A stretch of 64,000 bases of DNA, taken from NCBI RefSeq assembly GCF_025264645.1, contig NZ_CP073696.1, positions 124,001 to 188,000 of the forward strand, given 5' to 3'. The position numbers and the translations under genes were made by a program. The notes under the pieces are model-generated. The model saw only the letters and a list, made by a program, of their open reading frames with translations. It was not told the origin of the DNA and did not search any database. Source of the stretch: Edaphobacter lichenicola. Lineage in GTDB: Bacteria; Acidobacteriota; Terriglobia; Terriglobales; Acidobacteriaceae. This document shows positions 1 to 64,000 of this stretch, one piece after another (positions within the stretch are counted from its first letter, which is position 1; the number at the start of each line of letters is the position of its first letter).

Positions 1-930
1 GAGAGAGTGTGGGGAATTCCAGTGGATGTGGCGATGTTTACGAATCTCACGCAGGACCATCTGGACTATCACGGAACGATGGAAAGATATTTTGCGGCGA
101 AGGCGAGATTATTTGAAGGGGTTGGAGCGCCGCCGCCGAGGGTTGCAGTAGTGAATCTTGATGATGAATACGGAGGTGCGATTGAGAGAGCGGCTGCTGG
201 ATGCGGCGAAGTCTGGACTTACGGGTTGGGGAACCATTTCGGTTGGGTGCCGCAGTTTCGAGCGGAAGATGTAGTGTTGGGAGCGGGTGAGACGAGCTTC
301 GATTGGAAGACGCCCAGGGGAACGGTGGAGATGAGGTCGTCGCTGACTGGCCGAGTGAATGTGTATAACTTGCTCGCAGCGTCGTGTGCGGCGCTGGCCC
401 GGGGTCTTAGCCTGGAGCAGATTGCGATGGCAGCCGAAGAGCTGGTGCCCGTGCCAGGGCGGTTTGAAACGGTATCAAATGGGTTGGGAATTACGGTAGT
501 GGTGGACTATGCGCATACGGATGATGCTTTGAGGAATCTGATTGCGTTGGCGCGGGAGTTGGTGGGGAGCGGCAAGGTGATTACGCTATTTGGATGTGGC
601 GGAGATCGGGATAGGACGAAGCGTCCGCGCATGGGGCGGGCTGCGGGTGAGGGAAGCGATCTAGTGATATTGACCAGCGACAATCCTCGCAGCGAGGAGC
701 CGATGGTGATTATTGAAGAGGCTCTGGCGGGAGTGAGGGAGACGGGTACGACTTGCATAGTGGAGGAAGATCGAGCAGGGGCGATTGAGATTGCAATTCG
801 CGCTGCGCGAGTTGGAGATATTGTTTTACTTGCCGGAAAAGGGCATGAGAAGGTGCAGATCTTGAAGGATGGCACCGTGCCGTTTGATGATGTTGCTGTC
901 GCTGCGAGAGTTCTCAAGGAGATTGCTTGA
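1..930 (+). CDS. murE: UDP-N-acetylmuramoyl-tripeptide synthetase MurE, C-terminal part
   Basis: The reading frame is open from base 1, so the 5' end of this gene, including the ATP-binding loop, lies outside the window. The 309 visible residues carry the Mur ligase middle-domain motif NLTQDHLDYHG near the start and the C-terminal Mur ligase domain. The DNPR motif (fragment residues 227-230, in TSDNPRSEEP) is the signature of MurE enzymes that add meso-diaminopimelate to UDP-MurNAc-L-Ala-D-Glu in the cytoplasm, so a DAP-type peptidoglycan is expected. The stop codon overlaps the TTG start of murF, which implies one transcript and translational coupling. Identity is certain from motifs and neighbours; the true start cannot be seen. 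Confidence 0.96.
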   Translation, partial: ERVWGIPVDVAMFTNLTQDHLDYHGTMERYFAAKARLFEGVGAPPPRVAVVNLDDEYGGAIERAAAGCGEVWTYGLGNHFGWVPQFRAEDVVLGAGETSFDWKTPRGTVEMRSSLTGRVNVYNLLAASCAALARGLSLEQIAMAAEELVPVPGRFETVSNGLGITVVVDYAHTDDALRNLIALARELVGSGKVITLFGCGGDRDRTKRPRMGRAAGEGSDLVILTSDNPRSEEPMVIIEEALAGVRETGTTCIVEEDRAGAIEIAIRAARVGDIVLLAGKGHEKVQILKDGTVPFDDVAVAARVLKEIA

Positions 931-2318
931 ACCTGACACTGGGGCAGATTGCAGATTGGATTCATGCGGATGGGGAGTTCGATACGTCGGCGGAGGCGGT
1001 TGGATATGCGATCGACTCGCGGACGATTGGCGCAGGAGAGCTGTTTTTTGCTGTGCGTGGAGAAAGGCTGGACGGGCACGAGTATGTTCAGACTGCGCTT
1101 GCGAATGGAGCGGTTGCGGCGGTTGTGAGTAACCGGTGGATCGTCCCGGCAGAGGTGGATGAAGCTCGATTGCTGCTTGTCGCAGACGCTGAGGACTGCG
1201 TGCTGAAGGCACTGCAGCAGCTTGCCCATGCTGTGCGACGAGAGTGGGGTGGCCGCGTGATCGGCGTGACTGGATCGGCAGGCAAGACGACCACGAAGGA
1301 GGCGGTGGCTCAGGTTTTGGGAGCGAAGTTCAATGTGTTGAAGTCGGCGGGGAACTTGAATAATGGGTTCGGCCTGCCGTTACAGCTGTTGAAGCTGGAG
1401 CCTGAACATGAAGTTGCCGTGATTGAGATGGGCATGAACCATGCGGGGGAGATTGCTGCATTAGCCAGAATTGCAGAGCCGGACTGGGGACTCGTTTCGA
1501 ATGTCGGGCCGGTGCACCTTGAGTTTTTTGCAGATGGGATCGCCGGGATTGCACGGGCGAAGTTTGAATTGATACAAGCGCTGCCGTCGGATGGGGTGGC
1601 AGTGTTGAACTTCGACGATGCGTATGTCGCTTCGTTCGGGCGAGGGCTTGGCGGGCGCGCAGTTTTCTACGGGATGGGTGAGGGAGCTGGCGTGAGAGCA
1701 GTTCATGTGGCGGAGGTGGGTGCTGAGGGCGTGGTCTTTACCGTGGAGGCGAACGGCGAGCGTGCGAGCGTGCGTCTGAAGATGCTGGGAAGGCATAACG
1801 TTCCGAATGCGCTGGCGGCCATTGCCGTGGGTCTGCGGAGCGGAATCTCTTTGGAGGACTGTGCGGCCGCAGTGAGTGAGATGCGAGCGGGAGATAAGCG
1901 CGGCGAGGTGCTGGAGTGGCGCGGAGCAATGTTGATTAACGACTGCTACAACTCGAATCCGACAGCGCTGAATGCCATGGTGGAGGCGCTGATGGCGATG
2001 CCGGGGGAGCGGCACGTGGTGGTCGCGGGGGAGATGCTGGAACTCGGGCCGGATGCGCAGGCGTTGCACGCTGCTTGCGGGTTGAGGATGAAAGAGCGAG
2101 GCGTGGATCTTATTTTGGGTGTTCGCGGAGCCGCTGAGGCGATGGTGGATGCCGCCAAAACGGCTGGCGCTGATGCGTCGTTTGTCGCTAGTTCTGAAGA
2201 GGCGGGAGAGTGGATGGTTGCGAATGTGCGCGCGGGAGACGTAGTGTTATTGAAAGCTTCCCGAGGTGTACGCCTGGAAAAAGCACTAACAGTCATTACG
2301 AAAGCACCAGTAACGTGA
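927..2318 (+). CDS. murF: UDP-N-acetylmuramoyl-tripeptide--D-alanyl-D-alanine ligase MurF
   Basis: This 463-residue protein is a full-length Mur ligase. It has the N-terminal MurF substrate domain (residues about 1-90), the ATP-binding loop GVTGSAGKTTTKEA at about residue 113, the middle-domain segment VIEMGMNHAGEI typical of MurF, and a C-terminal domain with INDCYNSNPTAL. It adds D-Ala-D-Ala to the UDP-MurNAc tripeptide, the last cytoplasmic step before lipid I. The start is TTG at 927, which overlaps the murE stop (TTGA), a common translational coupling arrangement. Neighbour order murE-murF-(x)-mraY-murD-ftsW-murG is the standard dcw order. No ddl gene is present in the visible cluster, so the dipeptide substrate must be made elsewhere. 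Confidence 0.97.
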   Translation: MNLTLGQIADWIHADGEFDTSAEAVGYAIDSRTIGAGELFFAVRGERLDGHEYVQTALANGAVAAVVSNRWIVPAEVDEARLLLVADAEDCVLKALQQLAHAVRREWGGRVIGVTGSAGKTTTKEAVAQVLGAKFNVLKSAGNLNNGFGLPLQLLKLEPEHEVAVIEMGMNHAGEIAALARIAEPDWGLVSNVGPVHLEFFADGIAGIARAKFELIQALPSDGVAVLNFDDAYVASFGRGLGGRAVFYGMGEGAGVRAVHVAEVGAEGVVFTVEANGERASVRLKMLGRHNVPNALAAIAVGLRSGISLEDCAAAVSEMRAGDKRGEVLEWRGAMLINDCYNSNPTALNAMVEALMAMPGERHVVVAGEMLELGPDAQALHAACGLRMKERGVDLILGVRGAAEAMVDAAKTAGADASFVASSEEAGEWMVANVRAGDVVLLKASRGVRLEKALTVITKAPVT

Positions 2319-2371
2319 CGGGTTCTGACAGCATCTGAGTGATATGGCAAGCGAATGGAATGGAGCGAAAG

Positions 2372-3010
2372 ATGCCGGATAGAGACAGGGCTATCACCAA
2401 AGTTGAGAAAAAGGGTGCATTGAAGAAACACGCAAAGAAGGCTGCCAAGCATGCGTTGAAAAAACATGTTGCTAAGAAGCATGCGAAGAAAGCAACGAAG
2501 CATGTTGGAGAAAAGGCGGCCGGGCCGAAGGTGACCTCTGCCTCGGATCATGGATTGATGACGGCGTTCCATCATATGCAGCGGGCTTCAGTGGTGATCT
2601 CGCTGATGGAGAAGGGTACTGGGGAAGACCTTCGAGATCTGCTGGAGCGAGGGGTGAAGCTTTATCGCAAGGCATCGGAGAATGAAGCCGGAAACAAATT
2701 TGTACTGCGAGCGATTGGAGTGTTGAGGGCTGCGGAGCATCTGTCGCTGGCCGGTCTTTACGCGGCGAGAGAGAAGTATCAACAGAAGGTTGCATCACCC
2801 TCGCCCGACTGGCTTGAAAAATTTGTAGCCGAGACGGACCATCGATTAGAACTGATTGAAGGCAAAGAGCGTGGGAAGGGGACAGATTTGTTTCCGGTGA
2901 CGGTCGAACTATTGCGTCAGGCCGAGGATGCAGACCACGATGCTCACTTGGCGTTCGAGTTAGCGATGGCTGCAGATGCACTTTGTTTCGCGCTGGAGAA
3001 TGGGCTGTGA
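2372..3010 (+). CDS. Lys/His-rich N-tail protein of unknown function inside the dcw cluster
   Basis: I do not recognise a family. The start chosen is ATG 2372 because GGAG lies 6 bases upstream; GTG 2339 and ATG 2360 are in frame but less well placed. The 212 residues split into two parts. Residues about 10-50 are a low-complexity basic tail of KKHAKK/AAKHALKKH-type units, resembling histone-H1-like or nucleoid-binding tails. Residues about 60-212 look entirely alpha-helical (LLERGVKLYRKA, VLRAAEHLSLAGLYAAREKY), and no signal peptide or membrane span is seen. It sits between murF and mraY, where standard dcw clusters have no gene. Nucleic-acid or polyanion binding by the tail is only an inference from composition. 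Confidence 0.8.
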   Translation: MPDRDRAITKVEKKGALKKHAKKAAKHALKKHVAKKHAKKATKHVGEKAAGPKVTSASDHGLMTAFHHMQRASVVISLMEKGTGEDLRDLLERGVKLYRKASENEAGNKFVLRAIGVLRAAEHLSLAGLYAAREKYQQKVASPSPDWLEKFVAETDHRLELIEGKERGKGTDLFPVTVELLRQAEDADHDAHLAFELAMAADALCFALENGL

Positions 3011-3150
3011 AGGGTATTTTTGCAGGCGGCGGGATTCGTGTTGGTTCGCGTGTGAGATAACCACAGGCTAAAGGGTATAGGGCTGTTAAGATAACGGGTG
3101 ACTCGCGACAAAAAATGGGCATAAGCTGCGGGTAAAAGGCGGGGGACGTT

Positions 3151-4287
3151 TTGCTCTATTGGTTGCTGTATCAGAAGCTATTTCCCTATTTCCGGTTGTT
3201 CCGCATATTCCGCTACCTCACGTTCCGCACGGTGTTTGCGAGCCTGACGGCGTTGTTGATTGGACTCCTGATTGGGCCTTACGTGATTGAGAAGCTGCGC
3301 GAATTCCAGATCGGGCAGTATATCCGCGAAGAAGGGCCGCAATCGCACCAGAAGAAAAGCGGTACGCCGACTATGGGTGGCGTGCTGATCTGCATCTCCA
3401 TTCTGGTTCCTACCTTGTTATGGTCGGATCTTTCGAATCCGTATGTGTGGCTGGTGATGCTGTCGACGCTGGCGTTTGGAGCGATCGGGTTTGCAGATGA
3501 CTACATCAAGGTGGTGCATCGGCGGAATCTTGGGTTGACGGCCCGGGCGAAGCTCGGCCTGCAGTTTGTGGTGAGCGCTGCGGTGGCGGCGGCTCTGGTC
3601 GTGATGGAGACGCGTGGAGGATATTCGACGCGCCTGATGGTGCCTTTTGCGAAACGGTTTCGGCCGGACCTGGTGTGGGAGTGGATGGGGCATATTCCGC
3701 ATATGCATTGGCTGGTGTTTGTGCCATTCGTCGTCTTCGTCATGATTGTGATTGCAGGCGCAAGTAACTCCGTAAATCTGACGGATGGACTTGATGGATT
3801 GGCGATTGGATGCACGATCATTGCTGCTGGCGCATTGACGGTGCTGACTTATGTAAGTGGGCATGTGGTGTTTTCGGATTACCTGGAACTGCAAAGAATG
3901 CCAATGGTTAGTGAAGTTACGGTTTTCTGTGGGTCCATGGTGGGGGCGAGTATCGGCTTTCTTTGGTACAACGCGCATCCGGCCGAAATTTTTATGGGGG
4001 ATGTTGGGAGTCTTGCGTTGGGTGGGGCAATTGGAACCGTTGCGGTGGTGATCAAGCAGGAGCTACTGCTACCTTTTATTGGCGGAGTGTTTATTCTTGA
4101 GGCCCTGAGCGTGATGTTGCAGGTGGGTAGCTATAAACTGCGAAATGGAAAACGCATCTTCAAGATGGCTCCTCTGCACCATCATTTTGAGTTGATGGGC
4201 TGGTCGGAGTCGAAGGTTATTGCGCGATTCTGGATACTGGCGCTGGTGTTTGCTTTGTTTGCGTTGACTACGTTGAAGCTGCGATGA
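3151..4287 (+). CDS. mraY: Phospho-N-acetylmuramoyl-pentapeptide-transferase MraY
   Basis: MraY transfers phospho-MurNAc-pentapeptide to undecaprenyl phosphate at the inner membrane, making lipid I. The 378-residue protein has the family length, a LYWLLY N-terminus and about ten hydrophobic segments. Visible catalytic motifs are the Asp pair in [16 protein letters not shown] (about residues 115-117), [12 protein letters not shown] (about residue 209) and the histidine cluster [13 protein letters not shown] near the C-terminus. The start is TTG at 3151 behind a G-rich GGCGGGGG stretch. It follows the Lys/His-rich gene after about 140 bases and is closely followed by murD. Confidence 0.97.
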
Positions 4288-4299
4288 GACTGTGAAGGC

Positions 4300-5658
4300 A
4301 TGATGGATTTGAAGAATAAACGGGTGTTGGTGGTTGGGCTTGGAAAATCCGGCCTCTCGGCGGCGATGTTTCTGCGTGGGCAAGGGTCTCGGGTGACGGT
4401 GAGTGACGCACGCAGCGCGATGGCGCTGGCGAAGGAAATTCCTGCGCTATTGGAGGCAGGGATAATGGTCGAATCGGGCGGCCATGGCTTGCTGACATTT
4501 CGGCGACAGGATTTGATCGTGGTATCGCCTGGCGTGCCAATGGATACGCCTGAAGTGAAGCAGGTCGTGGCGTTCGGTCTGCCTGTCATTGGGGAATTGG
4601 AACTGGCAAGCCGGTATCTCAAGGGGCAAGTGGTAGCAATTACCGGATCAAACGGGAAAACCACGACGACGACGCTTGTGGGGAAAATCTTCAAGGATTC
4701 GGGTTTGCCTACACAAGTGGGTGGAAATATTGGACTGCCGGTGATCGATCTGGTGGCACAGAGCACTGCGGAGACGGTCAATGTGCTTGAGGTATCGAGC
4801 TTTCAATTGGAGACCGTGGAGGAGTTTCATCCGCGGATCGCGGTGATTCTGAATATCACGCCGGACCACTTGGATCGTCATGGGAGTTTCGAGAGGTATG
4901 TGGCGGCGAAGGAGAGGATATTCGAGCGGCAGGGCGCGAAGGATGCCTTGGTGTTGAACGGGGACGATCGCGTGGTGCAGCTGAGTGCGGCCCGGGCTAA
5001 GAGTGAGGTGTTCTGGTTTAGTGGCACTAAAGCTGTGCGACGAGGGGCGTTTGTGCGGGATGGAGTGATTGTATGGGTGGAGAAAGAGGGGGGAGTGACG
5101 GAGCCGGTGATGCCGGTTTCGGAGGTGCCTTTGAAGGGGGCGCATAACATCGAGAATGTACTGGCAGCTGTGTGCGTGGCACGATTAGAGAAAGTTTCGG
5201 TAGAGAGTATTCGAGCGTCGGTTGCCTCGTTTACGGCCGTGGAACATCGGTTGGAGTTGGTTCGGAAGCTGAATGGGGTCGAGTTCTACAATGACTCGAA
5301 GGCGACCAACGTCGATGCGACGATGAAGGCGGTGGCTTCGTTTGCGAAGGGAATTCACCTCGTGCTTGGAGGGAAGGACAAGGACTCCGACTACAGTTTG
5401 ATGGCTCCGATGTTGAAGGAGCGAGTGAAGGCTGTTTATACCATTGGTTCGGCTGCAGAAAAGATTGAGCGCCAACTGCACGGAGTCGTGAAGATGGTGG
5501 CAGCGGAGACGATGCAGGTAGCCGTGGCAGAGGCTGCGAAGGCGGCTGTTGCAGGCGATGTTGTGCTGCTGTCGCCGGCCTGCTCGAGCTTCGACCAGTT
5601 TGAGAACTATGAGCATCGCGGCCGCGTGTTTCGGCAGTTGGTGAATGAGCTCAATTAA
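4300..5658 (+). CDS. murD: UDP-N-acetylmuramoylalanine--D-glutamate ligase MurD
   Basis: MurD adds D-glutamate to UDP-MurNAc-L-Ala in the cytoplasm. The 452-residue protein shows the N-terminal Rossmann-like motif VLVVGLGKSGLSAA, the ATP loop ITGSNGKTTTTTLVGK at about residue 116, the middle-domain NITPDHLDRHGSFERY, and the C-terminal NDSKATNVDATMKA followed by LVLGGKDKDSDY. All domains of the family are present and the length is normal. ATG 4300 is followed at once by a second ATG at 4303; GAAGG upstream suits either. Only 12 bases separate it from mraY, so it is in the same operon. Confidence 0.97.
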   Translation: MMDLKNKRVLVVGLGKSGLSAAMFLRGQGSRVTVSDARSAMALAKEIPALLEAGIMVESGGHGLLTFRRQDLIVVSPGVPMDTPEVKQVVAFGLPVIGELELASRYLKGQVVAITGSNGKTTTTTLVGKIFKDSGLPTQVGGNIGLPVIDLVAQSTAETVNVLEVSSFQLETVEEFHPRIAVILNITPDHLDRHGSFERYVAAKERIFERQGAKDALVLNGDDRVVQLSAARAKSEVFWFSGTKAVRRGAFVRDGVIVWVEKEGGVTEPVMPVSEVPLKGAHNIENVLAAVCVARLEKVSVESIRASVASFTAVEHRLELVRKLNGVEFYNDSKATNVDATMKAVASFAKGIHLVLGGKDKDSDYSLMAPMLKERVKAVYTIGSAAEKIERQLHGVVKMVAAETMQVAVAEAAKAAVAGDVVLLSPACSSFDQFENYEHRGRVFRQLVNELN

Positions 5659-5687
5659 GCACACAGCAAGAAGCGGGAAGTGATTCG

Positions 5688-6782
5688 ATGGCGAAGAGAG
5701 TAGGGGTGGACAAGTGGCTCTTCGGAGTGGTGCTGCTGCTGGTGCTGTTTGGGCTGGTGATGGTGTTTTCGGCGTCGGCGGTGATGGCTCAGTCGAGTCT
5801 GGGATCTCCTTATCCTTATGTGATGAAGCAGGCGATCTGGGCTGTGCTGGGGCTGATCGCCATGGTCGCGCTGATGCAGGTGGACTATCGGACTTATAAC
5901 AATCCGAAGGTCGTCTTTCCTGCGGTTGCGGTGACGATGTTGATGTTGATTGGCGTGTTTGCGATGAAGGACTCGCATGCAACGCATCGCTGGGTCCGAT
6001 TTGGGAATCTGTTTACGTTTCAGCCTTCGGAGTTAGCGAAGCCTGTTCTGGTGTTGTTTCTGGCTTACTTTTTGCAGACGCGAATTCACCAGATGGATGA
6101 CTGGAAGGGGACGATTCTGCGGGCGGTTGCGGTTCCGCTGGCGTTTACGGCTTTGATTTTGAAGGAGCCGGACCTGGGGACCGGCATGGTGTGCATGGCG
6201 GTGACGGCTCTGATGCTGTACCTGGCCGGTGCCAAGACCAAGTACTTTGCGGTTGGTGCTGCGTTTGCGGCGCCGGTGCTGTACTTCATGCTGTTTCATG
6301 TGGCGTTTCGGCGGGCTCGGATGCTGGCGTTTGTGAATCCGGAGGCCGATCCACGCGGAAGCGGGTTTCACATCCTTCAATCGCTGATTGCGGTTGGAAC
6401 GGGCGGAATCCGTGGTCTCGGGTTGATGGAAGGTCGGCAGAAGCTGTTCTATCTTCCGGAGGTGCAGACGGACTTTATCTTTGCCAACATCTGTGAAGAG
6501 CTGGGATTGATTGGGGCGTTACTGATTGTGGCGTTGTTTGTGGCGTTGGGCTATCGCGGGCTGCGGGCGGCGTTTCTGTCAACCGACCCGTTTGCGCGAT
6601 TTCTGGCGTTTGGGATCACGACTGCGATCCTGATCCAGGCTTTCTTCAATATGAGCGTGGTGCTGGCGCTGTTGCCGACGAAGGGGATTCCGCTGCCGTT
6701 CATCTCATCGGGTGGGACTTCGCTTTTTATTACGCTGGCCAGCATGGGTGTGCTGCTGAATGTGACGCGTGAGATCGATTGA
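5688..6782 (+). CDS. ftsW: SEDS-family peptidoglycan glycosyltransferase FtsW
   Basis: This 364-residue protein has about nine to ten hydrophobic segments and the SEDS-family motifs: FQPSELAKPVLV, LKEPDLGTGMV, the large periplasmic-loop signature REVQTDF-type segment YLPEVQTDFIFANICEELG, and the C-terminal PFISSGGTSLFI. FtsW polymerises glycan strands from lipid II at the division septum together with a class B PBP. Its position between murD and murG is the conserved dcw location and separates it from the paralogue RodA. It starts 29 bases after murD; GGGAAGTG lies about 8 bases before the ATG. The following 175 bases to murG hold repeat A1. Confidence 0.95.
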   Translation: MAKRVGVDKWLFGVVLLLVLFGLVMVFSASAVMAQSSLGSPYPYVMKQAIWAVLGLIAMVALMQVDYRTYNNPKVVFPAVAVTMLMLIGVFAMKDSHATHRWVRFGNLFTFQPSELAKPVLVLFLAYFLQTRIHQMDDWKGTILRAVAVPLAFTALILKEPDLGTGMVCMAVTALMLYLAGAKTKYFAVGAAFAAPVLYFMLFHVAFRRARMLAFVNPEADPRGSGFHILQSLIAVGTGGIRGLGLMEGRQKLFYLPEVQTDFIFANICEELGLIGALLIVALFVALGYRGLRAAFLSTDPFARFLAFGITTAILIQAFFNMSVVLALLPTKGIPLPFISSGGTSLFITLASMGVLLNVTREID

Positions 6783-6832
6783 GTCAGTGAGTCGGGTATC
6801 GTCGTTTTTCTTCGGGTATAGATCCATGCTTT

Positions 6833-6932
6833 GTCCTGCCGGACGGGCCCACTGCTCGTGGAGAGGTCACTTCGTGACGGGTATACCCTTCCTTGGTGGG
6901 ATGAGCCGTGTTGGTCCTCCCTTCGGTCGGAG
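6833..6932 (+). repeat. Dispersed structured repeat family A, copy 1 (upstream of murG)
   Basis: About 100 bases here match 12657-12755 closely, starting with GTCCTGCCGGACGGGCCCAC. The copy contains three small hairpins: GTCC-TGCC-GGAC, GTCAC-TTC-GTGAC (6866-6878) and CTCC...GGAG at the end. In the other copy the second stem is GCCAC-TTC-GTGGC, a paired change that keeps the stem. It ends about 25 bases before the murG start and fills most of the ftsW-murG gap. Confidence 0.85.
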
Positions 6933-6956
6933 TATTCGTTTAGGAGAACGGGTCTG

Positions 6957-8054
6957 GTGAACGAATCGGTGCCGGGGCTGCGGGTTTTGATTGCTGGTGG
7001 GGGGACCGGGGGGCATGTGATTCCGGCGCTGGCAATCGGACGTGAGATGCGGGACGCGCATGGGGCCGAGGTGCGGTTTGTCGGGACGGCGCGTGGGTTG
7101 GAGACGAGGCTGGTGCCGGAGGCGGGGTTTCCGCTGGAGCTGATTCGGGTGGGGCAGTTGAAGAATGTGAGCCTGATGACGCGGTTGCGGACGCTTACGG
7201 ATCTTCCGCTTGGGGTGGCGCGGTGTTTGGAGCTGGTGCGGAGCTTCAGGCCGGATGTGGTGGTGGGGGTTGGTGGATATGCTTCGGGGCCTGCGATGCT
7301 GGCGGCGGTGCTGCTGCGGGTGCCGACGGTGGCGTATGAGCCGAATGCGGCTCCAGGGCTGGCGAACCGGCTAGTGGGTAAGTATGTCGCTGCGGCTGCG
7401 GTGAACTTTCCGGAGACGACGAAGTACTTTCGCAATGCGGTGGTGACTGGCGTGCCGGTGCGGGAGGCGATCTTTGTGGTGCCGGACAGGGCGCTGGGTG
7501 CGGAGCCTCGGTTGCTGATTACGGCGGGGAGTAATGGGGCGAAGATCTTCAACGAGACGATGCCGGGGATTGCAGCGCGGTTGCTGGAGCGAGTGCCGGG
7601 GCTGACGATCGTGCACCAGACGGGCGAGAAGGCTTTGAGCGCGACTGCGGAGGCGTATGCCAAGGCAGGTATCGACCTGTCGCGGGTGAAGGTGACTGCG
7701 TTTTTGAGCGATATGCCGGAACAGTATGCTGCGGCGGACCTGGTGTTGGCGCGGGCGGGTAGCACGGTGGCGGAGTTGGCTGCGGCGGGCAAGCCTGCAC
7801 TGCTGGTGCCGCTGCCGACGGCTGCCGACGACCACCAGCGGAAGAATGCGGAGCTGGTGGTGAAGGGTGGTGCGGCGGAGATGCTGCTGCAGACTGAGCT
7901 GACGCCTGAGGTTCTGTTGGAACGGCTGACCGGGTTGCTGACGAGTGGCGAGCGGCTGCGGACGATGAGCGCGTCGGCTCGTGCGATGGGTAAGCCGGGG
8001 GCGCTTGCGAGGATCGGGGAGATGGTTGCGGGGGTAGCGGAGGTTGGGGCTTGA
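6957..8054 (+). CDS. murG: UDP-GlcNAc:lipid I GlcNAc transferase MurG
   Basis: MurG adds GlcNAc to lipid I on the inner face of the membrane, giving lipid II. The 365-residue protein (GT28 fold) has the N-terminal glycine loop GGGTGGH (residues 14-20), VGVGGYASGPAM, the second nucleotide-binding region LITAGSNGAKIFNE and the UDP-GlcNAc motif ARAGSTVAELAAAGKPALLVPLP. The start chosen is GTG 6957, with AGGAG 10 bases upstream. An upstream in-frame ATG-like extension exists from 6831, but it only translates repeat A1 and does not belong to the family. GC content is visibly higher than in neighbouring genes. This is the last gene of the uninterrupted part of the dcw cluster. Confidence 0.96.
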   Translation: MNESVPGLRVLIAGGGTGGHVIPALAIGREMRDAHGAEVRFVGTARGLETRLVPEAGFPLELIRVGQLKNVSLMTRLRTLTDLPLGVARCLELVRSFRPDVVVGVGGYASGPAMLAAVLLRVPTVAYEPNAAPGLANRLVGKYVAAAAVNFPETTKYFRNAVVTGVPVREAIFVVPDRALGAEPRLLITAGSNGAKIFNETMPGIAARLLERVPGLTIVHQTGEKALSATAEAYAKAGIDLSRVKVTAFLSDMPEQYAAADLVLARAGSTVAELAAAGKPALLVPLPTAADDHQRKNAELVVKGGAAEMLLQTELTPEVLLERLTGLLTSGERLRTMSASARAMGKPGALARIGEMVAGVAEVGA

Positions 8055-8124
8055 CGGACTCGCTTACTGCCCCGTCCTGTGTTCCCGAGTCTTCTGTTCT
8101 CATCCCACTCCTTCATTTGACTTC

Positions 8125-8390
8125 GGGGACCCCTCCCCCGGGGGTGTCGTTAAGTTATGTGTAATCAATTACTTGATGAAAATGGTGTTTGTAAAAATTT
8201 CATTCTAAAGGGTTTGCGGTCAAATATCAGTAAACAAACGGGCTATGGGTTAAATGGAAAAGCTCCGGTGATGTCCGGAGCTGTTTACTTCTTACAGTTC
8301 AAGTATAGCGGTTGGAGCATAACTCATACGCCACGCGGATGTGCTGGATTGGCGCGGGTTTTCGTGGTTTAGGGGCTTGACAAGGTTTTT
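8125..8390 (+). repeat. Dispersed long repeat family D, copy 1
   Basis: This ~265-base non-coding block aligns end to end with 62347-62612. Shared landmarks, in the same order and spacing, are a GGGG..CCCCC..GGGGGTG block, GTAAAAAT, AAAGGG.TT, CAAATAT, a GC hairpin, AGTATAGC, CTCATACGCCACGCG, GCGGGTTTTCGT and GGGGCTTGACA. Similarity is strongest in the last 90 bases. The left part is AT-rich compared with its surroundings. It lies between murG and a PLP decarboxylase gene. I see no ORF in it. Confidence 0.8.
8261..8282. terminator. Hairpin within repeat D1, terminator-like in both directions
   Basis: A perfect 8-bp stem, AGCTCCGG and CCGGAGCT, closes a 6-base loop. It is preceded by AAAA and followed by GTTTACTTCTT, so it could end transcription of murG on the + strand or of a minus-strand transcript. 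The equivalent hairpin in copy D2 has a different but still perfectly paired stem, which indicates selection on the structure. Confidence 0.55.
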
Positions 8391-8445
8391 CTGAGGCAAA
8401 AATTGGTTAGTTGCCGTGGGCGCGGTGGTTTGGAGTTGAAGGAGA

Positions 8446-8502
8446 GCGGTTCGCGCTTTGCGCGAATGCCCACATCTCAGAATCGAGATATGGGGCACCC
8501 GG
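8446..8502 (+). repeat. Double-hairpin repeat family B, copy 1
   Basis: This copy shows the full architecture: a first perfect stem TTCGCGC-TTT-GCGCGAA, then CCCACATCTC-AGAATC-GAGATATGGG with one mismatch, and the conserved end GGGGCACCCGG. Eight copies of this element are listed in the window. This one lies in the gap between murG and the PLP decarboxylase. Confidence 0.85.
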
Positions 8503-8621
8503 CGGTGTTCTGCTTTGCCAAGATGACGACTGGCACGTACGCTCAACGTTCGGTGATGTGATTGGGCGTGGGCGTATTTTTTTTGATCATCGTCGCCGTA
8601 ATTTCATGCGAGGCTGATGCT

Positions 8622-10142
8622 ATGCAGAACGAAGATAGCGTTGCGAAACGTGTTTCGCCACTGGAGATGGATTCTGAGGAGTTTCGAAGACTGGGATACC
8701 TCCTTGTCGATCGGATCGCTGGATTTCTGGAGTCACTTCCTGAACGTGAAGTGACTCGTGGCGAATCGCCCTCCGATGTTCGGCATGCGCTGGAGGCAGA
8801 ACGTAGTTTGCCGCTGCATGGTGCGGACCCGGCAAAGTTGCTCGATCGTGCCGCTGACTTGTTGTTTGAGCATTCGCTGTTCAATGCGCATCCCCGATTC
8901 TGGGGGTACATTACTTCATCTCCTGCGCCGATTGGTGCGCTGGGGGATCTGCTGGCTGCTGCGGTCAATCCAAATGTGGGAGCGTGGCTGCTTTCACCGA
9001 TGGCCAGCGAGATCGAGGCTCAGACCATACGCTGGATTGCCGAGATGGTGGGTTATCCGACGGACTGCGGCGGGCTCTTTGTGAGCGGCGGGAACATGGC
9101 GAACTTTGTGTGTTTTCTGGCGGCGCGGCAGGCGAATGCGGGTTGGGATGTGCGGGTGAAGGGAGTGGAGAATAGCCGGCTGCGGGTGTACTGCTCCAAA
9201 GAGACGCATACGTGGATTCAAAAGGCGGCGGACATTTCGGGGTTGGGCACGGATGCGATCCGCTGGGTTCCGACAGACGATGAGCTGAGAATGGACGTTG
9301 CGGCGCTGCGAAGGCAGATCGTGAGCGATATGGAAGCTGGCGACAGGCCGCTTATGGTCGTTGGTACGGCTGGCTCAGTGAGTACGGGGGCAATTGATCC
9401 GCTGCCGGAGATTGCTGCGATATGCCGTGAGTTCGATGTGTGGTTCCATGTCGATGGCGCTTATGGTGGCCTTGCGGCAGTCTTACCTGATGCTTCGGAT
9501 GCGTTGCGCGGGTTGCGTGAAGCAGATTCGCTGGCGGTCGATCCGCACAAGTGGCTGTATGCGCCGCTGGAAGCGGGTTGCGCTTTGGTCCGCAGACCGG
9601 ACAAGTTGCGTGATGCGTTCGCCTATCATCCGCCTTACTACCACTTCGGAGTGGAGGCGATTAACTACTTCGACCTGGGGCCTCAGAACTCTCGCGGATT
9701 TCGAGCGCTGAAGGTGTGGCTCGCGCTGCAGCAGGTTGGCCGGGCGGGATATGTCCGGATGATCTCGGATGATATTCGGCTGGCTGGAGAGTTGTTTCAA
9801 CGGATATCGGGGTACCCTGCGCTGGAGGCCTTTACTCATTCGCTTAGCATCACCACGTTTCGTTATGTGCCGCTGGATCTGGACTCTGGTGATGAGGGAG
9901 TTGAGGCCTATCTGGAGCGATTGAATCGAGAGCTTCTGACTCGCTTGCAGGCTGGTGGTGAGGCTTATGTTTCGAATGCGGTGGTTCATGGGCGATTTGC
10001 GCTGCGCGCCTGCATCGTGAACTTTCGTACGTCGCTTGCCGATGTTGAAGCGCTGCTGCCCATTGTGGTGAGAATAGGCGGTGAGGTTGATGCTGAGCTT
10101 CGAAGTCAGGGTGTTCGCGGTGAGGCGTCGCAAAGGGTTTAG
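8622..10142 (+). CDS. Pyridoxal-dependent (aromatic amino acid type) decarboxylase
   Basis: This 506-residue protein belongs to group II PLP decarboxylases (aromatic-L-amino-acid, glutamate, tyrosine and related decarboxylases). Seen: NAHPRFWGYITSSPAP, a substrate-entry feature of the family; LFVSGGNMANFVCFLAAR; the PLP-contacting VWFHVDGAYGG; and the Schiff-base lysine in SLAVDPHKWLY (Lys about 310). ATG 8622 is chosen because GAGG sits 8 bases upstream; an in-frame extension to GTG 8562 would add a hydrophobic stretch with no clear ribosome site. The substrate cannot be told from sequence. The gene is foreign to the dcw cluster and follows repeats D1 and B1. Confidence 0.9.
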   Translation: MQNEDSVAKRVSPLEMDSEEFRRLGYLLVDRIAGFLESLPEREVTRGESPSDVRHALEAERSLPLHGADPAKLLDRAADLLFEHSLFNAHPRFWGYITSSPAPIGALGDLLAAAVNPNVGAWLLSPMASEIEAQTIRWIAEMVGYPTDCGGLFVSGGNMANFVCFLAARQANAGWDVRVKGVENSRLRVYCSKETHTWIQKAADISGLGTDAIRWVPTDDELRMDVAALRRQIVSDMEAGDRPLMVVGTAGSVSTGAIDPLPEIAAICREFDVWFHVDGAYGGLAAVLPDASDALRGLREADSLAVDPHKWLYAPLEAGCALVRRPDKLRDAFAYHPPYYHFGVEAINYFDLGPQNSRGFRALKVWLALQQVGRAGYVRMISDDIRLAGELFQRISGYPALEAFTHSLSITTFRYVPLDLDSGDEGVEAYLERLNRELLTRLQAGGEAYVSNAVVHGRFALRACIVNFRTSLADVEALLPIVVRIGGEVDAELRSQGVRGEASQRV

Positions 10143-10177
10143 TCGTTCAAAGGTGTGTTGGTGAGTTGCGAACAAGA

Positions 10178-10210
10178 AAAGGGCTGAGGATTGTTGCTCC
10201 TCAGCCCTTT
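10178..10210. terminator. Bidirectional rho-independent terminator
   Basis: A perfect 13-bp stem, AAAGGGCTGAGGA and TCCTCAGCCCTTT, with a 7-base loop lies between the convergent PLP decarboxylase (+) and YXWGXW gene (-). It is flanked by A-rich bases on the left and T bases within the right arm, so it can serve both genes. Confidence 0.9.
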
Positions 10211-10228
10211 GGATTTGAAGGCTTGGTG

Positions 10229-11251
10229 TTAGCGATGACCGCCGCCGCCACCGCCGTGTGAGCCGCCGCCACCGCCTCCGCTGTAGCCGCCGCCGTGTGA
10301 GCCACCGCCACCGCTGTAGCCGCCGCTTGGCGCGGAGGAGTGATAGCTGCTGCCACCCCCACTGTAGCCGGCGCTAGCGGACGGATGATAGCTGCCGCCG
10401 GTGTTCCCTGCGTAGCTGCGTGAGGCTCCACTGTAGGCGCTCACACCGCTGTACGAACGGCCGCCTGCGTAGTTGCCGGCACCGTTGTAGGTTGAGCGGC
10501 CTGCGCTGGTTTGCGCGAAGCTGCGGCCGTTGACGCTGGAGCTGCGGGCGCCGGAGGAGTAGTTTCCGCCGCGGTTGTAGGCTACGTTGTTGACGTGCGT
10601 GAAGCTCGCACCGCCGGGGTGGCCGGAGTATCCGTTATAGGTGCGGTTGTAGAAGTTGCCTCCGCCCCAGCCGCGGCCGATGTTGCAGTAGGCGCGGTTG
10701 TACCAGAAGCGGCCGCCGCCCCAGTATCCGCCATAGAAGCCGATGCCGAAGTAGCCGAAGCCGTAGTTAATGCCACCGTAGTAGCCGACGTATGGGCCCC
10801 AGTAGCCGGTGTTCCAGAAGTAGCCGCCGTAGCCGTAGCCCCAGTAGCCAGGCGTCCAGAGAGCTCCGGTGTAGGGTGCTGCAACCCAGGCTCCCTGAAC
10901 CCACTCGTAGCCATCACCGGACCAGGCCCAGTAGCCGGGGGTCCAGATGTAGCCGTCGCCGGGCGCTGGGGGTTGGGTGTAGTCGGGGATTGCTGGCGGG
11001 GCCTGCTCGATGCCTTGTGGGGCGCCAGCTTGTGGGGCTCCGTTTTGCATGGGGTAGGTGTTGTCCTGCGGTGCGCCTGCGGGAGGGCCACCGTACTGAG
11101 GATCCTGCTGCGCGATCTGTTCGGCTGCGGGAGAGCCGTATTGGTCGTTCGGGTTGTAGGGCTGGATCTGGGCGAGGAGCGGCGCGGCCAAGACAAAGCC
11201 GGCCAGTGTTGCTACACCGAAAGAGTTTCTGACGAGGCGAGTGAACGTCAT
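10229..11251 (-). CDS. Secreted Gly/Tyr/Trp-rich YXWGXW-repeat protein
   Basis: The 340-residue product starts with a cleavable-type signal peptide (basic MTFTRLVR, hydrophobic core, ALA-like end near residue 28). After a Pro/Gln/Gly-rich linker come aromatic repeats such as GYIWTPGYWAWSGDGYEW and ALWTPGYWGYGYGG, the YXWGXW repeat of exported proteins. The C-terminal third is almost only Gly, Ser, Tyr, Asn and ends in GGGSHGGGGGGHR. It probably forms a structural or surface-exposed sheet protein; no enzymatic motif is seen. It faces the PLP decarboxylase across a terminator and is unrelated to wall synthesis by sequence. Confidence 0.85.
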   Translation of the reverse strand: MTFTRLVRNSFGVATLAGFVLAAPLLAQIQPYNPNDQYGSPAAEQIAQQDPQYGGPPAGAPQDNTYPMQNGAPQAGAPQGIEQAPPAIPDYTQPPAPGDGYIWTPGYWAWSGDGYEWVQGAWVAAPYTGALWTPGYWGYGYGGYFWNTGYWGPYVGYYGGINYGFGYFGIGFYGGYWGGGRFWYNRAYCNIGRGWGGGNFYNRTYNGYSGHPGGASFTHVNNVAYNRGGNYSSGARSSSVNGRSFAQTSAGRSTYNGAGNYAGGRSYSGVSAYSGASRSYAGNTGGSYHPSASAGYSGGGSSYHSSAPSGGYSGGGGSHGGGYSGGGGGGSHGGGGGGHR

Positions 11252-11475
11252 GGCCTAACCTTCCTGCTCAGCCTTCGTTTATCCGGTGTTGCGGTCGTGC
11301 GGCGGACTTCGCGGAGAGCAAGGATGAGTTCCAGCCCGGCGGGAGAAGCCCGGGTCAAGTCCTCAGTTGATTAGACACGAATTTTGGGGGTTTGTTGCTA
11401 AATATTGAATTGGGTTGGGGCGGGGGCGGAGACTGTCTGAAGATGGGGCAGTCATGGTGGTTGCGGTAGAGGAAA

Positions 11476-11540
11476 GCGGTTCGTGCGTGGCGCGAATAAC
11501 CCACCCTTTGTGATGAAGCTACAAAGGATGGGCCACCCGG
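11476..11540 (+). repeat. Double-hairpin repeat family B, copy 2
   Basis: This copy has GCGGTTCGTGC-GTG-GCGCGAA followed by a second stem CCACCCTTTGT and ACAAAGGATGG with one mismatch, and ends in GGGCCACCCGG. The loops and outer ends match copy 1, but the second stem has an entirely different sequence while staying paired. It fills part of the 303-base gap 11252-11554, which otherwise shows no gene. Confidence 0.85.
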
Positions 11541-11554
11541 GCGCCTGCACCTGG

Positions 11555-12622
11555 CTACCTGGGGGTGGTGAAGAGGTTTTTGGGGCAGAGGACGTGGACG
11601 CCGCTCTTGGTGTCGACGAGTTGGGTGATGTCGACGTCGCAGGCGGTGGAGATGAGGGCGTAGGCGTCGTCGCGGGTGAGCCTGGGGTGGTCGGGAATTT
11701 GTTCGGCGAGGAAGGTGATCATGTTGCGAACGGCCATCTCGGTGGCGGTTTTGAGGTCTTCGTCGAAGCCCATGGCGATGTACTGGGTGGGGGTTTCGCC
11801 GCGGGGCCAGAGGAGATGCTGAGCGTTGTCGCCTGGCTGGGCCTTGTGGACTATGAATTGGAAGGTGCCGGTGAGTTGGGTTTCGAGAGCGGTGATGTCG
11901 ACTTCGCCGTTGCCCTGGCCGGCGTGGCCGTCGCCGACTTCGAAGAGAGCGCCTTTGGCGTTGACGGGGATGTAGAGGGTGGTGCCGGCGACCATCTCCT
12001 TATTGTCGATGTTGCCGGCGTGCATCCAGGGTGGGGCGGAGTTGTACTTGCCGGCGGACTCGGGTGGGGCGATGCCCATGCTGCCGAAGAAGGGGTGGAG
12101 GGGGATGTCGATGCCGGGGGCGAAGTGGCCGATCATCTTTTCGCGGTCGAGGGGGATGATGCGGGTGCGGCTGTAGGGGAAGTCGTTGGGGAGGAAGCCG
12201 CGGCCAGCACCGAAGCCGTTGCAGGCCCAAGGGACGTCGATGTTGATTTTTTGAATGCGGACTTCGAGGACGTCGCCGGGTTCGGCTTCGGAGATGGCGA
12301 CGGGGCCGGTGAGGATGTGGCCGCCGGGACCTTTTTCGCTGGCGGGGTAGTTCTTGTAGATGTCGGCGACGTAGGGCGGGATGTCGGCGTCGGCTATGCC
12401 GAGGGACTTGAGGCGCTCGGGGGAGCCACAGGTGGAGAGGGTTTGGATGGTGACGGTGTCTCCGGAGTGGACGGTGAGGACCGGGGTGGCTTTGGCGGAG
12501 TAGAAGCCCCAGGCTACGGTGGTGGGAGTGGCTAGGAGGGTTTGGTTTTGCTGTGCGGCGGCGGGGATGGTGAGGAGTGCAGCGGCGCACAGGGCGGCGA
12601 AGCGGGTTGGGTTGGCGGGCAT
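11555..12622 (-). CDS. Secreted acetamidase/formamidase family hydrolase
   Basis: The 355-residue protein has an N-terminal signal peptide (hydrophobic FAALCAAALLTIPAAAQ) and then the FmdA/AmdA fold. Family features are HSGDTVTIQTLSTCG near the start, GHILTGPVAISEAEPGD, WACNGFGAGRGFLP and the metal-site region FEVGDGHAGQGNGEVD. These enzymes release ammonia from short amides, and members with signal peptides act in the periplasm. The actual amide substrate is unknown. Its start faces murC divergently across 211 bases that contain repeat A2, so the two genes do not share a promoter region free of repeats. Confidence 0.88.
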   Translation of the reverse strand: MPANPTRFAALCAAALLTIPAAAQQNQTLLATPTTVAWGFYSAKATPVLTVHSGDTVTIQTLSTCGSPERLKSLGIADADIPPYVADIYKNYPASEKGPGGHILTGPVAISEAEPGDVLEVRIQKINIDVPWACNGFGAGRGFLPNDFPYSRTRIIPLDREKMIGHFAPGIDIPLHPFFGSMGIAPPESAGKYNSAPPWMHAGNIDNKEMVAGTTLYIPVNAKGALFEVGDGHAGQGNGEVDITALETQLTGTFQFIVHKAQPGDNAQHLLWPRGETPTQYIAMGFDEDLKTATEMAVRNMITFLAEQIPDHPRLTRDDAYALISTACDVDITQLVDTKSGVHVLCPKNLFTTPR

Positions 12623-12656
12623 GGATTTTATATATCACGAAGTTCGTTGCGAGAGT

Positions 12657-12755
12657 GTCCTGCCGGACGGGCCCACTGCGCGTGGGGCGGCCACTTCGTG
12701 GCGTGTGTACCTTTTTTTTTGTGGTGAGAGCGAGTGGTCCTCCCGTTGGTCGGAG
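12657..12755 (+). repeat. Dispersed structured repeat family A, copy 2 (upstream of murC)
   Basis: This ~99-base block matches 6833-6932. It begins GTCCTGCCGGACGGGCCCAC, carries the stem GCCAC-TTC-GTGGC (12690-12702) and ends TGGTCCTCCCGTTGGTCGGAG. A run of nine T bases interrupts the middle. It lies between the divergent amidase and murC starts, 78 bases before murC. Confidence 0.85.
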
Positions 12756-12833
12756 GAAGCTGATTGCGTTCTCTCGTGCTTGGGATCGCTGGTAATCTGA
12801 AGAATCAGATTTGAAAGTAGAGATAACGAGAGC

Positions 12834-14234
12834 ATGTTTGTGCCTGGGCACTTTTTGTTTGCGCCGTCGCAGCGGATTCACTTTATTGGTATCGGCGGGA
12901 TTGGGATGAGTGGGATCGCAGAGATCCTGCTGACGATGGGGTATTCGGTTTCGGGGAGTGATCTGCGGCGGAGTGCGGTGACGGATCGGCTGCTGGGAAT
13001 GGGGGCGCGGATCTTTGAGGGGCATGTAGCGAGCAATGCTGCGGCTAGCGATGTGGTGGTGACCAGCTCGGCGGTTGCAAAGGATAATCCTGAGGTTCTG
13101 GAGGCGAAAGAGCGAAAGATTCCGGTGATTCAGCGGGCGGAGATGCTCGCAGAGTTGATGCGGCTGAAGTATGGGATTGCCGTGGCCGGGATGCATGGGA
13201 AGACGACGACGACTTCGATGGTGGCGGCGGTGCTGCAAGGTGGTGGGCTGGATCCGACGGTGGTTGTTGGGGGCAGGGTGAATGCACTGGGTTCGAATGC
13301 GCGGTTGGGGAACTCGCAGTACCTGGTGGCGGAGGCGGATGAGAGCGATCGGAGTTTTCTAAAGTTGTCGCCGGTCTTGGCGGTGGTGACGAATCTGGAT
13401 CGCGAGCATATGGATTGCTATCGTGATATGGCGGATGTTGAAGTTGCGTTTGTGGAGTTTATGGATCGGCTGCCGTTTTATGGGGCGACTACGGCTTGTG
13501 TCGACAATGCGCTGCTGCGGACGGTGGTGCCTCGGGTGAGGCGGAAGGTTTATACGTATGGCGAGAGTGCGGATGCGGACTTTCGCGTGGAGATTTTGCC
13601 GAAGGATGAGGCGTGTCATTCGTGTTTTGCGGTGAACTATAAGGGATTGGTGCTGGGGACGTTTCGGCTGCATGTGCCGGGGCGGCACAACGTGCTGAAT
13701 GCGGCGGCTGCGGTTGCGGTGGGAGTGCAGTTGGGGGTGGCTCCGGACCAGATTGCGGCGGGGCTGGAGACGTTTCGCGGTGTGGATCGGCGGTTTCAGA
13801 TCAAGGGTGAGGTTCGTGGGGTGACAGTGGTGGATGATTATGGGCATCATCCGACGGAGATTCTGGCTACGCTGCGAGCGGCGCGGGAGTGCGGGTATGC
13901 GCGGGTGCATGTTTTGTTTCAGCCGCATCGGTTTACGCGGACGCGGGATCTGATGACGGAGTTTGCCGGGGCCTTCAAGGATGCCGATACTGTCGAGGTG
14001 CTGGATATCTATGCGGCGAGCGAGGCTCCGATTGTGGGCGTCGATGCGCAGGCGCTGGTGAAGGCGATCAAGGCGGCGGGTGGCGAGAAGGTAGGGTATG
14101 CGCCGTCTGTTGCTGATGGCGTGGGTATGCTCGTGCGGGAGGCTAAGGCGGGGGATGTCATTTTGACGTTGGGGGCGGGGAGTGTATCGCAGGCCGGGTC
14201 GGCGCTGCTGGAGGGGTTGGCCGCAAATGGGTGA
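12834..14234 (+). CDS. murC: UDP-N-acetylmuramate--L-alanine ligase MurC
   Basis: MurC joins L-alanine to UDP-MurNAc, the first amino-acid addition in peptidoglycan precursor synthesis. The 466-residue protein has the N-terminal IHFIGIGGIGMSGIAEIL, the ATP loop VAGMHGKTTTTSM at about residue 119, the middle-domain NLDREHMDCY and the C-terminal DDYGHHPTEI followed by FQPHRFTRT, all MurC-specific. Length is normal. In standard dcw clusters murC directly follows murG; here 4.8 kb of unrelated genes and repeats intervene. ftsQ follows without murB or ddl between. Confidence 0.97.
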   Translation: MFVPGHFLFAPSQRIHFIGIGGIGMSGIAEILLTMGYSVSGSDLRRSAVTDRLLGMGARIFEGHVASNAAASDVVVTSSAVAKDNPEVLEAKERKIPVIQRAEMLAELMRLKYGIAVAGMHGKTTTTSMVAAVLQGGGLDPTVVVGGRVNALGSNARLGNSQYLVAEADESDRSFLKLSPVLAVVTNLDREHMDCYRDMADVEVAFVEFMDRLPFYGATTACVDNALLRTVVPRVRRKVYTYGESADADFRVEILPKDEACHSCFAVNYKGLVLGTFRLHVPGRHNVLNAAAAVAVGVQLGVAPDQIAAGLETFRGVDRRFQIKGEVRGVTVVDDYGHHPTEILATLRAARECGYARVHVLFQPHRFTRTRDLMTEFAGAFKDADTVEVLDIYAASEAPIVGVDAQALVKAIKAAGGEKVGYAPSVADGVGMLVREAKAGDVILTLGAGSVSQAGSALLEGLAANG

Positions 14235-14327
14235 GTTCCTGAAAGGGTACGTGCTAAAGATGGGCGGCTGCGACGGGGACGCTGCGGGTTATGCTCAGGA
14301 TGGCGATTCTCGCGGCCTTGCTCAGGC

Positions 14328-15665
14328 GTGCGACAAAGCGATGTGTTTTCGAAGCGCGGGACAGCGGTGCTAGAGGCGCCTGAGCAGAAGTATGCTTCGG
14401 AGTCACGAGGGCCGCGACGAGTCTCGGCTTCTCCAGACCGGAGGCTGCGGCGTGATCTTAGCGAAGATTTCGCGGACGACCCGCATTGGGACGATGAAGC
14501 TCCGGCGGGGCGGCGTAAGGCGGGAGTGCGAGTGCGGTTTCGCGGCCTGCCTTCGACGAAGTGGGGAAGGATTGCGGCTGGCTGTGGTTTGGTTGCATGT
14601 CTTGGGGTTTGCGCCGGGTTGTATCTTGCGGCGAGGAGTTTTCTGTTGCACGATGAGCGGTTCTTGATTCCGTCTTCTTCTTCGATTGAGTTTCAGGGCA
14701 ATGCGCATGTGACGCGAGCGCAGCTGCTGAGCATCTTCGGGGAAGATATCGAACGGAACATCTTTAAGGTTTCGCTGCCGGAGCGGCGTGCCGAGTTGGA
14801 GAGGCTGCCGTGGGTGGCCCACGCGACGGTGATGCGTCTGCTGCCAAACCGGATACGAGTTTCGATTGTGGAGAGGACGCCGGTGGCGTTTGTGCGGCAG
14901 GGCAACCATATCGGACTGGTGGACGCGAACGGCGTGTTGCTGGACATGCCCATGGACGCGAAGCCGAATAGCCACTACTCGTTTCCGGTGGTCACGGGGA
15001 TCGCGGCGAATGATCCGCTGTCGGTGCGTGCGGCGCGGATGAAGATCTATGAGCGCTTTACGACGGAGCTGGATGGGTCGGGAGAGAAGATCTCTGAGGG
15101 CTTGAGTGAGGTGGACCTGTCGAATCCGGAGGATGTGAAGGCGCTGATTCCGGATAAGTCGAACGAGATCCTGGTTCACTTTGGCGATGTAGATTTTCTG
15201 GAGCGGTATCGCCGGTTTCAGGAGCATCTGCCGGAGTGGCGAACGGTTTATCCGAAGCTGTCTTCGGTGGATATGCGGTATGAGCGGCAGGTGGTGCTGG
15301 AGATGCAGTCTGGCGCGGGAGTGCCGGTTGCAAACTCTGGTGATGGGGCGAGCGCTTCATCGGCTGCTGATTCGAAGACGGCCGCGGCTGCTATGTCTAA
15401 TGCGGTTGACGATGCGTTGAAGACCTCAGCAAAGGCTGCGCCTGCTGTGCATTCTCCTGTGGCGAAGCATGCTGCGATTGCGAAGGGGAAGCCTGCGCCT
15501 TCTCATCCGACTGTGCAGAGTAAAGCTGCTGCCGCTGCTGAAGCGAAGAAGAAGAAAGACGCAAAGGCGAAGGCGCAGGCTGCTGCGGCGAAGCATCATG
15601 CGGTTGCAGCACAGGGGCCAGCTACTACGACGCAGTATCATCCTACGCAGGCGGCGCATCCATGA
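14328..15665 (+). CDS. ftsQ: Cell division protein FtsQ with long Ala/Lys-rich tail
   Basis: This 445-residue protein is longer than typical FtsQ (about 250-300). Order: a charged cytoplasmic N-terminus (to about residue 80), one membrane span (about 82-104, VACLGVCAGLYLAA), a POTRA domain (IEFQGNAHVTRAQLLSIFG), the FtsQ domain (LPNRIRVSIVERTPVAFVR, VDLSNPEDVKALIP, YPKLSSVDMRYERQVVLE), then a low-complexity tail from about residue 320 rich in Ala, Lys and His. FtsQ scaffolds the septal FtsQLB complex in the periplasm. GTG 14328 has only a weak ribosome site; GTG 14367 with GGGA 7 bases upstream is a possible alternative. The stop overlaps the ftsA start (ATGA). Confidence 0.9.
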   Translation: MRQSDVFSKRGTAVLEAPEQKYASESRGPRRVSASPDRRLRRDLSEDFADDPHWDDEAPAGRRKAGVRVRFRGLPSTKWGRIAAGCGLVACLGVCAGLYLAARSFLLHDERFLIPSSSSIEFQGNAHVTRAQLLSIFGEDIERNIFKVSLPERRAELERLPWVAHATVMRLLPNRIRVSIVERTPVAFVRQGNHIGLVDANGVLLDMPMDAKPNSHYSFPVVTGIAANDPLSVRAARMKIYERFTTELDGSGEKISEGLSEVDLSNPEDVKALIPDKSNEILVHFGDVDFLERYRRFQEHLPEWRTVYPKLSSVDMRYERQVVLEMQSGAGVPVANSGDGASASSAADSKTAAAAMSNAVDDALKTSAKAAPAVHSPVAKHAAIAKGKPAPSHPTVQSKAAAAAEAKKKKDAKAKAQAAAAKHHAVAAQGPATTTQYHPTQAAHP

Positions 15666-16891
15666 ACCAAAAACAAGACAACCTGATTACCGTGCTGGAC
15701 GCTGGGAGCACGAAGAGCTGTGTCCTGGTGGCGGAGCTGCAGGACGGCGTGCTGCGGTATCGCGGGCACGGTATTGAACCGTCGCGGGGAATGCGTAAGG
15801 GATTGATTGCGGAGCTGGGGCCGGCGGCGGAGGCGATTAATCGAGCGGCGCTGACTGCGGAGCGAATGACGAAAGCTGGGATCGAGACGGCGATTGTGGG
15901 GATCGGCGGGACGCATGTGCGTGGAGTGAACTCGCGCGGCGGCATCAGTATGGGTAGCCGGATGCGCGAGATTACGAGAGAAGAGGTGCGGGCTGCGGTG
16001 GATCGTGCGCGGTCGGTGGCGCTGCCTCCGGATCGCGAGGTGCTGCACCTTTTGCCGCAGGAGTTTATTTTGGATGACCAGCCGGGGATTCATGATCCGG
16101 TGGGGATGGTGGGGAACAGGCTTGAGGTGAATCTGCATCTGTCGACGTGCTCGGGAGGCGTGGCGCAGAGCGTGATTACGTGCGCGAATCGTGCCGGGCT
16201 TGAGGTGCAGGACACGGTGTACGAGGGGATTGCCGCGGCTGAAGCTGTGTTGAGTGCGGATGAGCGTGAGCTCGGTGTTTGTATGGCCGATATCGGCTCC
16301 AGTACGACGGAGCTGGCGGTGTTCTTTGAGGGGTCGATTGCGCATACGGCGGTGCTGCCGATTGGTGGGGATCACTTTACCAACGATCTCGCGGTGGGGC
16401 TGCATGTGACGGTGGAAGAGGCGGAGTATCTGAAGAAGATGTATGGGCACTGCGTGGTGACGGCTGTGCCGCAGTTGAATGAGATTGAAGTTGGAGGGAA
16501 TCTCGCATTCTCTGGTGGGCAACCGGCGCGGATGGTGCGGCAGAGATTTCTGGCGGAGATTCTGGAGCCGCGTGCGCGTGAGTTGTTCACGATGCTGCGG
16601 GATAATCTGCGGCATGGTGGCGTGTTGGAGGCGTTGGGCGCAGGCTGCGTTGTGACCGGTGGCGGTGCGAATATGGCGGGGCTGCTGGATAATGCGGAGA
16701 GTCTGCTGCGGGTTCCGGCTCGGATTGGGTATCCAGTGCCGCTGTCGCGGATGCCTGCGGAGTTGGCGACGCCGGAGTTCGCGGTTGCGATTGGGATGCT
16801 GCTTTATACGCACCGGACGCAGGTACGGCGTGCGAGTGAGGAGCAAGGGCTGAAGGCGAAGTTGAAGGCGATCTTTGCTGGAAGCTTTTAG
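15662..16891 (+). CDS. ftsA: Cell division protein FtsA
   Basis: FtsA is the actin-like protein that ties FtsZ filaments to the membrane. The 409-residue sequence shows phosphate loop 1 VLDAGSTKSCVLVAE at the N-terminus, the SHS2/1C region (GGTHVRGVNSRGG), phosphate loop 2 MADIGSSTTELAVF, the adenosine motif VVTGGGANMAGL and a C-terminal amphipathic end KAKLKAIFAGSF that fits the membrane-targeting helix. It is coupled to ftsQ by an ATGA overlap. ftsZ, normally next, is displaced by about 5.1 kb of unrelated genes. Confidence 0.96.
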   Translation: MNQKQDNLITVLDAGSTKSCVLVAELQDGVLRYRGHGIEPSRGMRKGLIAELGPAAEAINRAALTAERMTKAGIETAIVGIGGTHVRGVNSRGGISMGSRMREITREEVRAAVDRARSVALPPDREVLHLLPQEFILDDQPGIHDPVGMVGNRLEVNLHLSTCSGGVAQSVITCANRAGLEVQDTVYEGIAAAEAVLSADERELGVCMADIGSSTTELAVFFEGSIAHTAVLPIGGDHFTNDLAVGLHVTVEEAEYLKKMYGHCVVTAVPQLNEIEVGGNLAFSGGQPARMVRQRFLAEILEPRARELFTMLRDNLRHGGVLEALGAGCVVTGGGANMAGLLDNAESLLRVPARIGYPVPLSRMPAELATPEFAVAIGMLLYTHRTQVRRASEEQGLKAKLKAIFAGSF

Positions 16892-16942
16892 TTGTTCTGT
16901 CGCTACTTAGCCGGTTGACTGCAGGCTGCTGTCGTTGAAAGT

Positions 16943-16993
16943 GCGGTTCGCGCTTCCGCGCGAATAACCCACTGTCGAGATGAGACACGACGA
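16943..16993 (+). repeat. Double-hairpin repeat family B, copy 3
   Basis: The first stem is perfect (TTCGCGC-TTCC-GCGCGAA) and is followed by TAACCCACTGTCGAGATGAG. The second stem is degenerate and the usual GGGCCACCC end is missing, so this is a decayed or partial copy. It sits 52 bases after ftsA, at the edge of the inserted gene block. Confidence 0.7.
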
Positions 16994-17091
16994 GCTTCTT
17001 CTGTGGTGAATGAAGCGTTGGCGTGAGTTGGTGTTGGTTTTGATGGGCGATAGACCCTGTGCAAATTTCAAAAATAAACTTCGAATCTCTC

Positions 17092-17139
17092 TTGCAAGAT
17101 TTTGTATTTAACATTATTGTTATTTAACGTAATAGTTAA
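17092..17139 (+). promoter_or_regulatory. Putative promoter and ArsR-type operator
   Basis: TTGCAA (17092-17097) and TATTGT (17115-17120) are spaced by 17 bases and form a weak vegetative promoter. Two inverted repeats cover it: TAACA-TTAT-TGTTA (17109-17122) spans the -10 box and TTAAC-GTAATA-GTTAA lies at 17124-17139. The stretch is strikingly AT-rich for this genome. An operator overlapping the -10 of an ArsR-family gene fits autorepression; this is inferred, not shown. Confidence 0.45.
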
Positions 17140-17146
17140 TAACGAT

Positions 17147-17494
17147 ATGAACGATCAGATTACATCAACGTTTGCTGCTTTGGCCGATCCAACCCGACGG
17201 GCGATTCTTGCGCGACTGGCGTTGGGAGAGACGTCTGTGACTGAGCTTGCTGCGCCGTTTGAGATGAGCATGCCTGCAATTTCGCGTCACCTGAAGGTGC
17301 TTGAGAGAGCAGGGCTGATCTCGCGCGGGCGTGAAGCGCAGTGGCGGCCTTGCAAATTGAATCCTAAGCCTTTGAAAGGGGCTGCGGAGTGGTTGGAGGA
17401 GTATCGACAGTTCTGGGAGCAGAGGTTCGATCGGCTGGAAGAGTACTTGAAGACGATGCAGGCGAAGGAGAAACGTCGCGTCAAAAAGAAATAA
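17147..17494 (+). CDS. ArsR-family winged-helix transcriptional regulator
   Basis: This 115-residue protein is a compact winged helix: FAALADPTRRAILARLALGETSVTELAAPFEMSMPAISRHLKVLERAGLI is the classic ArsR/SmtB core. The metal-binding ELCVCD motif is absent, as in the subgroup linked to SRPBCC (AHSA1-like) genes. ATG 17147 is chosen because the family starts about there; an extension to 17102 would translate the AT-rich operator. It heads an apparent operon with a 46-residue ORF and two SRPBCC genes, which is the usual genomic partner of this subgroup. A basic Lys/Arg C-terminus is seen. The ligand is unknown. Confidence 0.9.
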   Translation: MNDQITSTFAALADPTRRAILARLALGETSVTELAAPFEMSMPAISRHLKVLERAGLISRGREAQWRPCKLNPKPLKGAAEWLEEYRQFWEQRFDRLEEYLKTMQAKEKRRVKKK

Positions 17495-17632
17495 TTAATG
17501 TGATGGCGGTGTGATGGCGATTAGAGACGCTGGTCGTCCAAACCAGATACGGGATTTCGACCGGCTTACGCAAAGTTGGCAGGGTGTATTCAGCAGTGGA
17601 CTGCAGGTGACGCCACATGAAGGAGAAAGAGA

Positions 17633-17773
17633 ATGCGCGAAAGCCTGGTTGAAGCGAAAGCGAATGCCGCTGAACGAGAGATTGGAAGACAGACGTTGGA
17701 GGGGTTGGCGGAGTATCTATCTGCTTCTCTGTCTGGGCGTTTTTTGACAACGGCACGAGGAGGAACGCGATGA
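17633..17773 (+). CDS. Small 46-residue ORF translationally coupled to SRPBCC gene
   Basis: An ATG at 17633 has a strong ribosome site (AAGGAG, 17620-17625, 7 bases upstream). The frame runs 46 codons and its TGA overlaps the next ATG as ATGA at 17770-17773. Translation begins MRESLVEAKANAAEREIG and ends LTTARGGTR; the middle, LEGLAEYLSASLSGRFL, could form an amphipathic helix. I recognise no family. The overlap and ribosome site favour a translated gene or leader peptide; a decayed remnant is the alternative. Confidence 0.5.
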   Translation: MRESLVEAKANAAEREIGRQTLEGLAEYLSASLSGRFLTTARGGTR

Positions 17774-18279
17774 GCGCAGCGACGATGACTTCTATGGAGA
17801 CGGTTCACCAGGAACTGCGGATTAAACGGGTCTTCGATGCCCCACGGGAGTTGGTGTGGAAGGCGTGGACCGATCCGGAGCATATGAAGCGGTGGTTTGG
17901 TCCGCGTGAGTTTGTGGCGCAAAACCTGAGCGCGGATGCTCGTGTGGGCGGGAAGTGGCGCAACTGCTTGCATAGCGATGGTTTCGACGGAGGCGACGGT
18001 GTTCGGCGGAGGCTCGATCTATGGCAAGGCGGTGAGTACCTGGAGTTGGTTGAGCCGGAGAGGCTGGTGTTCACGTTTCACTGGGAGGAAGGGAACGGTC
18101 TTCCCGAGCATGACACTGTGATTACGATCACTTTGGAAGAGCATGATGGGAAGACGACGATGAACTTTCATCAGGCGTTCTTCGTAACTGAAGAGGATAG
18201 GGACGGGCATATTAAGGGCTGGAACAGCACTTTCGACAAGCTGGATGATCTTTTGTTCGAGGTGAAGCATGGTCATTGA
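17770..18279 (+). CDS. SRPBCC (AHSA1-like) domain protein 1
   Basis: The 169-residue protein is a single SRPBCC/AHSA1-like fold: RVFDAPRELVWKAWTDPEHMKRWFGP at the N-terminus, ADARVGGKW in the middle, GGEYLELVEPERLVFTFHW, and a C-terminal helix GWNSTFDKLDDLLFE. Such proteins form a hydrophobic ligand cavity and are usually coded next to an ArsR regulator, as here. GAGGAGG lies 6 bases before the ATG. The segment between residues about 60 and 80 is more divergent than the rest of the family but the frame is intact. The ligand is unknown. Confidence 0.9.
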   Translation: MSAATMTSMETVHQELRIKRVFDAPRELVWKAWTDPEHMKRWFGPREFVAQNLSADARVGGKWRNCLHSDGFDGGDGVRRRLDLWQGGEYLELVEPERLVFTFHWEEGNGLPEHDTVITITLEEHDGKTTMNFHQAFFVTEEDRDGHIKGWNSTFDKLDDLLFEVKHGH

Positions 18280-18748
18280 AGGGAGCGTGATGGAAGCGGG
18301 GCTGCTTGAAGTATGTCTGACGCGACGAGTCGCAGCCTCGCCGGATGTGGTGTTTGCGGCATGGATCGACCCGAAACAGCTGGCGAAGTGGTGGGGGCCA
18401 AAGGGCTTCACGAATCCGGTGTGCAAGGTAGATGCTCGAATCGGTGGGGCGATGATGATCGACATGCGGTCGCCGGATGGAGTTGTGTATCCGATGACGG
18501 GGCGGTTTGTGACGATTGACCGGCCACATCGGCTGGTTTTTGTGACGGCGGCGATCGATGATTGTGGAAAGCCGATGTTCGAGGTGCTGAATTCCGTGAT
18601 CTTTAACGCGGCGCGTGGCGGAACGGAGATCTCGCTGGTTGCAAGGGTGATCAAAACTACGAGTGCTGCGCCGCAGTACCTTGCGGGAATGTCGCAGGGT
18701 TGGTGTCAGAGTCTGGATCGGCTGACGGAGTTTGTGGCTGAGTTGTAG
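18269..18748 (+). CDS. SRPBCC (AHSA1-like) domain protein 2
   Basis: This 159-residue paralogue of the previous gene has TRRVAASPDVVFAAWIDPKQLAKWWGPKGF, CKVDARIGGAMMIDMRSPDG, VTIDRPHRLVFVTAA and a C-terminal helix GWCQSLDRLTEFVAEL, again one complete SRPBCC fold. ATG 18269 overlaps the end of the upstream gene by 11 bases; ATG 18290, behind AAGGGAG, is an alternative start. Overlap places it in the ArsR operon. The two SRPBCC proteins are clearly different in sequence, so this is an old duplication or separate recruitment. Confidence 0.9.
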   Translation: MVIEGSVMEAGLLEVCLTRRVAASPDVVFAAWIDPKQLAKWWGPKGFTNPVCKVDARIGGAMMIDMRSPDGVVYPMTGRFVTIDRPHRLVFVTAAIDDCGKPMFEVLNSVIFNAARGGTEISLVARVIKTTSAAPQYLAGMSQGWCQSLDRLTEFVAEL

Positions 18749-18792
18749 ATCGATTTGTTGGTTTGTTTCGGAGCAGGTTTGTGCAGAGCTTG

Positions 18793-19269
18793 CTATTGGT
18801 CGGCGGGATGTCCATCTACTTGAGCCGGTCTTTTTTTGAAAAGAAGGATGTGGGTCGCGGCAGGGTTGTCGAGAGGGACGAAGCCCATGCTTTCGTAGAG
18901 GCGTGCTGCGTCTGCGTTTTCGGCGCGGAGGCGTACGCTACGGAAGTTCTTTCCCGCATATGCGACGAGGGCAGAGACTAGTGCTCTGCCGATTCCTTTG
19001 TTGCGCCATGCAGATCGGACATACACCCGCCGGATGCGGCCTGTGTCGGGATTGGCGCTGAATGGGTCGATCGTGAGTCCACCTACTGCGACGAGAAGGC
19101 CTTGATCGAGGTGGCCGTAGAGAATTTCGCCGGGTGCTTCGAAGCGATTTACTCCAGTGGCCCATTCGTCGATCAGGGTTTCGATGAAGTCGTAACCTTC
19201 TTCTCGGGCTTCTGTTTGGAGTTGTTCTATTCCCGGAGCGGGTAGTTGTATCTTCTGGATCGGAATCAT
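18793..19269 (-). CDS. GNAT-family N-acetyltransferase
   Basis: The 158-residue protein has the acetyl-CoA-binding GNAT core: VAVGGLTI (beta-4), IRRVYVRSAWRNKGIGRALVSALV (motif A with the RNKGIGRA pyrophosphate loop) and a C-terminal LRAENADAARLYESMGFVPL (motif B). It transfers acetyl groups to an amine of an unknown substrate. It is convergent with the SRPBCC operon, 44 bases apart. The last residues are basic and polar with no family meaning. Confidence 0.9.
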   Translation of the reverse strand: MIPIQKIQLPAPGIEQLQTEAREEGYDFIETLIDEWATGVNRFEAPGEILYGHLDQGLLVAVGGLTIDPFSANPDTGRIRRVYVRSAWRNKGIGRALVSALVAYAGKNFRSVRLRAENADAARLYESMGFVPLDNPAATHILLFKKRPAQVDGHPADQ

Positions 19270-19330
19270 TGAGTGATTTTAAAGTCCCACTTCGCGCTGT
19301 AGGAATTTAGTCGGCAAAGCAAACACAGAA

Positions 19331-19410
19331 GCAGATTCCTTCGCTTCGCTGCGGAATGACAACAAAAGTGCGGACGCGGAATGACAATAAGTGCGGACGC
19401 GGAATGACAA
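19331..19410 (+). repeat. Short palindromic repeat family C cluster
   Basis: GCAGATTCC-TTCGCTTCGCTGC-GGAATGACAAC (19331-19363) is the palindromic head. It is followed by two tandem copies of AGTGCGGACGCGGAATGACAA (19367-19387 and 19390-19410) and a degenerate third. Related heads occur at 30511 and 61109. The region is intergenic between two minus-strand genes. Confidence 0.75.
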
Positions 19411-19434
19411 GAAGAGCGCAGAAATGACGGACGG

Positions 19435-21018
19435 CTAGCTGCGGATTTGTTTGGCGATGCGCTCGATGGCGTGATGGGCGGAGAGGACTGCTCCCTCTTG
19501 CCATGCGACCAGGTGAGAGAGGTAGTCGCCGGCGAAGTAAGTTTTGCCCTCGGGTTTTTCAAGCTGTGCGTAGGCCGAGGCGCTGCTGGAAACGAAGTTG
19601 TTTGCGAGGCAGCCGAGTGAATATGGGATCTTGGCCCATGCGACGTAGATCGGTTTGGTGAGCAGGTGGGAGCGGCCTGGGTGAAGGAGCTCTACGGCCT
19701 GACGGGAGGCTTCGAACTTTGCTTCGATGGTGGGGAGCGCGCCGAAGGTAGAGAGCTCGCCGGTCGTTGTGCCCTGTATGCCGCCTACGATCTTCTGCTC
19801 AGAGTTGAAGCCGGCGACCAGGACGCCAGTGGGGGAGAAGAGTTTGTCGGTGGGATACCAGACGAGGTCGACCTTGTCTTTGAGGAAGGAGATGCCGCCG
19901 TAGATGTTGTTCTCTTTCTCCCAGAAGCGTGGCGATTGCCAGGCGATTTTATAGAGCGGGACCATGGGCATGCCTGTGAATGCCTGCTGTGCTTCTGGGG
20001 AGAAGTTGTTTTTGGTTTTGGCGAGGATTGGTAGGGGCAGGGTGCAGATGCAGAAGTCGGCGGTGATGGTTTGGGGTGTGCCGGATTTAGTGTAGGCGAC
20101 GGTGACGCTTTGGCTGGAGGTGGTGATCTCGGTGACGGGACACTCGTAATGGATCATGTCGCCGAGAGATTTTGCGAAGCCGTAGGCGATGCGGTCCATG
20201 CCGCCGACGGGCTGGAACATGGTGGCCTGCCAGTCGATCTGTTCATCGTAGAACTCGCCTGTGGTCATGTCGGCGGCGAGGAGTTCGGAGAAGTTGAGCG
20301 GCTTGTGCAGAACGGGGTTGACGGGGCCTGCGCCAGGACCTGTGATGAAACCTGCGCGTTGGGTGCCGGTGTAACGTCCATCTTTGAGGTCGCCGAAGTT
20401 CTGAAGGAATTCGAGGAGGCGGGCAGATTCTTCTTTGGAGAGCTCGTCGTCGAGGGTGTGCTTGTTGATGGCTTTTGAGAGGAGTTCAGCGAGATAGCCG
20501 CGCGTGTCATGAACGACCTGGCGCTGCTGGACGGGGTCGCCGTGGTTGAGTTTGGGAGACTGCATGAGGGCGGAACGGGAGCTGTTGACTTCAACTTCGA
20601 GTCGAACGCCGAGCTCCTGACAGTAGCCGAGGATGTGGGTGTGGATGGAGGGGATGCGCGCGGGGCCTGCGTTGAGGTAGCCGCCGTCCTGCCAGTCGCA
20701 GTTTTGAATGGTGCCGTCGGTGAATTCGACTTTGGTTCCGTCGCGGACGGTCCAATTGCGTCCGCCGGGGCGGTTGCGGGCTTCGAGGATCGTGCAGTCG
20801 AAGCCAGCTTTGCGGAGTTCATAGGCGGCGGTCATGCCGGCGATGCCTCCACCGAGGATGATGATCTTTTTGCCTTTGCCGAAGTCGGAGGGAAGCTGCG
20901 GAAGAGGGGACTGGCCGACGGCTGGCATGAGGCCGAGGGCTTGCATGGACGCGAATGCGGCGGAGTATCCGCCAATCTGTGCGATGCGCTGAATAAAGAC
21001 ACGTCGGGTCAGGCTCAT
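19435..21018 (-). CDS. Tat-exported flavin amine oxidase
   Basis: This 527-residue FAD enzyme resembles flavin monoamine oxidases and L-amino-acid oxidases. The start is ATG 21018 (GGAG 8 bases upstream); longer frames add only arginine-rich translated DNA. The N-terminus TRRVFIQRI followed by a hydrophobic stretch is a Tat-type signal, fitting export of a folded flavoprotein. The FAD-binding motif is IILGGGIAGMTAAYELRKAG, followed by LEARNRPGGRNWT. The C-terminal FAD site appears as GKTYFAGDYLSH followed by WQEGAVLSAHHAIERIA. The oxidised amine is unknown. It lies downstream of an alpha/beta hydrolase on the same strand, possibly cotranscribed. Confidence 0.9.
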   Translation of the reverse strand: MSLTRRVFIQRIAQIGGYSAAFASMQALGLMPAVGQSPLPQLPSDFGKGKKIIILGGGIAGMTAAYELRKAGFDCTILEARNRPGGRNWTVRDGTKVEFTDGTIQNCDWQDGGYLNAGPARIPSIHTHILGYCQELGVRLEVEVNSSRSALMQSPKLNHGDPVQQRQVVHDTRGYLAELLSKAINKHTLDDELSKEESARLLEFLQNFGDLKDGRYTGTQRAGFITGPGAGPVNPVLHKPLNFSELLAADMTTGEFYDEQIDWQATMFQPVGGMDRIAYGFAKSLGDMIHYECPVTEITTSSQSVTVAYTKSGTPQTITADFCICTLPLPILAKTKNNFSPEAQQAFTGMPMVPLYKIAWQSPRFWEKENNIYGGISFLKDKVDLVWYPTDKLFSPTGVLVAGFNSEQKIVGGIQGTTTGELSTFGALPTIEAKFEASRQAVELLHPGRSHLLTKPIYVAWAKIPYSLGCLANNFVSSSASAYAQLEKPEGKTYFAGDYLSHLVAWQEGAVLSAHHAIERIAKQIRS

Positions 21019-21140
21019 ACGAACGGCTCCGATCGACTCTAGGTTGTGAGGGACAGTCTCAGTTTGAGGTGCGGGTGCTGTCTTTGCAAGAAGAAAGTGA
21101 TGGACGGCCTGTGTGGTGGCGGGATCGGTGCTTCGATTCG

Positions 21141-21905
21141 TCAGAGTGCCCGGAGAAACTTTTTGACTACGTCGGCAAAGGCGGTGGGGTTTTCGTAGTG
21201 AAGGATGTGGCTGCCGTCGAGTTCTGCGAGACGCGTGTTTGGCCTGCGTGAGGTCATCTGTTCGCACTCTGCTTGAGTTGTGACTCTGCTGTCGCGTCCG
21301 CGAAGAAGCAGAGCGGGGCAGTCGGTGGAGAGCCAATCGTGCCAGTGATCGCCGTTGGTGCATTTGCCCGAGGCTACGATCTCTTTTGGTTCAAAGGCGA
21401 GCTTCCAGCCGGTGGGGGTTTTGCGGAAGGAGTCTTCGAGGTACGGCGCGAATCGAGGGCCGATGCACTCGGCAAGAGCCTCGCGCGTGGGGAACGTTCC
21501 TTCCCAGGCGAGTACGAAGGAAGGCTCGTCGGTGATGACTACGCCGATGTCTTCGATGATGAGGCCACGGATCATCTCTGGATGGCGCGCGGCGAACTGA
21601 TAGGCGTTGATGCCGCCGAGGGAGTTGCCGAGAAGAACTGCGTCGTTCAGGTGCAGATGATCGAAGAGAGCTTCGAGGTCGAGAAGGTAGTCGGTGCGGG
21701 TGTAGCTGGGGGCGTGGTCGGAGTGTCCATGGCCTCGCTGGTCGAGGGCGATGACTCGCCACTCGGGCGCGAGGAGTTTGGCCAGGGGCGCAAAGGTGGT
21801 CGCCTCCATGACGTGCGCATGGAGAGCGACGAGTGGACGGCCGCGGCCTCCGGCGTCTAGGTAGGAGAATCGCAGGCCGTCGCGGGAGAAGGCGCAACGT
21901 TCCAT
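21141..21905 (-). CDS. Alpha/beta-fold hydrolase
   Basis: The 254-residue protein has the alpha/beta hydrolase core: oxyanion region LVALHAHVMEATTF, VIALDQRGHGHSD, the nucleophile elbow GNSLGG (Ser in the GxSxG position), an acid region LLLRGRDSRV, and the catalytic histidine in DGSHILHYENP. The reaction is not determinable. ATG 21905 fits the family start; ATG 21953 is possible and no strong ribosome site supports either. It is divergent from ftsZ and 122 bases upstream of the amine oxidase gene. Confidence 0.85.
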   Translation of the reverse strand: MERCAFSRDGLRFSYLDAGGRGRPLVALHAHVMEATTFAPLAKLLAPEWRVIALDQRGHGHSDHAPSYTRTDYLLDLEALFDHLHLNDAVLLGNSLGGINAYQFAARHPEMIRGLIIEDIGVVITDEPSFVLAWEGTFPTREALAECIGPRFAPYLEDSFRKTPTGWKLAFEPKEIVASGKCTNGDHWHDWLSTDCPALLLRGRDSRVTTQAECEQMTSRRPNTRLAELDGSHILHYENPTAFADVVKKFLRAL

Positions 21906-22038
21906 GCAGGGCACGATACCAGTTTGACCACTTTTTATCGAATTTTGAACCATGCATGGTACTGGCAGTGGAAAACGGGGGTCGTGTGTTGGTCGAGGAG
22001 GTGGGAGAATTAAAAAACCTCAAGGAGTAACTGCCACT

Positions 22039-23529
22039 ATGTCCAATTTGCCTGACGTGCCCAACGATCTCCGCATTCACTATCACGATGAGATACCGCA
22101 TGGCGCGAGGATCAAGGTCATTGGCGTCGGTGGGGGCGGCAATAATGCCGTGAATCGCATGATTGCGGCGAACGTAGTCGGCGTGGAGTTTATTGCGGCG
22201 AATACGGATGTGCAGGCGCTGCAGGTGTCGAATGCGCCAGTGAAGCTGCAGCTTGGCGTGAAGCTGACGAGCGGGCTGGGCGCGGGCGCGAACCCGGATG
22301 TGGGGCGGCGGGCGGCGCTTGAGGATTCGGACAAGATTATTGAGGCGCTCGAGGGCGCTGACATGGTGTTCGTGACTGCTGGGCTGGGTGGTGGAACGGG
22401 GACTGGTGCCGCTCCTGTGATTGCGAGCCTGGCGAGCGAGATGGGGGCACTGACGGTTGCTGTGGTAACGCGGCCGTTCGCGTTTGAAGGCAAGCGACGA
22501 ATGCAGCAGGCTGAACGCGGGATGCAGGAGTTGTTGGAGTCGGTTGATACCGTGATTGTGATTCCGAACGAGAAGCTGCTTGCGGTGGCCAAGGATGCGG
22601 GATTTTTTGAGAGCTTCCGGATTGCGGACGATGTGTTGCGGCAGGGAGTGCAGGGGATCTCGGACATCATTACGATTCCTGGCGTGATCAATCGCGACTT
22701 TGCCGACGTGAAGACGACGATGGCGGGGATGGGCTATGCGGTGATGGGGACCGGTGTGCGTTCGGGCGCGAATCGCGCTGTTGAGGCGGCGATGGCCGCG
22801 ATGGCTTCACCGCTGCTGGAGGCGGGAGCGATCGATGGGGCGCGGGGAATTCTGATCAACATTACGGGGTCGAGCAGTCTGAAGCTGAGTGAGGTGAATG
22901 AGGCTTCGAGCATTATTCAAAATGCGGCGCACGAGGATGCGAACATTATCTTTGGTGCGGTGCAGGATGAGTCGATGGGCGACGAGGTGAAGATTACCGT
23001 TATTGCTACGGGGTTCAAGCATCAGGAGATGCCGCAGCGGCGGGAGCGCATGCTGGCGGAGGCGACGCTGCCTACGGTGCGGTATGACGTGCCGATTCAG
23101 CCGCGGGTTGTGAGTTCTCGGCCGACTGCTTCGCGGTTTGCGAGTGAGATGGAGCCGGAGGCGGTTGGGTTTGGGCATGAGGTGGAGGCGCCTGCGGCGA
23201 TGGTCGAACCGGTTGCTCAGGCTGAGTTGATTCCGGTGCCTGCTTCAGTGTTTGATGATGATTTCTTCCGACCTGCCTCGGCGCGGGTTGAGCCTCCGGC
23301 TGAGATCGACCGGAGAGAAAATGGATTCCCACAGGGGGCGAGGGAGAATACCCACTTTTCCTCGGCGGGGCGCCTCCAACACGAGGACGTTCACAGCATC
23401 GGGGAAGAGGTTGCGGTTGGAGATGGCTTGATTCGGGGGCAAGCTCCTGGCGCCAGTGCAGTGGCGGCCACGAACGCTGCGGAGCCCGATGAGCTTGATA
23501 TTCCAGCGTTTCTGCGACGGGGAAACTGA
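22039..23529 (+). CDS. ftsZ: Cell division protein FtsZ
   Basis: FtsZ is the tubulin-like GTPase that forms the cytokinetic ring. The 496-residue protein shows [17 protein letters not shown] near the N-terminus, the tubulin signature [10 protein letters not shown] at about residue 117, the T7-loop region [11 protein letters not shown] and a variable Pro/Glu-rich linker (about residues 350-480). The last ten residues, [10 protein letters not shown], are the conserved C-terminal peptide that binds FtsA and other partners. ATG 22039 lies 11 bases after AAGGAG; upstream in-frame codons from 21952 are not part of the family. It is separated from ftsA by the second inserted block, so it probably has its own promoter in 21906-22038. 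Confidence 0.97.
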
Positions 23530-23670
23530 CTGTACAACTGAATTGCACGAAAATAACACCAAAGAGGGACGCGCATTCTGCGTGGAGTAGTGTTGAATAA
23601 GCGTTTTATAAGGTGAATTTTGTATCGATGGCAGTTCGATTGCACTCAAATCAATAAAAGGGGTTCGCCT

Positions 23671-24936
23671 GTGTCGAGATCGATGAAAATTTATGGCGCA
23701 ATCCTCTTCGGCCTTGTTCTGGGAGCTGGAGTGGATGCGAGTGCAGCTGGTACGACCACTACCACTCCGTCGTCCAAGACGAAGCATCACTCTGCTGGAA
23801 CCGCTCATGTTGCGACTAAGTTGAAAGTGAGCTCCAGCACTTCGCATACGGCGTCGAAGTCTAGTGGGACTGCCCACGGGGTGACTGGGACGCGGGTCAG
23901 GCACGGACATGGAGCGCGTCCGACGCTGGCAGTCCGACGGACACGATATCAGGAGCACTTCTCGGCGAGTTCGTACGCGGATAATTTGACGCTTGGCGAT
24001 GTCATCGAAGGCGAAGACCCAGTCGTACGAGCTGCTGCGATCGAGGCGCTCGGCAATATGAACGGGACCGCGATTGCGATTGACCCATCGACCGGGCGCA
24101 TTCTCGCGATGGTGAACCAGAAGCTTGCGTTGTCGCATGGAGCGGAACCATGCTCCACGATTAAGCTCACCGTGGCTTTGGCGGCATTGGAAGAAGGAAT
24201 CGTAACAAAAGATACTCCGGTGAATCTGGGCGGGAAGTATCACCTGACGATGACCGAGGCTCTGGCTCACTCAAACAACCTTTATTTCGAGACGCTTGGC
24301 AGGCAGTTGGGATTTGAGCGCGTGAAGCACTACGCGAATGAGTTCGGGCTTGGAGAGCTGGCTGGGTATCACATTCAGGGCGAACAGCTGGGAACGTATC
24401 CCGATGAGGTGTTGCCTGCTTCGCTGGGTGGGGTGGGACGGATGTGTTCGTTTGGCGAGAGCGTTTCGATGACTCCGCTGCAGCTGGGAGCGCTGGTTTC
24501 GGCGATCGCAAATGGCGGTACGCTTTATTATCTGCAGCATCCTGAGAACTCGGTGGATGTGGCGACATTTGAGCCCAAGGTCAAGAGAGTGTTGAGTATT
24601 GCTCCGCTGATTCCGGAGATCTCGGTCGGTATGCAGGGTGCCGTGCAGTATGGAACGGCGCGATCTCTGCGGGCCAACTTCAGTGAGTTCCCGGTAATGG
24701 GGAAGACGGGGACTTGCTCGAATAATGGAACCAGGTTCGGGTGGTTTGGATCGTATGCGGATACGCCGAATGGGCGGATTGTGACTGTGTTTTTTCTCGA
24801 AGGCGGTCGGCCTACCTTTGGACCGAAGGCGGCTGAGCTGACGGGCGCGTTCTATCGGGCGCTTTGGGATAAGAGCTACTTCATACAGAAGCTTGGTGTT
24901 GAGACCAGTGGTGTTGTGGGTGGCGGATCTGAGTAG
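23671..24936 (+). CDS. Secreted penicillin-binding transpeptidase-domain protein
   Basis: This 421-residue protein has a signal peptide or anchor (AILFGLVLGAGVDASAAG), a Ser/Thr/His-rich linker to about residue 90, then a stand-alone transpeptidase domain. The active-site motifs are STIK (Ser 162, Lys 165), SNN (about residue 201) and KTG (about residue 345), all intact. It lacks the long N-terminal domain of classical FtsI/PBP2, so it is a short class-B-like PBP acting in the periplasm on peptidoglycan. GTG 23671 is chosen because AAGGGG lies 7 bases upstream. Its place right after ftsZ suggests a role in septal wall synthesis, which is inference. Confidence 0.85.
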   Translation: MSRSMKIYGAILFGLVLGAGVDASAAGTTTTTPSSKTKHHSAGTAHVATKLKVSSSTSHTASKSSGTAHGVTGTRVRHGHGARPTLAVRRTRYQEHFSASSYADNLTLGDVIEGEDPVVRAAAIEALGNMNGTAIAIDPSTGRILAMVNQKLALSHGAEPCSTIKLTVALAALEEGIVTKDTPVNLGGKYHLTMTEALAHSNNLYFETLGRQLGFERVKHYANEFGLGELAGYHIQGEQLGTYPDEVLPASLGGVGRMCSFGESVSMTPLQLGALVSAIANGGTLYYLQHPENSVDVATFEPKVKRVLSIAPLIPEISVGMQGAVQYGTARSLRANFSEFPVMGKTGTCSNNGTRFGWFGSYADTPNGRIVTVFFLEGGRPTFGPKAAELTGAFYRALWDKSYFIQKLGVETSGVVGGGSE

Positions 24937-24951
24937 GTTTTGTGACGTTCG

Positions 24952-24975
24952 GCGATGAAAATCGCTGGTTTTTAT
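24952..24975 (+). terminator. Weak terminator-like hairpin after the PBP gene
   Basis: GCGAT-GAAA-ATCGC forms a 5-bp stem with a stable GAAA loop, followed by TGGTTTTTAT. It lies 16 bases after the stop codon of the transpeptidase gene. The stem is short, so the call is tentative. Confidence 0.4.
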
Positions 24976-25313
24976 GTGGTTGATGTGTGGTTTTTTTCTG
25001 GTGCGAGTGTGGTCTGAAGCGGCAATTGATGTACGCGGCTCAGACTACGCCACCGTTTCCGGATTTATTCTTGCCACTCAGTTTTGACCTCCTCTCCTTT
25101 GTTGCGCGGCAGTCTTGGAGTACAAAAAATTCTAATTAATGCCTTTTGCTCCTGTGATGGATCTCTGGAAGCTTTTGCTGTCGCGTGATTCGTTCTCTTA
25201 AGTTTGAGGAGTAGGTGGTCTTCTGTCGTCAGTTCAGACTCAAATGGAGATGTGGTGAAAGCGGCTGATGGCCGGTTCTTGGCTTAGTAACGGAAAACGG
25301 GTAGAAGGAGAAT
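24976..25313. other. Gene-free interval upstream of nnr
   Basis: I see no convincing gene, repeat copy or strong promoter in these 338 bases. A 6-bp inverted repeat GTCTGA/TCAGAC and an AT-rich stretch AAAAAATTCTAATTAATG near 25125 are the only notable features. The nnr ribosome site (AGAAGGAGA) is at its right end. Confidence 0.5.
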
Positions 25314-26933
25314 ATGAAGATACTGACTGCGATGGAGATGGGGGCGGTCGATCGATTGACTGCAGAGAAGTTCGGGGTGTCGCTGGAGTCTCTGATGGAG
25401 GCTGCGGGGAGTGCCGTGGCGAAGTTCTGTTTGAGGGAGTATTCGGCGAAGCTGCGGGTGGTTGTGCTGTGCGGGAGGGGAAATAATGGCGGGGATGGGT
25501 TCGTTGCGGCACGAGTGTTGGCGCAGGTGGGGCGGTCGGTGCGGGTGGTGCTACTGGGAAAGGTGGACGATCTGAAGGGGGAGGCTGCGGCGGCGATGCA
25601 TCGGCTGCGGGAGGAGGTTTCGTCGGTACATGTCGTGGAGGTCATCGATGAGACCGGATTGGCGGATTGCACTTCTGCGCTGAGTGATGCGGGGCTTTTG
25701 ATTGATGCGCTGGTGGGGACGGGGTTCAAGCCGCCGCTGCGAGGATTGACTGCTTTGCTGCGAGGCATGGTGGAGGATCTTGCAGCGACTGTGGTCGCGG
25801 TGGATCTGCCTTCGGGGTGGGATGCGGATTCGACGGAGCAGACGGCTGAAGGGTCGTTCCGAGCAGATGCCGTGGTGACCTTTACTGCTCCGAAGATGGC
25901 GCACGTATTTGGGCACCTCACGCGAAATGATAAGACGGGTGGGACGTTTGGACCGGTGGTGGTGGCGGGGATCGGATCGCCCGAGGAGGCGGTGGTTTCC
26001 GCGAACAGTTTGACCTGGGCGGGTGCTTCTAAGGCGCTGGCGGAGAGGCCTCGGGATGTGAACTCGAATAAAGGGAAGTTTGGTCATGTGCTCGTGGTGG
26101 GTGGGAGCTATGGGAAGGCCGGTGCTCCGGCGATGGCTTCGCTGGCGTGTCTAAGGGCTGGAGCGGGGTTGGTGACGGCGGCGGTGCCGAAGAGCATTGT
26201 GGATACGGTGACGCGGATTGCGCCAGAGTTGATGATGGCACCGCTGGCAGAGGGTACGAAGGGTGCGGTGTCGTTCAAGAATCTGGACGGAGCGAAGCTG
26301 GATGCGCTGGTGAAAAAGATTTCGGTGGTGGCGGTGGGGCCTGGGTTGTCGACCGATGGGGATGCTCCGGCGTTTGCGCGGCAGATGGTGGAGAAGACGA
26401 CGGTTCCAGTGGTGATCGATGCGGATGCGTTGAATGCGTTTGCGGGGCAGACCAGTTTGCTGAACGGCAAGGGGCGTGTGATGGTGCTGACGCCGCATCC
26501 GGGTGAGATGGCGCGGTTGGCAGGGATGACCGTGAAAGAGGTGGAGGCGGACCGTATCGGGTTGGCACGCAAGTTTGCGACAAAACATAAACTGACGCTG
26601 GTGCTAAAGGGGTGGCGAACGCTGATCGCGCATCCGGATGGCTCAATTGCGGTGAATACGAGTGGGAATCCATCGATGGCGAAGGGGGGAAGCGGGGATA
26701 TTCTGACGGGAATTGTGGCTGCGATGCTGGCGCAGTTTCCCAACGACGTTGCACGGGCGGTGGAGACGGCGGTGTATCTGCATGGGCTGGCTGGAGACTT
26801 TGCCGCGCGTGTGATGGATGAGCATACTGTACTTGCAACCGATACGGTTACACACCTTTCGGATGCATTTCGCTATCGGGTGACGGATGCGGATGGTGCG
26901 GTTTGGATCTGCGGGTTGCAGGGAAAAGCTTGA
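25314..26933 (+). CDS. nnr: Bifunctional NAD(P)H-hydrate epimerase / ADP-dependent dehydratase Nnr
   Basis: The 539-residue protein is a full fusion of the YjeF N-terminal epimerase domain (residues about 1-220: LESLMEAAGSAVAKF, CGRGNNGGDGFVAARVL, VDLPSGWDADS) and the C-terminal ribokinase-like dehydratase (about 235-530: VVGGSYGKAGAPAMASLACLRAGAG, LTPHPGEMARL, and the catalytic NTSGNPSMAKGGSGDILTGI). Together they repair hydrated NADH and NADPH. ATG 25314 has AGAAGGAG upstream at good spacing. It begins a run of + strand genes leading to tsaE. Confidence 0.95.
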   Translation: MKILTAMEMGAVDRLTAEKFGVSLESLMEAAGSAVAKFCLREYSAKLRVVVLCGRGNNGGDGFVAARVLAQVGRSVRVVLLGKVDDLKGEAAAAMHRLREEVSSVHVVEVIDETGLADCTSALSDAGLLIDALVGTGFKPPLRGLTALLRGMVEDLAATVVAVDLPSGWDADSTEQTAEGSFRADAVVTFTAPKMAHVFGHLTRNDKTGGTFGPVVVAGIGSPEEAVVSANSLTWAGASKALAERPRDVNSNKGKFGHVLVVGGSYGKAGAPAMASLACLRAGAGLVTAAVPKSIVDTVTRIAPELMMAPLAEGTKGAVSFKNLDGAKLDALVKKISVVAVGPGLSTDGDAPAFARQMVEKTTVPVVIDADALNAFAGQTSLLNGKGRVMVLTPHPGEMARLAGMTVKEVEADRIGLARKFATKHKLTLVLKGWRTLIAHPDGSIAVNTSGNPSMAKGGSGDILTGIVAAMLAQFPNDVARAVETAVYLHGLAGDFAARVMDEHTVLATDTVTHLSDAFRYRVTDADGAVWICGLQGKA

Positions 26934-27040
26934 TTGGGAGAAGATTTCTTTGACTTTCGCCTATGGTGAGGGAACCGGCGACTTTTGAAGTGCGTTAGAC
27001 ATAGAGACAATAAATTCCACCGTAATCTGGGGAACGCGCT

Positions 27041-27700
27041 ATGCGAATTCACCGGCAACTCGTTCTGCGTGGGGTGGCGGTTGCCGCATTGCTGTTGATC
27101 TTCTTTCTGCAACTGCTCGCTGTGAATATTCGGACTTCGATGAGCTGGGACGAGGGGCATCATCTCTTTGACGGATATACGATCCTGAAATATCGCGACT
27201 TTGGATTGAACCCTGAAGTTCCTCCTCTCGCAAAGGCAGCTGCGGCTGTTCCGTTGCTGCCTTTACGGTTGTACGAGCCAACACAGCAGGGGCGCAGTTC
27301 GCAGTTGGAGGCGTTCGTCGACGGCAGAGAGTTTCTCTTCAGGAATGACGCCAATCAACTGCTTCTTCGCGGCCGTCTTATTATTTCTTTGTTCACGTTA
27401 GGCATGGCGTTGCTGGTTTTTCTGGCAGGGCAAGAGATCCTTGGTACGTTGACTGGATTGTTGGCACTGACGTTTCTTGTCTTCGATCCGAACGTGCTTG
27501 CGCATGGAGCACTGGTGACGACGGATGCGACGATTACGTTTTTCATCTTTGCCAGTGTTTATGCGTGGTATCGGTACACACGGCGTCCGAGTGTCTGGAG
27601 GCTCGTGCTAATCGGATTGCTTGTTGGTCTCGCTTGGGCTATGCGTTGCGGAGTTATCCGCGATGAGAAGATAAATGGAGCGACGATTTCAGGAGAGTGA
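27041..27700 (+). pseudogene. N-terminal fragment of a GT39/PMT-like membrane glycosyltransferase
   Basis: The 219-residue frame begins like acidobacterial dolichyl-phosphate-mannose-type glycosyltransferases: a first membrane span, then SMSWDEGHHLFDGY with the catalytic Asp-Glu pair, GLNPEVPPLAKAAAA, and LVTTDATITFFIFASVYAWYRYTRRPS. At about residue 200 (GLLVGLAWAM), where the family continues for several hundred residues, homology stops and the frame ends in an unrelated tail (RCGVIRDEKINGATISGE). The tail overlaps the start of tsaE. A deletion that joined the front of this gene to the tsaE leader explains it. A functional short protein is unlikely but not excluded. Confidence 0.65.
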
Positions 27701-28157
27701 AGTGGGTTTGGAGTTGCGGGAGAAGAAGCGGTTCAAGACGCGGAGTGAGGCGGGAACGTTGGCGATGGGTGAGAGGGTGGCGGAGATGCTGCTGCCTGCG
27801 CCGAAGCTGTTTGTGTTGCGTGGAGATTTGGGCGCTGGTAAGACGACTTTGGTGAAGGGTATTGCTGCGGCGCTGGGTGCGGCTGAAGCGGGGGATGTGA
27901 CGAGTCCGACGTTTACGTTGGTGCATGAGTATCGCGGGAAGAAGGTAAGGCTGTTTCATCTGGATCTTTATCGGTTGGAGACTGAACGCGAGTTGTTGAC
28001 GCTGGGGCTGGAGGAGATGGCGGAGGAGCCGGATGCGCTGGTGTTGGTGGAGTGGGGCGAGAAGTTTCCGAGTGTGGTGGAGCGATCGGATGGAGAGATT
28101 CTGATTGAACATGCGGGTGGGGATGAGCGCATGTTTTATGTGAGAGTGAAGGGCTGA
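27675..28157 (+). CDS. tsaE: tRNA threonylcarbamoyladenosine biosynthesis ATPase TsaE
   Basis: TsaE is the small ATPase that assists TsaB/TsaD in making t6A at position 37 of ANN-decoding tRNAs. The 160-residue protein has the Walker A motif LRGDLGAGKTTLVKGIAAAL, the family signature VTSPTFTLVHEY, the DLYRL segment and LVLVEWGEKFP. A longer than usual N-terminus (about 20 residues) is seen, so a later start is possible. It overlaps the end of the truncated glycosyltransferase fragment by 26 bases. Its stop is one base from the stop of the convergent methyltransferase gene, leaving no room for a terminator. Confidence 0.93.
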   Translation: MERRFQESEVGLELREKKRFKTRSEAGTLAMGERVAEMLLPAPKLFVLRGDLGAGKTTLVKGIAAALGAAEAGDVTSPTFTLVHEYRGKKVRLFHLDLYRLETERELLTLGLEEMAEEPDALVLVEWGEKFPSVVERSDGEILIEHAGGDERMFYVRVKG

Positions 28158-28158
28158 T

Positions 28159-28941
28159 TTATTTTGCGGTTTGTCTGGAGCGGCCGGTGAGGCGGTAGAT
28201 GGCGCACTCTTCATCGCCGGTGGATCCGTACTCTTTTTGCTGAGCGATGGCGGCCAGATCGGCGAGATGGTCTTCTGGCGACATGGCTACGGGGCCGAGA
28301 AATAGACGTGTGAAGGCTGGGTGGCGGTCGAGGACGGCACGGCACTCAGAGTTGACGTAGAGGATGTCTAGGGCTGGTGTGGGGCCGCCGGGGCGTTTGG
28401 CGAACTGGGATTCGATGCGGCGGAGGAGGAGCTTTAACACCGGGGCTTCGAAGGGGTGAAAGAGGAAGACAAGGGTGGGGGTGCGGGGGAAGTCGAAGGT
28501 GAGGGCGTCTTGCTCGAGAAGGCGGATGGGAGCGATCGGTGATGCGGTGGTGTCGTTGGTGTGGGCTTCGCGCCAGTGTTCGAGGTTGAGTTGGGCGATG
28601 TCGGCGAGGGTGGGGTTGAGTTCGATGCCGATGACTTGGTGGAAGGGAAGTTCGCTGGCGACGAGCATGGCGCGGCCTTTGCCGGCGCCGATGTCGACGA
28701 AGGTGTAGTGGTGTATGGGGTGGGGCGGGGTGGTGGCGCGCCAGATATCGATGAGGGAGCGAAGGATGCTGGGCGCGACGCCGTAGTAGGCGGTGACGTG
28801 GGCGTCGTTGGGGTGGCCGGTGGTGAGGTTTCCGGCAGCGATGAGGCCACTGGTTTCGACGCCGTGGATCTGGTCGAAAGGATGCTGCGGTGTTGGCGGC
28901 GGTGGCATGACCGATACGGATTTTGATTTGCGTGTGGGCAT
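28159..28941 (-). CDS. Class I SAM-dependent methyltransferase
   Basis: The 260-residue protein has a Rossmann SAM-binding motif I FVDIGAGKGRAMLVASELPF, motif II VIGIELNPTLADIAQLNL, and LLEQDALTFDF preceding motif IV-like LVFLFHPF. An N-terminal segment rich in Pro and Ser precedes the fold. Substrate unknown. It is the last gene of a tight minus-strand operon (prenyl synthase, DUF59 protein, this gene), beginning 4 bases after the DUF59 stop. Confidence 0.85.
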   Translation of the reverse strand: MPTRKSKSVSVMPPPPTPQHPFDQIHGVETSGLIAAGNLTTGHPNDAHVTAYYGVAPSILRSLIDIWRATTPPHPIHHYTFVDIGAGKGRAMLVASELPFHQVIGIELNPTLADIAQLNLEHWREAHTNDTTASPIAPIRLLEQDALTFDFPRTPTLVFLFHPFEAPVLKLLLRRIESQFAKRPGGPTPALDILYVNSECRAVLDRHPAFTRLFLGPVAMSPEDHLADLAAIAQQKEYGSTGDEECAIYRLTGRSRQTAK

Positions 28942-28945
28942 TGGC

Positions 28946-29317
28946 TTAGCGGATCTGGACGAGGTTTGGGTTGCCGTCGAGGCCGAGGGTTCTGCGGCCG
29001 GCGGGCGTGATGTTGAGTGGGGTCCAGTGAGGCGAGTCGAGGAGAGTCACGTCGGTGCGGCTGACGGTTTCGAGGCCGGATAAGCGGTTTGAGATTTGCG
29101 CGCTGAGTTGTGCGTGTGAGGCTTCGTCGGTTTGGGTGGGGGTGAGTGAGACTTCGATGATGTGTTTTTGAGGGACGCCGGGGATGTTGGCACCGGGGGC
29201 TTCTGCGTCTGGTGTGATGGTGATGGAGCGGACGAGGCCGAGATCGACGATGTTGCAGGGGAGGACGGGGTCGTAGCAGTCGCGGAGGGCCTGGAGGATG
29301 TCGGACTCGGTGAGCAT
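28946..29317 (-). CDS. DUF59 / MIP18-family iron-sulfur assembly protein
   Basis: The 123-residue protein is one DUF59 domain: ESDILQALRDCYDPVLPCNIVDLGLV is its N-terminal signature, with the conserved Cys within DPVLPCNIVDLGL. DUF59 proteins (SufT and PaaD-like) help mature iron-sulfur clusters. The C-terminal part, DSPHWTPLNITPAGRRTLGL, resembles the TWSPDWITEEGR-like end seen in PaaD/SufT relatives. It lies between the prenyl synthase (16 bases) and a methyltransferase (4 bases), in one operon. No suf genes are nearby. Confidence 0.85.
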   Translation of the reverse strand: MLTESDILQALRDCYDPVLPCNIVDLGLVRSITITPDAEAPGANIPGVPQKHIIEVSLTPTQTDEASHAQLSAQISNRLSGLETVSRTDVTLLDSPHWTPLNITPAGRRTLGLDGNPNLVQIR

Positions 29318-29333
29318 CTGTGTTGATGTTCTG

Positions 29334-30362
29334 TCAGTTCTTGCGTTCGACGAGGTATTGGGCGAGGGATTTGAGTGGTGCGGCGGCTTCGCCGAAGGGG
29401 GCTAAGGCGGCGAAGGCGTCGGCGATAAGTTCTTCGGCGTCTTTAAGGGATTGGTCGATGCCGAAGACGGCGGGCCAGGTGGCCTTGATGCTGGCGGTAT
29501 CTTTGCCTGCGGTTTTGCCGAGTTCCTCGGAGCTTTGGGTCATGTCGAGGACGTCGTCTACGATTTGGAAGGCCAGGCCGGCTTTTTCTCCGAAGGTGCG
29601 CAGGCGGGCGATGGTGTCGGCGTAGGGGGCGTAGGCAGTGCGACCTGTTTCAAGACGTGCATTGGAGTCTGCGGCGGGTTCGTCTTTGCTGTGGCCGCTG
29701 CTCGCCGAGCGATGACGCAGGCTTAGGCCGTAGAGGCCACCGGAGACGATGCTGGTGGTGATGAGAGCGCCGGTTTTGGCGCGGTGGATGGCTTCGACGA
29801 GGGCTGCGGTGGGGGGATGGCCTTCGGCTTCGATGTCCATGACCTGGCCGCCGATCATTCCGGGAGGGAGCTTGGTTTCGAGATCGCCTACGCGGCCTAC
29901 ACCGGTGCCTACGGCGAGGGAGACCTCGCGGAGGATGGCGACGGTGGTGGGAGAGGGCGTGGAGAGAGCAGCGATGGTTTGAAAGGCGAGGGTCTGAAGG
30001 GCGTCGCCCGCGAGGATGGCGGTGGCTTCACCGAAGACGACGTGGCAGGTGGGCTGGCCACGACGAAGGTCGTCGTTGTCGAGGGCGGGGAGGTCGTCGT
30101 GGATGAGGGAGTAGGTGTGGAGCATCTCGAGGGCTGCGCCGAGGTTGGCTACGTGCTCGGGATAGTCTTCGGTACCTGCGACCATTCTTGCGGCTTCGAT
30201 GCAGAGGATGGGACGGAGACGCTTGCCGCCAGCGAATGTGCTGTGGCGCATGGCTCGGTGGATGGAGTGAGGGAGAGTGTCGGTTGCGGGCAGGAGGCGT
30301 TCGAGGGCGGCGTCGGTGAGCTGGGCGCCGGAGAGAAGCAGGGTTTGTACTGTGGAGTGCAT
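29334..30362 (-). CDS. ispA: Short-chain polyprenyl diphosphate synthase (FPP/GGPP type)
   Basis: The 342-residue enzyme condenses isopentenyl diphosphate onto allylic diphosphates. It has GGKRLRPILC, the first aspartate-rich motif HDDLPALDNDDLRRG (DDxxxxD type, bacterial FPP synthases), a conserved GDALQTLAF, KTGALI and the second Asp-rich region AFQIVDDVLD. A Ser/Asp-rich insertion of about 30 residues (RHRSASSGHSKDEPAAD) breaks the region between KTGALI and the second motif and is not normal for the family. It heads the operon with DUF59 and methyltransferase genes. Product chain length (C15 or C20) cannot be decided. FPP would feed undecaprenyl phosphate and hopanoid synthesis. Confidence 0.92.
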   Translation of the reverse strand: MHSTVQTLLLSGAQLTDAALERLLPATDTLPHSIHRAMRHSTFAGGKRLRPILCIEAARMVAGTEDYPEHVANLGAALEMLHTYSLIHDDLPALDNDDLRRGQPTCHVVFGEATAILAGDALQTLAFQTIAALSTPSPTTVAILREVSLAVGTGVGRVGDLETKLPPGMIGGQVMDIEAEGHPPTAALVEAIHRAKTGALITTSIVSGGLYGLSLRHRSASSGHSKDEPAADSNARLETGRTAYAPYADTIARLRTFGEKAGLAFQIVDDVLDMTQSSEELGKTAGKDTASIKATWPAVFGIDQSLKDAEELIADAFAALAPFGEAAAPLKSLAQYLVERKN

Positions 30363-30510
30363 CGGCTTTGATGATAAATCACGAGGGAGATGGATCGATG
30401 CATGGGAATGGTGGTGTGGAGGGCTGGCTATGCGTGGGGACTGGTCGATCCTTGCGGATGACGATGGAGAACAGGTAAAGGCAAAAGCAACGGCAACGAC
30501 GATTACAAAA

Positions 30511-30573
30511 GCAGATCCCTACGGGATGACAACCAAAAGGACAAGCAACTGCAACGGCAACGGCAATGGCAAC
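30511..30573 (+). repeat. Family C palindrome and GCAACG microsatellite
   Basis: GCAGATCCC-TAC-GGGATGACAAC (30511-30533) is a compact family C head with a GATCCC/GGGATG stem. It is flanked by hexamer arrays of GCAACG type: GCAACG-GCAACG-GCAATG-GCAAC at 30551-30573 and a shorter run at 30487-30497. The interval 30363-30587 between two minus-strand genes holds nothing else. Confidence 0.7.
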
Positions 30574-30587
30574 CCAACAACGGATGT

Positions 30588-32630
30588 TTACTGGGAGGAT
30601 TTGCGGCGGACGGTGATCAAGAACAGAAGCGCGAGAGAGAAGAGTGAGACTGCATCGCCTATGGTTTGGTCGAAGGTGTGGGCGTAGGTGATGTCGATGG
30701 TGGAAGGACCTGCGGGGATAGGGATGGCGATGAGACCGTCGTCGCGCTGGTCTTGTTTGTTGCGGGCGGTGGCGGGGATGCCGTTGCGGGTGATGCGCCA
30801 GGCCGGGTAGTCGCGCAGGTGGAGGATCAGGTCTTCGGGAATGGTTGTGGTTACTGTGAAGTGCGGCGGGGTCGGGCCTGTTTGAGTACTGATAAAGTTT
30901 GCATCGGTTGGCTTGTCGGCTAGTGCGTTGGCGTTTGGGGCTTTGGCATTTGAGTCAGGGGAGAGCCAGAAGGCTGGATCGTTTTGGGCGAGGGAGTCAT
31001 TGTCGGCGGTGGTTGGGGTGTACTCGTCTGTAGGGTCGGTGCCTTGGTTAGAGCGGAAGAGGGCTTCTCGGGCGCGAGGCGCGTCTTCTTCGTCGCAGGG
31101 TTGGTGGAAGACGGAGTATGCGGATGAGGTGAGAGCTGCACTCAGGGCGATTGCTGCGGTTGCTGTTGCGATGGGTTTCCAGTGGAGGGGTGTAAGGGCT
31201 AAGGCGATGGTGAGTGCAAGAACTGCGGTCAGAATGGCGACCAGTCGCCACGGGAACTGCAGGAAAGCTAGTTCGGGGGCGTGCTTCCAGATGATTGCAG
31301 TCACCGGCGTGAGGAGGAGGGTAATGGCTATGGTCAGGATTGCCACGGATGCCAGGAGTGAGTTTGAGATTGGCGTGATGCGGTCGGGCAGAGGGGCGTG
31401 CGCGGTGGATGAGATATCCGGGTGGAGTGACGAAGAGGGTCGCGCTTCGGACGATGCCCATGTCTCAGAGTCGAAAGATGAGGCTCTCGGTTTGTTGGTG
31501 AGCTTGGATTTCTGTTCTGAGCTGCGATTGAGGTAGGTGATGGTGATGGCGGCTACGGTTAGCGCGATGACGATGATTGCGATGAGGGATGCGGTGTGGA
31601 GGACCTGGTCGTGAGGGACGTCGCCGGTGTGGTGGAAGAGGAAGTTGTCCTGGATGCGCATGTTGGGGATGATGGCCATCGCGATCTGGACGTAGCGGCG
31701 CTCATAGGCGGCAGGAAGGATGTAGAAGGCAGCCAGGCCGAGGCCGAGTGTAGTGCCTGCGATGGTGTTGATGGCAAGTTGAAGCGGTGTTTGAGTGGGT
31801 GTTTTCGGGATGCTGGGATAGGTTGCCACTGCGGTTCGCACGTCGCGCGAAGACCCGATCCTTCGTAAAGGCGCGAAGGATGGGCCACCCGACTGGGCTG
31901 CCATCTCAGCAGGTAAGGATGGGCCACTTGACGATTCGGATGAGAGTTTGATGGAGCTGGCATGAGCGGTCGCGCTGTCGGGCGCTGGCCATATCTCAGA
32001 GTCGAGATATGGGGCACCCGGTTTTTGGGCTAGTCGGACTGCGGTGAGGAGGGCCAGGGCATAGCAGCTCATAACGGCGGCGGGTGCGTTGGTAAGCCAG
32101 AGGAGAGCTACGGGGATGGCGATGCGGGGGATGGTGACGCGTCGGCGCAGAATGGCGTGGAGGAGTAAAGGGATAAAGGCGGCGGCGAGGAGTTCGGCGT
32201 AGGCGGTGCGCTCATATGCGGTGAAGAGCATGTAGGGGTTCACCGCGTAGAGGATTGCGGCGATGAGAGCAGCGGTGGGAGGAGCGAAGTCTCGTGCTAG
32301 GCGATGGAGCGCGAGGCCGCTGGCGGTGAGGGCTAGCCAGGTGTAGACGATAGGGGTTGCAGTGATTGGGAAGAGGAGGGTGAGGATGGCGCCTAGGGTC
32401 CAGGAGAGGGGCGGGTAGAAGACGAAGCGGGGTTCCCCTGCGTTCCAGGCGGCGGTGTAGGCCCAGTGGGGATGGAGGTTGCCGTGGGTGAACTGGCGGG
32501 CTGCTTCCATCCAGTTGAGGAGATGGAAGTCGAAGTCGTGGCCGCAGGAGCAGCCGTAGAGGATGAGTGGAAGGATGGCGATGCCGGCGGCCAGAGGGAT
32601 CAGGAGATAGGGGAGCCGGTCGCGCTGCAT
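30588..32630 (-). CDS. Large PTPS-related integral membrane protein with repeat insertions
   Basis: This 680-residue protein resembles the 6-pyruvoyl-tetrahydropterin-synthase-related membrane family, which is glycosyltransferase C-like: GHDFDFHLLNWMEAARQF, HWAYTAAWNAGEPRFVFYPPLSW, then many hydrophobic segments. The usual multi-span region is interrupted twice by hydrophilic Ser/Pro-rich stretches: residues about 200-270 (with GAPYLDSEIWPAPDSATA and SGGPSFAPLRRIGSSRDVRT) and 380-400 (SFDSETWASSEARPSSS). These are translations of family B repeats at 31831-31891, 31966-32021 and 31437-31490; the frame is intact through all three. The C-terminal domain ends in a last membrane span. Function unknown; likely lipid-linked sugar or surface polymer biology. 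Confidence 0.8.
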   Translation of the reverse strand: MQRDRLPYLLIPLAAGIAILPLILYGCSCGHDFDFHLLNWMEAARQFTHGNLHPHWAYTAAWNAGEPRFVFYPPLSWTLGAILTLLFPITATPIVYTWLALTASGLALHRLARDFAPPTAALIAAILYAVNPYMLFTAYERTAYAELLAAAFIPLLLHAILRRRVTIPRIAIPVALLWLTNAPAAVMSCYALALLTAVRLAQKPGAPYLDSEIWPAPDSATAHASSIKLSSESSSGPSLPAEMAAQSGGPSFAPLRRIGSSRDVRTAVATYPSIPKTPTQTPLQLAINTIAGTTLGLGLAAFYILPAAYERRYVQIAMAIIPNMRIQDNFLFHHTGDVPHDQVLHTASLIAIIVIALTVAAITITYLNRSSEQKSKLTNKPRASSFDSETWASSEARPSSSLHPDISSTAHAPLPDRITPISNSLLASVAILTIAITLLLTPVTAIIWKHAPELAFLQFPWRLVAILTAVLALTIALALTPLHWKPIATATAAIALSAALTSSAYSVFHQPCDEEDAPRAREALFRSNQGTDPTDEYTPTTADNDSLAQNDPAFWLSPDSNAKAPNANALADKPTDANFISTQTGPTPPHFTVTTTIPEDLILHLRDYPAWRITRNGIPATARNKQDQRDDGLIAIPIPAGPSTIDITYAHTFDQTIGDAVSLFSLALLFLITVRRKSSQ
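31437..31490 (+). repeat. Family B copy 6, inside the PTPS-related gene
   Basis: GGTCGCGCTTCGGACGATGC followed by CCATGTCTCAGAGTCGAAAG, ending CTCTCGG, corresponds to copy 5 with several changes; the second stem is degenerate. It lies within the reading frame of the minus-strand membrane-protein gene. Confidence 0.65.
31831..31891 (+). repeat. Family B copy 4, inside the PTPS-related gene
   Basis: GCGGTTCGCAC-GTC-GCGCGAA is followed by a perfect second stem ATCCTTCG and CGAAGGAT and the end GGGCCACCCG. A partial extra end AGGATGGGCCACTTG follows at 31916-31930. It is read in frame on the minus strand as FAPLRRIGSSRDVRT. Confidence 0.8.
31966..32021 (+). repeat. Family B copy 5, inside the PTPS-related gene
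   Basis: GCGGTCGCGC leads to a perfect 9-bp stem CCATATCTC-AGAGTC-GAGATATGG and the end GGGGCACCCGG. Its second stem is the same type as copy 1. It is read in frame on the minus strand as GAPYLDSEIWPAPDSA. Confidence 0.8.
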
Positions 32631-32667
32631 GTCTTTGAGGGTATCGCAGGAGCTGACTCATGAATCG

Positions 32668-32880
32668 TCAACTCGGGCGATCTCTTACAAGCAGGGAGCA
32701 GAAGAAAGTGAAGAAGAGGCCCTGTATGACGATGCCCGCGATCTCAGACCATGGATTGCTTGCATGAACGAGCTTCTTCCAATCCCAGGCCGCTCTGGTC
32801 GCACAGTAGACGGGAAGCATGTAAAGCAGCCTGAAGAAGGAGCGAGACCATGACTGAAGTGCCTGGTTTCTGAGAGGCAT
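32668..32880 (-). CDS. Small membrane protein of unknown function
   Basis: A 70-residue frame starts at ATG 32880 with a GGGGG ribosome-site candidate about 7 bases upstream. It has two hydrophobic segments, FFRLLYMLPVYCATRAA and EIAGIVIQGLFFTFFCSLLV, separated by a polar WDWKKLVHASNPW. A TTG at 32913 could extend it. It lies between the MFS transporter gene (64 bases upstream) and the PTPS-related gene (37 bases downstream), all on the minus strand, so they may be cotranscribed. No family recognised; a chance frame is possible. Confidence 0.5.
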   Translation of the reverse strand: MPLRNQALQSWSRSFFRLLYMLPVYCATRAAWDWKKLVHASNPWSEIAGIVIQGLFFTFFCSLLVRDRPS

Positions 32881-32943
32881 GCCGATCCCCCGGTATTTGA
32901 GACCAAAGAGCAATCGAAAAGTTGCGGTCTTTTGACGATCGGC

Positions 32944-34530
32944 TTAGTGGGCGCCGGCGGGAGGCTTGCCTGGTTTTACCTTCTTGAACGTCCATACGAT
33001 GAAGACGCAGAAGAAGCAGAGGAGCGAAAGCCAGCGAAACACGTCTACAAACGACCAGAGGGACGCTTGCTGACCGAGTTGCTGATAGATCGTGGTCTGG
33101 GCAGGGGACAGCGAGTTACTTTGTCCGTAATAACCGCTGAGCGCCTGTTGGGTTGCAGTCATGCTGTTTTGAAACTGCTGGCCAGTCTGAGGGACGTAGT
33201 TGATGATGAGATTTTGGTGGACGGCAGAGCGGCGGGTAAGGAGAGTTTGTGCGATGGAGATTCCTATGGAGCCGCCAATGTTCCGCATTAAGTTGAACAG
33301 GCCGCTCGCGTTGCCGATTTGTTTGTTGTCGAGCGTGCCGTAGGCGGCGGTACTGATAGGGACGAAGATGAAGCTGAGTCCAAAGCCTGTGATGAAGATG
33401 GGCAAGAGAAGAGTTGTTGGGGATATATCGAGGGTGACGTTGCCAAAGTAGAACGTCGTGAGACCGAAGGTGATAAATCCGAAGCTGAGAAGATAGCGAG
33501 GATCGATCTTATTGGAAAGAAAACCTATGATCGGCATGCCGCAGACGGCCCCGATGCCGCGAGGCGCAACGGCCAGGCCAGCGGTGAAGGCGGTGTATCC
33601 AAGTAACTCCTGAAAAAAGAGCGGAAGGACCGTCGTGGTGGAGTAGATACCGATACCAAACATGAAGATGAGTATGGAACCGATAAGGAAGTTGCGGTCT
33701 TTGAGGACCTTGAGATCGACGATGGCGTCTTTGTCGCGCCAGCAGTGCCAGCAGAAGTAGACAAAGGAGATGACCAGGAAGAAGACGGCCCAGCGGATCC
33801 AGATGGCTCCGAACCAGTCATCCTCCTGACCCTTGTCGAGCACGACCTGGAGGCAGCCGGTCCAGACAATGAGTGCGCCGAACCCGTAGCGGTCGAAGGC
33901 AGCGACCTTAGTTTTTTTGATGTAGGCGGGATCGTGGATAAACCGATTGATCATGACCAGGGCGAGGATCCCGATCGGGATGTTGATGTAGAAGGCGTAG
34001 CGCCAGGAGTAGGTGTCGGTGAGCCAGCCGCCGAGGGTGGGACCGAGGACGGGGGCGACGACGACGCCGAAGGCGAAGACGGCCATGGCGGCTCCGCGTT
34101 TGGCAGGAGGGAAGGATTCGAGGAGGATGGCCTGGGAGAGTGGTTGAAGGGCACCGCCGCCGGCGCCTTGAACGACGCGGGCTAACAGCATGATGCCGAG
34201 GGTGGGAGCGGCTCCGCAGGCGAAGCTGGCTATGGTGAAGATGGTGATACAGGACATCAGGAAACGCTTGCGGCCGAATTTGAGGGAGAACCAGTTGCTG
34301 GCGGGGAGAACGATGGCGTTGGCGACGAGGTAACTGGTGAGAACCCAGGTGGCTTCGTCGTTTGAGGCAGAGAGGGAGCCGGCGATGTAGGGAAGGGCGA
34401 CCGAGGCGATGGCGGTGTCGAGCACCTCCATGAAGGTGGCGAGCATGACCGAGGCGGCGATCAACCAGGGGTTAACGCCTTTGGTGACTTCAGCGGATTG
34501 ATCCTGAGGTGCAGTTGCGGCTGAGGCCAT
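32944..34530 (-). CDS. DHA2-family MFS drug efflux transporter (EmrB/QacA type)
   Basis: The 528-residue protein has about 14 hydrophobic segments. Family motifs: ATFMEVLDTAIASVALPYIA in TM1 (the DHA2 LDxTIVNVALP motif), NWFSLKFGRKRFLM (motif A), RVVQGAGGGALQPLSQAIL (motif B), and VLGPTLGGWLTDTYSWRYAFYINIPIG (motif C and the conserved WRWiFyINvPiG). It would expel toxic compounds by proton antiport at the inner membrane. No EmrA-like membrane fusion protein gene or TetR regulator is adjacent, which is unusual for this class. The end is GKPPAGAH. Confidence 0.92.
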   Translation of the reverse strand: MASAATAPQDQSAEVTKGVNPWLIAASVMLATFMEVLDTAIASVALPYIAGSLSASNDEATWVLTSYLVANAIVLPASNWFSLKFGRKRFLMSCITIFTIASFACGAAPTLGIMLLARVVQGAGGGALQPLSQAILLESFPPAKRGAAMAVFAFGVVVAPVLGPTLGGWLTDTYSWRYAFYINIPIGILALVMINRFIHDPAYIKKTKVAAFDRYGFGALIVWTGCLQVVLDKGQEDDWFGAIWIRWAVFFLVISFVYFCWHCWRDKDAIVDLKVLKDRNFLIGSILIFMFGIGIYSTTTVLPLFFQELLGYTAFTAGLAVAPRGIGAVCGMPIIGFLSNKIDPRYLLSFGFITFGLTTFYFGNVTLDISPTTLLLPIFITGFGLSFIFVPISTAAYGTLDNKQIGNASGLFNLMRNIGGSIGISIAQTLLTRRSAVHQNLIINYVPQTGQQFQNSMTATQQALSGYYGQSNSLSPAQTTIYQQLGQQASLWSFVDVFRWLSLLCFFCVFIVWTFKKVKPGKPPAGAH

Positions 34531-34654
34531 GTGCCTGGGTGTGGTCCTTCGTTAGAGTGAGTGTCTCCTATGTAGAGACAAAAAAGGGAGTAATGGATGC
34601 CTTTATCTGAGGGGTGGGGATGGCGCAGGCACGCGGCGGACGGTTTTGGGGACG

Positions 34655-34694
34655 AAAAAAGGCGGCAAGCCCGTTGAATAGAGCCTGCCACCTT
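34655..34694 (-). terminator. Rho-independent terminator of the lipoprotein gene
   Basis: On the minus strand AAGGTGGCAGGC pairs with GCTTGCCGCCTT (12 pairs, two of them G-U), immediately followed by TTTT. It lies 56 bases after the lipoprotein stop codon, which supports that short gene being real. Confidence 0.75.
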
Positions 34695-34749
34695 GTTGGG
34701 TTATCAATTTCCGGCGGGTTCGGTTGCCGGAGGTAGGTGCCGGTGGCCT

Positions 34750-35055
34750 TTAAGAACGGTTGCGGCCGTTCGGGACCATCGACTGGGAGATCGTGTGCAG
34801 GGATCCGATCTGGAGCCTGCGAGAAGATGGGGGGTGATGGAGAGCGGGGATTTGGGTGGCGTCGAGGCTCTCGGGGAGGGAGGTGGGTGAACGGAGGTAA
34901 TCGCTGGAGGCGGTCGAGTACTCGGTTCGAGACGTGGTGCTCAGGGTGTCGGTGTCGGTACAGCCGGTGAGGAGGCCGGCGAGAAGGCCTGCGAAGCCCA
35001 GGGAAGCAAGTTTCAAAAGGCGGCGTTTGGTGCTATGAGCAGCTAAGGAAGACAT
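34750..35055 (-). CDS. Small predicted lipoprotein
   Basis: ATG 35055 has TTGGAG 9 bases upstream and opens a 101-residue frame. The N-terminus (TKRRLLKLASLGFAGLLAGLLTGC) is a textbook lipoprotein signal with lipobox LLTGC at about residue 32. The mature part is Ser/Thr-rich with no recognised domain. A good terminator follows. It lies between dnaK (divergent) and the MFS gene. Function unknown; envelope location inferred from the lipobox. Confidence 0.65.
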   Translation of the reverse strand: MSSLAAHSTKRRLLKLASLGFAGLLAGLLTGCTDTDTLSTTSRTEYSTASSDYLRSPTSLPESLDATQIPALHHPPSSRRLQIGSLHTISQSMVPNGRNRS

Positions 35056-35323
35056 GAGCAACGCTCCAAGTGATACATGAATTGAGGGAAGCGTAACCGG
35101 AGGCATCTAGGGCGACAATGACACCTTCGAGGCAGGTTTCGGGGTAAGCGAGTTTGGCGATTTGGTGCATTACGTGTTTGGTCTATCGGCAGCTTTTGGC
35201 TCGAAATGAGGTTAGGCGGGGCTAGAAAACGGGTTTTGGAAGGTCTTTTGTGGCCATGATTTAGGGATTTCGGATTGTAGGGATAGTTTTTGCATCCAAT
35301 AGGCGATGAATCACATCAGAATA

Positions 35324-35344
35324 GTTGACAATAAGTGACTCAAG
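35324..35344. promoter_or_regulatory. HAIR-like (HspR) site and TTGACA box upstream of dnaK
   Basis: The HspR operator HAIR is CTTGAGT-N7-ACTCAAG. Here the right half ACTCAAG (35338-35344) is perfect and, after exactly 7 bases, the left half reads GTTGACA (4 of 7 matches, keeping the TTGA core). TTGACA at 35325-35330 overlaps it and could be a -35 box, though no good -10 follows. Just right, CAAGGT-GAGA-ACCTTG is a perfect 6-bp inverted repeat. hspR itself is at 42493. The rest of 35056-35403 shows no gene. Confidence 0.4.
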
Positions 35345-35403
35345 GTGAGAACCTTGGGAAGTCAAAATGTTGATGGGCTATGAGCCCAGAATGGGGACTA
35401 GGG

Positions 35404-37320
35404 ATGGCAAAGATTATTGGTATTGACCTGGGAACGACGAACTCCTGCGTAGCCGTGATGGAAGGCGGCGAACCGAAGGTGATTCCGAACGAAGAGGGCG
35501 GTCGTACGACTCCGTCTGTCGTTGCGTTCACCAAGAGCGGGGAGCGTCTGGTGGGCCAGGTAGCCAAACGGCAAGCGATTACGAACCCGGAGAACACCGT
35601 TTATTCGATCAAGCGGTTTATGGGTCGTCGCATGAACGAGGTTGGCGATGAGATGAAGATGGTGCCCTACAAGGTTGTTGCGAAGGGCGACAACATTGTG
35701 GTGAGCGCGCAGGGTAAGGAGTACACCCCGCCTGAGATTTCGGCGATGATTCTGCAGAAGTTGAAAAAGGCTGCAGAGGATTATCTCGGCACTTCGGTGA
35801 CTGAGGCTGTGATTACGGTTCCGGCCTACTTCAACGATGCCCAGCGGCAGGCGACAAAAGACGCCGGCAAGATTGCTGGACTTGATGTGAAGCGCATTGT
35901 GAACGAGCCAACGGCGGCTGCGCTTGCGTATGGGCTGGATAAGAAGAAGGACGAGACCATTGCGGTTTATGACTTCGGCGGCGGTACGTTCGATATCTCG
36001 ATCCTTGAGGTTGGCGAAGGGGTCATTGAAGTGAAGTCGACCAATGGCGATACGCACCTTGGTGGCGATAACCTCGACCAGCGGATTGTGGATTGGTTGA
36101 TCGGCGAGTTCAAGTCGGACACGGGCCTCGATCTGCATGCGAAGGGCAACGAGATGGCGCTGCAGCGGTTGAAGGATGCTGCGGAGAAGGCAAAGATCGA
36201 GCTGTCGACGGCGCAGGAGTCGGAGATCAATCTGCCGTTTATTACTGCGGATGCGAGTGGACCGAAGCACCTTGTACGGAATTTGACTCGTGCGAAGCTG
36301 GAGTCGCTGGTGGATGATCTGCTGCAGCGGTCGATTGGGCCGTCGAAGCAGGCGATGAAGGATGCTGGCGTGGATGCGAGCAAGATCGACGAGGTGGTTC
36401 TCGTCGGTGGTCAGACTCGTATGCCTAAGATTCAGCAACTTGTGAAGGAGCTGTTCGGCAAGGATCCTCACAAGGGCGTGAACCCGGATGAGGTTGTGGC
36501 GATCGGTGCGGCGGTTCAGGCTGGCGTTCTCGCTGGCGAAGTGAAGGACCTGCTGCTGCTCGACGTGACTCCGCTGACGTTGTCGATTGAGACGATGGGT
36601 GGGGTTGCGACGGCGATGATCAACCGGAACACGACGATTCCGACGAAGAAGACGGAGACGTTCTCGACGGCAGCTGACTCGCAGACCGAGGTTGAGGTGC
36701 ATGTATTGCAAGGCGAGCGGCCGATGGCAGCGCAGAACCGGACGCTGGGCAAGTTCAAGCTTGCCGGGATTCCGCCAGCTCCTCGCGGTGTGCCGCAGAT
36801 CGAGGTGACGTTTGACATCGATGCGAACGGCATTCTGAATGTGACGGCGAAGGACAATGCGACGGGTAAGGATCAGAAGATTACGATCACAAGCTCGTCG
36901 GGCCTGAGCAAGGAAGAGGTTGAGCGGATGGCGAAGGACGCCGAAGCTCATGCTGCTGAGGATAAAGAGCAGCGCGATGCGGTAGAGGCTCGCAATGGAC
37001 TGGATTCGTTGGTCTACAACATCGAGAAGATGGTGAAGGAAGCCGGCGATAAGGTTGCGGAGTCGGATAAGACCGAGGTGGAGACTGCGCTGGCTGAGGC
37101 GAAGACGACGCTTGCAGGAACGCCGAGCGCGACGGAACTGAATGCTGCGAAGGATCGTCTTACGACGGTGAGCCACAAGCTTGCTGAGGCGATGTACAAG
37201 GCGTCTTCCACTTCAGCACCGACCGATGGCGCTACAGCGGCAACGGGAACGACCGAAGAGCCGAAGAAGGACGAAGGCGTAATCGATGCTGAATACGTTG
37301 ACGTCGACGAAAAGAAATAA
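35404..37320 (+). CDS. dnaK: Molecular chaperone DnaK (Hsp70)
   Basis: The 638-residue protein is a complete Hsp70. The nucleotide-binding domain has [51 protein letters not shown] and [13 protein letters not shown]; the linker [15 protein letters not shown] is followed by the substrate-binding domain ([30 protein letters not shown]) and a helical lid; the end is [13 protein letters not shown], a conserved DnaK tail. The start is the second ATG (35404), which begins MAKIIGID as in all DnaK. It acts in the cytosol with DnaJ (40025) and GrpE, which is not in the window. Control by HspR through the upstream site is inferred. Confidence 0.98.
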
Positions 37321-37357
37321 GTGTAATCCGTACGGGTCGATTTGACGTAATAAAGAT

Positions 37358-37391
37358 AAGGGGCGTTCCTGCCGGGGTGCCCCTTGTTTTT
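37358..37391 (+). terminator. Rho-independent terminator after dnaK
   Basis: AAGGGGC pairs perfectly with GCCCCTT across a 14-base loop and is followed by GTTTTTAT, 38 bases after the dnaK stop. It ends the dnaK transcript before the small downstream gene. Confidence 0.85.
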
Positions 37392-37540
37392 ATCAGCCGG
37401 GATTGTAGCTATTGGCGTGTAGAGTGCGTCTATCACCAGAAAGGTGTGTAGCGGTGACCAGAAGTAACGGAGAAGATAAGTACGCAGAGATGTTTTGGCT
37501 AGAGAACCTGGAACTCAATCGATTGCTTGGAGGAAAGACC

Positions 37541-37711
37541 ATGACCGAGACGATGTGGAAGTGCGACCAGGTTCGAGCAGGCCGGCTGTACAACCGGATG
37601 ATGTTCGACACGAAGGAAGAGGCTGTGCAGTTTGCTCAGCGGATGCAACAGATGGAGCCGGATCAGATGTTCTCGATCGAGGCGATCGAGGCGCGTCAGG
37701 TTTGGAACTGA
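37541..37711 (+). CDS. Conserved-looking 56-residue protein of unknown function
   Basis: ATG 37541 has GGAGG 7 bases upstream and encodes 56 residues, from MTETMWKCDQVRAG to EAIEARQVWN. The composition is that of a real small soluble protein, with a DTKEEAVQFAQRMQQ helix and one Cys; no membrane span. An extended start at 37490 is possible. No family is recognised. It sits between dnaK's terminator and a convergent acyltransferase, so it is its own unit. Confidence 0.7.
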   Translation: MTETMWKCDQVRAGRLYNRMMFDTKEEAVQFAQRMQQMEPDQMFSIEAIEARQVWN

Positions 37712-37715
37712 TCTG

Positions 37716-38825
37716 CTAGACGGAGCGCGTTCGAATCACTTCGAAGCGCTTCTTGTAGCGCAGTATGGGTGATTCGAAGAACCGGTAAGAGATAGAAGCG
37801 AGCAAGACAGTGAGGATGAAGGCAAACGCGACTTCAAGTGCGTTGGTCGTCATCCTCGCTATTTGGTGGCCACTGGTGAGGCGATGAACGATGTATATCG
37901 AGAGACGCAGCATGGCCCAGTGAAAGACGTAGAGACCGTACGAGATCTTTCCCAGGTAGACCAGGGGACGTAGTTTGCCTAGACGTGTCTCACCAAGGAA
38001 GCTGAAGAAGAGCAGGGTGCAGCCAAAGTTGACACAGAGGTAGCCGGGAGCTGCGAGATGGAAGGTGACTGGGTCTGATGTCTCCTTGACCTGAAAGAGA
38101 TGTTGGGCTGCACCGAGAGCGGCAAGACCGAGGATGAAGAAGAGCGATCGAACGAGGGGATGTAGTTTTGGCGCACGGCCTCGAAGGGCCAGCGCAAGTA
38201 AAGCTCCTGTACTGAAGAACTGGAATTGAACGAAGCTGTTGACCCAGATCATCACGATGGCGCTGGAGCCGGCATGGCATAGGTGAGCGAGCGCCAGATA
38301 GGCAATGACAAACATAGCGATCGAGAAGACGATGGAGCCAGAGCGGTGGAGGTATTTCCGGGCAGAGGGCCAGAGGATGTAGAACTGCTCCTCGACGGGG
38401 ATGCTCCAGAGCGGGGTTGAGATGGTATCGGTAAAGCCGTGGTAAGCGACGTACCAGTTGCCCGCGGCGAAGAGGAAAGCCAAGAGACGTGAGGTGGTGA
38501 AGACTCCGGGATGCAGGTGGCGCTGCAACAGGTAGTCAGTCAGCAGAACGATAAAATAGAGGGGCCAGATGCGAAGGCCCCGTCGAATGTAAAAGGCTCG
38601 AAGGTGAATGTCTCCCGATTGATTCTTCTCGCGCTCGAGCAGTTCGGTAATGAGGTAGGAGCTGAGCAGGAAGAAGAGACAGACGCCGAGCGCGCCGGCG
38701 ATGCGGAAGGAATCGAAGAGGCCGCGGCCGACGGTGACTGAGTGATAGAAGAAGACTAGAAGAAAGGCGACAAAGCGAAGGACATCAAGCTCTGGCCGGT
38801 AGAAGCTAGTATTTGTTGCGGTCAA
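37716..38825 (-). CDS. Acyltransferase 3 (OafA/YrhL-type) membrane protein
   Basis: The 369-residue protein belongs to the acyltransferase-3 family: FYRPELDVLRFVAFLLVFFYHS at the N-terminus with the catalytic-type His, YIRRGLRIWPLYFIVLL, and WSIPVEEQFYILWP, with about ten membrane spans. Such proteins O-acetylate or otherwise acylate surface sugars or lipids. TTG 38825 is chosen because AGGA lies 5 bases upstream and the family starts there; ATG 38888 would add 21 residues of no family resemblance. It is convergent with the 56-residue gene; the target is unknown. Confidence 0.88.
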   Translation of the reverse strand: MTATNTSFYRPELDVLRFVAFLLVFFYHSVTVGRGLFDSFRIAGALGVCLFFLLSSYLITELLEREKNQSGDIHLRAFYIRRGLRIWPLYFIVLLTDYLLQRHLHPGVFTTSRLLAFLFAAGNWYVAYHGFTDTISTPLWSIPVEEQFYILWPSARKYLHRSGSIVFSIAMFVIAYLALAHLCHAGSSAIVMIWVNSFVQFQFFSTGALLALALRGRAPKLHPLVRSLFFILGLAALGAAQHLFQVKETSDPVTFHLAAPGYLCVNFGCTLLFFSFLGETRLGKLRPLVYLGKISYGLYVFHWAMLRLSIYIVHRLTSGHQIARMTTNALEVAFAFILTVLLASISYRFFESPILRYKKRFEVIRTRSV

Positions 38826-39003
38826 AGAGTTCCTCGTTAGACGCTTGTGCAGACGATGGGGAGTGCCGCGTCCCAAGGAGCATAGCATGGAAGATACGGA
38901 GGTAAGAGATGTGCTGTGGACCTCTGAGCGCAGTATTCGGCACTACCGATGTGAATTGAGGCGAATGGACGTCCGCGATGAATTCGACGGCAGCATCTGA
39001 TGA

Positions 39004-39057
39004 GAGTGACTGCGATGCGAGTCATTGCGATTCGAGTGATTGCGACGAGAGTGAGAG
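39004..39057 (+). repeat. Triplicated 15-base minisatellite
   Basis: Three imperfect 15-base units follow each other: GAGTGACTGCGATGC, GAGTCATTGCGATTC and GAGTGATTGCGACGA, then a partial GAGTGAGAG. They end 3 bases before the glycosylase ATG, so they form its entire leader. Confidence 0.8.
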
Positions 39058-39060
39058 AAG

Positions 39061-39963
39061 ATGCCTGAGGGAAATGAGATTCACCGCTGGGCCGAAAGGC
39101 ATTCGGCTGCATTTGCTGGGAAGGTTGTCCGAGTGGATGGTCCGCAGGGGCGATTTACCGATGCCGCGATGATCGATGGAAGAAAACTGCAGCGGGTGAT
39201 GGCTGTTGGGAAGCATCTTGGATACGACTTCGGGAAGGATTTAATTCTGCATGTGCACCTTGGTTTGCAGGGGGATTTTACCGAGGGATCGGGGCCTTTG
39301 CCTGATGTGCGTGGAGCGTTGCGGCTGCGGATGTGGAATGAAGCTGCGGTGAAGAAGCCTGCGGTGCCGGGCGTGAGCAAGCGTCATGCGTGGTATTCGG
39401 ACGATGATGGGACCGGGCACATTGAAGCTTCGAAGGTGGCGTGGGTTGAGCTGCGTGGACCGATGGACTGCTCGATCTATTCGCAGGAGAAGTGGGATGC
39501 GCTGCTGGAGCGGTTGGGGCCTGATCCGTTGAACGGGGATGGTCCGGAGAAGATGATTGCGAGAGTTAGGAAGAGCAAGAAGACGATTGGCGAGCTGCTG
39601 ATGGATCAGTCGGTGGCGGCTGGGATTGGGAATATCTATCGTGCGGAGTTTTTGTTTCGTGCGAGGCTGAGTCCATTTACGCCGGGCAGGGATGTAGAGG
39701 AGAGCACGCTGCGGTCGATATGGAAGGAGGCGGGTGTTTTGATGAAGGCGGGGATGGTGGATCGGCGGATTGTGACGACGAAGCCAAAGGACAGGCCACA
39801 TAAGACGGGGCCAGTGTTGAAGGAAGAGGCGCACTATGTGTATCGGCGGCAGGGGCGGCCTTGTTTTGTGAGCGGAACGAAGATTTTGACGAAGGTGATG
39901 GCGGGGCGGAATCTATTCTGGTGTCCGGTTTGCCAGGCTGCGGCTTCACCGGAGAAGAATTAG
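39061..39963 (+). CDS. nei: Fpg/Nei-family DNA glycosylase with altered zinc finger
   Basis: The 300-residue protein begins MPEGNEIHRW: after Met removal the N-terminal Pro and the Glu are the catalytic pair of this family, and the PEGNEIHRW form points to the Nei (endonuclease VIII) branch. The H2TH region is GELLMDQSVAAGIGNIYRAEFLF. The C-terminal zinc finger would normally have four Cys; here RRQGRPCFVSGTKI has Ser where the second Cys is expected, leaving one Cys there plus the CPVC pair. It excises oxidised pyrimidines and cleaves the strand. Directly preceded by a 15-base minisatellite. Confidence 0.88.
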   Translation: MPEGNEIHRWAERHSAAFAGKVVRVDGPQGRFTDAAMIDGRKLQRVMAVGKHLGYDFGKDLILHVHLGLQGDFTEGSGPLPDVRGALRLRMWNEAAVKKPAVPGVSKRHAWYSDDDGTGHIEASKVAWVELRGPMDCSIYSQEKWDALLERLGPDPLNGDGPEKMIARVRKSKKTIGELLMDQSVAAGIGNIYRAEFLFRARLSPFTPGRDVEESTLRSIWKEAGVLMKAGMVDRRIVTTKPKDRPHKTGPVLKEEAHYVYRRQGRPCFVSGTKILTKVMAGRNLFWCPVCQAAASPEKN

Positions 39964-39984
39964 GCCGTCAATTTGGGTTTAGAG

Positions 39985-40001
39985 ATGCGGATGATCCGCA
40001 T
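39985..40001. promoter_or_regulatory. Perfect 17-base palindrome before dnaJ
   Basis: ATGCGGAT-G-ATCCGCAT is a perfect odd-centred palindrome lying 24 bases before the dnaJ ATG. It could be a protein-binding site or, in mRNA, a hairpin near the ribosome site; it does not match HAIR. Confidence 0.45.
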
Positions 40002-40024
40002 TGGCTGCAGAATGGAAGATGACT

Positions 40025-41275
40025 ATGGCGACAACACAGACGAAGGACTATTACGGCACGCTGGGCGTGAAGAAGACGGCGACGACGGAGGAGATTCGCA
40101 AGGCGTTTCGCAAGGCTGCGCGGAAGTATCACCCGGACGTGAATCCGAACGACAAGAAGGCCGAGGAGAAGTTCAAGGAGATCTCCGAGGCGAACGATGT
40201 TTTGAGTGACGATAAGAAGCGCAAGATTTACGACCAGCTTGGGTTCTACTCGGACAATATCGATCCGGCTGCGGCGGAGGCTGCGGCTCGCGGTGGCTAC
40301 GGCGGTGGTGCGTCTGCGGGGTACGGTGGAGCGCAGCGCGGTTCGCGGGGAGGGCAGGAGGTACCGTTTGATTTTGGGGGATTCGACTTTTCGGACTTTC
40401 AGGCGAGCCAGGGCGGCCGGGGTGGTCAGCAGGAGCCGGGTGGCGGCTTTGGCGGAAGCTTCAAGGATATCTTCAGCGGGATGTTCAACGGAGGAAAGCA
40501 CGCGACGCGTGGACCGCAGTCGGGAACCGATCTTGAATATCAGGTGAGCGTGGACTTCTGGACCGCGGTGCGGGGAGGGGTGACTCGCCTGGAGATTCAG
40601 CGGCAGGAGATTTGCCCGACGTGCAAGGGCAAGTCGACGACGGGCGGAAGTATTGAGTGCCCGGAGTGCCACGGGTCGGGGCAGGTGACGCAGATGGGCG
40701 GACGGATGAAGTTCAACATCCAGTGCCCGCGCTGCGAAGGGTCGGGGAAGGTGCAGAACTCATGCCCGACGTGCGATGGCGAAGGCGTGGTGACGAAGAA
40801 GGAGCAGCTTGAGTTTCGTATCAAGGCGGGGACTCGGGATGGACAGAGGATTCGGCTGGCGGGGAAGGGAAATGCCGGGACGAATGGCGGGGCTGCCGGG
40901 GATCTGTTTTTGATTATCAAGGCCGGGACGAATCCGGTGTTTAGCCGGAGCGGCGATGATATTTATGTAACCGTTCCGGTTACGATGACCGAAGCTGCGC
41001 TGGGAGCGAAGATTGATGTGCCGACGATCGATACGCATGAAGGTGGGGCGCGGACGCAGTTGAAGATTCCACCTGGGACGCAGACTGGGCAGAAGCTAAG
41101 GCTGCGAGAGAAGGGTGTGGCTTCGGCTTCGCGAGAGGGTGTGCGCGGCGATCAGATTGTTGAGGTGAAGATCGTGGTGCCGAAGGTGCAGGATGAGCGG
41201 AGCAAGGAGATTCTGCGGGAGTTGGCGAAGTTGAATCCGGAGGATCCGCGAGACGGTTTGTTTACTGCGGTTTGA
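40025..41275 (+). CDS. dnaJ: Chaperone protein DnaJ
   Basis: DnaJ is the Hsp40 co-chaperone that delivers substrates to DnaK and stimulates its ATPase. The 416-residue protein has a J domain (residues about 7-75) with HPD in YHPDVNP, a Gly-rich segment (about 85-160), four zinc-binding repeats ([32 protein letters not shown]) and the beta-rich substrate-binding C-terminus. The first zinc repeat departs from CxxCxGxG at its end. ATG 40025 with GGAAG 6 bases upstream is preferred over ATG 40019 and TTG 40001. It is separated from dnaK by 2.7 kb, and hspR follows after one gene. Confidence 0.96.
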
Positions 41276-41355
41276 TCTTGGTGGTTTGACGAGCCGAACG
41301 CAATTTGTTGATCGCTGACTCGATCCGCGTGGGTGCGTTTGCGTCAGTCGCGGTG

Positions 41356-42387
41356 TCAAGAGTTAGGTTCTGGTTCAAGCGCTTCGGTGGATGAGTGGGC
41401 TGAGACTGTCAGGGTGAAGCCGATGGGGAACTGGTCTACGGGGGAGGGAGCGGGGAGGATGAGCTCGTTGACCAGGCTGGCTGCGTATTGGGTGGTTTCG
41501 GGGGCCAGGCCTGCGATGCGGGCGGCGAGCCAGGCTTGCGGGGTGATGGTGATCTCGGCGCGGCCGGCGGCCACGGCGTTGTAGATCTTGTTGGCGGCGT
41601 GGTTGACGGAGGCTGCGAGGATCGGGGTTTTGGCGGCTAGCTGGAACCAGCGCTGCTCTTTGATGGTGCGACCGGTGTAGTTGGCGTGGGCTTCGCCGCC
41701 GGTGCGCATAAGGCCGGGGCAGACGGTTGTGACGCGGACGCCTTTGTGGCGGAGTTCGGCGTGGAGGCCTTCGGAGAAGCCGACGAGCGCGAATTTGCTG
41801 GCGACGTAAGGGAGCATGTGCGGCATGGCGAACTTGCCGCCGATGCTGGCGATGTTGACGATGGCGGCGTCGCCGTGGACGCGGTTGCGACGGAGCAGGT
41901 GCGGGAGCGCCGCGTGAGTGGTGTGGAGTGCAGCGAAGAAGTTGGTGGCCATGGCGCGGCGGTAGGCGGCGATGGGCTGGTTTTCGACGGGGCCGACCTC
42001 GATGATACCGGCATTGTTGATGAGGACGTCGATACGGCCGAAGTGGCTGACGGCGTGGTCGATGAGCATGGTGGCCTGGGCGGCGTCGGTTAGGTCGGCT
42101 GGAAGGAGGAGGACGTCGTCAGGCGATTGGACAGAGCCGCGCGCCAGGAGCGTGTTGCGGGCCTCGGTGAGTTCGTCGACGCTGCGGGAGACAAGGATGA
42201 GCTTTGCTCCGGAGCGACCGTAGCGGTCGGCGAGGGCGAGACCGAGGCCGCGGGAGCCTCCGGTGATGAGCACCACCTGGCCGGGACGGCGCTTTGCTGG
42301 GCCCGGCATGAGAGCGTAAGCAGCGGCAGCAGCGGCGATGCCGGTGAGAATCTGAGCGGTGTGGAGTGCGGCTCTGGTTGTTCTCAT
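41356..42387 (-). CDS. Short-chain dehydrogenase/reductase with N-terminal anchor
   Basis: The 343-residue protein has a hydrophobic N-terminal segment (ILTGIAAAAAAYALM), then a classical SDR: TGGSRGLGLA (TGxxxGxG cofactor loop), LINNAGIIEVG (NNAG), the catalytic Ser region VNIASIGGKFAMP and YVASK (Tyr and Lys). NADP preference is hinted by the basic residues after beta-2 (VSRSVDELTEA). The C-terminus adds about 90 residues beyond the usual length, with a hydrophobic stretch. Start 42387 is chosen because it begins just before the hydrophobic segment; a long upstream frame has no family resemblance. Substrate unknown. Confidence 0.88.
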   Translation of the reverse strand: MRTTRAALHTAQILTGIAAAAAAYALMPGPAKRRPGQVVLITGGSRGLGLALADRYGRSGAKLILVSRSVDELTEARNTLLARGSVQSPDDVLLLPADLTDAAQATMLIDHAVSHFGRIDVLINNAGIIEVGPVENQPIAAYRRAMATNFFAALHTTHAALPHLLRRNRVHGDAAIVNIASIGGKFAMPHMLPYVASKFALVGFSEGLHAELRHKGVRVTTVCPGLMRTGGEAHANYTGRTIKEQRWFQLAAKTPILAASVNHAANKIYNAVAAGRAEITITPQAWLAARIAGLAPETTQYAASLVNELILPAPSPVDQFPIGFTLTVSAHSSTEALEPEPNS

Positions 42388-42492
42388 AACTGATTGGATG
42401 CTTGAATACGGAGCATAGCTGACTTTGCTTGACTTGCCTATGAAAGAAAGAGCTAGACTTTTGATGGAAGCATTCGGCTCGAGGTCGGATTT

Positions 42493-42909
42493 ATGGCGAC
42501 AAAACGGAAGAGCAAGGGCGCGTACATGATTTCGTCGGTTGCGGAGATGTATGAGATACATCCGCAGACGCTGCGTTTGTATGAGCGGGAGGGGCTGTTG
42601 CGGCCCTCACGGAGTGAGGGGAATACTCGTCTTTATACCGATGAAGACCTGGAGCGGCTGGAGTTTATTTTGAACCTGGCGCGAGACCTCGGTGTGAATA
42701 TTGCAGGCATCGCGATTGTGCTGCAGATGCGGGAGCGGATGGAGGAGATGAACCGGCAGATGCAAGGGTTCGTCGATTATGTTCGGACGGAGATGTTGAC
42801 GCGGATGCAGCAGCAAGGGCAGGCGCCGGGTGCGGGTCTGGTACCGATGCGGAGGCCGGTGGTGGTTCCCCTGAAGGTCACGGCGGTGAAGGTGAGTAAG
42901 AAAAAGTAA
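42493..42909 (+). CDS. hspR: Heat shock repressor HspR (MerR family)
   Basis: HspR represses dnaK-type heat shock genes by binding HAIR sites and uses DnaK as corepressor. The 138-residue protein has the characteristic N-terminus YMISSVAEMYEIHPQTLRLYEREGLLRPSR, then TRLYTDEDLERLEFILNLARDLGVNIAGIAIVLQ: a MerR-type winged helix with the HspR hallmark of a short sequence and no effector-binding domain. A coiled coil (RERMEEMNRQMQGF) and a basic C-terminus follow. A HAIR-like half site CTTGACT lies at 42428-42434 upstream. With dnaK and dnaJ within 7 kb it forms a loosely clustered regulon rather than the usual single operon. Confidence 0.9.
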   Translation: MATKRKSKGAYMISSVAEMYEIHPQTLRLYEREGLLRPSRSEGNTRLYTDEDLERLEFILNLARDLGVNIAGIAIVLQMRERMEEMNRQMQGFVDYVRTEMLTRMQQQGQAPGAGLVPMRRPVVVPLKVTAVKVSKKK

Positions 42910-43095
42910 GGCGAGGATCTTCGACGATCAGCTGGTTGAGGTGATCGCGACGTTGGCCAAGAATTCGCAGGATTTTACGCTGCGGAGGATCTTCAGTGCC
43001 TGTCAGCCCGCGTGTGAGATGGGCTGGGCTGCGATAAACTGGAAGACTGCGGATAAGATTTTCCTGGTTTGCGCTGGGTCGTGAGTAAGGGTGAG

Positions 43096-44286
43096 ATGAG
43101 TCTGTTGCTTCAGATTTTGTTCTGGGTCGCCCTGGGAGGGACCATAACCTCCTCCGTCTACTGCCTGATGGTAATGGCGGCCGCGGCGCGGTTTTGGGCT
43201 CGGAAACGCCGTGAGGACAGTGCGGAGCCTACGTTTCTTCCGGCGTTGAGCGTGTTGAAACCACTGCATGGAACTGAACCGGGGCTGGAAAAGAACCTGG
43301 TGTCCTTCTTCGAGCAGAAGTATCCGAAGTTCGAGCTGTTGTTTTGCGCGCGGCACGATACGGATGAGGGATTGCAACTGGCGCGGAGGGTGGGGGAGCG
43401 GTATCCGGAGGTCGATGCGAAGTACGTCACGTGCGGGGAGCCGATGCCGAAGTTCCACAATGCCAAGGTGTATTCGCTGGCGAAGCTGGATTCGGTGGCG
43501 CAGCATGAGTTGTTTATTACCAGCGATGCGGATGTAAGGGTGACGAAGGATTATCTGCAGAGGATGGTGCAGAATTTGAAGGATCCGCGGTTGGGGCTCG
43601 CTTCGTGCGTGTATCTGGGGACGACGGATCAGGGGCGGCAGGCAGGGCTTTCGGCGCAGCTCGACGCAGTCGGAAAAAGTGTGGAGATGACCTCGGGCGC
43701 TTTGGTGGCGGATATGCTCGAGGGAACGAAGTTTGCGCTGGGTGCGACGATGGCGGTGCGGAAGAAGTCGTTCGAGCAGGCTGGCGGGTTTGAGGAGCTG
43801 GGAGCGTTTTACGCGGATGATTTTGTGCTCGGCAACCGGCTGGCCGCACAGGGGATAGGGGTAAAGCTGGCGACCCATGTGATTCGATTGATGGTGCAGG
43901 ATACGCCGTTTGTGCTGTCGTTTCGGAACCAATTGAGGTGGATGCAGAGCACAAGACGGTCGCGCCCGCTGGGACATCTAGGGACAGGGCTTACTTTTGC
44001 TATGCCGTTTGGCTTGTTGGGGCTGCTGTGGGGATTGCTGAGCGGCCATGTGTTGCTGGGCGTGGTTTGGCTGGCGTGGACGGTGGTGAACCGGTGGCTT
44101 CAGGCAGGGGCGATACTCAAGGCGTTGGGAGACGACAGTTGGATGTGGGGAGTTTTACTTTATCCGCTGCGTGACCTGCTGGGAAGCGTCTTATGGGTGG
44201 GAAGTTACGGGGGAGACAGGTTTTATTACCGGGGAAAAGTTTATAAATTGAAGTACGGCGGAAGGGTTGAAGAGCCAGACCTATGA
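43096..44286 (+). CDS. hpnI: HpnI-like hopanoid/ceramide glycosyltransferase (GT21)
   Basis: The 396-residue protein has an N-terminal membrane span, a GT2/GT21 catalytic domain (LSVLKPLHGTEPGLEKNL, LLFCARHDTDEGL, the DxD-like ITSDADVRV, ADDFVLGNRLA and the RNQLRWMQSTRRSRP (Q/RxxRW) motif) and C-terminal spans. This architecture is that of HpnI, which adds GlcNAc to bacteriohopanetetrol, and of ceramide glucosyltransferase. hpnH, hpnG and hpnK-type genes are not nearby, so the acceptor lipid is inferred. ATG 43096 with AGGG upstream is preferred over GTG 43081. Two ArnT-like genes follow in opposite direction. Confidence 0.8.
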   Translation: MSLLLQILFWVALGGTITSSVYCLMVMAAAARFWARKRREDSAEPTFLPALSVLKPLHGTEPGLEKNLVSFFEQKYPKFELLFCARHDTDEGLQLARRVGERYPEVDAKYVTCGEPMPKFHNAKVYSLAKLDSVAQHELFITSDADVRVTKDYLQRMVQNLKDPRLGLASCVYLGTTDQGRQAGLSAQLDAVGKSVEMTSGALVADMLEGTKFALGATMAVRKKSFEQAGGFEELGAFYADDFVLGNRLAAQGIGVKLATHVIRLMVQDTPFVLSFRNQLRWMQSTRRSRPLGHLGTGLTFAMPFGLLGLLWGLLSGHVLLGVVWLAWTVVNRWLQAGAILKALGDDSWMWGVLLYPLRDLLGSVLWVGSYGGDRFYYRGKVYKLKYGGRVEEPDL

Positions 44287-44388
44287 GCTAGTGGACGGTG
44301 GCCGATGAGACGTGTTCGCTGAGAGGTGTCGCATCCGTTCGCAGCGCTTTGAAGTGAGGTTCTTCTGCGGTTTTTTGATTGAATTTGA

Positions 44389-46344
44389 TTAGCGATTGGT
44401 GAGGACAGTTTTGCCTCCGGCTGTGGCGAGGGTGTGGGTCGCCGCGTAGAGGGAGAGATCGCGGGTACGGGCTGCGGGGTTGTAGGTGAAGAGGAATATG
44501 CGGCGTCGGCTGGCCCAGAGCTGGTGAAGGGATTGCTCTGTCTCGAAGATTTGTGGAGAGTCTGGCCAGAAGCTGCCGTACCAGAGGCCGTTACCGCGGC
44601 CGTTGATGAGATGAACCTGCTGGCTGGTGTAGAAGATCAGGGTTGAGCCAGAGGTGAGTTCGCCGTCGATGATAATGAGGTCGTCTGGCTGTGGGTAGAC
44701 GCGCTGGGCTTCGTTGATGGCGAGGGCGAGACTCTTCGATCCGAGGATGGGATAGAAGCGGACGAGGCCTTCGTGTGCGGCCAGCAGAATAAGCGCCATC
44801 GAGGCGGCGAGGGTGAGGTTGGCGGCGTAGGTATGCTTTGCTCGCCGCAGGAGATAACTGCCGAGGCCGAGGCTCAGCATGCCGATGGCAGTGAAGGCGA
44901 GAGGGCCGCGAAAGAAGCCCATCGCCGCGCCAGTGAGGTCGGTTATGTGACTAAGGGAGAGGTTGTAGACCTCGGGGCCGCCTGCGATGGCTAGGAAAGA
45001 GACGATATCGGTGCCGGGGGGAGGGTGTGGAGCGGTGATCGCGAAGTATCCGCAGATGATTGCGGCTACGGTGGTGAGGGGGATGAGTGCGTAGAGATGC
45101 CAGTTGAGTGCGCTCTTGTTGGCGGTGAGGGTGGGCTTGTTGGTTTGCGTGCGGTCGGCCGAGGCGAGGAGGCCGCCAGCCATGAGTGCGAGAGCCGGGA
45201 GTGCGGGGAGGCTGTAGTACTCCTGACGGTTCGAGAGGGTGAAGAAACCAAGGACCAGAAGAGCCCAGAGGACGAGGGCGAGGGCAGCTTCATGTTGGCG
45301 AGCGGTGGCGTGGGCGCGGTTGCGGAGGGTGTGGATCTGATCTCGGATGGCGCCTGGAAGGAAGACTGTCCAGGGCATGATCCAGATGGCGAGGTAGAGC
45401 CAGAAGAGCCAGACGGGTGTTAGGCCGTAGTCGTGCGGGATGCGCCTGGAGAGGAAGCGGGCGATGTGCTCGTTGTAGAGATAGAACCATGCCCAGCCGC
45501 CGGTTGCAGGGAGGCCCAGGCCTTGGGGGAGTGCGATTGCCGGGGTGCGGAGTGCGGCGAGGATATGCCACGGGGCTGCGAGGGCGAGGAAGACTAAAGC
45601 GCTTGGTAGAAGGTGGAGTTTGAAGAGGAGGCGGAGTTGTTTGGTGAGGGCGAGGTAGAGAAAGACGAAGCCGATGGGGAAGACGAGACCGATTAAACCC
45701 TTGGTGAGGACGTTGGCGGCCATGACGGCGGCGAAGGCGAGGCAGGGGAGGATGGCGGAAGGCCTTATGTTGCCATCCTCGGGAAAGTGCACATTTTGCG
45801 AATCTACATTTTGTGGCTTTATGCGATCCAGTGCGATGAGGAAGAGGTGGACGGCGAGGGTCATCCAGAGGGCCAGCAGGATGTCCGGGATGTAGAAGCG
45901 AGTGTAGAGGTAAGGGCCGACGCTGGTGGCCATCGCCAAGGAGGCGTAGAAGCCTCCGCGGTCAGGGCTCGAAGCTGGTGAGATTGCAGCGAAGAGGCGG
46001 ATGCCTAACGCGTAGGTGGCCAGCAGGAGGGCGAGGACGGCCAATGCAAGGGGAAGACGCGCGGCCCAGTCGTGGACGCCGAAGAGGTGCATGGAGCCGG
46101 CGGCCATCCAGTACATGAGCGGGGGTTTGTCGAAGAAGCGGATCCCGTTGATGTAGGGAGTGACAAAGTCGTGGCGGCGAAGCATCTCGCGGGCGATTTC
46201 GATGTAGACGGAGTCGACGTCGTCGAGAAGGCCGGGAGTGAAGAGGCCGCCGACCTGCAGGACTAACCACGTGACGATGAGGATGACGAGCGAGCGGGGG
46301 CTCCAGAGGCGAGGTGAGGCGTGTTGAGGGGAGGCTTCGGGCAC
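44389..46344 (-). CDS. ArnT-like GT39-family membrane glycosyltransferase A
   Basis: The 651-residue protein is a polyprenyl-phosphate-sugar glycosyltransferase of the ArnT/PMT fold. The first loop has LLDDVDSVYIEIAREML with the catalytic Asp pair, followed by NGIRFFDKPPLMYWMAA (the KPPL motif), 11-12 membrane spans, and a soluble C-terminal domain. It transfers a sugar from an undecaprenyl carrier to a periplasmic lipid or protein. It is homologous to the next gene, 170 bases upstream on the same strand, suggesting a tandem duplication. Confidence 0.85.
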   Translation of the reverse strand: MPEASPQHASPRLWSPRSLVILIVTWLVLQVGGLFTPGLLDDVDSVYIEIAREMLRRHDFVTPYINGIRFFDKPPLMYWMAAGSMHLFGVHDWAARLPLALAVLALLLATYALGIRLFAAISPASSPDRGGFYASLAMATSVGPYLYTRFYIPDILLALWMTLAVHLFLIALDRIKPQNVDSQNVHFPEDGNIRPSAILPCLAFAAVMAANVLTKGLIGLVFPIGFVFLYLALTKQLRLLFKLHLLPSALVFLALAAPWHILAALRTPAIALPQGLGLPATGGWAWFYLYNEHIARFLSRRIPHDYGLTPVWLFWLYLAIWIMPWTVFLPGAIRDQIHTLRNRAHATARQHEAALALVLWALLVLGFFTLSNRQEYYSLPALPALALMAGGLLASADRTQTNKPTLTANKSALNWHLYALIPLTTVAAIICGYFAITAPHPPPGTDIVSFLAIAGGPEVYNLSLSHITDLTGAAMGFFRGPLAFTAIGMLSLGLGSYLLRRAKHTYAANLTLAASMALILLAAHEGLVRFYPILGSKSLALAINEAQRVYPQPDDLIIIDGELTSGSTLIFYTSQQVHLINGRGNGLWYGSFWPDSPQIFETEQSLHQLWASRRRIFLFTYNPAARTRDLSLYAATHTLATAGGKTVLTNR

Positions 46345-46514
46345 TGGCGCTTCTTTTCGTGGGTTTTGCGACTAGTGTCGCATGCGTTGTAGGCGTAGAC
46401 GCTTAAGTGAGAGGCCGTGTTTCGACTTCAGGGTCGAGGTTGAGCAGTCGCAGCGAATAAGGTCTGGTGTTATCGACGCAGGACGTGCGTTCGCGTCGCG
46501 TGGAATATTTGGAG

Positions 46515-48698
46515 CTATTCGGATTTGTCCAGTGGGCGATCGGTGAAGAGGGCCTTGCCGGAGCTCTCGAAGATGAGGATCTTTCGATTGCCAAGTAGAC
46601 GATCGACGGTGTCACGCTGGTCGATGGGGACGAAGAGCAGCTTGCGTTCCCCGGTTCCCCAGGTGGCGAGGAGATCCTGTGGTTTGAGGAAGATCGGCGG
46701 GGCGTCGGGGAAGGTGGATCCGAAGAGCATAGAGGTTGAGCGTCCGTCGACGAGAAAGACTTGACGGCCAAGGTAGAAGGGGATCGAGGAGCCGTAGGAC
46801 TGGTCGCCATAGAAGAGGATTTTATTGTTGCGAGAGATGGAGCGGTTGGCTTCGAGGTGCTCGATGGTGTCGGCGAAGGTCTTTGACGAGAGCATCGGTG
46901 TGAATCGAACGAAGGCGATGTGGGCGGCGATGAGGAAGATCGCAGACGTGAGGGCGACGGTTGCGGTGGAGGCGAGATGACGGCGCTGCGAACGTAAGAG
47001 CCAAGCTATTGCAGGGCCGAAGCAGAACGCCAGTGCTGCGAGCGTGGCGGGAAGGCGGAGAGCGGCGAAGCTGGGGCCGGTGAGGTCGAAGAGACTGGAC
47101 ATCGAGAGGGTGTAGTCGCCGACGCCGCGGTGGGCGAGGAGGTCACCGATGTCGGCCACGAAGGGGAGGTGACGAGATGTCCAAAGACCGTAGGCGAGTG
47201 TGATTGTGATGGCGACGCCGAGGACAGTGAAGATGGCGTGCGCCGTGGTGATTGCGCGGCGTGATGCTGGATCGAAGGCGAAGACTTGTTCTGCATGGGT
47301 GAGTGCCGCGGCGAGGAGGATCAGGAGCGGGAGGTATGCGGGGAAGGTGTAGTACTCCTGGTTGGTGGAGAGAGAGAAGAAGACAAGTACGAGCGAGGCG
47401 AAGAGACTGAGGAGAAGAGTTGAGCGTTGCGGGAAGGTGAAGGCGTGAAGGAGTGGGTTTCCGGAGGGGGAGTTGAGCTGGCGGTGGCGGAGTTCGTAGA
47501 CGAGCAGGGCGATAATAGCGAGAAAGACTGTGAAGAGATAAGGGATGTGGGCGGTGTCACGCAGGAAGATACCGACGACGACGACGGCGAACGGCTGCCA
47601 ATAGGAGATACGGTTGGCTATGGGGTTGGTTTTGTTGAAGCCGGTGAAGCTGCCCCAGGCTTGGCGAATAAGAACTCCGCAGAAGAGCGACCAGGGGAAT
47701 AGCCAGACGAGATGGAGGCTCCAGAAGAGATAGCCGGGGAGCTTGTTGTAGTCCATCGGGTAACGCTTGCCAAGGAAGCGGAGGAAGTGCTCGTTGATGA
47801 AGTAGAACCAGAAGAATCCATGCCCGTTCATGCCACCGGTATTGCGCAGGCCGGCGAGTATGTGCCAAGGAGCGGCGATAAGGAGGAAGAGAAGAAGACC
47901 GGGGAACGGTTTGAGGTTGCGCCAGTTTTCGTATTCGCCAGAGAGAATGAGATAGACGATGGCGGCGCCAAAGAAGAAGACGAGAGCGACGAGACCTTTG
48001 GTTAGCACGGCCAGGGCTAAGGCTGTCCACATGAGGTAGGGGTGGATGGCGTGGGGGAGAAGGCGGTTCGCGCCTTCACGCGAATGATCCACTCTTTGCG
48101 ATGATGCCGTGGAGGATGGTCCACTCGGATCTTTTACCGTGGCGTCTTGACGGTTTGGACCGGCAAGTTCGGAGGGTTGGAGCGATTGAAGGAGGGAGTA
48201 GAGGGCGATGCAGAGGAAGAGGGAGAGGAGGACCTCGGGGATTAAATAGCGGGTGAAGAGGAAGACGCCGATGGAGGTGAGGGTGGCAAGGCCGGCGTAG
48301 AAGGCGGCGCGTTGGTTGAAGGCTCGGTAGGCCCAATGGTACCCGAGAAAGGCCAGAAGAAGGACGCCAATGGCCTGAGGGCAGTGGGCAGCGAAGGTGT
48401 TGAAGCCGAAAAGACGGAAGCTGAGGGCGACCAGCCAGTAGGGGAGGGGCGCTTTCTCGAGGTAACGGATACCGTTGACGCGAAGGGTGACTAGATCGCC
48501 GGAGAGTGCCATGTTGCGGGCGGCGCTGGCGTGGGTGGCATCGGCGTCGTCGAGCAGTGGAGGGCTGAAGAGCGCTGCAAAGAAGATAATGAGCCATAGG
48601 CCGCTGAGGATGAAGAGGGCGGTGCGGCGTCGGGGGGTACTGGTGTAGAGCGCTGCCGGCTGTTCGGCGAGTGTTTCCAGGAGAGATTGATTTGTCAT
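46515..48698 (-). CDS. ArnT-like GT39-family membrane glycosyltransferase B
   Basis: The 727-residue protein parallels the neighbouring GT39 protein: LLDDADATHASAARNMALSG, NGIRYLEKAPLPYWLVALS, about 12 membrane spans and a soluble C-terminal domain. The catalytic Asp position is kept (DDADAT). An extra hydrophilic segment of about 40 residues (about 180-225, including DPSGPSSTASSQRVDHSREG) sits between two spans and is coded largely by family B repeat copy 7 read in frame. The acceptor is unknown. The start faces ppx/gppA divergently across 148 bases. Confidence 0.85.
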   Translation of the reverse strand: MTNQSLLETLAEQPAALYTSTPRRRTALFILSGLWLIIFFAALFSPPLLDDADATHASAARNMALSGDLVTLRVNGIRYLEKAPLPYWLVALSFRLFGFNTFAAHCPQAIGVLLLAFLGYHWAYRAFNQRAAFYAGLATLTSIGVFLFTRYLIPEVLLSLFLCIALYSLLQSLQPSELAGPNRQDATVKDPSGPSSTASSQRVDHSREGANRLLPHAIHPYLMWTALALAVLTKGLVALVFFFGAAIVYLILSGEYENWRNLKPFPGLLLFLLIAAPWHILAGLRNTGGMNGHGFFWFYFINEHFLRFLGKRYPMDYNKLPGYLFWSLHLVWLFPWSLFCGVLIRQAWGSFTGFNKTNPIANRISYWQPFAVVVVGIFLRDTAHIPYLFTVFLAIIALLVYELRHRQLNSPSGNPLLHAFTFPQRSTLLLSLFASLVLVFFSLSTNQEYYTFPAYLPLLILLAAALTHAEQVFAFDPASRRAITTAHAIFTVLGVAITITLAYGLWTSRHLPFVADIGDLLAHRGVGDYTLSMSSLFDLTGPSFAALRLPATLAALAFCFGPAIAWLLRSQRRHLASTATVALTSAIFLIAAHIAFVRFTPMLSSKTFADTIEHLEANRSISRNNKILFYGDQSYGSSIPFYLGRQVFLVDGRSTSMLFGSTFPDAPPIFLKPQDLLATWGTGERKLLFVPIDQRDTVDRLLGNRKILIFESSGKALFTDRPLDKSE
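48063..48128 (+). repeat. Family B copy 7, inside GT39 gene B
   Basis: GCGGTTCGCG-CCTTCA-CGCGAA gives the first stem (TTCGCG/CGCGAA); the second part reads ATGATCCACTCTTTGCGATG and ends GGATGGTCCACTCGG. The second stem is decayed. It is in frame in the minus-strand gene. Confidence 0.75.
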
Positions 48699-48846
48699 GA
48701 TTTCGGGTGCTCTCTAAGCATAAAGGTTTATCGGCCAGGTCGTGTGGGGGTAGGAGCGGTCGCGCCGAGAATATACGCTCGGAAGTAAAGGGGGATGTAA
48801 TCTGCTGGAGGTGGGATTTTTTGACGCCTGAGGTGATACCGGAACA

Positions 48847-50409
48847 ATGCCTACGTTTGCTGCGGTCGATATTGGGTCAAATTCATGCAGGTTGAAGATA
48901 GCCACCGTCCAGATGCATCGGCTGAAGATGCTGCATGAGGACCGTGAGGTAACGCGCCTGGGGGAGAGCGTCTTTCAGACGGGCGTGATCTCGCCGGAGG
49001 CCATGGCGGCGACGATTCGGGCGCTGAAGCGGTTTCACAAAGCGGTGCAGCTGCATGTGGTGGATAAGGTGCGGGTGGTGGCGACGAGCGCGATGCGGGA
49101 TGCTCGGAATGCAGCGGCCTTTACGGAGTGGGTGAAGTCGGCGACTGGGTGGAATGTTGAGGTGATCTCTGGGCTGGAGGAGGGGCGGCTGATTCACCTG
49201 GGGGTGGTAACGCATGAGGTGGGAGCGCGGGGGAAGTGTCTGCTGATCGATCTGGGTGGCGGAAGCTGCGAGGTGACGGTTTCTGATGGTGGGCGAATGA
49301 AGACGATGGTGAGCATGCCTCTGGGAGCGGTGCGGTTGCAGGAGGAGTTTCTGCAGAGCGATCCGCCGGCGAAGGAAGATGTTGCACGGTTGAAGCAGTT
49401 TATTGAGCGGGAGCTGCGGCGTGCGGAGAAGAAGCTGGGGATGCCTCGGGTTGGACTGGTGATTGCGACTTCGGGGACCGCTGCGGCTCTGGCGGAGGCG
49501 AGTGGGCATGTGCGCAAGGGCAGGCAGGCGAAGAAGACGCTGGCGAAGAAGCGCTTGGAGCGCGTTGGTGCGCTGACAGCGGACACTCCCGATGTGCGGA
49601 AGCTGGCCGATCGTTTGGCGAAGATGGACAATGCGGCGCGGGAGGCTGTGCCGGGGATCGGGCCGAGGCGGTCGGAGATTATTATTGGTGGCTCGCTGGT
49701 GTATGCAAGTCTGCTGGAACGGCTTGGGTTGAAGGGTTTTCGCTACTCGCCGCTGGGGCTCCGGGATGGAATGCTGGCGCAGATGCTGGCTGAGGTAGAT
49801 CTGCGGACTTCGGTGCATCAGAAGATTGAGAGTGAGCGGTGGGCGGGAGTGTTGGAGGTCTGCGAGCGATACGGTATTGAGCAGCGCAAGGTGGAGCCGG
49901 TGCGCCAGCACGTGGTGGAGCTGTTCGACGCGCTGGCACGGGTGCATGAATTGCCGGAAGAGTACCGATTATGGCTCGAGGCCGCGGCGATGATGCAGGA
50001 TGTTGGCAAGTTCATGAATCACCAAGGGCACTATCGGCATACGCAGTACATCATTGCGAACTCAGAGATATTTGGATTTTCGCCGGAGCAGCGATTGATC
50101 GTGAGTGCGCTGGCTCGGTATATGGGAAAGAGCCGGCCGGAGCCGATGGACCGGCCGATGAGGTGGATTCCGGTGGAGGAGCATGTGCATGTAACTCGCG
50201 CCGTGGCTCTGCTGCGGCTTGCTGTAGCGCTCAATCAGGATCGGGCGAGTGCGGTGTTGCAGATGAAGACGCACGTGTACCCGAAGCGGGTACTGCTGGA
50301 GCTTGTTCCTGGCCGGGGTGGTGCGGAGTTGGAGGCCTGGTCGCTGAAAAAAGAGGCAGGTTACTTCCGCGAGGTCTTCCGGCGAGAGCTCTTCGTCGAG
50401 GTGGCGTAG
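48847..50409 (+). CDS. Ppx/GppA exopolyphosphatase family protein with HD domain
   Basis: The 520-residue protein has the ASKHA-fold phosphatase domain: VDIGSNSCRLKIA (loop 1), LIDLGGGSCEVTV (loop 2) and IGPRRSEIIIGG, followed from about residue 320 by a helical HD-like domain with AAAMMQDVGKFMNHQGHYRHTQY. This matches exopolyphosphatase or guanosine pentaphosphate phosphohydrolase; the two activities cannot be separated from sequence. It acts in polyphosphate and stringent-response metabolism. Its 3' end overlaps the sixA gene on the other strand by 49 bases. Confidence 0.9.
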   Translation: MPTFAAVDIGSNSCRLKIATVQMHRLKMLHEDREVTRLGESVFQTGVISPEAMAATIRALKRFHKAVQLHVVDKVRVVATSAMRDARNAAAFTEWVKSATGWNVEVISGLEEGRLIHLGVVTHEVGARGKCLLIDLGGGSCEVTVSDGGRMKTMVSMPLGAVRLQEEFLQSDPPAKEDVARLKQFIERELRRAEKKLGMPRVGLVIATSGTAAALAEASGHVRKGRQAKKTLAKKRLERVGALTADTPDVRKLADRLAKMDNAAREAVPGIGPRRSEIIIGGSLVYASLLERLGLKGFRYSPLGLRDGMLAQMLAEVDLRTSVHQKIESERWAGVLEVCERYGIEQRKVEPVRQHVVELFDALARVHELPEEYRLWLEAAAMMQDVGKFMNHQGHYRHTQYIIANSEIFGFSPEQRLIVSALARYMGKSRPEPMDRPMRWIPVEEHVHVTRAVALLRLAVALNQDRASAVLQMKTHVYPKRVLLELVPGRGGAELEAWSLKKEAGYFREVFRRELFVEVA

Positions 50410-50894
50410 AGGGCTCGGACGGTGCGTGGGTCGAGCAGGGCCTGGAGGGTGGCAGGGCCGCGGGTGAGAACGACTCGGGCCATCGATCCTTTGCGAAGTC
50501 GGATTTTGGCCTCGGTGCTGGTTGCGGGTACGAGCAGGGAGCCTAAAAAACTGGATAGATTTGGGTTGTGGCCGACGACAAGAAGGTTTTCCGCGTGTGG
50601 ATTTTCGCGGAGTAATTTTTGAAACTGCGGAAAGGTCGCTTCGGGGGCGAGCGCGTTCGAGTTCAGGATCTGTGCCTCATATCCGGTTTCGGTGCCGATA
50701 AGGGACGCGGTCTGAAGGCATCGCTTGAGAGGACTAGAGACAATCAGATCGAATTGAATATTCAAAGCATTCAGTACATAGGCGAGCTGGAGGCAATGCT
50801 TTTTGCCTTCTTTGTCGAGAGGACGCTTGAGGTCGAGTATGGGATTTTTGCGGCGAAGACCAGCACTGGCGTGGCGAAGAATATATAAATTCAT
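50361..50894 (-). CDS. sixA: SixA-type phosphohistidine phosphatase
   Basis: The 177-residue histidine phosphatase has the N-terminal catalytic RHASAG (residues 7-12), DKEGKKHCLQLAYVL, a second-shell SSPLKRCLQTA, and the second catalytic histidine in LLVVGHNPNLSSFL. SixA removes phosphate from histidine phosphotransfer proteins. The C-terminus is basic (TKSSRRKTSRK) and is coded in the part that overlaps ppx/gppA convergently (50361-50409). The substrate histidine kinase is not in the window. Confidence 0.88.
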   Translation of the reverse strand: MNLYILRHASAGLRRKNPILDLKRPLDKEGKKHCLQLAYVLNALNIQFDLIVSSPLKRCLQTASLIGTETGYEAQILNSNALAPEATFPQFQKLLRENPHAENLLVVGHNPNLSSFLGSLLVPATSTEAKIRLRKGSMARVVLTRGPATLQALLDPRTVRALYATSTKSSRRKTSRK

Positions 50895-50969
50895 AGTCTA
50901 TTCACATTTTACCGCAGGCTTATCTCTGAATGGTATGTGACCAAGATGAATGCCTCGTGAGACGTTGAG

Positions 50970-52079
50970 CTATTCGGTCGGCTTGGATGGGTCGTGATGG
51001 AATACGCCGGGGTCGGGTTCGTCGAGTGACGGGGGTGCGGGTTCTGGGTTAGGAATTGGGTCGCTTGTTGGTGGTTCACTCGGGTGGGGGTCGAGGTGTT
51101 CGGGAGTTGGCGGGATGGGATGGTGAGGGTGCAAGGGGTCAATTGGATTGACCCTGCCTACGACGGGCAGAATGGGCAGCTGCGTGGGGCGGAAGAGCGG
51201 ATTTTGCAGGGCAAGAGAGGTTTCGGCGCCACGCTGCCAAAATCGGGTCAGCAGGAGGAGAAAAAGACCAAATTGGGCGAGCAGGAAGGTCGGCCAGACT
51301 CGCGGCTGGGCGAGCATGTGCATTGACATTCGGGCTGTGATGACGACGGCGGCGGCTCCGAGAAGGCTGAGAAATAGGAAGATCGGCCACGCTTGCGAGA
51401 AGTTGGCGCGGAGGGTTCGCAACGCAGGGCCAAGAGTGCGGCGGACGCGGCGGTCGGGCTTGCCGCTACGGCGGAGGTGAAGTCCGAGTTGCACTGTGTA
51501 GACCTCGACGAGGTCGAAGTAGAGACGGAGAATCGAGGCGACGAGGAAGATGATGACGTAACCGACGAGGGTTGCGAAGAACGCGTGACGTCCGACGGCG
51601 TGGTCGTCGACATGGTCGGCCCATTTGCCCTGAAGGAAGACGAGGGGGCCGAGGATGAGACCGGAGATGATGACGGTTAGGAGAGTGATGCGTACGAAGC
51701 GCCAGAAGTGCAGTAAGCCCTGGTGGAGGAGGGTGCTGAGACGAGCAGGGTTTTTGGTCTGGTAGCAGAAGAGGGTCCCGGGAACGAGAAGGAAGTAGAT
51801 CAGAAGATAGAGGGGAATGGAGGAATAGCTGCCGGTAGTGGTGGCGCCGGGGCTCTCCTCCAGGCGACCTATCAATTCGGGGATGGCGCCGAGGTCGAAT
51901 CCGTTTGTGAGCCGTTGAGCGGCGAGGGAGTGGTCCATCATGGAGCTGAATTGGCTGTGGAGATGCATGGAAAAGAGAAGGGCGAGGCCGAGATTGAAGA
52001 GGTAGGCCCAGAGAACGGCAGGAAGACGGCGCAGGGTGAGCCACAAGCCGTGGAGGAAGATGTTGCGGTGTTCGGACAT
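50970..52079 (-). CDS. Integral membrane protein with Pro-rich C-terminal tail
   Basis: No family is recognised with confidence. The 369 residues contain about six hydrophobic segments (LWAYLFNLGLALLFSMH, IPLYLLIYFLLVPGTLF, VRITLLTVIISGLILGPLVF, LVGYVIIFLVASILRLYF, PIFLFLSLLGAAAVVITA, FLLAQFGLFLLLLTRF), then a Pro/Asp/His-rich cytoplasm- or periplasm-exposed tail of about 65 residues. ATG 52079 with GAGG 8 bases upstream is preferred over ATG 52097. It lies between sixA and an M1 peptidase gene, all on the minus strand. Confidence 0.75.
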   Translation of the reverse strand: MSEHRNIFLHGLWLTLRRLPAVLWAYLFNLGLALLFSMHLHSQFSSMMDHSLAAQRLTNGFDLGAIPELIGRLEESPGATTTGSYSSIPLYLLIYFLLVPGTLFCYQTKNPARLSTLLHQGLLHFWRFVRITLLTVIISGLILGPLVFLQGKWADHVDDHAVGRHAFFATLVGYVIIFLVASILRLYFDLVEVYTVQLGLHLRRSGKPDRRVRRTLGPALRTLRANFSQAWPIFLFLSLLGAAAVVITARMSMHMLAQPRVWPTFLLAQFGLFLLLLTRFWQRGAETSLALQNPLFRPTQLPILPVVGRVNPIDPLHPHHPIPPTPEHLDPHPSEPPTSDPIPNPEPAPPSLDEPDPGVFHHDPSKPTE

Positions 52080-52222
52080 GCTTTGGACCTCTGTCATGTG
52101 TGCGAATAATGCTGTGAAGTGCGATGTATTGGTTGGAGGGCCGGGGCGGGGATTTGAGAACTCCCGGATTCTTCAATCAGGATGGCAACAACGTAGTCAG
52201 ACTGGACAACGTGTAAGGTTCA

Positions 52223-54343
52223 TCACACGATCCAGGAAGATAGCTGGGCCAGAAGTTGTTGGATGCTGATCCAGATGTTGGAGAGTTTTCGCGCGGGGAT
52301 GCCGTTGCTCGCGGTGCTATAGCTGTTGTTGAAAAAATCTCTGTCGAGGAGGATGGCGTGGTCGGGGTCGACCTCGGCGGAGATGACCTTTGCATTACGG
52401 GTGTAGGTGAATTTGACCCAGCGGTCGACGCCGTCCCAGTGTTCGCGGAGATGGGTGCCGTCGTCGAAGACGATCTCGGCGGTGACTGGCAGGATGAAGT
52501 CGCCCTTGCGGCGAAGGTAGACGGTGGAGAGGTACTGGATCTGCTTTTTATCTTTTGGTTCGGGTAGCCACCATTGGACCGGATCGGAGGAGATGTTGTC
52601 GACGGTGTAGTCGAGGACTTGAGTGCCGTAGACGGCCTGGTTGAAATATGGCCGGAGACTGGATACCGGAACAACCTGAGGGCTCATTGAGGCGTTGAAG
52701 ACAGCGTCCAGACTGCTCTGGGAGTTTGGTTGAGATGGTTCAATGCGAGTGGCCGTCTTGGTTGAGGGATTGATAATTGTGCCGCCGATGGCGGTGGCGC
52801 GCCCGTTCTTGATGGCGACCTCTTCGATGGTTCGGAGGAAGTCTTCGGTGGTGGGATGGGTGAAGCGATAGCGCATGAAGTAGGTGCGCATAGCCTCGTC
52901 CATGGTGTCGCGGCCGATGACGCTTTCGAGGGTGGCGAGGAGGCTCGCGGTTTTGCCGTAGGTGACGCCAACGTAGGAATCGGAGTCGCGGAACTTGAAG
53001 GCCCAGCGCGTGACGGGGTCGAAGTCAGGTTTGGAGATGTACTCGAGGCGCTCGAGTTCATAGTCTCCTGCATTCGCGTAGGGGCGGTTGATGAATGACG
53101 TGTTGCGACCGAGAATTGCGGAGAGGACGTTGACCTCGGTGTAGGAGTTGATGCCTTCGTCGAGCCACGCATCTTCAAATTCGTTGGTGGCGACCATGCC
53201 GTACCAGTATTGGTGGCCGAACTCGTGCTCGGCGGTTAACTCGGTGATGTAGGTGGGCTCGTACCAGGAAGTGTCGCCAGTGAAGAGAGTGGGATACTCC
53301 ATGCCGCCGATTTCGGATCCAGGTTCAGGATCGATGACGGTGACGATCTTGTAGGGATAGGGGCCGTATCGCTGGTCGAACTGTGCGAGGGTCTTCTGGA
53401 TGATATCGAGGTAGCGGGGGCCGGCCTTTGGATGGGCCGCGAGAGCGAGGACGTGAACTTTGACGGGACCGAGCGATGAGAGATAGGTGCCGTCGGTAAT
53501 GGTGAAGTTGGGGCTGGCAGCCCATGCGAAGTCGCCGATGTCTTCGCCGTAGAAGCTGAGGGTCTTTGTGTCGTTGGGGTTGATGACTTCGCCGGTGGGT
53601 ACTCCACTTGCTCCGACGATGTAGCGGCGAGGCAGGGTAAGAGAGACGTTAAATGTTGCGAAGTCGGAGAAGAACTCGGTGGTGGAGTGGTACTGGTGGC
53701 AGTTCCAGGCACCGTGCCAGAAGACGCCGGGCTTAGGGTACCACTGACCGCCCATGATGAAGTCGCGCTTGTAGCCGTTGCGGGCGACGGAGAGCGGGAA
53801 TTGATCGTGGAAGGCAAGATGGAAGGTGATGGAGTCGTTGGGTGTGAGGGGATGCGGGAGTCTGAGTTCGGTTACTGTGTGGTCGAGCGCATTGCCGTCG
53901 TCGGGGGCGATGAAGTGCATGGCGGCGGTGAGGTCGCCGTAGCCGTCGGCATCGATGTGGGAGATGGTGATGCTGCCTAGTTTTTCTGCTGGGTATTCAT
54001 TGTCTTTTTCGGAGTCGCGAATGCCGCCGGTAAAGTGAGTTTCACTGGTGAAGCTGGATTCGGGACGGAAGGCGTTGAGGTAGAGATGGAAGGGAATGGT
54101 GGTGAGAGACTGGCCGGTCAGGTTTTTATAGGTGATGGTCTCGGTTGCATCAAGGGACTTCCTGCCGGTGTCGAGGTGGGCTTCGATGTTGTAGGCCACG
54201 ACGCGGCTGGACAGAGGCTTGCCACCTGGGGAGTTGGTGGCAATGCTGGATTGCGGGTTTGTCTGCGGATTTTGCGGGTGGGCCTGCAAGACGAAGGGAG
54301 CGAGAAGGAGCGCAGCAACGGCGAAGTGGCGAGTTGGCAGCAT
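52223..54343 (-). CDS. Secreted M1-family (aminopeptidase N type) metallopeptidase
   Basis: The 706-residue protein begins with a signal peptide (FAVAALLLAPFVLQAHP). It follows the M1 domain order: an N-terminal beta domain, then the thermolysin-like catalytic domain with the GxMEN-like IGGMEYPTLF and HEFGH (His about 373) plus the downstream Glu in NEFEDAWLDEG, which complete the HExxH...E zinc site. A C-terminal beta and helical region follows. It cleaves N-terminal residues from peptides outside the inner membrane. GGMEY in place of GxMEN is typical of the group without the Asn. The gene is probably monocistronic. Confidence 0.9.
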   Translation of the reverse strand: MLPTRHFAVAALLLAPFVLQAHPQNPQTNPQSSIATNSPGGKPLSSRVVAYNIEAHLDTGRKSLDATETITYKNLTGQSLTTIPFHLYLNAFRPESSFTSETHFTGGIRDSEKDNEYPAEKLGSITISHIDADGYGDLTAAMHFIAPDDGNALDHTVTELRLPHPLTPNDSITFHLAFHDQFPLSVARNGYKRDFIMGGQWYPKPGVFWHGAWNCHQYHSTTEFFSDFATFNVSLTLPRRYIVGASGVPTGEVINPNDTKTLSFYGEDIGDFAWAASPNFTITDGTYLSSLGPVKVHVLALAAHPKAGPRYLDIIQKTLAQFDQRYGPYPYKIVTVIDPEPGSEIGGMEYPTLFTGDTSWYEPTYITELTAEHEFGHQYWYGMVATNEFEDAWLDEGINSYTEVNVLSAILGRNTSFINRPYANAGDYELERLEYISKPDFDPVTRWAFKFRDSDSYVGVTYGKTASLLATLESVIGRDTMDEAMRTYFMRYRFTHPTTEDFLRTIEEVAIKNGRATAIGGTIINPSTKTATRIEPSQPNSQSSLDAVFNASMSPQVVPVSSLRPYFNQAVYGTQVLDYTVDNISSDPVQWWLPEPKDKKQIQYLSTVYLRRKGDFILPVTAEIVFDDGTHLREHWDGVDRWVKFTYTRNAKVISAEVDPDHAILLDRDFFNNSYSTASNGIPARKLSNIWISIQQLLAQLSSWIV

Positions 54344-54414
54344 ACGGGGATTGTAGGGGCGCTTTTGAGTTTAATGCGGAAAAAAGTTTGCGGGTATAGC
54401 GTGGGCGTCGGAAG

Positions 54415-55161
54415 TTATTGCCGAAGGGGGAGGCGTGAGGGTGGGGTGAACTGCCAAAGTTCGGTGACGAGAAGACCGGCCAGACGGTGCTGGTGAGCGA
54501 TTCGTGTGAGACCTGCTTGGGTGAGTGAACTGGAGTGATCGGGTAGTCGAGTGGTACGAAGACCGGTGAGAATGCGGAACGCAAGGTAGAGGGTGCTGAT
54601 GAGGAATTTTGCGGGGAGGCGCATGAGGCCGCTTGGGATTCGGAAGTCGGAGATGAGCCAGAGGGCTCCCGGAGTGAGTCTCGGCGCGATGCGGGTGACG
54701 AGGGCATCGAGTTCGGGTTGGCTGAGACAGTCGAGGAAGAAGTGCGTGATGATCAAGTCATAGGATTTTCCTTCGATCGGGACGGTTAGAGCGCTGGCCT
54801 GGTGGGTTTGGAGGCGGGCTGTGGTGCTGGGAGCGGTTGCTTCGCATCGCTGGCGGAGGAGGCGAAGCATTGTGGCGCTGGTGTCGACCGCGTCGGCCTG
54901 AAGGTCTGGGTTACGGGCGAGAAGTTGCGCGAGGAAGCGACCGTCTCCGTCGCCAAGGAGGAGAGCGTGTCTTTGGTGGAGGAGATTCGGCAGATAGTGA
55001 AGGCGACAGCGTTCAAGAGCCCGACCGAGAGTCAGGTATTCGAGCCAGCGATATGGACGCGCGATGCGATCGAAGTCGGGCTCATTGGTATTAAGGCTGG
55101 ATGCGGGAGACTCGAGCGACTGGTGTGTGGTGTCGTCAAACGTGGATGCTGTCGTTTTCAT
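54415..55161 (-). CDS. Class I SAM-dependent methyltransferase, small
   Basis: The 248-residue protein has a SAM-binding fold: ALLLGDGDGRFLAQLLARNP (motif I in which GDGDG replaces the common GxGxG), ADAVDTSATMLRLLRQR (motif II) and YDLIITHFFLDCLSQPELDALV (motif IV), then LTPGALWLISDFRIP. Start 55161 is chosen since the residues upstream are translated low-complexity DNA; it lacks a good ribosome site. The ATG overlaps the stop of the next membrane-protein gene (ATGA, 55158-55161), giving translational coupling. Substrate unknown; the coupled membrane protein suggests a lipid-like target. Confidence 0.82.
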   Translation of the reverse strand: MKTTASTFDDTTHQSLESPASSLNTNEPDFDRIARPYRWLEYLTLGRALERCRLHYLPNLLHQRHALLLGDGDGRFLAQLLARNPDLQADAVDTSATMLRLLRQRCEATAPSTTARLQTHQASALTVPIEGKSYDLIITHFFLDCLSQPELDALVTRIAPRLTPGALWLISDFRIPSGLMRLPAKFLISTLYLAFRILTGLRTTRLPDHSSSLTQAGLTRIAHQHRLAGLLVTELWQFTPPSRLPLRQ

Positions 55162-56030
55162 CGTGGGAGGAGGGGTAGAAGCAGCAAAGGGGTTATGAGG
55201 GCGAGGTCTGCTGCGGCGCGAAGCGTGATGGAGGGGATGCGGCGGCGATAGTGATGGAGCAGTTGCAGAAGGAAGAGTGAGAGGGTGGAGGCGGCGGCGA
55301 TTCGCCACGGCGCGTGGTGATCCAAGAGACAGAGGCCGAGTCCGATGGCAGCGATCACGGCGGTGATTTGAGGAAGATGGTGTAAGGCGATGTGTGTGAT
55401 GGGATGTGCGTTTGTCTGTTCGGAGTCGTGCTCCCAGGCGAAGATGAAGAGGCAGTTGAGACTGCAGAGCGAGGCGAATAGGAGCGCCAGCGGGAGCAAT
55501 CGGAGACGAAGGTCGGGTTGATGAGCGACCGTGGGGATGAAGGTGGCGGCGGCGAAGCAGATGCCGACGGCGAACTCTTTGGGAAGCCGATGCGCGCTCT
55601 CGGTGGCATGAATGAGGATGAAGTAGGCGAAGACCAGACCGCCGAGGATGAGGTAGAGATGGATCGCTTCTGACAATAAGTGAGGGAGTAGATATGCCAA
55701 TGCGATTGAGGCGAGAAGAAGTCCAATGAGAAAGGAGCGGCGGTGGCGGTGGTGGAAGTGGTGGCGGGCTTCGAGAGATCCAACGTCAAGAGGATGTTCG
55801 GAGAGCAGGCGCGCGTCGAGGAGCCGGTCGGCGACGTAGAGCATCCAGACGGCGAGGAACATGGCGAGGATGCTGACCTTTGGGAGACGAAGGTGATTGG
55901 CAGAGGCGATGAACCAGGTCCAGAGTGCGGCGACGGTTGGCGCGTCGAGCGAGAGCAGATGCCAGAGGTCGAAGGGCGTCGTTTGCGCAGCGCGCAACGT
56001 ATGGGTGGAGATTGGGGATAGCACTGCCAT
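55158..56030 (-). CDS. Polytopic membrane protein, UbiA-like at best
   Basis: The 290-residue protein has about eight hydrophobic segments and no signal peptide. Segments such as FIASANHLRLPKVSILAMFLAVWMLYVADRLLDAR, with polar residues inside a span, resemble UbiA prenyltransferases, but the two aspartate-rich motifs (NDxxDxxxD and DxxxD) are not evident. A His/Arg-rich loop (RHHFHHRHRRS) separates two spans. It is coupled by ATGA to a methyltransferase gene, which suggests a shared lipid or quinone-like pathway. I would not assign a function. Confidence 0.7.
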   Translation of the reverse strand: MAVLSPISTHTLRAAQTTPFDLWHLLSLDAPTVAALWTWFIASANHLRLPKVSILAMFLAVWMLYVADRLLDARLLSEHPLDVGSLEARHHFHHRHRRSFLIGLLLASIALAYLLPHLLSEAIHLYLILGGLVFAYFILIHATESAHRLPKEFAVGICFAAATFIPTVAHQPDLRLRLLPLALLFASLCSLNCLFIFAWEHDSEQTNAHPITHIALHHLPQITAVIAAIGLGLCLLDHHAPWRIAAASTLSLFLLQLLHHYRRRIPSITLRAAADLALITPLLLLPLLPR

Positions 56031-56189
56031 ATCTAAATATGATGCGACAGTTCTGGCCAGAATTCACCTGATGGAGTAAGGTCAGCCTCATGCAAATGCG
56101 CTCTATGTGCGAAGTAGTCTTTATGGCGACCATCATTAGTCCCGCAAGTCTTGCGGCTTGTGGTGCGCTTTGATAGGATCTGCGCCACA

Positions 56190-56336
56190 GATGACGTTCA
56201 CGAAACGTTGACGGTTGATCTCAACAGCTACGTGTTGGAGAAGAGTGTCGATGGAATGCTCACAATGATGGACCAGAATCAGGCAAAGGTTGAACGAACT
56301 TACAGGTGACCCCGCTGCTGAAGACGGTGTTTCGCA
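56190..56336 (+). pseudogene. Decayed DUF4197-like gene remnant
   Basis: In one frame DDVHETLTVDLNSYVLEKSVDG and then MLTMMDQNQAKVERTYR appear, ending in a TGA at 56307-56309. After a one-base frame change the DNA reads TPLLKTVFRR. The order LDTYVTxKALDGLF...LLKKVF is the C-terminal pattern of DUF4197 proteins as I remember it. Only the tail of the gene is visible, with a frameshift and no start or ribosome site. The rest of 56031-56410 shows no gene. Confidence 0.4.
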
Positions 56337-56410
56337 GGCACTAGCCGGAAGATGTTGAAGAGTTTTGCGGCAACCTGAGACCTGATCCCGGTGATCTCAA
56401 AAACATTAGA

Positions 56411-58273
56411 TCAGGCGTTAGCGACGACAGGAGCGTCGGCGTGTGTCTGTTTGGCTCCAGCGATCCAGAGGCCGGGATCGATGTCCGGGAAGATGCTGTC
56501 ACGAAGTTCTATCTCGGACAGTCGCGACTCATTCGCTTTAGTGAGTGCGCCGGTTGATTCGAAGTTTTGCCAGATAGCTTTTACCTCATTGAACTGATCG
56601 TTGTGGGTGAGGAAGCGAATCTCGGCGTAGTCCCGAGCGGCACCGGTGGTGATGAGGAACTGCCAGTCGGAGGATTCGAGGAGTAAGAGCTCACGGCACA
56701 GCTGCTGGAGAATGCGCTTGCCAGCGGGCGAGTTTTGCCAGAGGCCGTTGGTGCAAGCGTCGCGAGTATATAACTCTGCGGGGTAGATGTGGGTGTAGGT
56801 CCAGCTCGTTTCGGGGTTCATCCAGACTTGATTGGTACCTTCTGCACCCCATGAGCCCTCTTCCATGGCGATGAATCCAGCTCGCGGGTACAGGTCGAGA
56901 TAGTCTGCGCAACTGATGAGCTCGAGACCAGTGTTGTAGTCGTGGAGGGTGCGAGCAATGGCTTCGAGCCAGAGGGGACCCTCGAACCACCAATGGCCGA
57001 AGAGCTCGGCGTCGAACGGCGAGCACAGAATAGGGGGGACGGTGTCGTTGAAGCCTGATTTGAGAGCTTCGTGGACGAGATGGACGAAGTGGGCGGCGTG
57101 GGCTTTGGTGCGCTCGGCTGCTTCTTGTGGGTAGTAGGGTTGCTTGTCCCCCATGTCGACCCTGGCGCCAGTGACGCGCCAATAGCGGTGGCCGCCCGGC
57201 CAGCGTTTTTTGTGGAAGTCGAGGTAGACGCCATCGCCGGGGTAGCCGGTGTCGCCAGACCAGACCTGGACTCCAGTGCGAGGGTCGCGGGGGAAGATCG
57301 TCGTGGGGTGCGCTTTGCCCACGGATGCGTTGTAAGGACCGTCGACGAAGTAGGGTTGATAGAGAGAGCGATGCGGCTCTCGGGTCATTCGCTCGCTATT
57401 GAGATCTGGCGGTAGTTCGCCCTTTTGCAGTTCGTAGGGCGAAGGCATTCGTCTCGACTCCTCTACAAGGTGGGTGTCGACGAAGAAAAACTCGAGACCT
57501 GACTCTGAGAGCGCTTGTTCTACACCGATGCGATTAAAGCCAGGCGCAACGGGGTCTCCGTCGGCATTGGGGACGGGATAGTTCCAATGACCCGCGGGGC
57601 GGTAGCCACACTCGGGGGCCCATATGCCTCGGGGAGGTTTGCCGATGTGACGAATGTGAGTGTCAACGGCGGTGCGGATCTGGGCGCGGACGCTCTCATC
57701 GGTGCCCAGGAGTGGCATATATCCGTGCGTGGCTCCGCAGGTAATGATGTCGATCAGACCAGTGTCGTTGAAGTGGCGGAAGCCGGAGATGATGTTTCGG
57801 TCAAACTGATTGAAGTCCTCGAGAGCCTGAGAGAAGAAACGCTGCCAGTAGCGGGCAGTTTCGGCGAGGTGGACGTCACCAGATTGGAGGAAGAAGGCCT
57901 CGTCCTCGCGCGCGGCGACGATCTTGCGCGAGAGGTAGTTGGGGAACTCAGCAATGAAGACGGGGTGAGAGAGTTGTTCGAGAAGGATCGGCGAGAGATT
58001 GAGATTGCAGTTGAAGCGAATGTTGTCGCGTTCCAGGCTCTTAAGAACGCGGAGGAGTGGCAGGTAAGTTTCAGCAGCGGCTTCGTGAAGCCACTCCATA
58101 CCGTGAGGCCATGTGCCGTGGTTGATCACGTAGGGCAGATGGGCGTGAAGAGTGAAGGTGAGATATCCCAGTGGACGGGACGCAACAGTAGAATCGGGAT
58201 CCGCAGAGATGGTGGGACCCGCTTGGGATTCGCGCGATAGGGTGAACTCGGAGTCTATCGATGCCTTCGTCAA
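56411..58273 (-). CDS. GH57 1,4-alpha-glucan branching enzyme
   Basis: The 620-residue protein carries GH57-family motifs: TLHAHLPYV near the N-terminus (motif 1), NCNLNLSPILLEQL, GATHGYMPLLG, GIWAPECGYRPAG (nucleophile Glu region, motif 3) and SPFDAELFGHWWFEGP (catalytic Asp region, motif 4), plus the C-terminal helical domain with WQFLITTGAARDYA. It forms alpha-1,6 branches in glycogen, as an alternative to GH13 GlgB. Glycogen synthase genes are not in the window. The N-terminal 35 residues are a Ser/Asp-rich extension. It is upstream-flanked by 161 bases with no feature. Confidence 0.92.
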   Translation of the reverse strand: MTKASIDSEFTLSRESQAGPTISADPDSTVASRPLGYLTFTLHAHLPYVINHGTWPHGMEWLHEAAAETYLPLLRVLKSLERDNIRFNCNLNLSPILLEQLSHPVFIAEFPNYLSRKIVAAREDEAFFLQSGDVHLAETARYWQRFFSQALEDFNQFDRNIISGFRHFNDTGLIDIITCGATHGYMPLLGTDESVRAQIRTAVDTHIRHIGKPPRGIWAPECGYRPAGHWNYPVPNADGDPVAPGFNRIGVEQALSESGLEFFFVDTHLVEESRRMPSPYELQKGELPPDLNSERMTREPHRSLYQPYFVDGPYNASVGKAHPTTIFPRDPRTGVQVWSGDTGYPGDGVYLDFHKKRWPGGHRYWRVTGARVDMGDKQPYYPQEAAERTKAHAAHFVHLVHEALKSGFNDTVPPILCSPFDAELFGHWWFEGPLWLEAIARTLHDYNTGLELISCADYLDLYPRAGFIAMEEGSWGAEGTNQVWMNPETSWTYTHIYPAELYTRDACTNGLWQNSPAGKRILQQLCRELLLLESSDWQFLITTGAARDYAEIRFLTHNDQFNEVKAIWQNFESTGALTKANESRLSEIELRDSIFPDIDPGLWIAGAKQTHADAPVVANA

Positions 58274-58434
58274 GACACACCTCGAAGGTGATTTTCGGTT
58301 AGGGGCAGTATTCCGGCGGGCTCGCCGGATTGCTGCGGCTTAGTTTACTCCTGCATGACGATGCTTCGTCGTGGAAGTTGAAACGAGGGCAGATCGATAC
58401 AATCCGCCACTCTTGGTTAGATGCGAAATTATGG

Positions 58435-59568
58435 CTATTGCGGTGGCTGATCTGCGGGCCGCTGTTGCAGATCAGGGTTGGTTGATGTGCTCTCAGTATT
58501 TTGGGCTGGCACCTTAAGGGAGAGAGTAGTGGTTAGTTGGAAACGGATGAGGCTTTCGGAAGGAATCTGAACTTGCTCTCCGCGGGTGATGGTGTTGGCG
58601 CCGGCTCCGACGCCTCCTCCAGCAGCGGCGCCGATGGCGGCTCCTTTACCTCCACCGAGAATGCCGCCGAGGATAGCGCCGACCGCAGCACCACCGCCGA
58701 CCTTTTCTGCTGTGTTCTTTCCGCGGCCCTTGCCCTCCACGCTGTATGGAGCAGTCGTAATCGCGATTTTTTCACCGCGGCGGTTGATACTGGTGAGTTC
58801 AACAGTAAGGAGAGAGCTGCCTTTGTAGTGAGCGGCTTCCTGGACTGCCGAGACCCGACCGGAGACGGGTGTGCCCTGACGGATGGCGACAAGATTGTCT
58901 ATGACAATGTCTGTCGCAATAGTCCCGGTAAAGGTGTCACCCTGTTGGGTCGTGGCACTATCGAGGGTTTGGGTGATGCGAATCGGAATGATAGTGTCGG
59001 GCGTAAGAGTAATGTTTTGGAAGGCTGGCGGCGGTGGTGGCGGAGGCGGTGCGGGCGGAAGCTCCTGCGGAGGCGGTGGTGGCGGAGCTACTGCGACTTG
59101 CGTAGCTGGGATTTCAGCGGGCGCTTCGCGGACGACCGGCGCCGGAACTGGTGCCGGCTTCGGCTTGAGTATTGGAGTCTTCTTTGGAATGACCGGTACA
59201 GGCGGCTGCGGTGGGAGGGCGGCTGCGGCAGTGATTGGTGGCGCTGGTGCTTGAACGATCAGATTATTGACAACTGTCTTGATGCCCGAGACCTGTGCAG
59301 CATCGGCGGCGGCGAGGGAACGAGCGGCTTCGCTGCTGACGTTGCCGGTGAGGGTGGCGACACCGGCCTGGACGGAAGATTGAATGGATTCCGTACTGAG
59401 GGCGCCATCGCTGGCGATACGGCTCTGCAGCGCTGTGGTCAGGCTGGCGTCATCGACGGGAGCCGCAGGCGTCCTGCTCCTGCAGCCGGCTAAACTGACG
59501 ATCAAAGCCATGGTGGTGGCGACCAGAAAAGCGTGCGGAGCGGACAGATGTTTGTTGGCGTCGTGCAT
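58435..59568 (-). CDS. BON-domain lipoprotein with Pro-rich linker and glycine zipper
   Basis: The 377-residue protein starts at ATG 59568 (AGGGG 5 bases upstream). It has a signal with the lipobox VSLAGC, a BON domain (residues about 30-95: ALQSRIASDGALSTESIQSSVQAGVATLTG), a long Pro/Ala/Lys-rich linker (about 95-180), a beta-rich central part (TPDTIIPIRITQTLDS) and a C-terminal glycine zipper (AVGAILGGILGGGKGAAIGAAAGG). The parts are known separately in envelope-stress lipoproteins. It probably sits in the outer membrane; function unknown. Confidence 0.8.
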   Translation of the reverse strand: MHDANKHLSAPHAFLVATTMALIVSLAGCRSRTPAAPVDDASLTTALQSRIASDGALSTESIQSSVQAGVATLTGNVSSEAARSLAAADAAQVSGIKTVVNNLIVQAPAPPITAAAALPPQPPVPVIPKKTPILKPKPAPVPAPVVREAPAEIPATQVAVAPPPPPPQELPPAPPPPPPPPAFQNITLTPDTIIPIRITQTLDSATTQQGDTFTGTIATDIVIDNLVAIRQGTPVSGRVSAVQEAAHYKGSSLLTVELTSINRRGEKIAITTAPYSVEGKGRGKNTAEKVGGGAAVGAILGGILGGGKGAAIGAAAGGGVGAGANTITRGEQVQIPSESLIRFQLTTTLSLKVPAQNTESTSTNPDLQQRPADQPPQ

Positions 59569-59580
59569 AAATCCCCTCAT

Positions 59581-59957
59581 TGCGTCGAATGCTTTACACT
59601 GCGAACACTGTAAATCACCAGACTGCTATCCGATGCAGCCATTCATCTTCAGGGTTCACTGAGATGTCGAGTGCAACTTCCTCTACGCATCTGACGGAGG
59701 ACAGGGGCGAAGGTGATACAGCAGGTACGGTCGGAAGGACACATTAGGAAGACGGAGACGTCGACGCGCAACCTAATCTCAAAACAGGGCATCCACCTAA
59801 GGACGGTATGGTTGGTACAGTTTGAATGGTTGGAGCGTTCTGAACAGTTGTGTGGTGTTCCGCTACAGTATCTGAATAAACAGAAGTTCAAGAGTTGAGT
59901 TATAAAAGCGGAGGAAGCAGATTCCGCAAACTTGTAAATCCGAAGAGGAGAATGAGC
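59581..59957. other. Gene-free divergent intergenic region
   Basis: This interval separates the BON lipoprotein gene (minus) and the YtxH-like gene (plus). A 61-codon frame at 59713-59898 lacks a good ribosome site and family resemblance. I see no clear promoter or repeat; the divergent promoters presumably lie here. Confidence 0.4.
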
Positions 59958-60362
59958 ATGTCAGATATCGACAACGATGGTGGAGTTAGCGGATTGGGCT
60001 GGTTTCTTGCGGGTCTGGGAGTTGGAGCCCTGGTCGGAGTTCTTTATGCGCCGAAGGCTGGCAAAGAGACGCGGGAAGACTTGGTTGCCAGTGCACTGGA
60101 CGCGAGGGACAAGGCCGCAGTTCTCGCACAGCAGGCTCAGGACCGCGCGAATGTGCTGGCCGCGCAGGGCAAGCAGCAGGTGAGTGAGTATGTAGACCGT
60201 GGCAAGGAGTACTATGACCGCGGACGAACTCAGTGGGCTCAGTACGTTGAGAAGGGTAAAGGGCTTGTGCAGGAGCAGCAGGATAAAGTTGCTGCGGCCG
60301 TTAACGCGGGCAAGGATGCATACGCGAGCACGACAGGCTCAACGGGCGAATCTCACTCGTAG
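59958..60362 (+). CDS. YtxH-like single-span protein
   Basis: ATG 59958 (AGAGGAG 7 bases upstream) opens 134 residues. An N-terminal span LGWFLAGLGVGALVGVLYAP followed by KAGKETREDL is the YtxH signature seen in general-stress and envelope proteins. The rest is a long amphipathic, Ala/Gln-rich helix (DKAAVLAQQAQDRANVLAAQ) that could form a coiled coil. It probably sits in the inner membrane with the helix in the cytoplasm. A stem-loop follows at 60380-60410. Confidence 0.85.
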   Translation: MSDIDNDGGVSGLGWFLAGLGVGALVGVLYAPKAGKETREDLVASALDARDKAAVLAQQAQDRANVLAAQGKQQVSEYVDRGKEYYDRGRTQWAQYVEKGKGLVQEQQDKVAAAVNAGKDAYASTTGSTGESHS

Positions 60363-60379
60363 GCGATTCTGTTAGGCTG

Positions 60380-60410
60380 GGCCCGGTCGACCTCGTCTGG
60401 TGGCCGGGCC
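60380..60410 (+). terminator. Stem-loop between the YtxH-like and following gene
   Basis: GGCCCGG pairs perfectly with CCGGGCC across a 17-base loop, 17 bases after the stop. Only TTAT follows, so it is a weak terminator or a processing hairpin. Confidence 0.45.
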
Positions 60411-60452
60411 TTATGATTGTGGTCGTATAACTTTGGGAGATCGAGAGAACCT

Positions 60453-61031
60453 ATGGAAGCGATGCGGATCATGATGTCGGCAATGTGGTTGCAAGACCCG
60501 GACTCGCTTTCGTCGGGGAACTCAAGGCTGCTGATGGTCTTCGTTGGAATGGTTGCAGTTGCGCTGATTGTTCAGGCGATCGCGTTGATTGCGATGGCGG
60601 TTGGCGCGGCGAAGGCGAGAAAGCGCGGACTCGAGATTGTGGAAGAAGTTCGCCTGAAGTTGATGCCAATTATGGACAACACCCACAGTTTCATTCAGGA
60701 CACTGCTCCTAAGGTGAAGATCATCACTGAGAACTTCGCCGAGACGAGCCATGTGATTCGTGCGAAAGCGCAGGAGTTTGATGCGACTGCGAGCGATCTG
60801 AATGCGAAGACGCGTGCGCAGGCGGCACGGGTGGACGGGATCGTGACTTCGGCTCTGAATACGACCACCGATGTTGCTGAGACGATTCAGCGAGGGATTA
60901 AAATCCCGCTGCGCGAAGTGTCGGGCATTATCAATGGCGTGAAGGCTGGGTTGGACGTGCTGGTCGGCCGGGCTAAGGGGTTTGGCAGCGGTCGGGCACA
61001 TAGTCATCGTGATTCAGATCCAGGCTGGTAG
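60453..61031 (+). CDS. Single-span coiled-coil membrane protein
   Basis: This 192-residue protein has one N-terminal span (LMVFVGMVAVALIVQAIALIAMAVGA) and a long helix that begins KARKRGLEIVEEVRLKLMPI and continues through TAPKVKIITENFAETSHVI. The helical periodicity resembles DUF948-type proteins. ATG 60453 is used; no strong ribosome site is seen. It follows the YtxH-like gene by 90 bases on the same strand and may form a stress pair with it. Function unknown. Confidence 0.75.
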   Translation: MEAMRIMMSAMWLQDPDSLSSGNSRLLMVFVGMVAVALIVQAIALIAMAVGAAKARKRGLEIVEEVRLKLMPIMDNTHSFIQDTAPKVKIITENFAETSHVIRAKAQEFDATASDLNAKTRAQAARVDGIVTSALNTTTDVAETIQRGIKIPLREVSGIINGVKAGLDVLVGRAKGFGSGRAHSHRDSDPGW

Positions 61032-61108
61032 TTGCCGCTCTTTCTGGCTTTATCGTTCGGAGTGTCGGTGTGAAACTTTGACAAGGACTCTCGTTATTTT
61101 CAAAGAAC

Positions 61109-61133
61109 GCAGATCCCCTGCGGGGATGACAAC
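61109..61133 (+). repeat. Family C palindrome, copy 3
   Basis: GCAGATCCCC-TGC-GGGGATGACAAC is a compact palindromic head with a GATCCCC/GGGGATG-like stem, closely matching 30511-30533. It lies in the 183-base gap before the mnmA stop. Confidence 0.75.
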
Positions 61134-61214
61134 AAGAGCAAAGACTTAGGAAAGCTAAGCCTCAACTTCCGACTCAACTCTCGTTTCAACTTTTTGTGGC
61201 TCACTCTTTGATCT

Positions 61215-62333
61215 TTAGGTGATCCAACCGCCTCCGACTACCTCGTCTTCCTGATAGAAGACGGCGGACTGGCCGGGGGTGATCGCTCGTTGGGGCTCGT
61301 CGAAGAGGGCTTGGACGGTTTCGGCGTCTACGCGGGAGAGGGTTGCCATGGCCGGGGTGTGGCGATGGCGGATCTTGATGCTGACGCGGATGGGTTCGGT
61401 CAGTTCGGGGATCGAGATCCAGTTGAGACGGTTGGCGAAGAGGTCGCGGGACTGGAGATCTTCGTCGGAGCCTACCGTCACCTGATGGGAGTCGGGGTGG
61501 ATGGCGAGGACGTAGAGCGGGTTGGGGCTGGTGATGCCGAGGCCCTTGCGCTGGCCTACGGTGAAGCTCTGGATGCCTTCGTGATGGCCGACGACTTCGC
61601 CGGCGGTAGTGACGAGTTCGCCTGCGGTGTTGGGCAGGTCTTCACCCTGTTCGTCGAGGTAGGCCTTGAGGAAGGTGTTGTAGTCGCCGCCGGGGATGAA
61701 GCAGATCTCCTGAGAGTCGGACTTCTGGGCGACGGCGAGGCCTGCGTCGGCGGCCATCTGGCGGACGGCTGGCTTCTGCATCTCGCCGAGGGGGAAGATG
61801 GTGCGGCTGAGCTGCTCCTGCGTGAGGCCGAAGAGGAAGTAGGTCTGGTCTTTGGACTTGTCTTCTGGCCGGGAAAGTATCCATCGTTGACGGGCCTCGT
61901 CAAAGCGATTGCGGGCGTAGTGCCCGGTGGCGATACGGTCGGCGCCGATCTGTCGGGCGGTGGTGAGGAGCTGGTCGAACTTGAGGTGGTTGTTGCAGAG
62001 AGTGCAGGGGATGGGGGTTCGGCCGGCGAGGTACTCGCTGACGAAGGGCTTGACCACATCGGCTTCGAAGCGCTCCTGCTGGTTGACGACGTAGTAGGGG
62101 ATGTTGAGCTGCTCGGCGACGTGGCGGGCGTCGTAGACGTCGTCGATGGAGCAGCAGCGGCCCTGGACCGCTTCGGGCATGCCCTCGTGTCCGGCGAGGC
62201 GGCGCTGATTCCAGAGCTGGAGGGTGAGGCCGACGAGTTCGTGGCCCTGAGCGCGCAGGAGGGCGGCGACGGCGGAAGAGTCGACTCCTCCGGACATTGC
62301 TACCGCGATCGTGTTGTTGGGCTCAGTGGTCAT
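61215..62333 (-). CDS. mnmA: tRNA-specific 2-thiouridylase MnmA
   Basis: MnmA puts sulfur on U34 of the Lys, Glu and Gln tRNAs. The 372-residue protein starts with the PP-loop IAVAMSGGVDSSAVAALL (SGGxDS), then GRCCSIDDVYDARHVAEQL, TPIPCTLCNNHLKF with the first catalytic Cys, and SQEICFIPGGDYNTFL with the second Cys. The C-terminal beta-barrel has the TVGQRKGLG and HRHTP motifs. Length is normal. It stands alone; repeat D2 begins 13 bases upstream of its start, so its promoter may lie in or beyond the repeat. Confidence 0.96.
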   Translation of the reverse strand: MTTEPNNTIAVAMSGGVDSSAVAALLRAQGHELVGLTLQLWNQRRLAGHEGMPEAVQGRCCSIDDVYDARHVAEQLNIPYYVVNQQERFEADVVKPFVSEYLAGRTPIPCTLCNNHLKFDQLLTTARQIGADRIATGHYARNRFDEARQRWILSRPEDKSKDQTYFLFGLTQEQLSRTIFPLGEMQKPAVRQMAADAGLAVAQKSDSQEICFIPGGDYNTFLKAYLDEQGEDLPNTAGELVTTAGEVVGHHEGIQSFTVGQRKGLGITSPNPLYVLAIHPDSHQVTVGSDEDLQSRDLFANRLNWISIPELTEPIRVSIKIRHRHTPAMATLSRVDAETVQALFDEPQRAITPGQSAVFYQEDEVVGGGWIT

Positions 62334-62346
62334 CGGTTTTCGCTGC

Positions 62347-62612
62347 GAGGGGTCCCCCCCGGGGGTGGTATAGGTAAGCTGCCTGTATATAACAACTTAC
62401 GATTTTGGCTGCCCGTAAAAATAAGTATCGAAAGGGCTTAGAGGCAAATATGTCATTCAAGAGGACTTATGCGCGTAACGCACGGAAAGCCCCGCTATTC
62501 GGGGCTTTTCTCACTCTTTAATGAGTATAGCAGCTTGGGTAGAACTCATACGCCACGCGAATCTGCTGGACTGGAGCGGGTTTTCGTTGATTTGGGGCTT
62601 GACAGGATTTTC
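62347..62612 (+). repeat. Dispersed long repeat family D, copy 2
   Basis: This ~265-base block aligns with 8125-8390 along its whole length (see that entry for shared landmarks). AGTATAGCAG through CTCATACGCCACGCGAATCT is the best-conserved part. On the minus strand it offers a TATACT box (62524-62529) followed by the hairpin, upstream of mnmA. Confidence 0.8.
62486..62508. terminator. Hairpin within repeat D2
   Basis: AAAGCCCCG-CTATT-CGGGGCTTT is a perfect 9-bp stem followed on the + strand by TCTCACTCTTTA. It corresponds by position to 8261-8282 but the stem sequence differs with pairing kept. It can act as a terminator for either strand. Confidence 0.6.
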
Positions 62613-62642
62613 GTCTTGGGGCGGGAGGCCCTTCGGCGGCTC

Positions 62643-62709
62643 GCGGTTCGCGTGTGACGCGAGTAACCCACCCTTTGCGATGAGACTGCAAAGAATGGGC
62701 GGTCCGACC
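62643..62709 (+). repeat. Double-hairpin repeat family B, copy 8
   Basis: GCGGTTCGCG-TGTGA-CGCGAG is followed by ACCCACCCTTTGCGATGAGA and GCAAAGAATGGGC, so the second stem is of the copy 2 type (CCCTTTGC/GCAAAGAATGG). It sits directly after repeat D2, as copy 1 sits after D1. Confidence 0.75.
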
Positions 62710-62791
62710 GGTGGATGGGCACTCGACCGGTGCGTTGGCCACCGATCTTTGTGCGGTGGCCACGACCTGGGAGTGGATATATGGTATCCGG

Positions 62792-64000
62792 CTATTGTGC
62801 AGGCTTGATGACTGGATAGAGCGAGAGGGTTGCATCCGAGAGAATGGCGAGCTGGTTTCCTGCGGGCGATAGCGCGAAGGATTGCTCGGCTAGGGATACG
62901 CCTGGCTCATTGGTAATGAAGAGACGCTTGCCGTCGCTGGTTCGATAGACGCTGACCTCCTGCTCTTTGAGGTCCTGCTTGTGAAAGCGTTCGCCGCGCG
63001 ATCTGGCGTAGTGAGCGCGAACGACTCGAACGGCAAAGTCATCCTGAGTACTGCTGCTCGAGGATTGCTCGATCTCCTGGGAGGAGCCGTGGCTGGTGAG
63101 AATGGCATGGCCGTCGAGGCGGAGCATGCGATACCAGTTCCGCGCGGGAGATGTGCTGCAACCGACGAGAAAGACGGAGTTGGAGAGCGGAGTTGCGAGG
63201 CTTGGACGGCACTCGGAGGTCATGGTCGCGATGACATGTTCGGTGTGATCCCAACGATACTCTCCAATACGCCAACGGTCTTTGCCGGAGGAGTTAACAC
63301 GGATCTCGCCTGCATCGGAGAGGACTGGTGGGGGCAGGGACGAGTTCTGGCGAGCGGTGAAGACGAGATTGAGGTTTTCGTCGAAGAGCTGAATATCAAT
63401 GTCTTCTTCCGGTTCGAGGTGCGTGGCTTCGAGAAGGAAGTCGTGCATCTCCTTGGGGTGGCGTTCGTGCAGCACTCCGACGGCGATGTGATTGCCTGAG
63501 GGAGAGATGGAGACGAAGGCTAGTTGACCGGGGACTGGGATGTCTCGAATGGGCTGGAGGTTGGGGCCGAGAAGGCGCAGATGGTGCCCGAGGTGGACGA
63601 GGATCTGAGCTGGTCCCGCGCGCCAGATGTATTGACCGTCTCCTTGTACCTGCCAGTCGACGATCTGCTTGATGGTGAGAGTAACGGGGTCCAAAAGAAC
63701 TGCTCGTATCGTCCGCATGGATTCGGTGCGGAAGCCGCTGGGAAGCCGTTGACGCAGCTTATGCGGGTCATAGGTGAAGAGGAGATTCTGAGCGTCGAGG
63801 TAGATGAGCGCGGATTCAAAGTCGAAGGCGGACCGCTCTCTCGAATCATGAGGGATGAAGCCGAGGGAGTTGATGGAGAGTGTGAGGGCCGCATGCGTCG
63901 AAGAGGGGGTCGTTAAATTCGGGACGAGAGAGCAAGAGTCAGTGCAGACGCTGGTTTCGTCAACTTCTGGCGGAGGCGCGGGCGGTGGAATTGGAGCGGA
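62792..64000 (-). CDS. Beta-propeller-like protein, 5' end beyond window
   Basis: The frame is open to base 64000 without a stop, so the gene continues outside the window; an internal Met at 63718 is probably not the start. The visible 402 residues begin in a Pro-rich segment (APIPPPAPPPEVDE), then repeated beta-strand blades: ALIYLDAQNLLFTYDPHK, LAFVSISPSGNHIAVGVL, AEQSFALSPAGNQLAILS, each like a WD40-type propeller strand. No catalytic motif is visible. It could be a secreted or periplasmic scaffold protein; the N-terminus would decide. Repeats B8 and D2 follow its stop. Confidence 0.75.
   Translation of the reverse strand, partial: SAPIPPPAPPPEVDETSVCTDSCSLVPNLTTPSSTHAALTLSINSLGFIPHDSRERSAFDFESALIYLDAQNLLFTYDPHKLRQRLPSGFRTESMRTIRAVLLDPVTLTIKQIVDWQVQGDGQYIWRAGPAQILVHLGHHLRLLGPNLQPIRDIPVPGQLAFVSISPSGNHIAVGVLHERHPKEMHDFLLEATHLEPEEDIDIQLFDENLNLVFTARQNSSLPPPVLSDAGEIRVNSSGKDRWRIGEYRWDHTEHVIATMTSECRPSLATPLSNSVFLVGCSTSPARNWYRMLRLDGHAILTSHGSSQEIEQSSSSSTQDDFAVRVVRAHYARSRGERFHKQDLKEQEVSVYRTSDGKRLFITNEPGVSLAEQSFALSPAGNQLAILSDATLSLYPVIKPAQ

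Follow-up and report, generated by a model that had tools for sequence, protein, structure and literature searches.

Several described systems of short bacterial repeats bear on the one treated here. REPs and REPINs with their RAYT (TnpA-REP) genes are short multicopy hairpin repeats that lie mainly outside genes, are linked to Y1 transposases and occur occasionally in ORFs. One survey gives REPs as 20–40 nt long with one hairpin, and reports that they also occur inside ORFs in several genera; in recB, two Xanthomonas species have them at about the same site (PMC3733652). Another study describes a head of GTAG or GT(A/G)G before the REP palindrome (PMC2817692), and a third mentions that on the P. 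fluorescens SBW25 chromosome five REP arrays at ~2 Mb share an orientation and six at ~4 Mb have the opposite one (PMC3116915). For Acidobacteria, the survey describes TIRYT/TIRtron elements in K. versatilis, A. capsulatum, G. mallensis and T. saanensis, in which Y1 transposases are flanked by longer repeats, and one of its figure legends mentions double palindromic TIRs (PMC3733652). A REP count for Granulicella aggregans is given in the RepRanger paper (PMC12306157). Rickettsia palindromic elements (RPEs) are, according to a review, ~150 bp long, form ten families and lie in frame in Rickettsia genes (PMC10969869); the survey equates RPE-4 and RPE-6 with short CGTC repeats, for which it sees no link to transposase genes (PMC3733652). 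Finally, insertion sequences of the IS200/IS605 type are described as inserting into the lagging-strand template, with an orientation that follows replication (PMC5371812; PMC6006769).

Here we describe a repeat, family B, from Edaphobacter lichenicola (GCF_025264645.1). The stretch analysed, referred to as the window, is the 64,000 nucleotides at positions 124,001–188,000 of NZ_CP073696.1. Family B resembles the REP/RAYT system in being a multicopy, mainly extragenic, Y1-linked hairpin repeat that occasionally enters ORFs, but it differs in its unit of ~56–65 nt with two different hairpins, in landing loops that recur across the genus and in a near-strict orientation on the C-rich strand. With TIRYT/TIRtron elements it shares, by their description, the phylum and the Y1 link. 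Like the RPEs it is inserted in frame in conserved, functional genes, but it belongs to another phylum; its Y1-linked unit of ~56–65 nt compares with the ~150 bp given for RPEs and with the short CGTC repeats given for RPE-4 and RPE-6. With IS200/IS605 elements (IS608, ISDra2), whose Y1/HUH enzymes recognise hairpins, it has in common the link to such an enzyme, the hairpins and an orientation bias, but those are autonomous insertion sequences, whereas here the element is a 60-nt passenger and the bias is measured against GC skew. A sequence-only reading of this DNA had taken Rickettsia as the known precedent for such insertions; the REPs found inside ORFs in several genera (PMC3733652) show that it is not the only one. 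In-frame capture is thus already known in kind; this case is marked by its repeat family, its recurrent landing loops and its near-strict strand rule. In the open-licence literature we found no report of in-frame palindromes in Acidobacteriota (Edaphobacter, Granulicella, Tunturiibacter), no report on REP orientation relative to GC skew and no earlier description of family B.

The repeat family in the window

Two sub-types, B1 and B2, share one plan. A head, CGGGTG(G/C)CCCAT, opens hairpin 1 and is followed by TTA or CA, and the second hairpin reads TTCGCGC...GCGCGAACCGC. Before the stem stands GTGG in B1 and GTGC in B2, and CGTC is not visible at the ends of the consensus of R1 or R2, the two covariance models that were built for the family. 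R2 was trained on 17 B2 copies, among them none of the three from the PTPS-related gene discussed below, while the training set of R1 included one of these (the copy at 31831). Outside genes, as judged by simple gene calls, the window contains two B1 copies on the minus strand (11476..11539, R1 88.2 bits, and 62643..62706, R1 78.7 bits, both in training), a B2 copy near the consensus (8446..8501, minus strand, R2 88.4 bits, in training) and a shortened B1-like copy (16943..16989, minus strand, R1 32.7 bits). An Rfam search of the window gave no match.

In the whole genome there are at least 68 places with a family B repeat, a lower bound since it comes from scoring the best 150 of 3990 first-look candidates, plus 40 of 48. 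The places were pooled under mixed criteria (R1 E ≤0.1, blastn E ≤1e-3, and one added and then confirmed by R2) after opposite-strand echoes of one place had been removed, and they include one overlapping pair (5103781/5103814). Ten of the 68 lie within ~80 kb that extend past the window (G000:C1:132-213 kb), three of them in the PTPS-related gene, while the mean is one place per 83 kb.

Other repeats are visible in the same DNA. One of ~90 nt occurs at window positions 8302–8389 and 62524–62611 (83% identical); at 7 of 10 matched places it lies ≤184 bp past the tail of a B copy, in the same relation in 7/7, a pairing that is biased because the loci were picked around B copies. A further repeat (TGTCCTGCCGGACGGGCCCACTGC...) is found at 6832–6890 and 12656–12714 (86% identical), with more matches elsewhere in the genome.

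Three copies in one membrane-protein gene

The host gene (30588..32630, minus strand) is open over 680 codons and encodes a multi-spanning membrane protein, with ten hydrophobic segments in a crude scan. Its placement as PTPS_related (Pfam PF10131) is weak, at 20.6 bits under a curated cut-off of 26.4. The genus was represented by 60 genomes, including that of E. lichenicola, and 53 of them contain a match to it.

All three copies are on the minus strand and are recovered in the window by R2 without having been used for its training, with E-values that are rough by the search tool's own statement. In the first loop, B2 copy 1 (31966..32020; R2 50.1 bits, E 1.1e-12; blastn 85% to an intergenic copy) is read as PGAPYLDSEIWPAPDSATA, and B1 copy 2 (31831..31891; R2 33.7 bits, E 7e-8; R1 65.3 bits, in training; also matched by blastn within the genome) is read as SGGPSFAPLRRIGSSRDVRTA. 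Between them, a piece of the head of another copy (AAGTGGCCCATCCTTACC; 31912..31929, approximate, minus strand) was recognised by eye and is unscored. In the second loop, copy 3 is a decayed B2 copy (31435..31489; R2 37.6 bits, E 5.2e-9) read as RASSFDSETWASSEARPS. It has lost several hairpin pairs; clearer copies stand at the same place in relatives, and P0001, a protein with 17 differences over 680 residues, has a version nearer the repeat consensus at this site. R1 lists only copy 2 of the three. The sequence-only reading, which had claimed three family B repeats in frame in this gene, is borne out: the frame is open, its coordinates were right to within 2 bases and its three peptides were correct. 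Its loops are indeed Ser/Pro-rich, as low-complexity loops that resembled the repeat by chance would be; but the untrained R2 scores, obtained in 64 kb, make chance a poor explanation, and so does the replacement of the loop by another dispersed family in relatives, so that a coincidence of this kind is barely credible.

An AlphaFold2 model of the protein (62 alignment rows; mean pLDDT 60.2, pTM 0.48, that is, modest confidence) predicts coil, mostly of low pLDDT, at residues 202–281 and 379–420, flanked by helices at 182–201 and 282–309 for the first segment and at 338–378 and 421–440 for the second. The repeat copies begin near residues 203, 246 and 380. The model thus agrees with the earlier proposal that in-frame palindromic insertions have here, in Acidobacteriota, created additional loops that separate membrane helices. 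Applied to the compact versions of the two loops, the positive-inside rule would place them in the cytoplasm.

The gene could also be decaying, with insertions tolerated in a protein that the cell can do without. This is very improbable. The protein exceeds L017, a compact orthologue of 543 aa that has neither segment, by 137 aa, but outside the loops the gene is under purifying selection, with a core dN/dS of ~0.18–0.30 against ten relatives; orthologue matches are free of internal stops, except for one weak 21-bit match, and the same phenomenon is seen in AspRS and a cysteine desulfurase.

The same loops in relatives

From the genomes, 50 ORFs of the host gene were extracted (that of E. lichenicola included), and loops were counted in an alignment of 168 proteins (163 distinct), made up of the query, 120 proteins listed among 3429 matches and 47 from the genomes. 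Loop 1 is 89 aa long in the query and ≤24 aa in 45 of the 168 aligned proteins, 44 of which have no repeat signature. Custom regular expressions, which overlook some repeat peptides, called such a peptide in loop 1 of 99/168 proteins and in loop 2 of 99/168. Many relatives have other repeat-derived peptides in these loops: PGAPYLDSEMWASRESATA (B2), GGPSFAVSSQRVGYSRHARTAV (B1), RVPHPSQSHREGWD (B1 read in a different frame) and SSRPERSEVERPPHF, which belongs to a second family. This second family is itself dispersed: G014 has 42 matches, G029 has 26 and G032 has 32, and all three have it in loop 2; in genomes without it in the loop there are 7 matches (G048) and 3 (E. lichenicola). In loop 2 of P0027, P0040, P0078 and P0112, a GSPTSAFARWGGE- or GPPASAFARWGGE-like segment lies in, or next to, a peptide of B type, as though two repeats were nested.

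On a FastTree tree computed without the loop columns, loop 1 changed between long and short at least 13 times, and the repeat class changed at least 26 times in loop 1 and at least 54 times in loop 2; the class figures are rough and inflated, as some rows are misclassed by the regular expressions. By these comparisons the two loops of the PTPS-related gene appear as recurrent landing places for repeats, genus-wide. The earlier expectation had been simpler, that what is missing from orthologues would begin and end just where the copies do. This did not hold: the loops contain filler, and other families in many relatives. DNA alignments of relatives were inspected for precise empty sites with a duplicated target, and none was seen; the copies are accompanied by flanking filler. 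The sequence-only reading had also named copy-free orthologues with the same segments, at similar length, as the mark of a coincidental match. The segments themselves were not found in that state, but there are long loops in which no repeat is visible. Of the 69 signature-less rows, 17 have a loop of ≥40 aa. Several of these (P0012, P0060, P0066, L023, L030) contain repeat peptides by eye that the expressions overlooked; in others (L039, L044 and P0038 among them) the loop consists of unrelated filler.

Copies in other genes

Six of the 68 places in E. lichenicola are clearly inside conserved genes, and a simple codon score puts all the others except L109 in intergenic DNA or at the start of an ORF. 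Beside the three in the PTPS-related gene there is one in a PMT_2 gene, one in a cysteine desulfurase gene and one, antisense, in the AspRS gene; a rule that copies are always in sense was dropped because of the last. The PMT_2 glycosyltransferase-like gene (46515..48698, minus strand; 727 aa from the first ATG) matches Pfam PF13231 with E 6.1e-12 on the stop-to-stop frame 46515-48713, and its B1 copy (48063..48127, minus strand; R1 66.5 bits, in training) is read as PSGPSSTASSQRVDHSREGANRL. For each gene 29 relatives were compared, of 56 to 58 matched. The cysteine desulfurase loop has 21–25 aa in 17/29 relatives, 50–110 aa in eight with a model match and 31–56 aa in four without one. The AspRS loop varies from 22 to 49 aa among the 29 relatives used, and the PMT_2 loop from 15 to 56 aa in the 28 that cover the site. 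When the cysteine desulfurase is aligned to IscS (PDB 1p3w), the alignment ends at query residue 266 (chain 261) and restarts at 308 (chain 269); the repeat copy corresponds to codons 282–303, within this gap. REP-like DNA is captured in permissive loops of four gene families. At L109 (G000:C1:4279026-4279085) a B2 copy read as AGCPYLDFEMWASAREARTAL lies close to where an open frame of ~325 codons with no Pfam match begins.

The loops might be there because they are useful, that is, the inserted peptides or the mRNA hairpins could have been co-opted and selected. The same two loops of the PTPS-related protein are repeatedly refilled, several copies in coding sequence have kept a strong match to the two-hairpin model (as much as 70.8 bits), and a single phase prevails among the sense copies within genes (31/35, leaving aside L052, antisense, and L023, sense, both with E ~0.03, and the L051 row at a gene start). 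This bias does not come from stop codons alone, as of 40 copies outside genes 34 are open in the dominant sense phase and 31 and 27 in the other two. On the other hand, compact orthologues manage without the inserts, repeat families replace each other, and copy 3 of E. lichenicola has lost several of its pairs. The inserts also change ~4.5 times faster than the rest of the protein in near-identical relatives: in the comparison with P0001, substitutions affect 8 of the 112 residues in the inserts and 9 of the 568 elsewhere (Fisher P 0.0028). Selection for a function of the inserts is thus improbable; they are probably neutral, and probably expressed.

Association with Y1 transposase genes

Matches to Y1_Tnp are present in 49 of the 60 genomes, including that of E. 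lichenicola, which retains only a single short remnant (24.4 bits over 58 model positions) with a repeat copy 80 bp away. Among relatives, an R1 copy lies ≤260 bp from the Y1 match at 12/30 loci, and on both sides of it at seven; with the E. lichenicola remnant this makes 13/31, and the other 18 of the 31 Y1 loci have no copy nearby. Counted by copies, 21 of the 31 best rows (out of 44, the 13 weakest being dropped) fall within 260 bp of a Y1 match, a zone that makes up 15.8 of 94.8 kb, the threshold having been chosen after the distances were seen. Family B is associated with Y1 (RAYT-like) genes. At the loci with copies on both sides these are direct in four (L080, L081, L082, L084) and inverted in three (L072, L074, L078), so this is not the textbook RAYT pair, which is inverted. 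A Y1 enzyme probably mobilises the repeat.

Orientation on the C-rich strand

The window has a very strong GC skew, ~+0.3 on the plus strand over positions 1–64000 whatever the gene direction. Measured on the plus strand it is 0.295 across genes of that strand, 0.299 across those of the minus strand and 0.246 in the DNA outside genes, and with nearly equal values over both kinds of gene, gene direction is not the cause. Along the chromosome the sign of the skew flips several times, in samples of ~3 kb around the copies. An early idea took the strand pattern of the copies as the sign of an origin at contig position 0. It was given up because dnaA is at 4.42 Mb and the sign changes are frequent, and the local skew was used instead. 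dnaA does stand between plus copies (4.03–4.28 Mb) and minus copies (4.57–5.01 Mb), but with so many sign changes along the chromosome the skew is an indirect stand-in for replication direction.

With this measure, 65 of the 68 copies in E. lichenicola have their head-to-tail strand on the locally C-rich side of the duplex (P 3.6e-16, assuming independent trials), and the three exceptions have a skew of ≤0.1. From 150 matches in four other genomes, 66 copies spread along the contigs were taken, and 64 of these are on the C-rich strand (G042 19/20, G039 19/20, G059 17/17, G048 9/9). At other loci of relatives the count is 71/78, with six of the seven exceptions at a skew below 0.06; this set leaves out rows with E >1e-3 and shares five loci with the four-genome set. 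The rule also predicts the orientation of copies within genes in 38 of 39 cases: sense in the PTPS-related, cysteine desulfurase and PMT_2 genes and antisense in the AspRS gene. Through shared descent, the in-gene and orientation counts are not independent. The second family (a GAAGTGGAGAGACCC-type motif) in loop 2 of L010, L011, L014, L015 and L016 is on the C-rich strand in 5/5 loci, so the strand rule may cover more than one family.

Composition of the target might produce the same pattern with replication uninvolved, if insertion needed a pyrimidine-rich site and such sites were commoner on the C-rich strand. The E. lichenicola copies do have a 3' flank resembling NYTCYY, with T at +3 in 33/40 and C at +4 in 30/40. 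A simple model of flank preference, which sums site likelihoods on both strands for 56 of the 68 places with weights from 40 of the same copies, nevertheless expects only 38.9 (3' flank) or 43.4 (both flanks) of the 56 on the C-rich strand, and 54 are observed (simulated P ≤5e-5). Site composition is therefore an unlikely, if not negligible, cause of the orientation. With GC skew as a proxy for replication direction, the orientation of family B would follow the replication fork, and by analogy the rule fits single-strand, fork-coupled insertion as in IS200/IS605.

A proposed course of events and what it means

Taken together, family B is likely a REP-like mobile repeat of ~60 nt, moved by Y1 enzymes as single-stranded DNA, inserted in the orientation of the C-rich strand and surviving in protein loops. 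It would be non-autonomous mobile DNA with two hairpins, moved most probably as single-stranded DNA by Y1/HUH transposases of the RAYT or TIRYT type. The head-to-tail strand, nearly always on the C-rich strand, would have a fixed orientation to the fork by the usual reading of GC skew, and a Y1 enzyme acting on the hairpins with IS200/IS605-type chemistry could give the observed orientation rule. Copies that hit genes would survive only where length, frame and place make them harmless, which is in protein loops. Once captured they would be translated and drift fast, and other repeat families would displace or join them.

The finding calls for caution in annotation and in the search for homologues, as long loops such as PGAPYLDSEMWAS in this group are repeat-derived. 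It also offers a natural series of proteins, two of them enzymes of core metabolism or translation, that seem to have taken up mobile DNA repeatedly at the same loops, and the cost and use of such loop insertions become measurable. The orientation rule is a testable link between REP-type elements, whose spread is poorly understood, and single-strand transposition at forks. It is an evenly balanced proposition that some conserved protein loops are standing docks for mobile hairpins, which across a genus take in the repeat family abundant at the time, and that with insertion on one strand at the fork, the direction of replication sets whether a sense or an antisense peptide results. If this is true, the replication strand biases which new protein segments can arise, and the asymmetry between strands may have a part in the choice of new peptides that a protein takes up.
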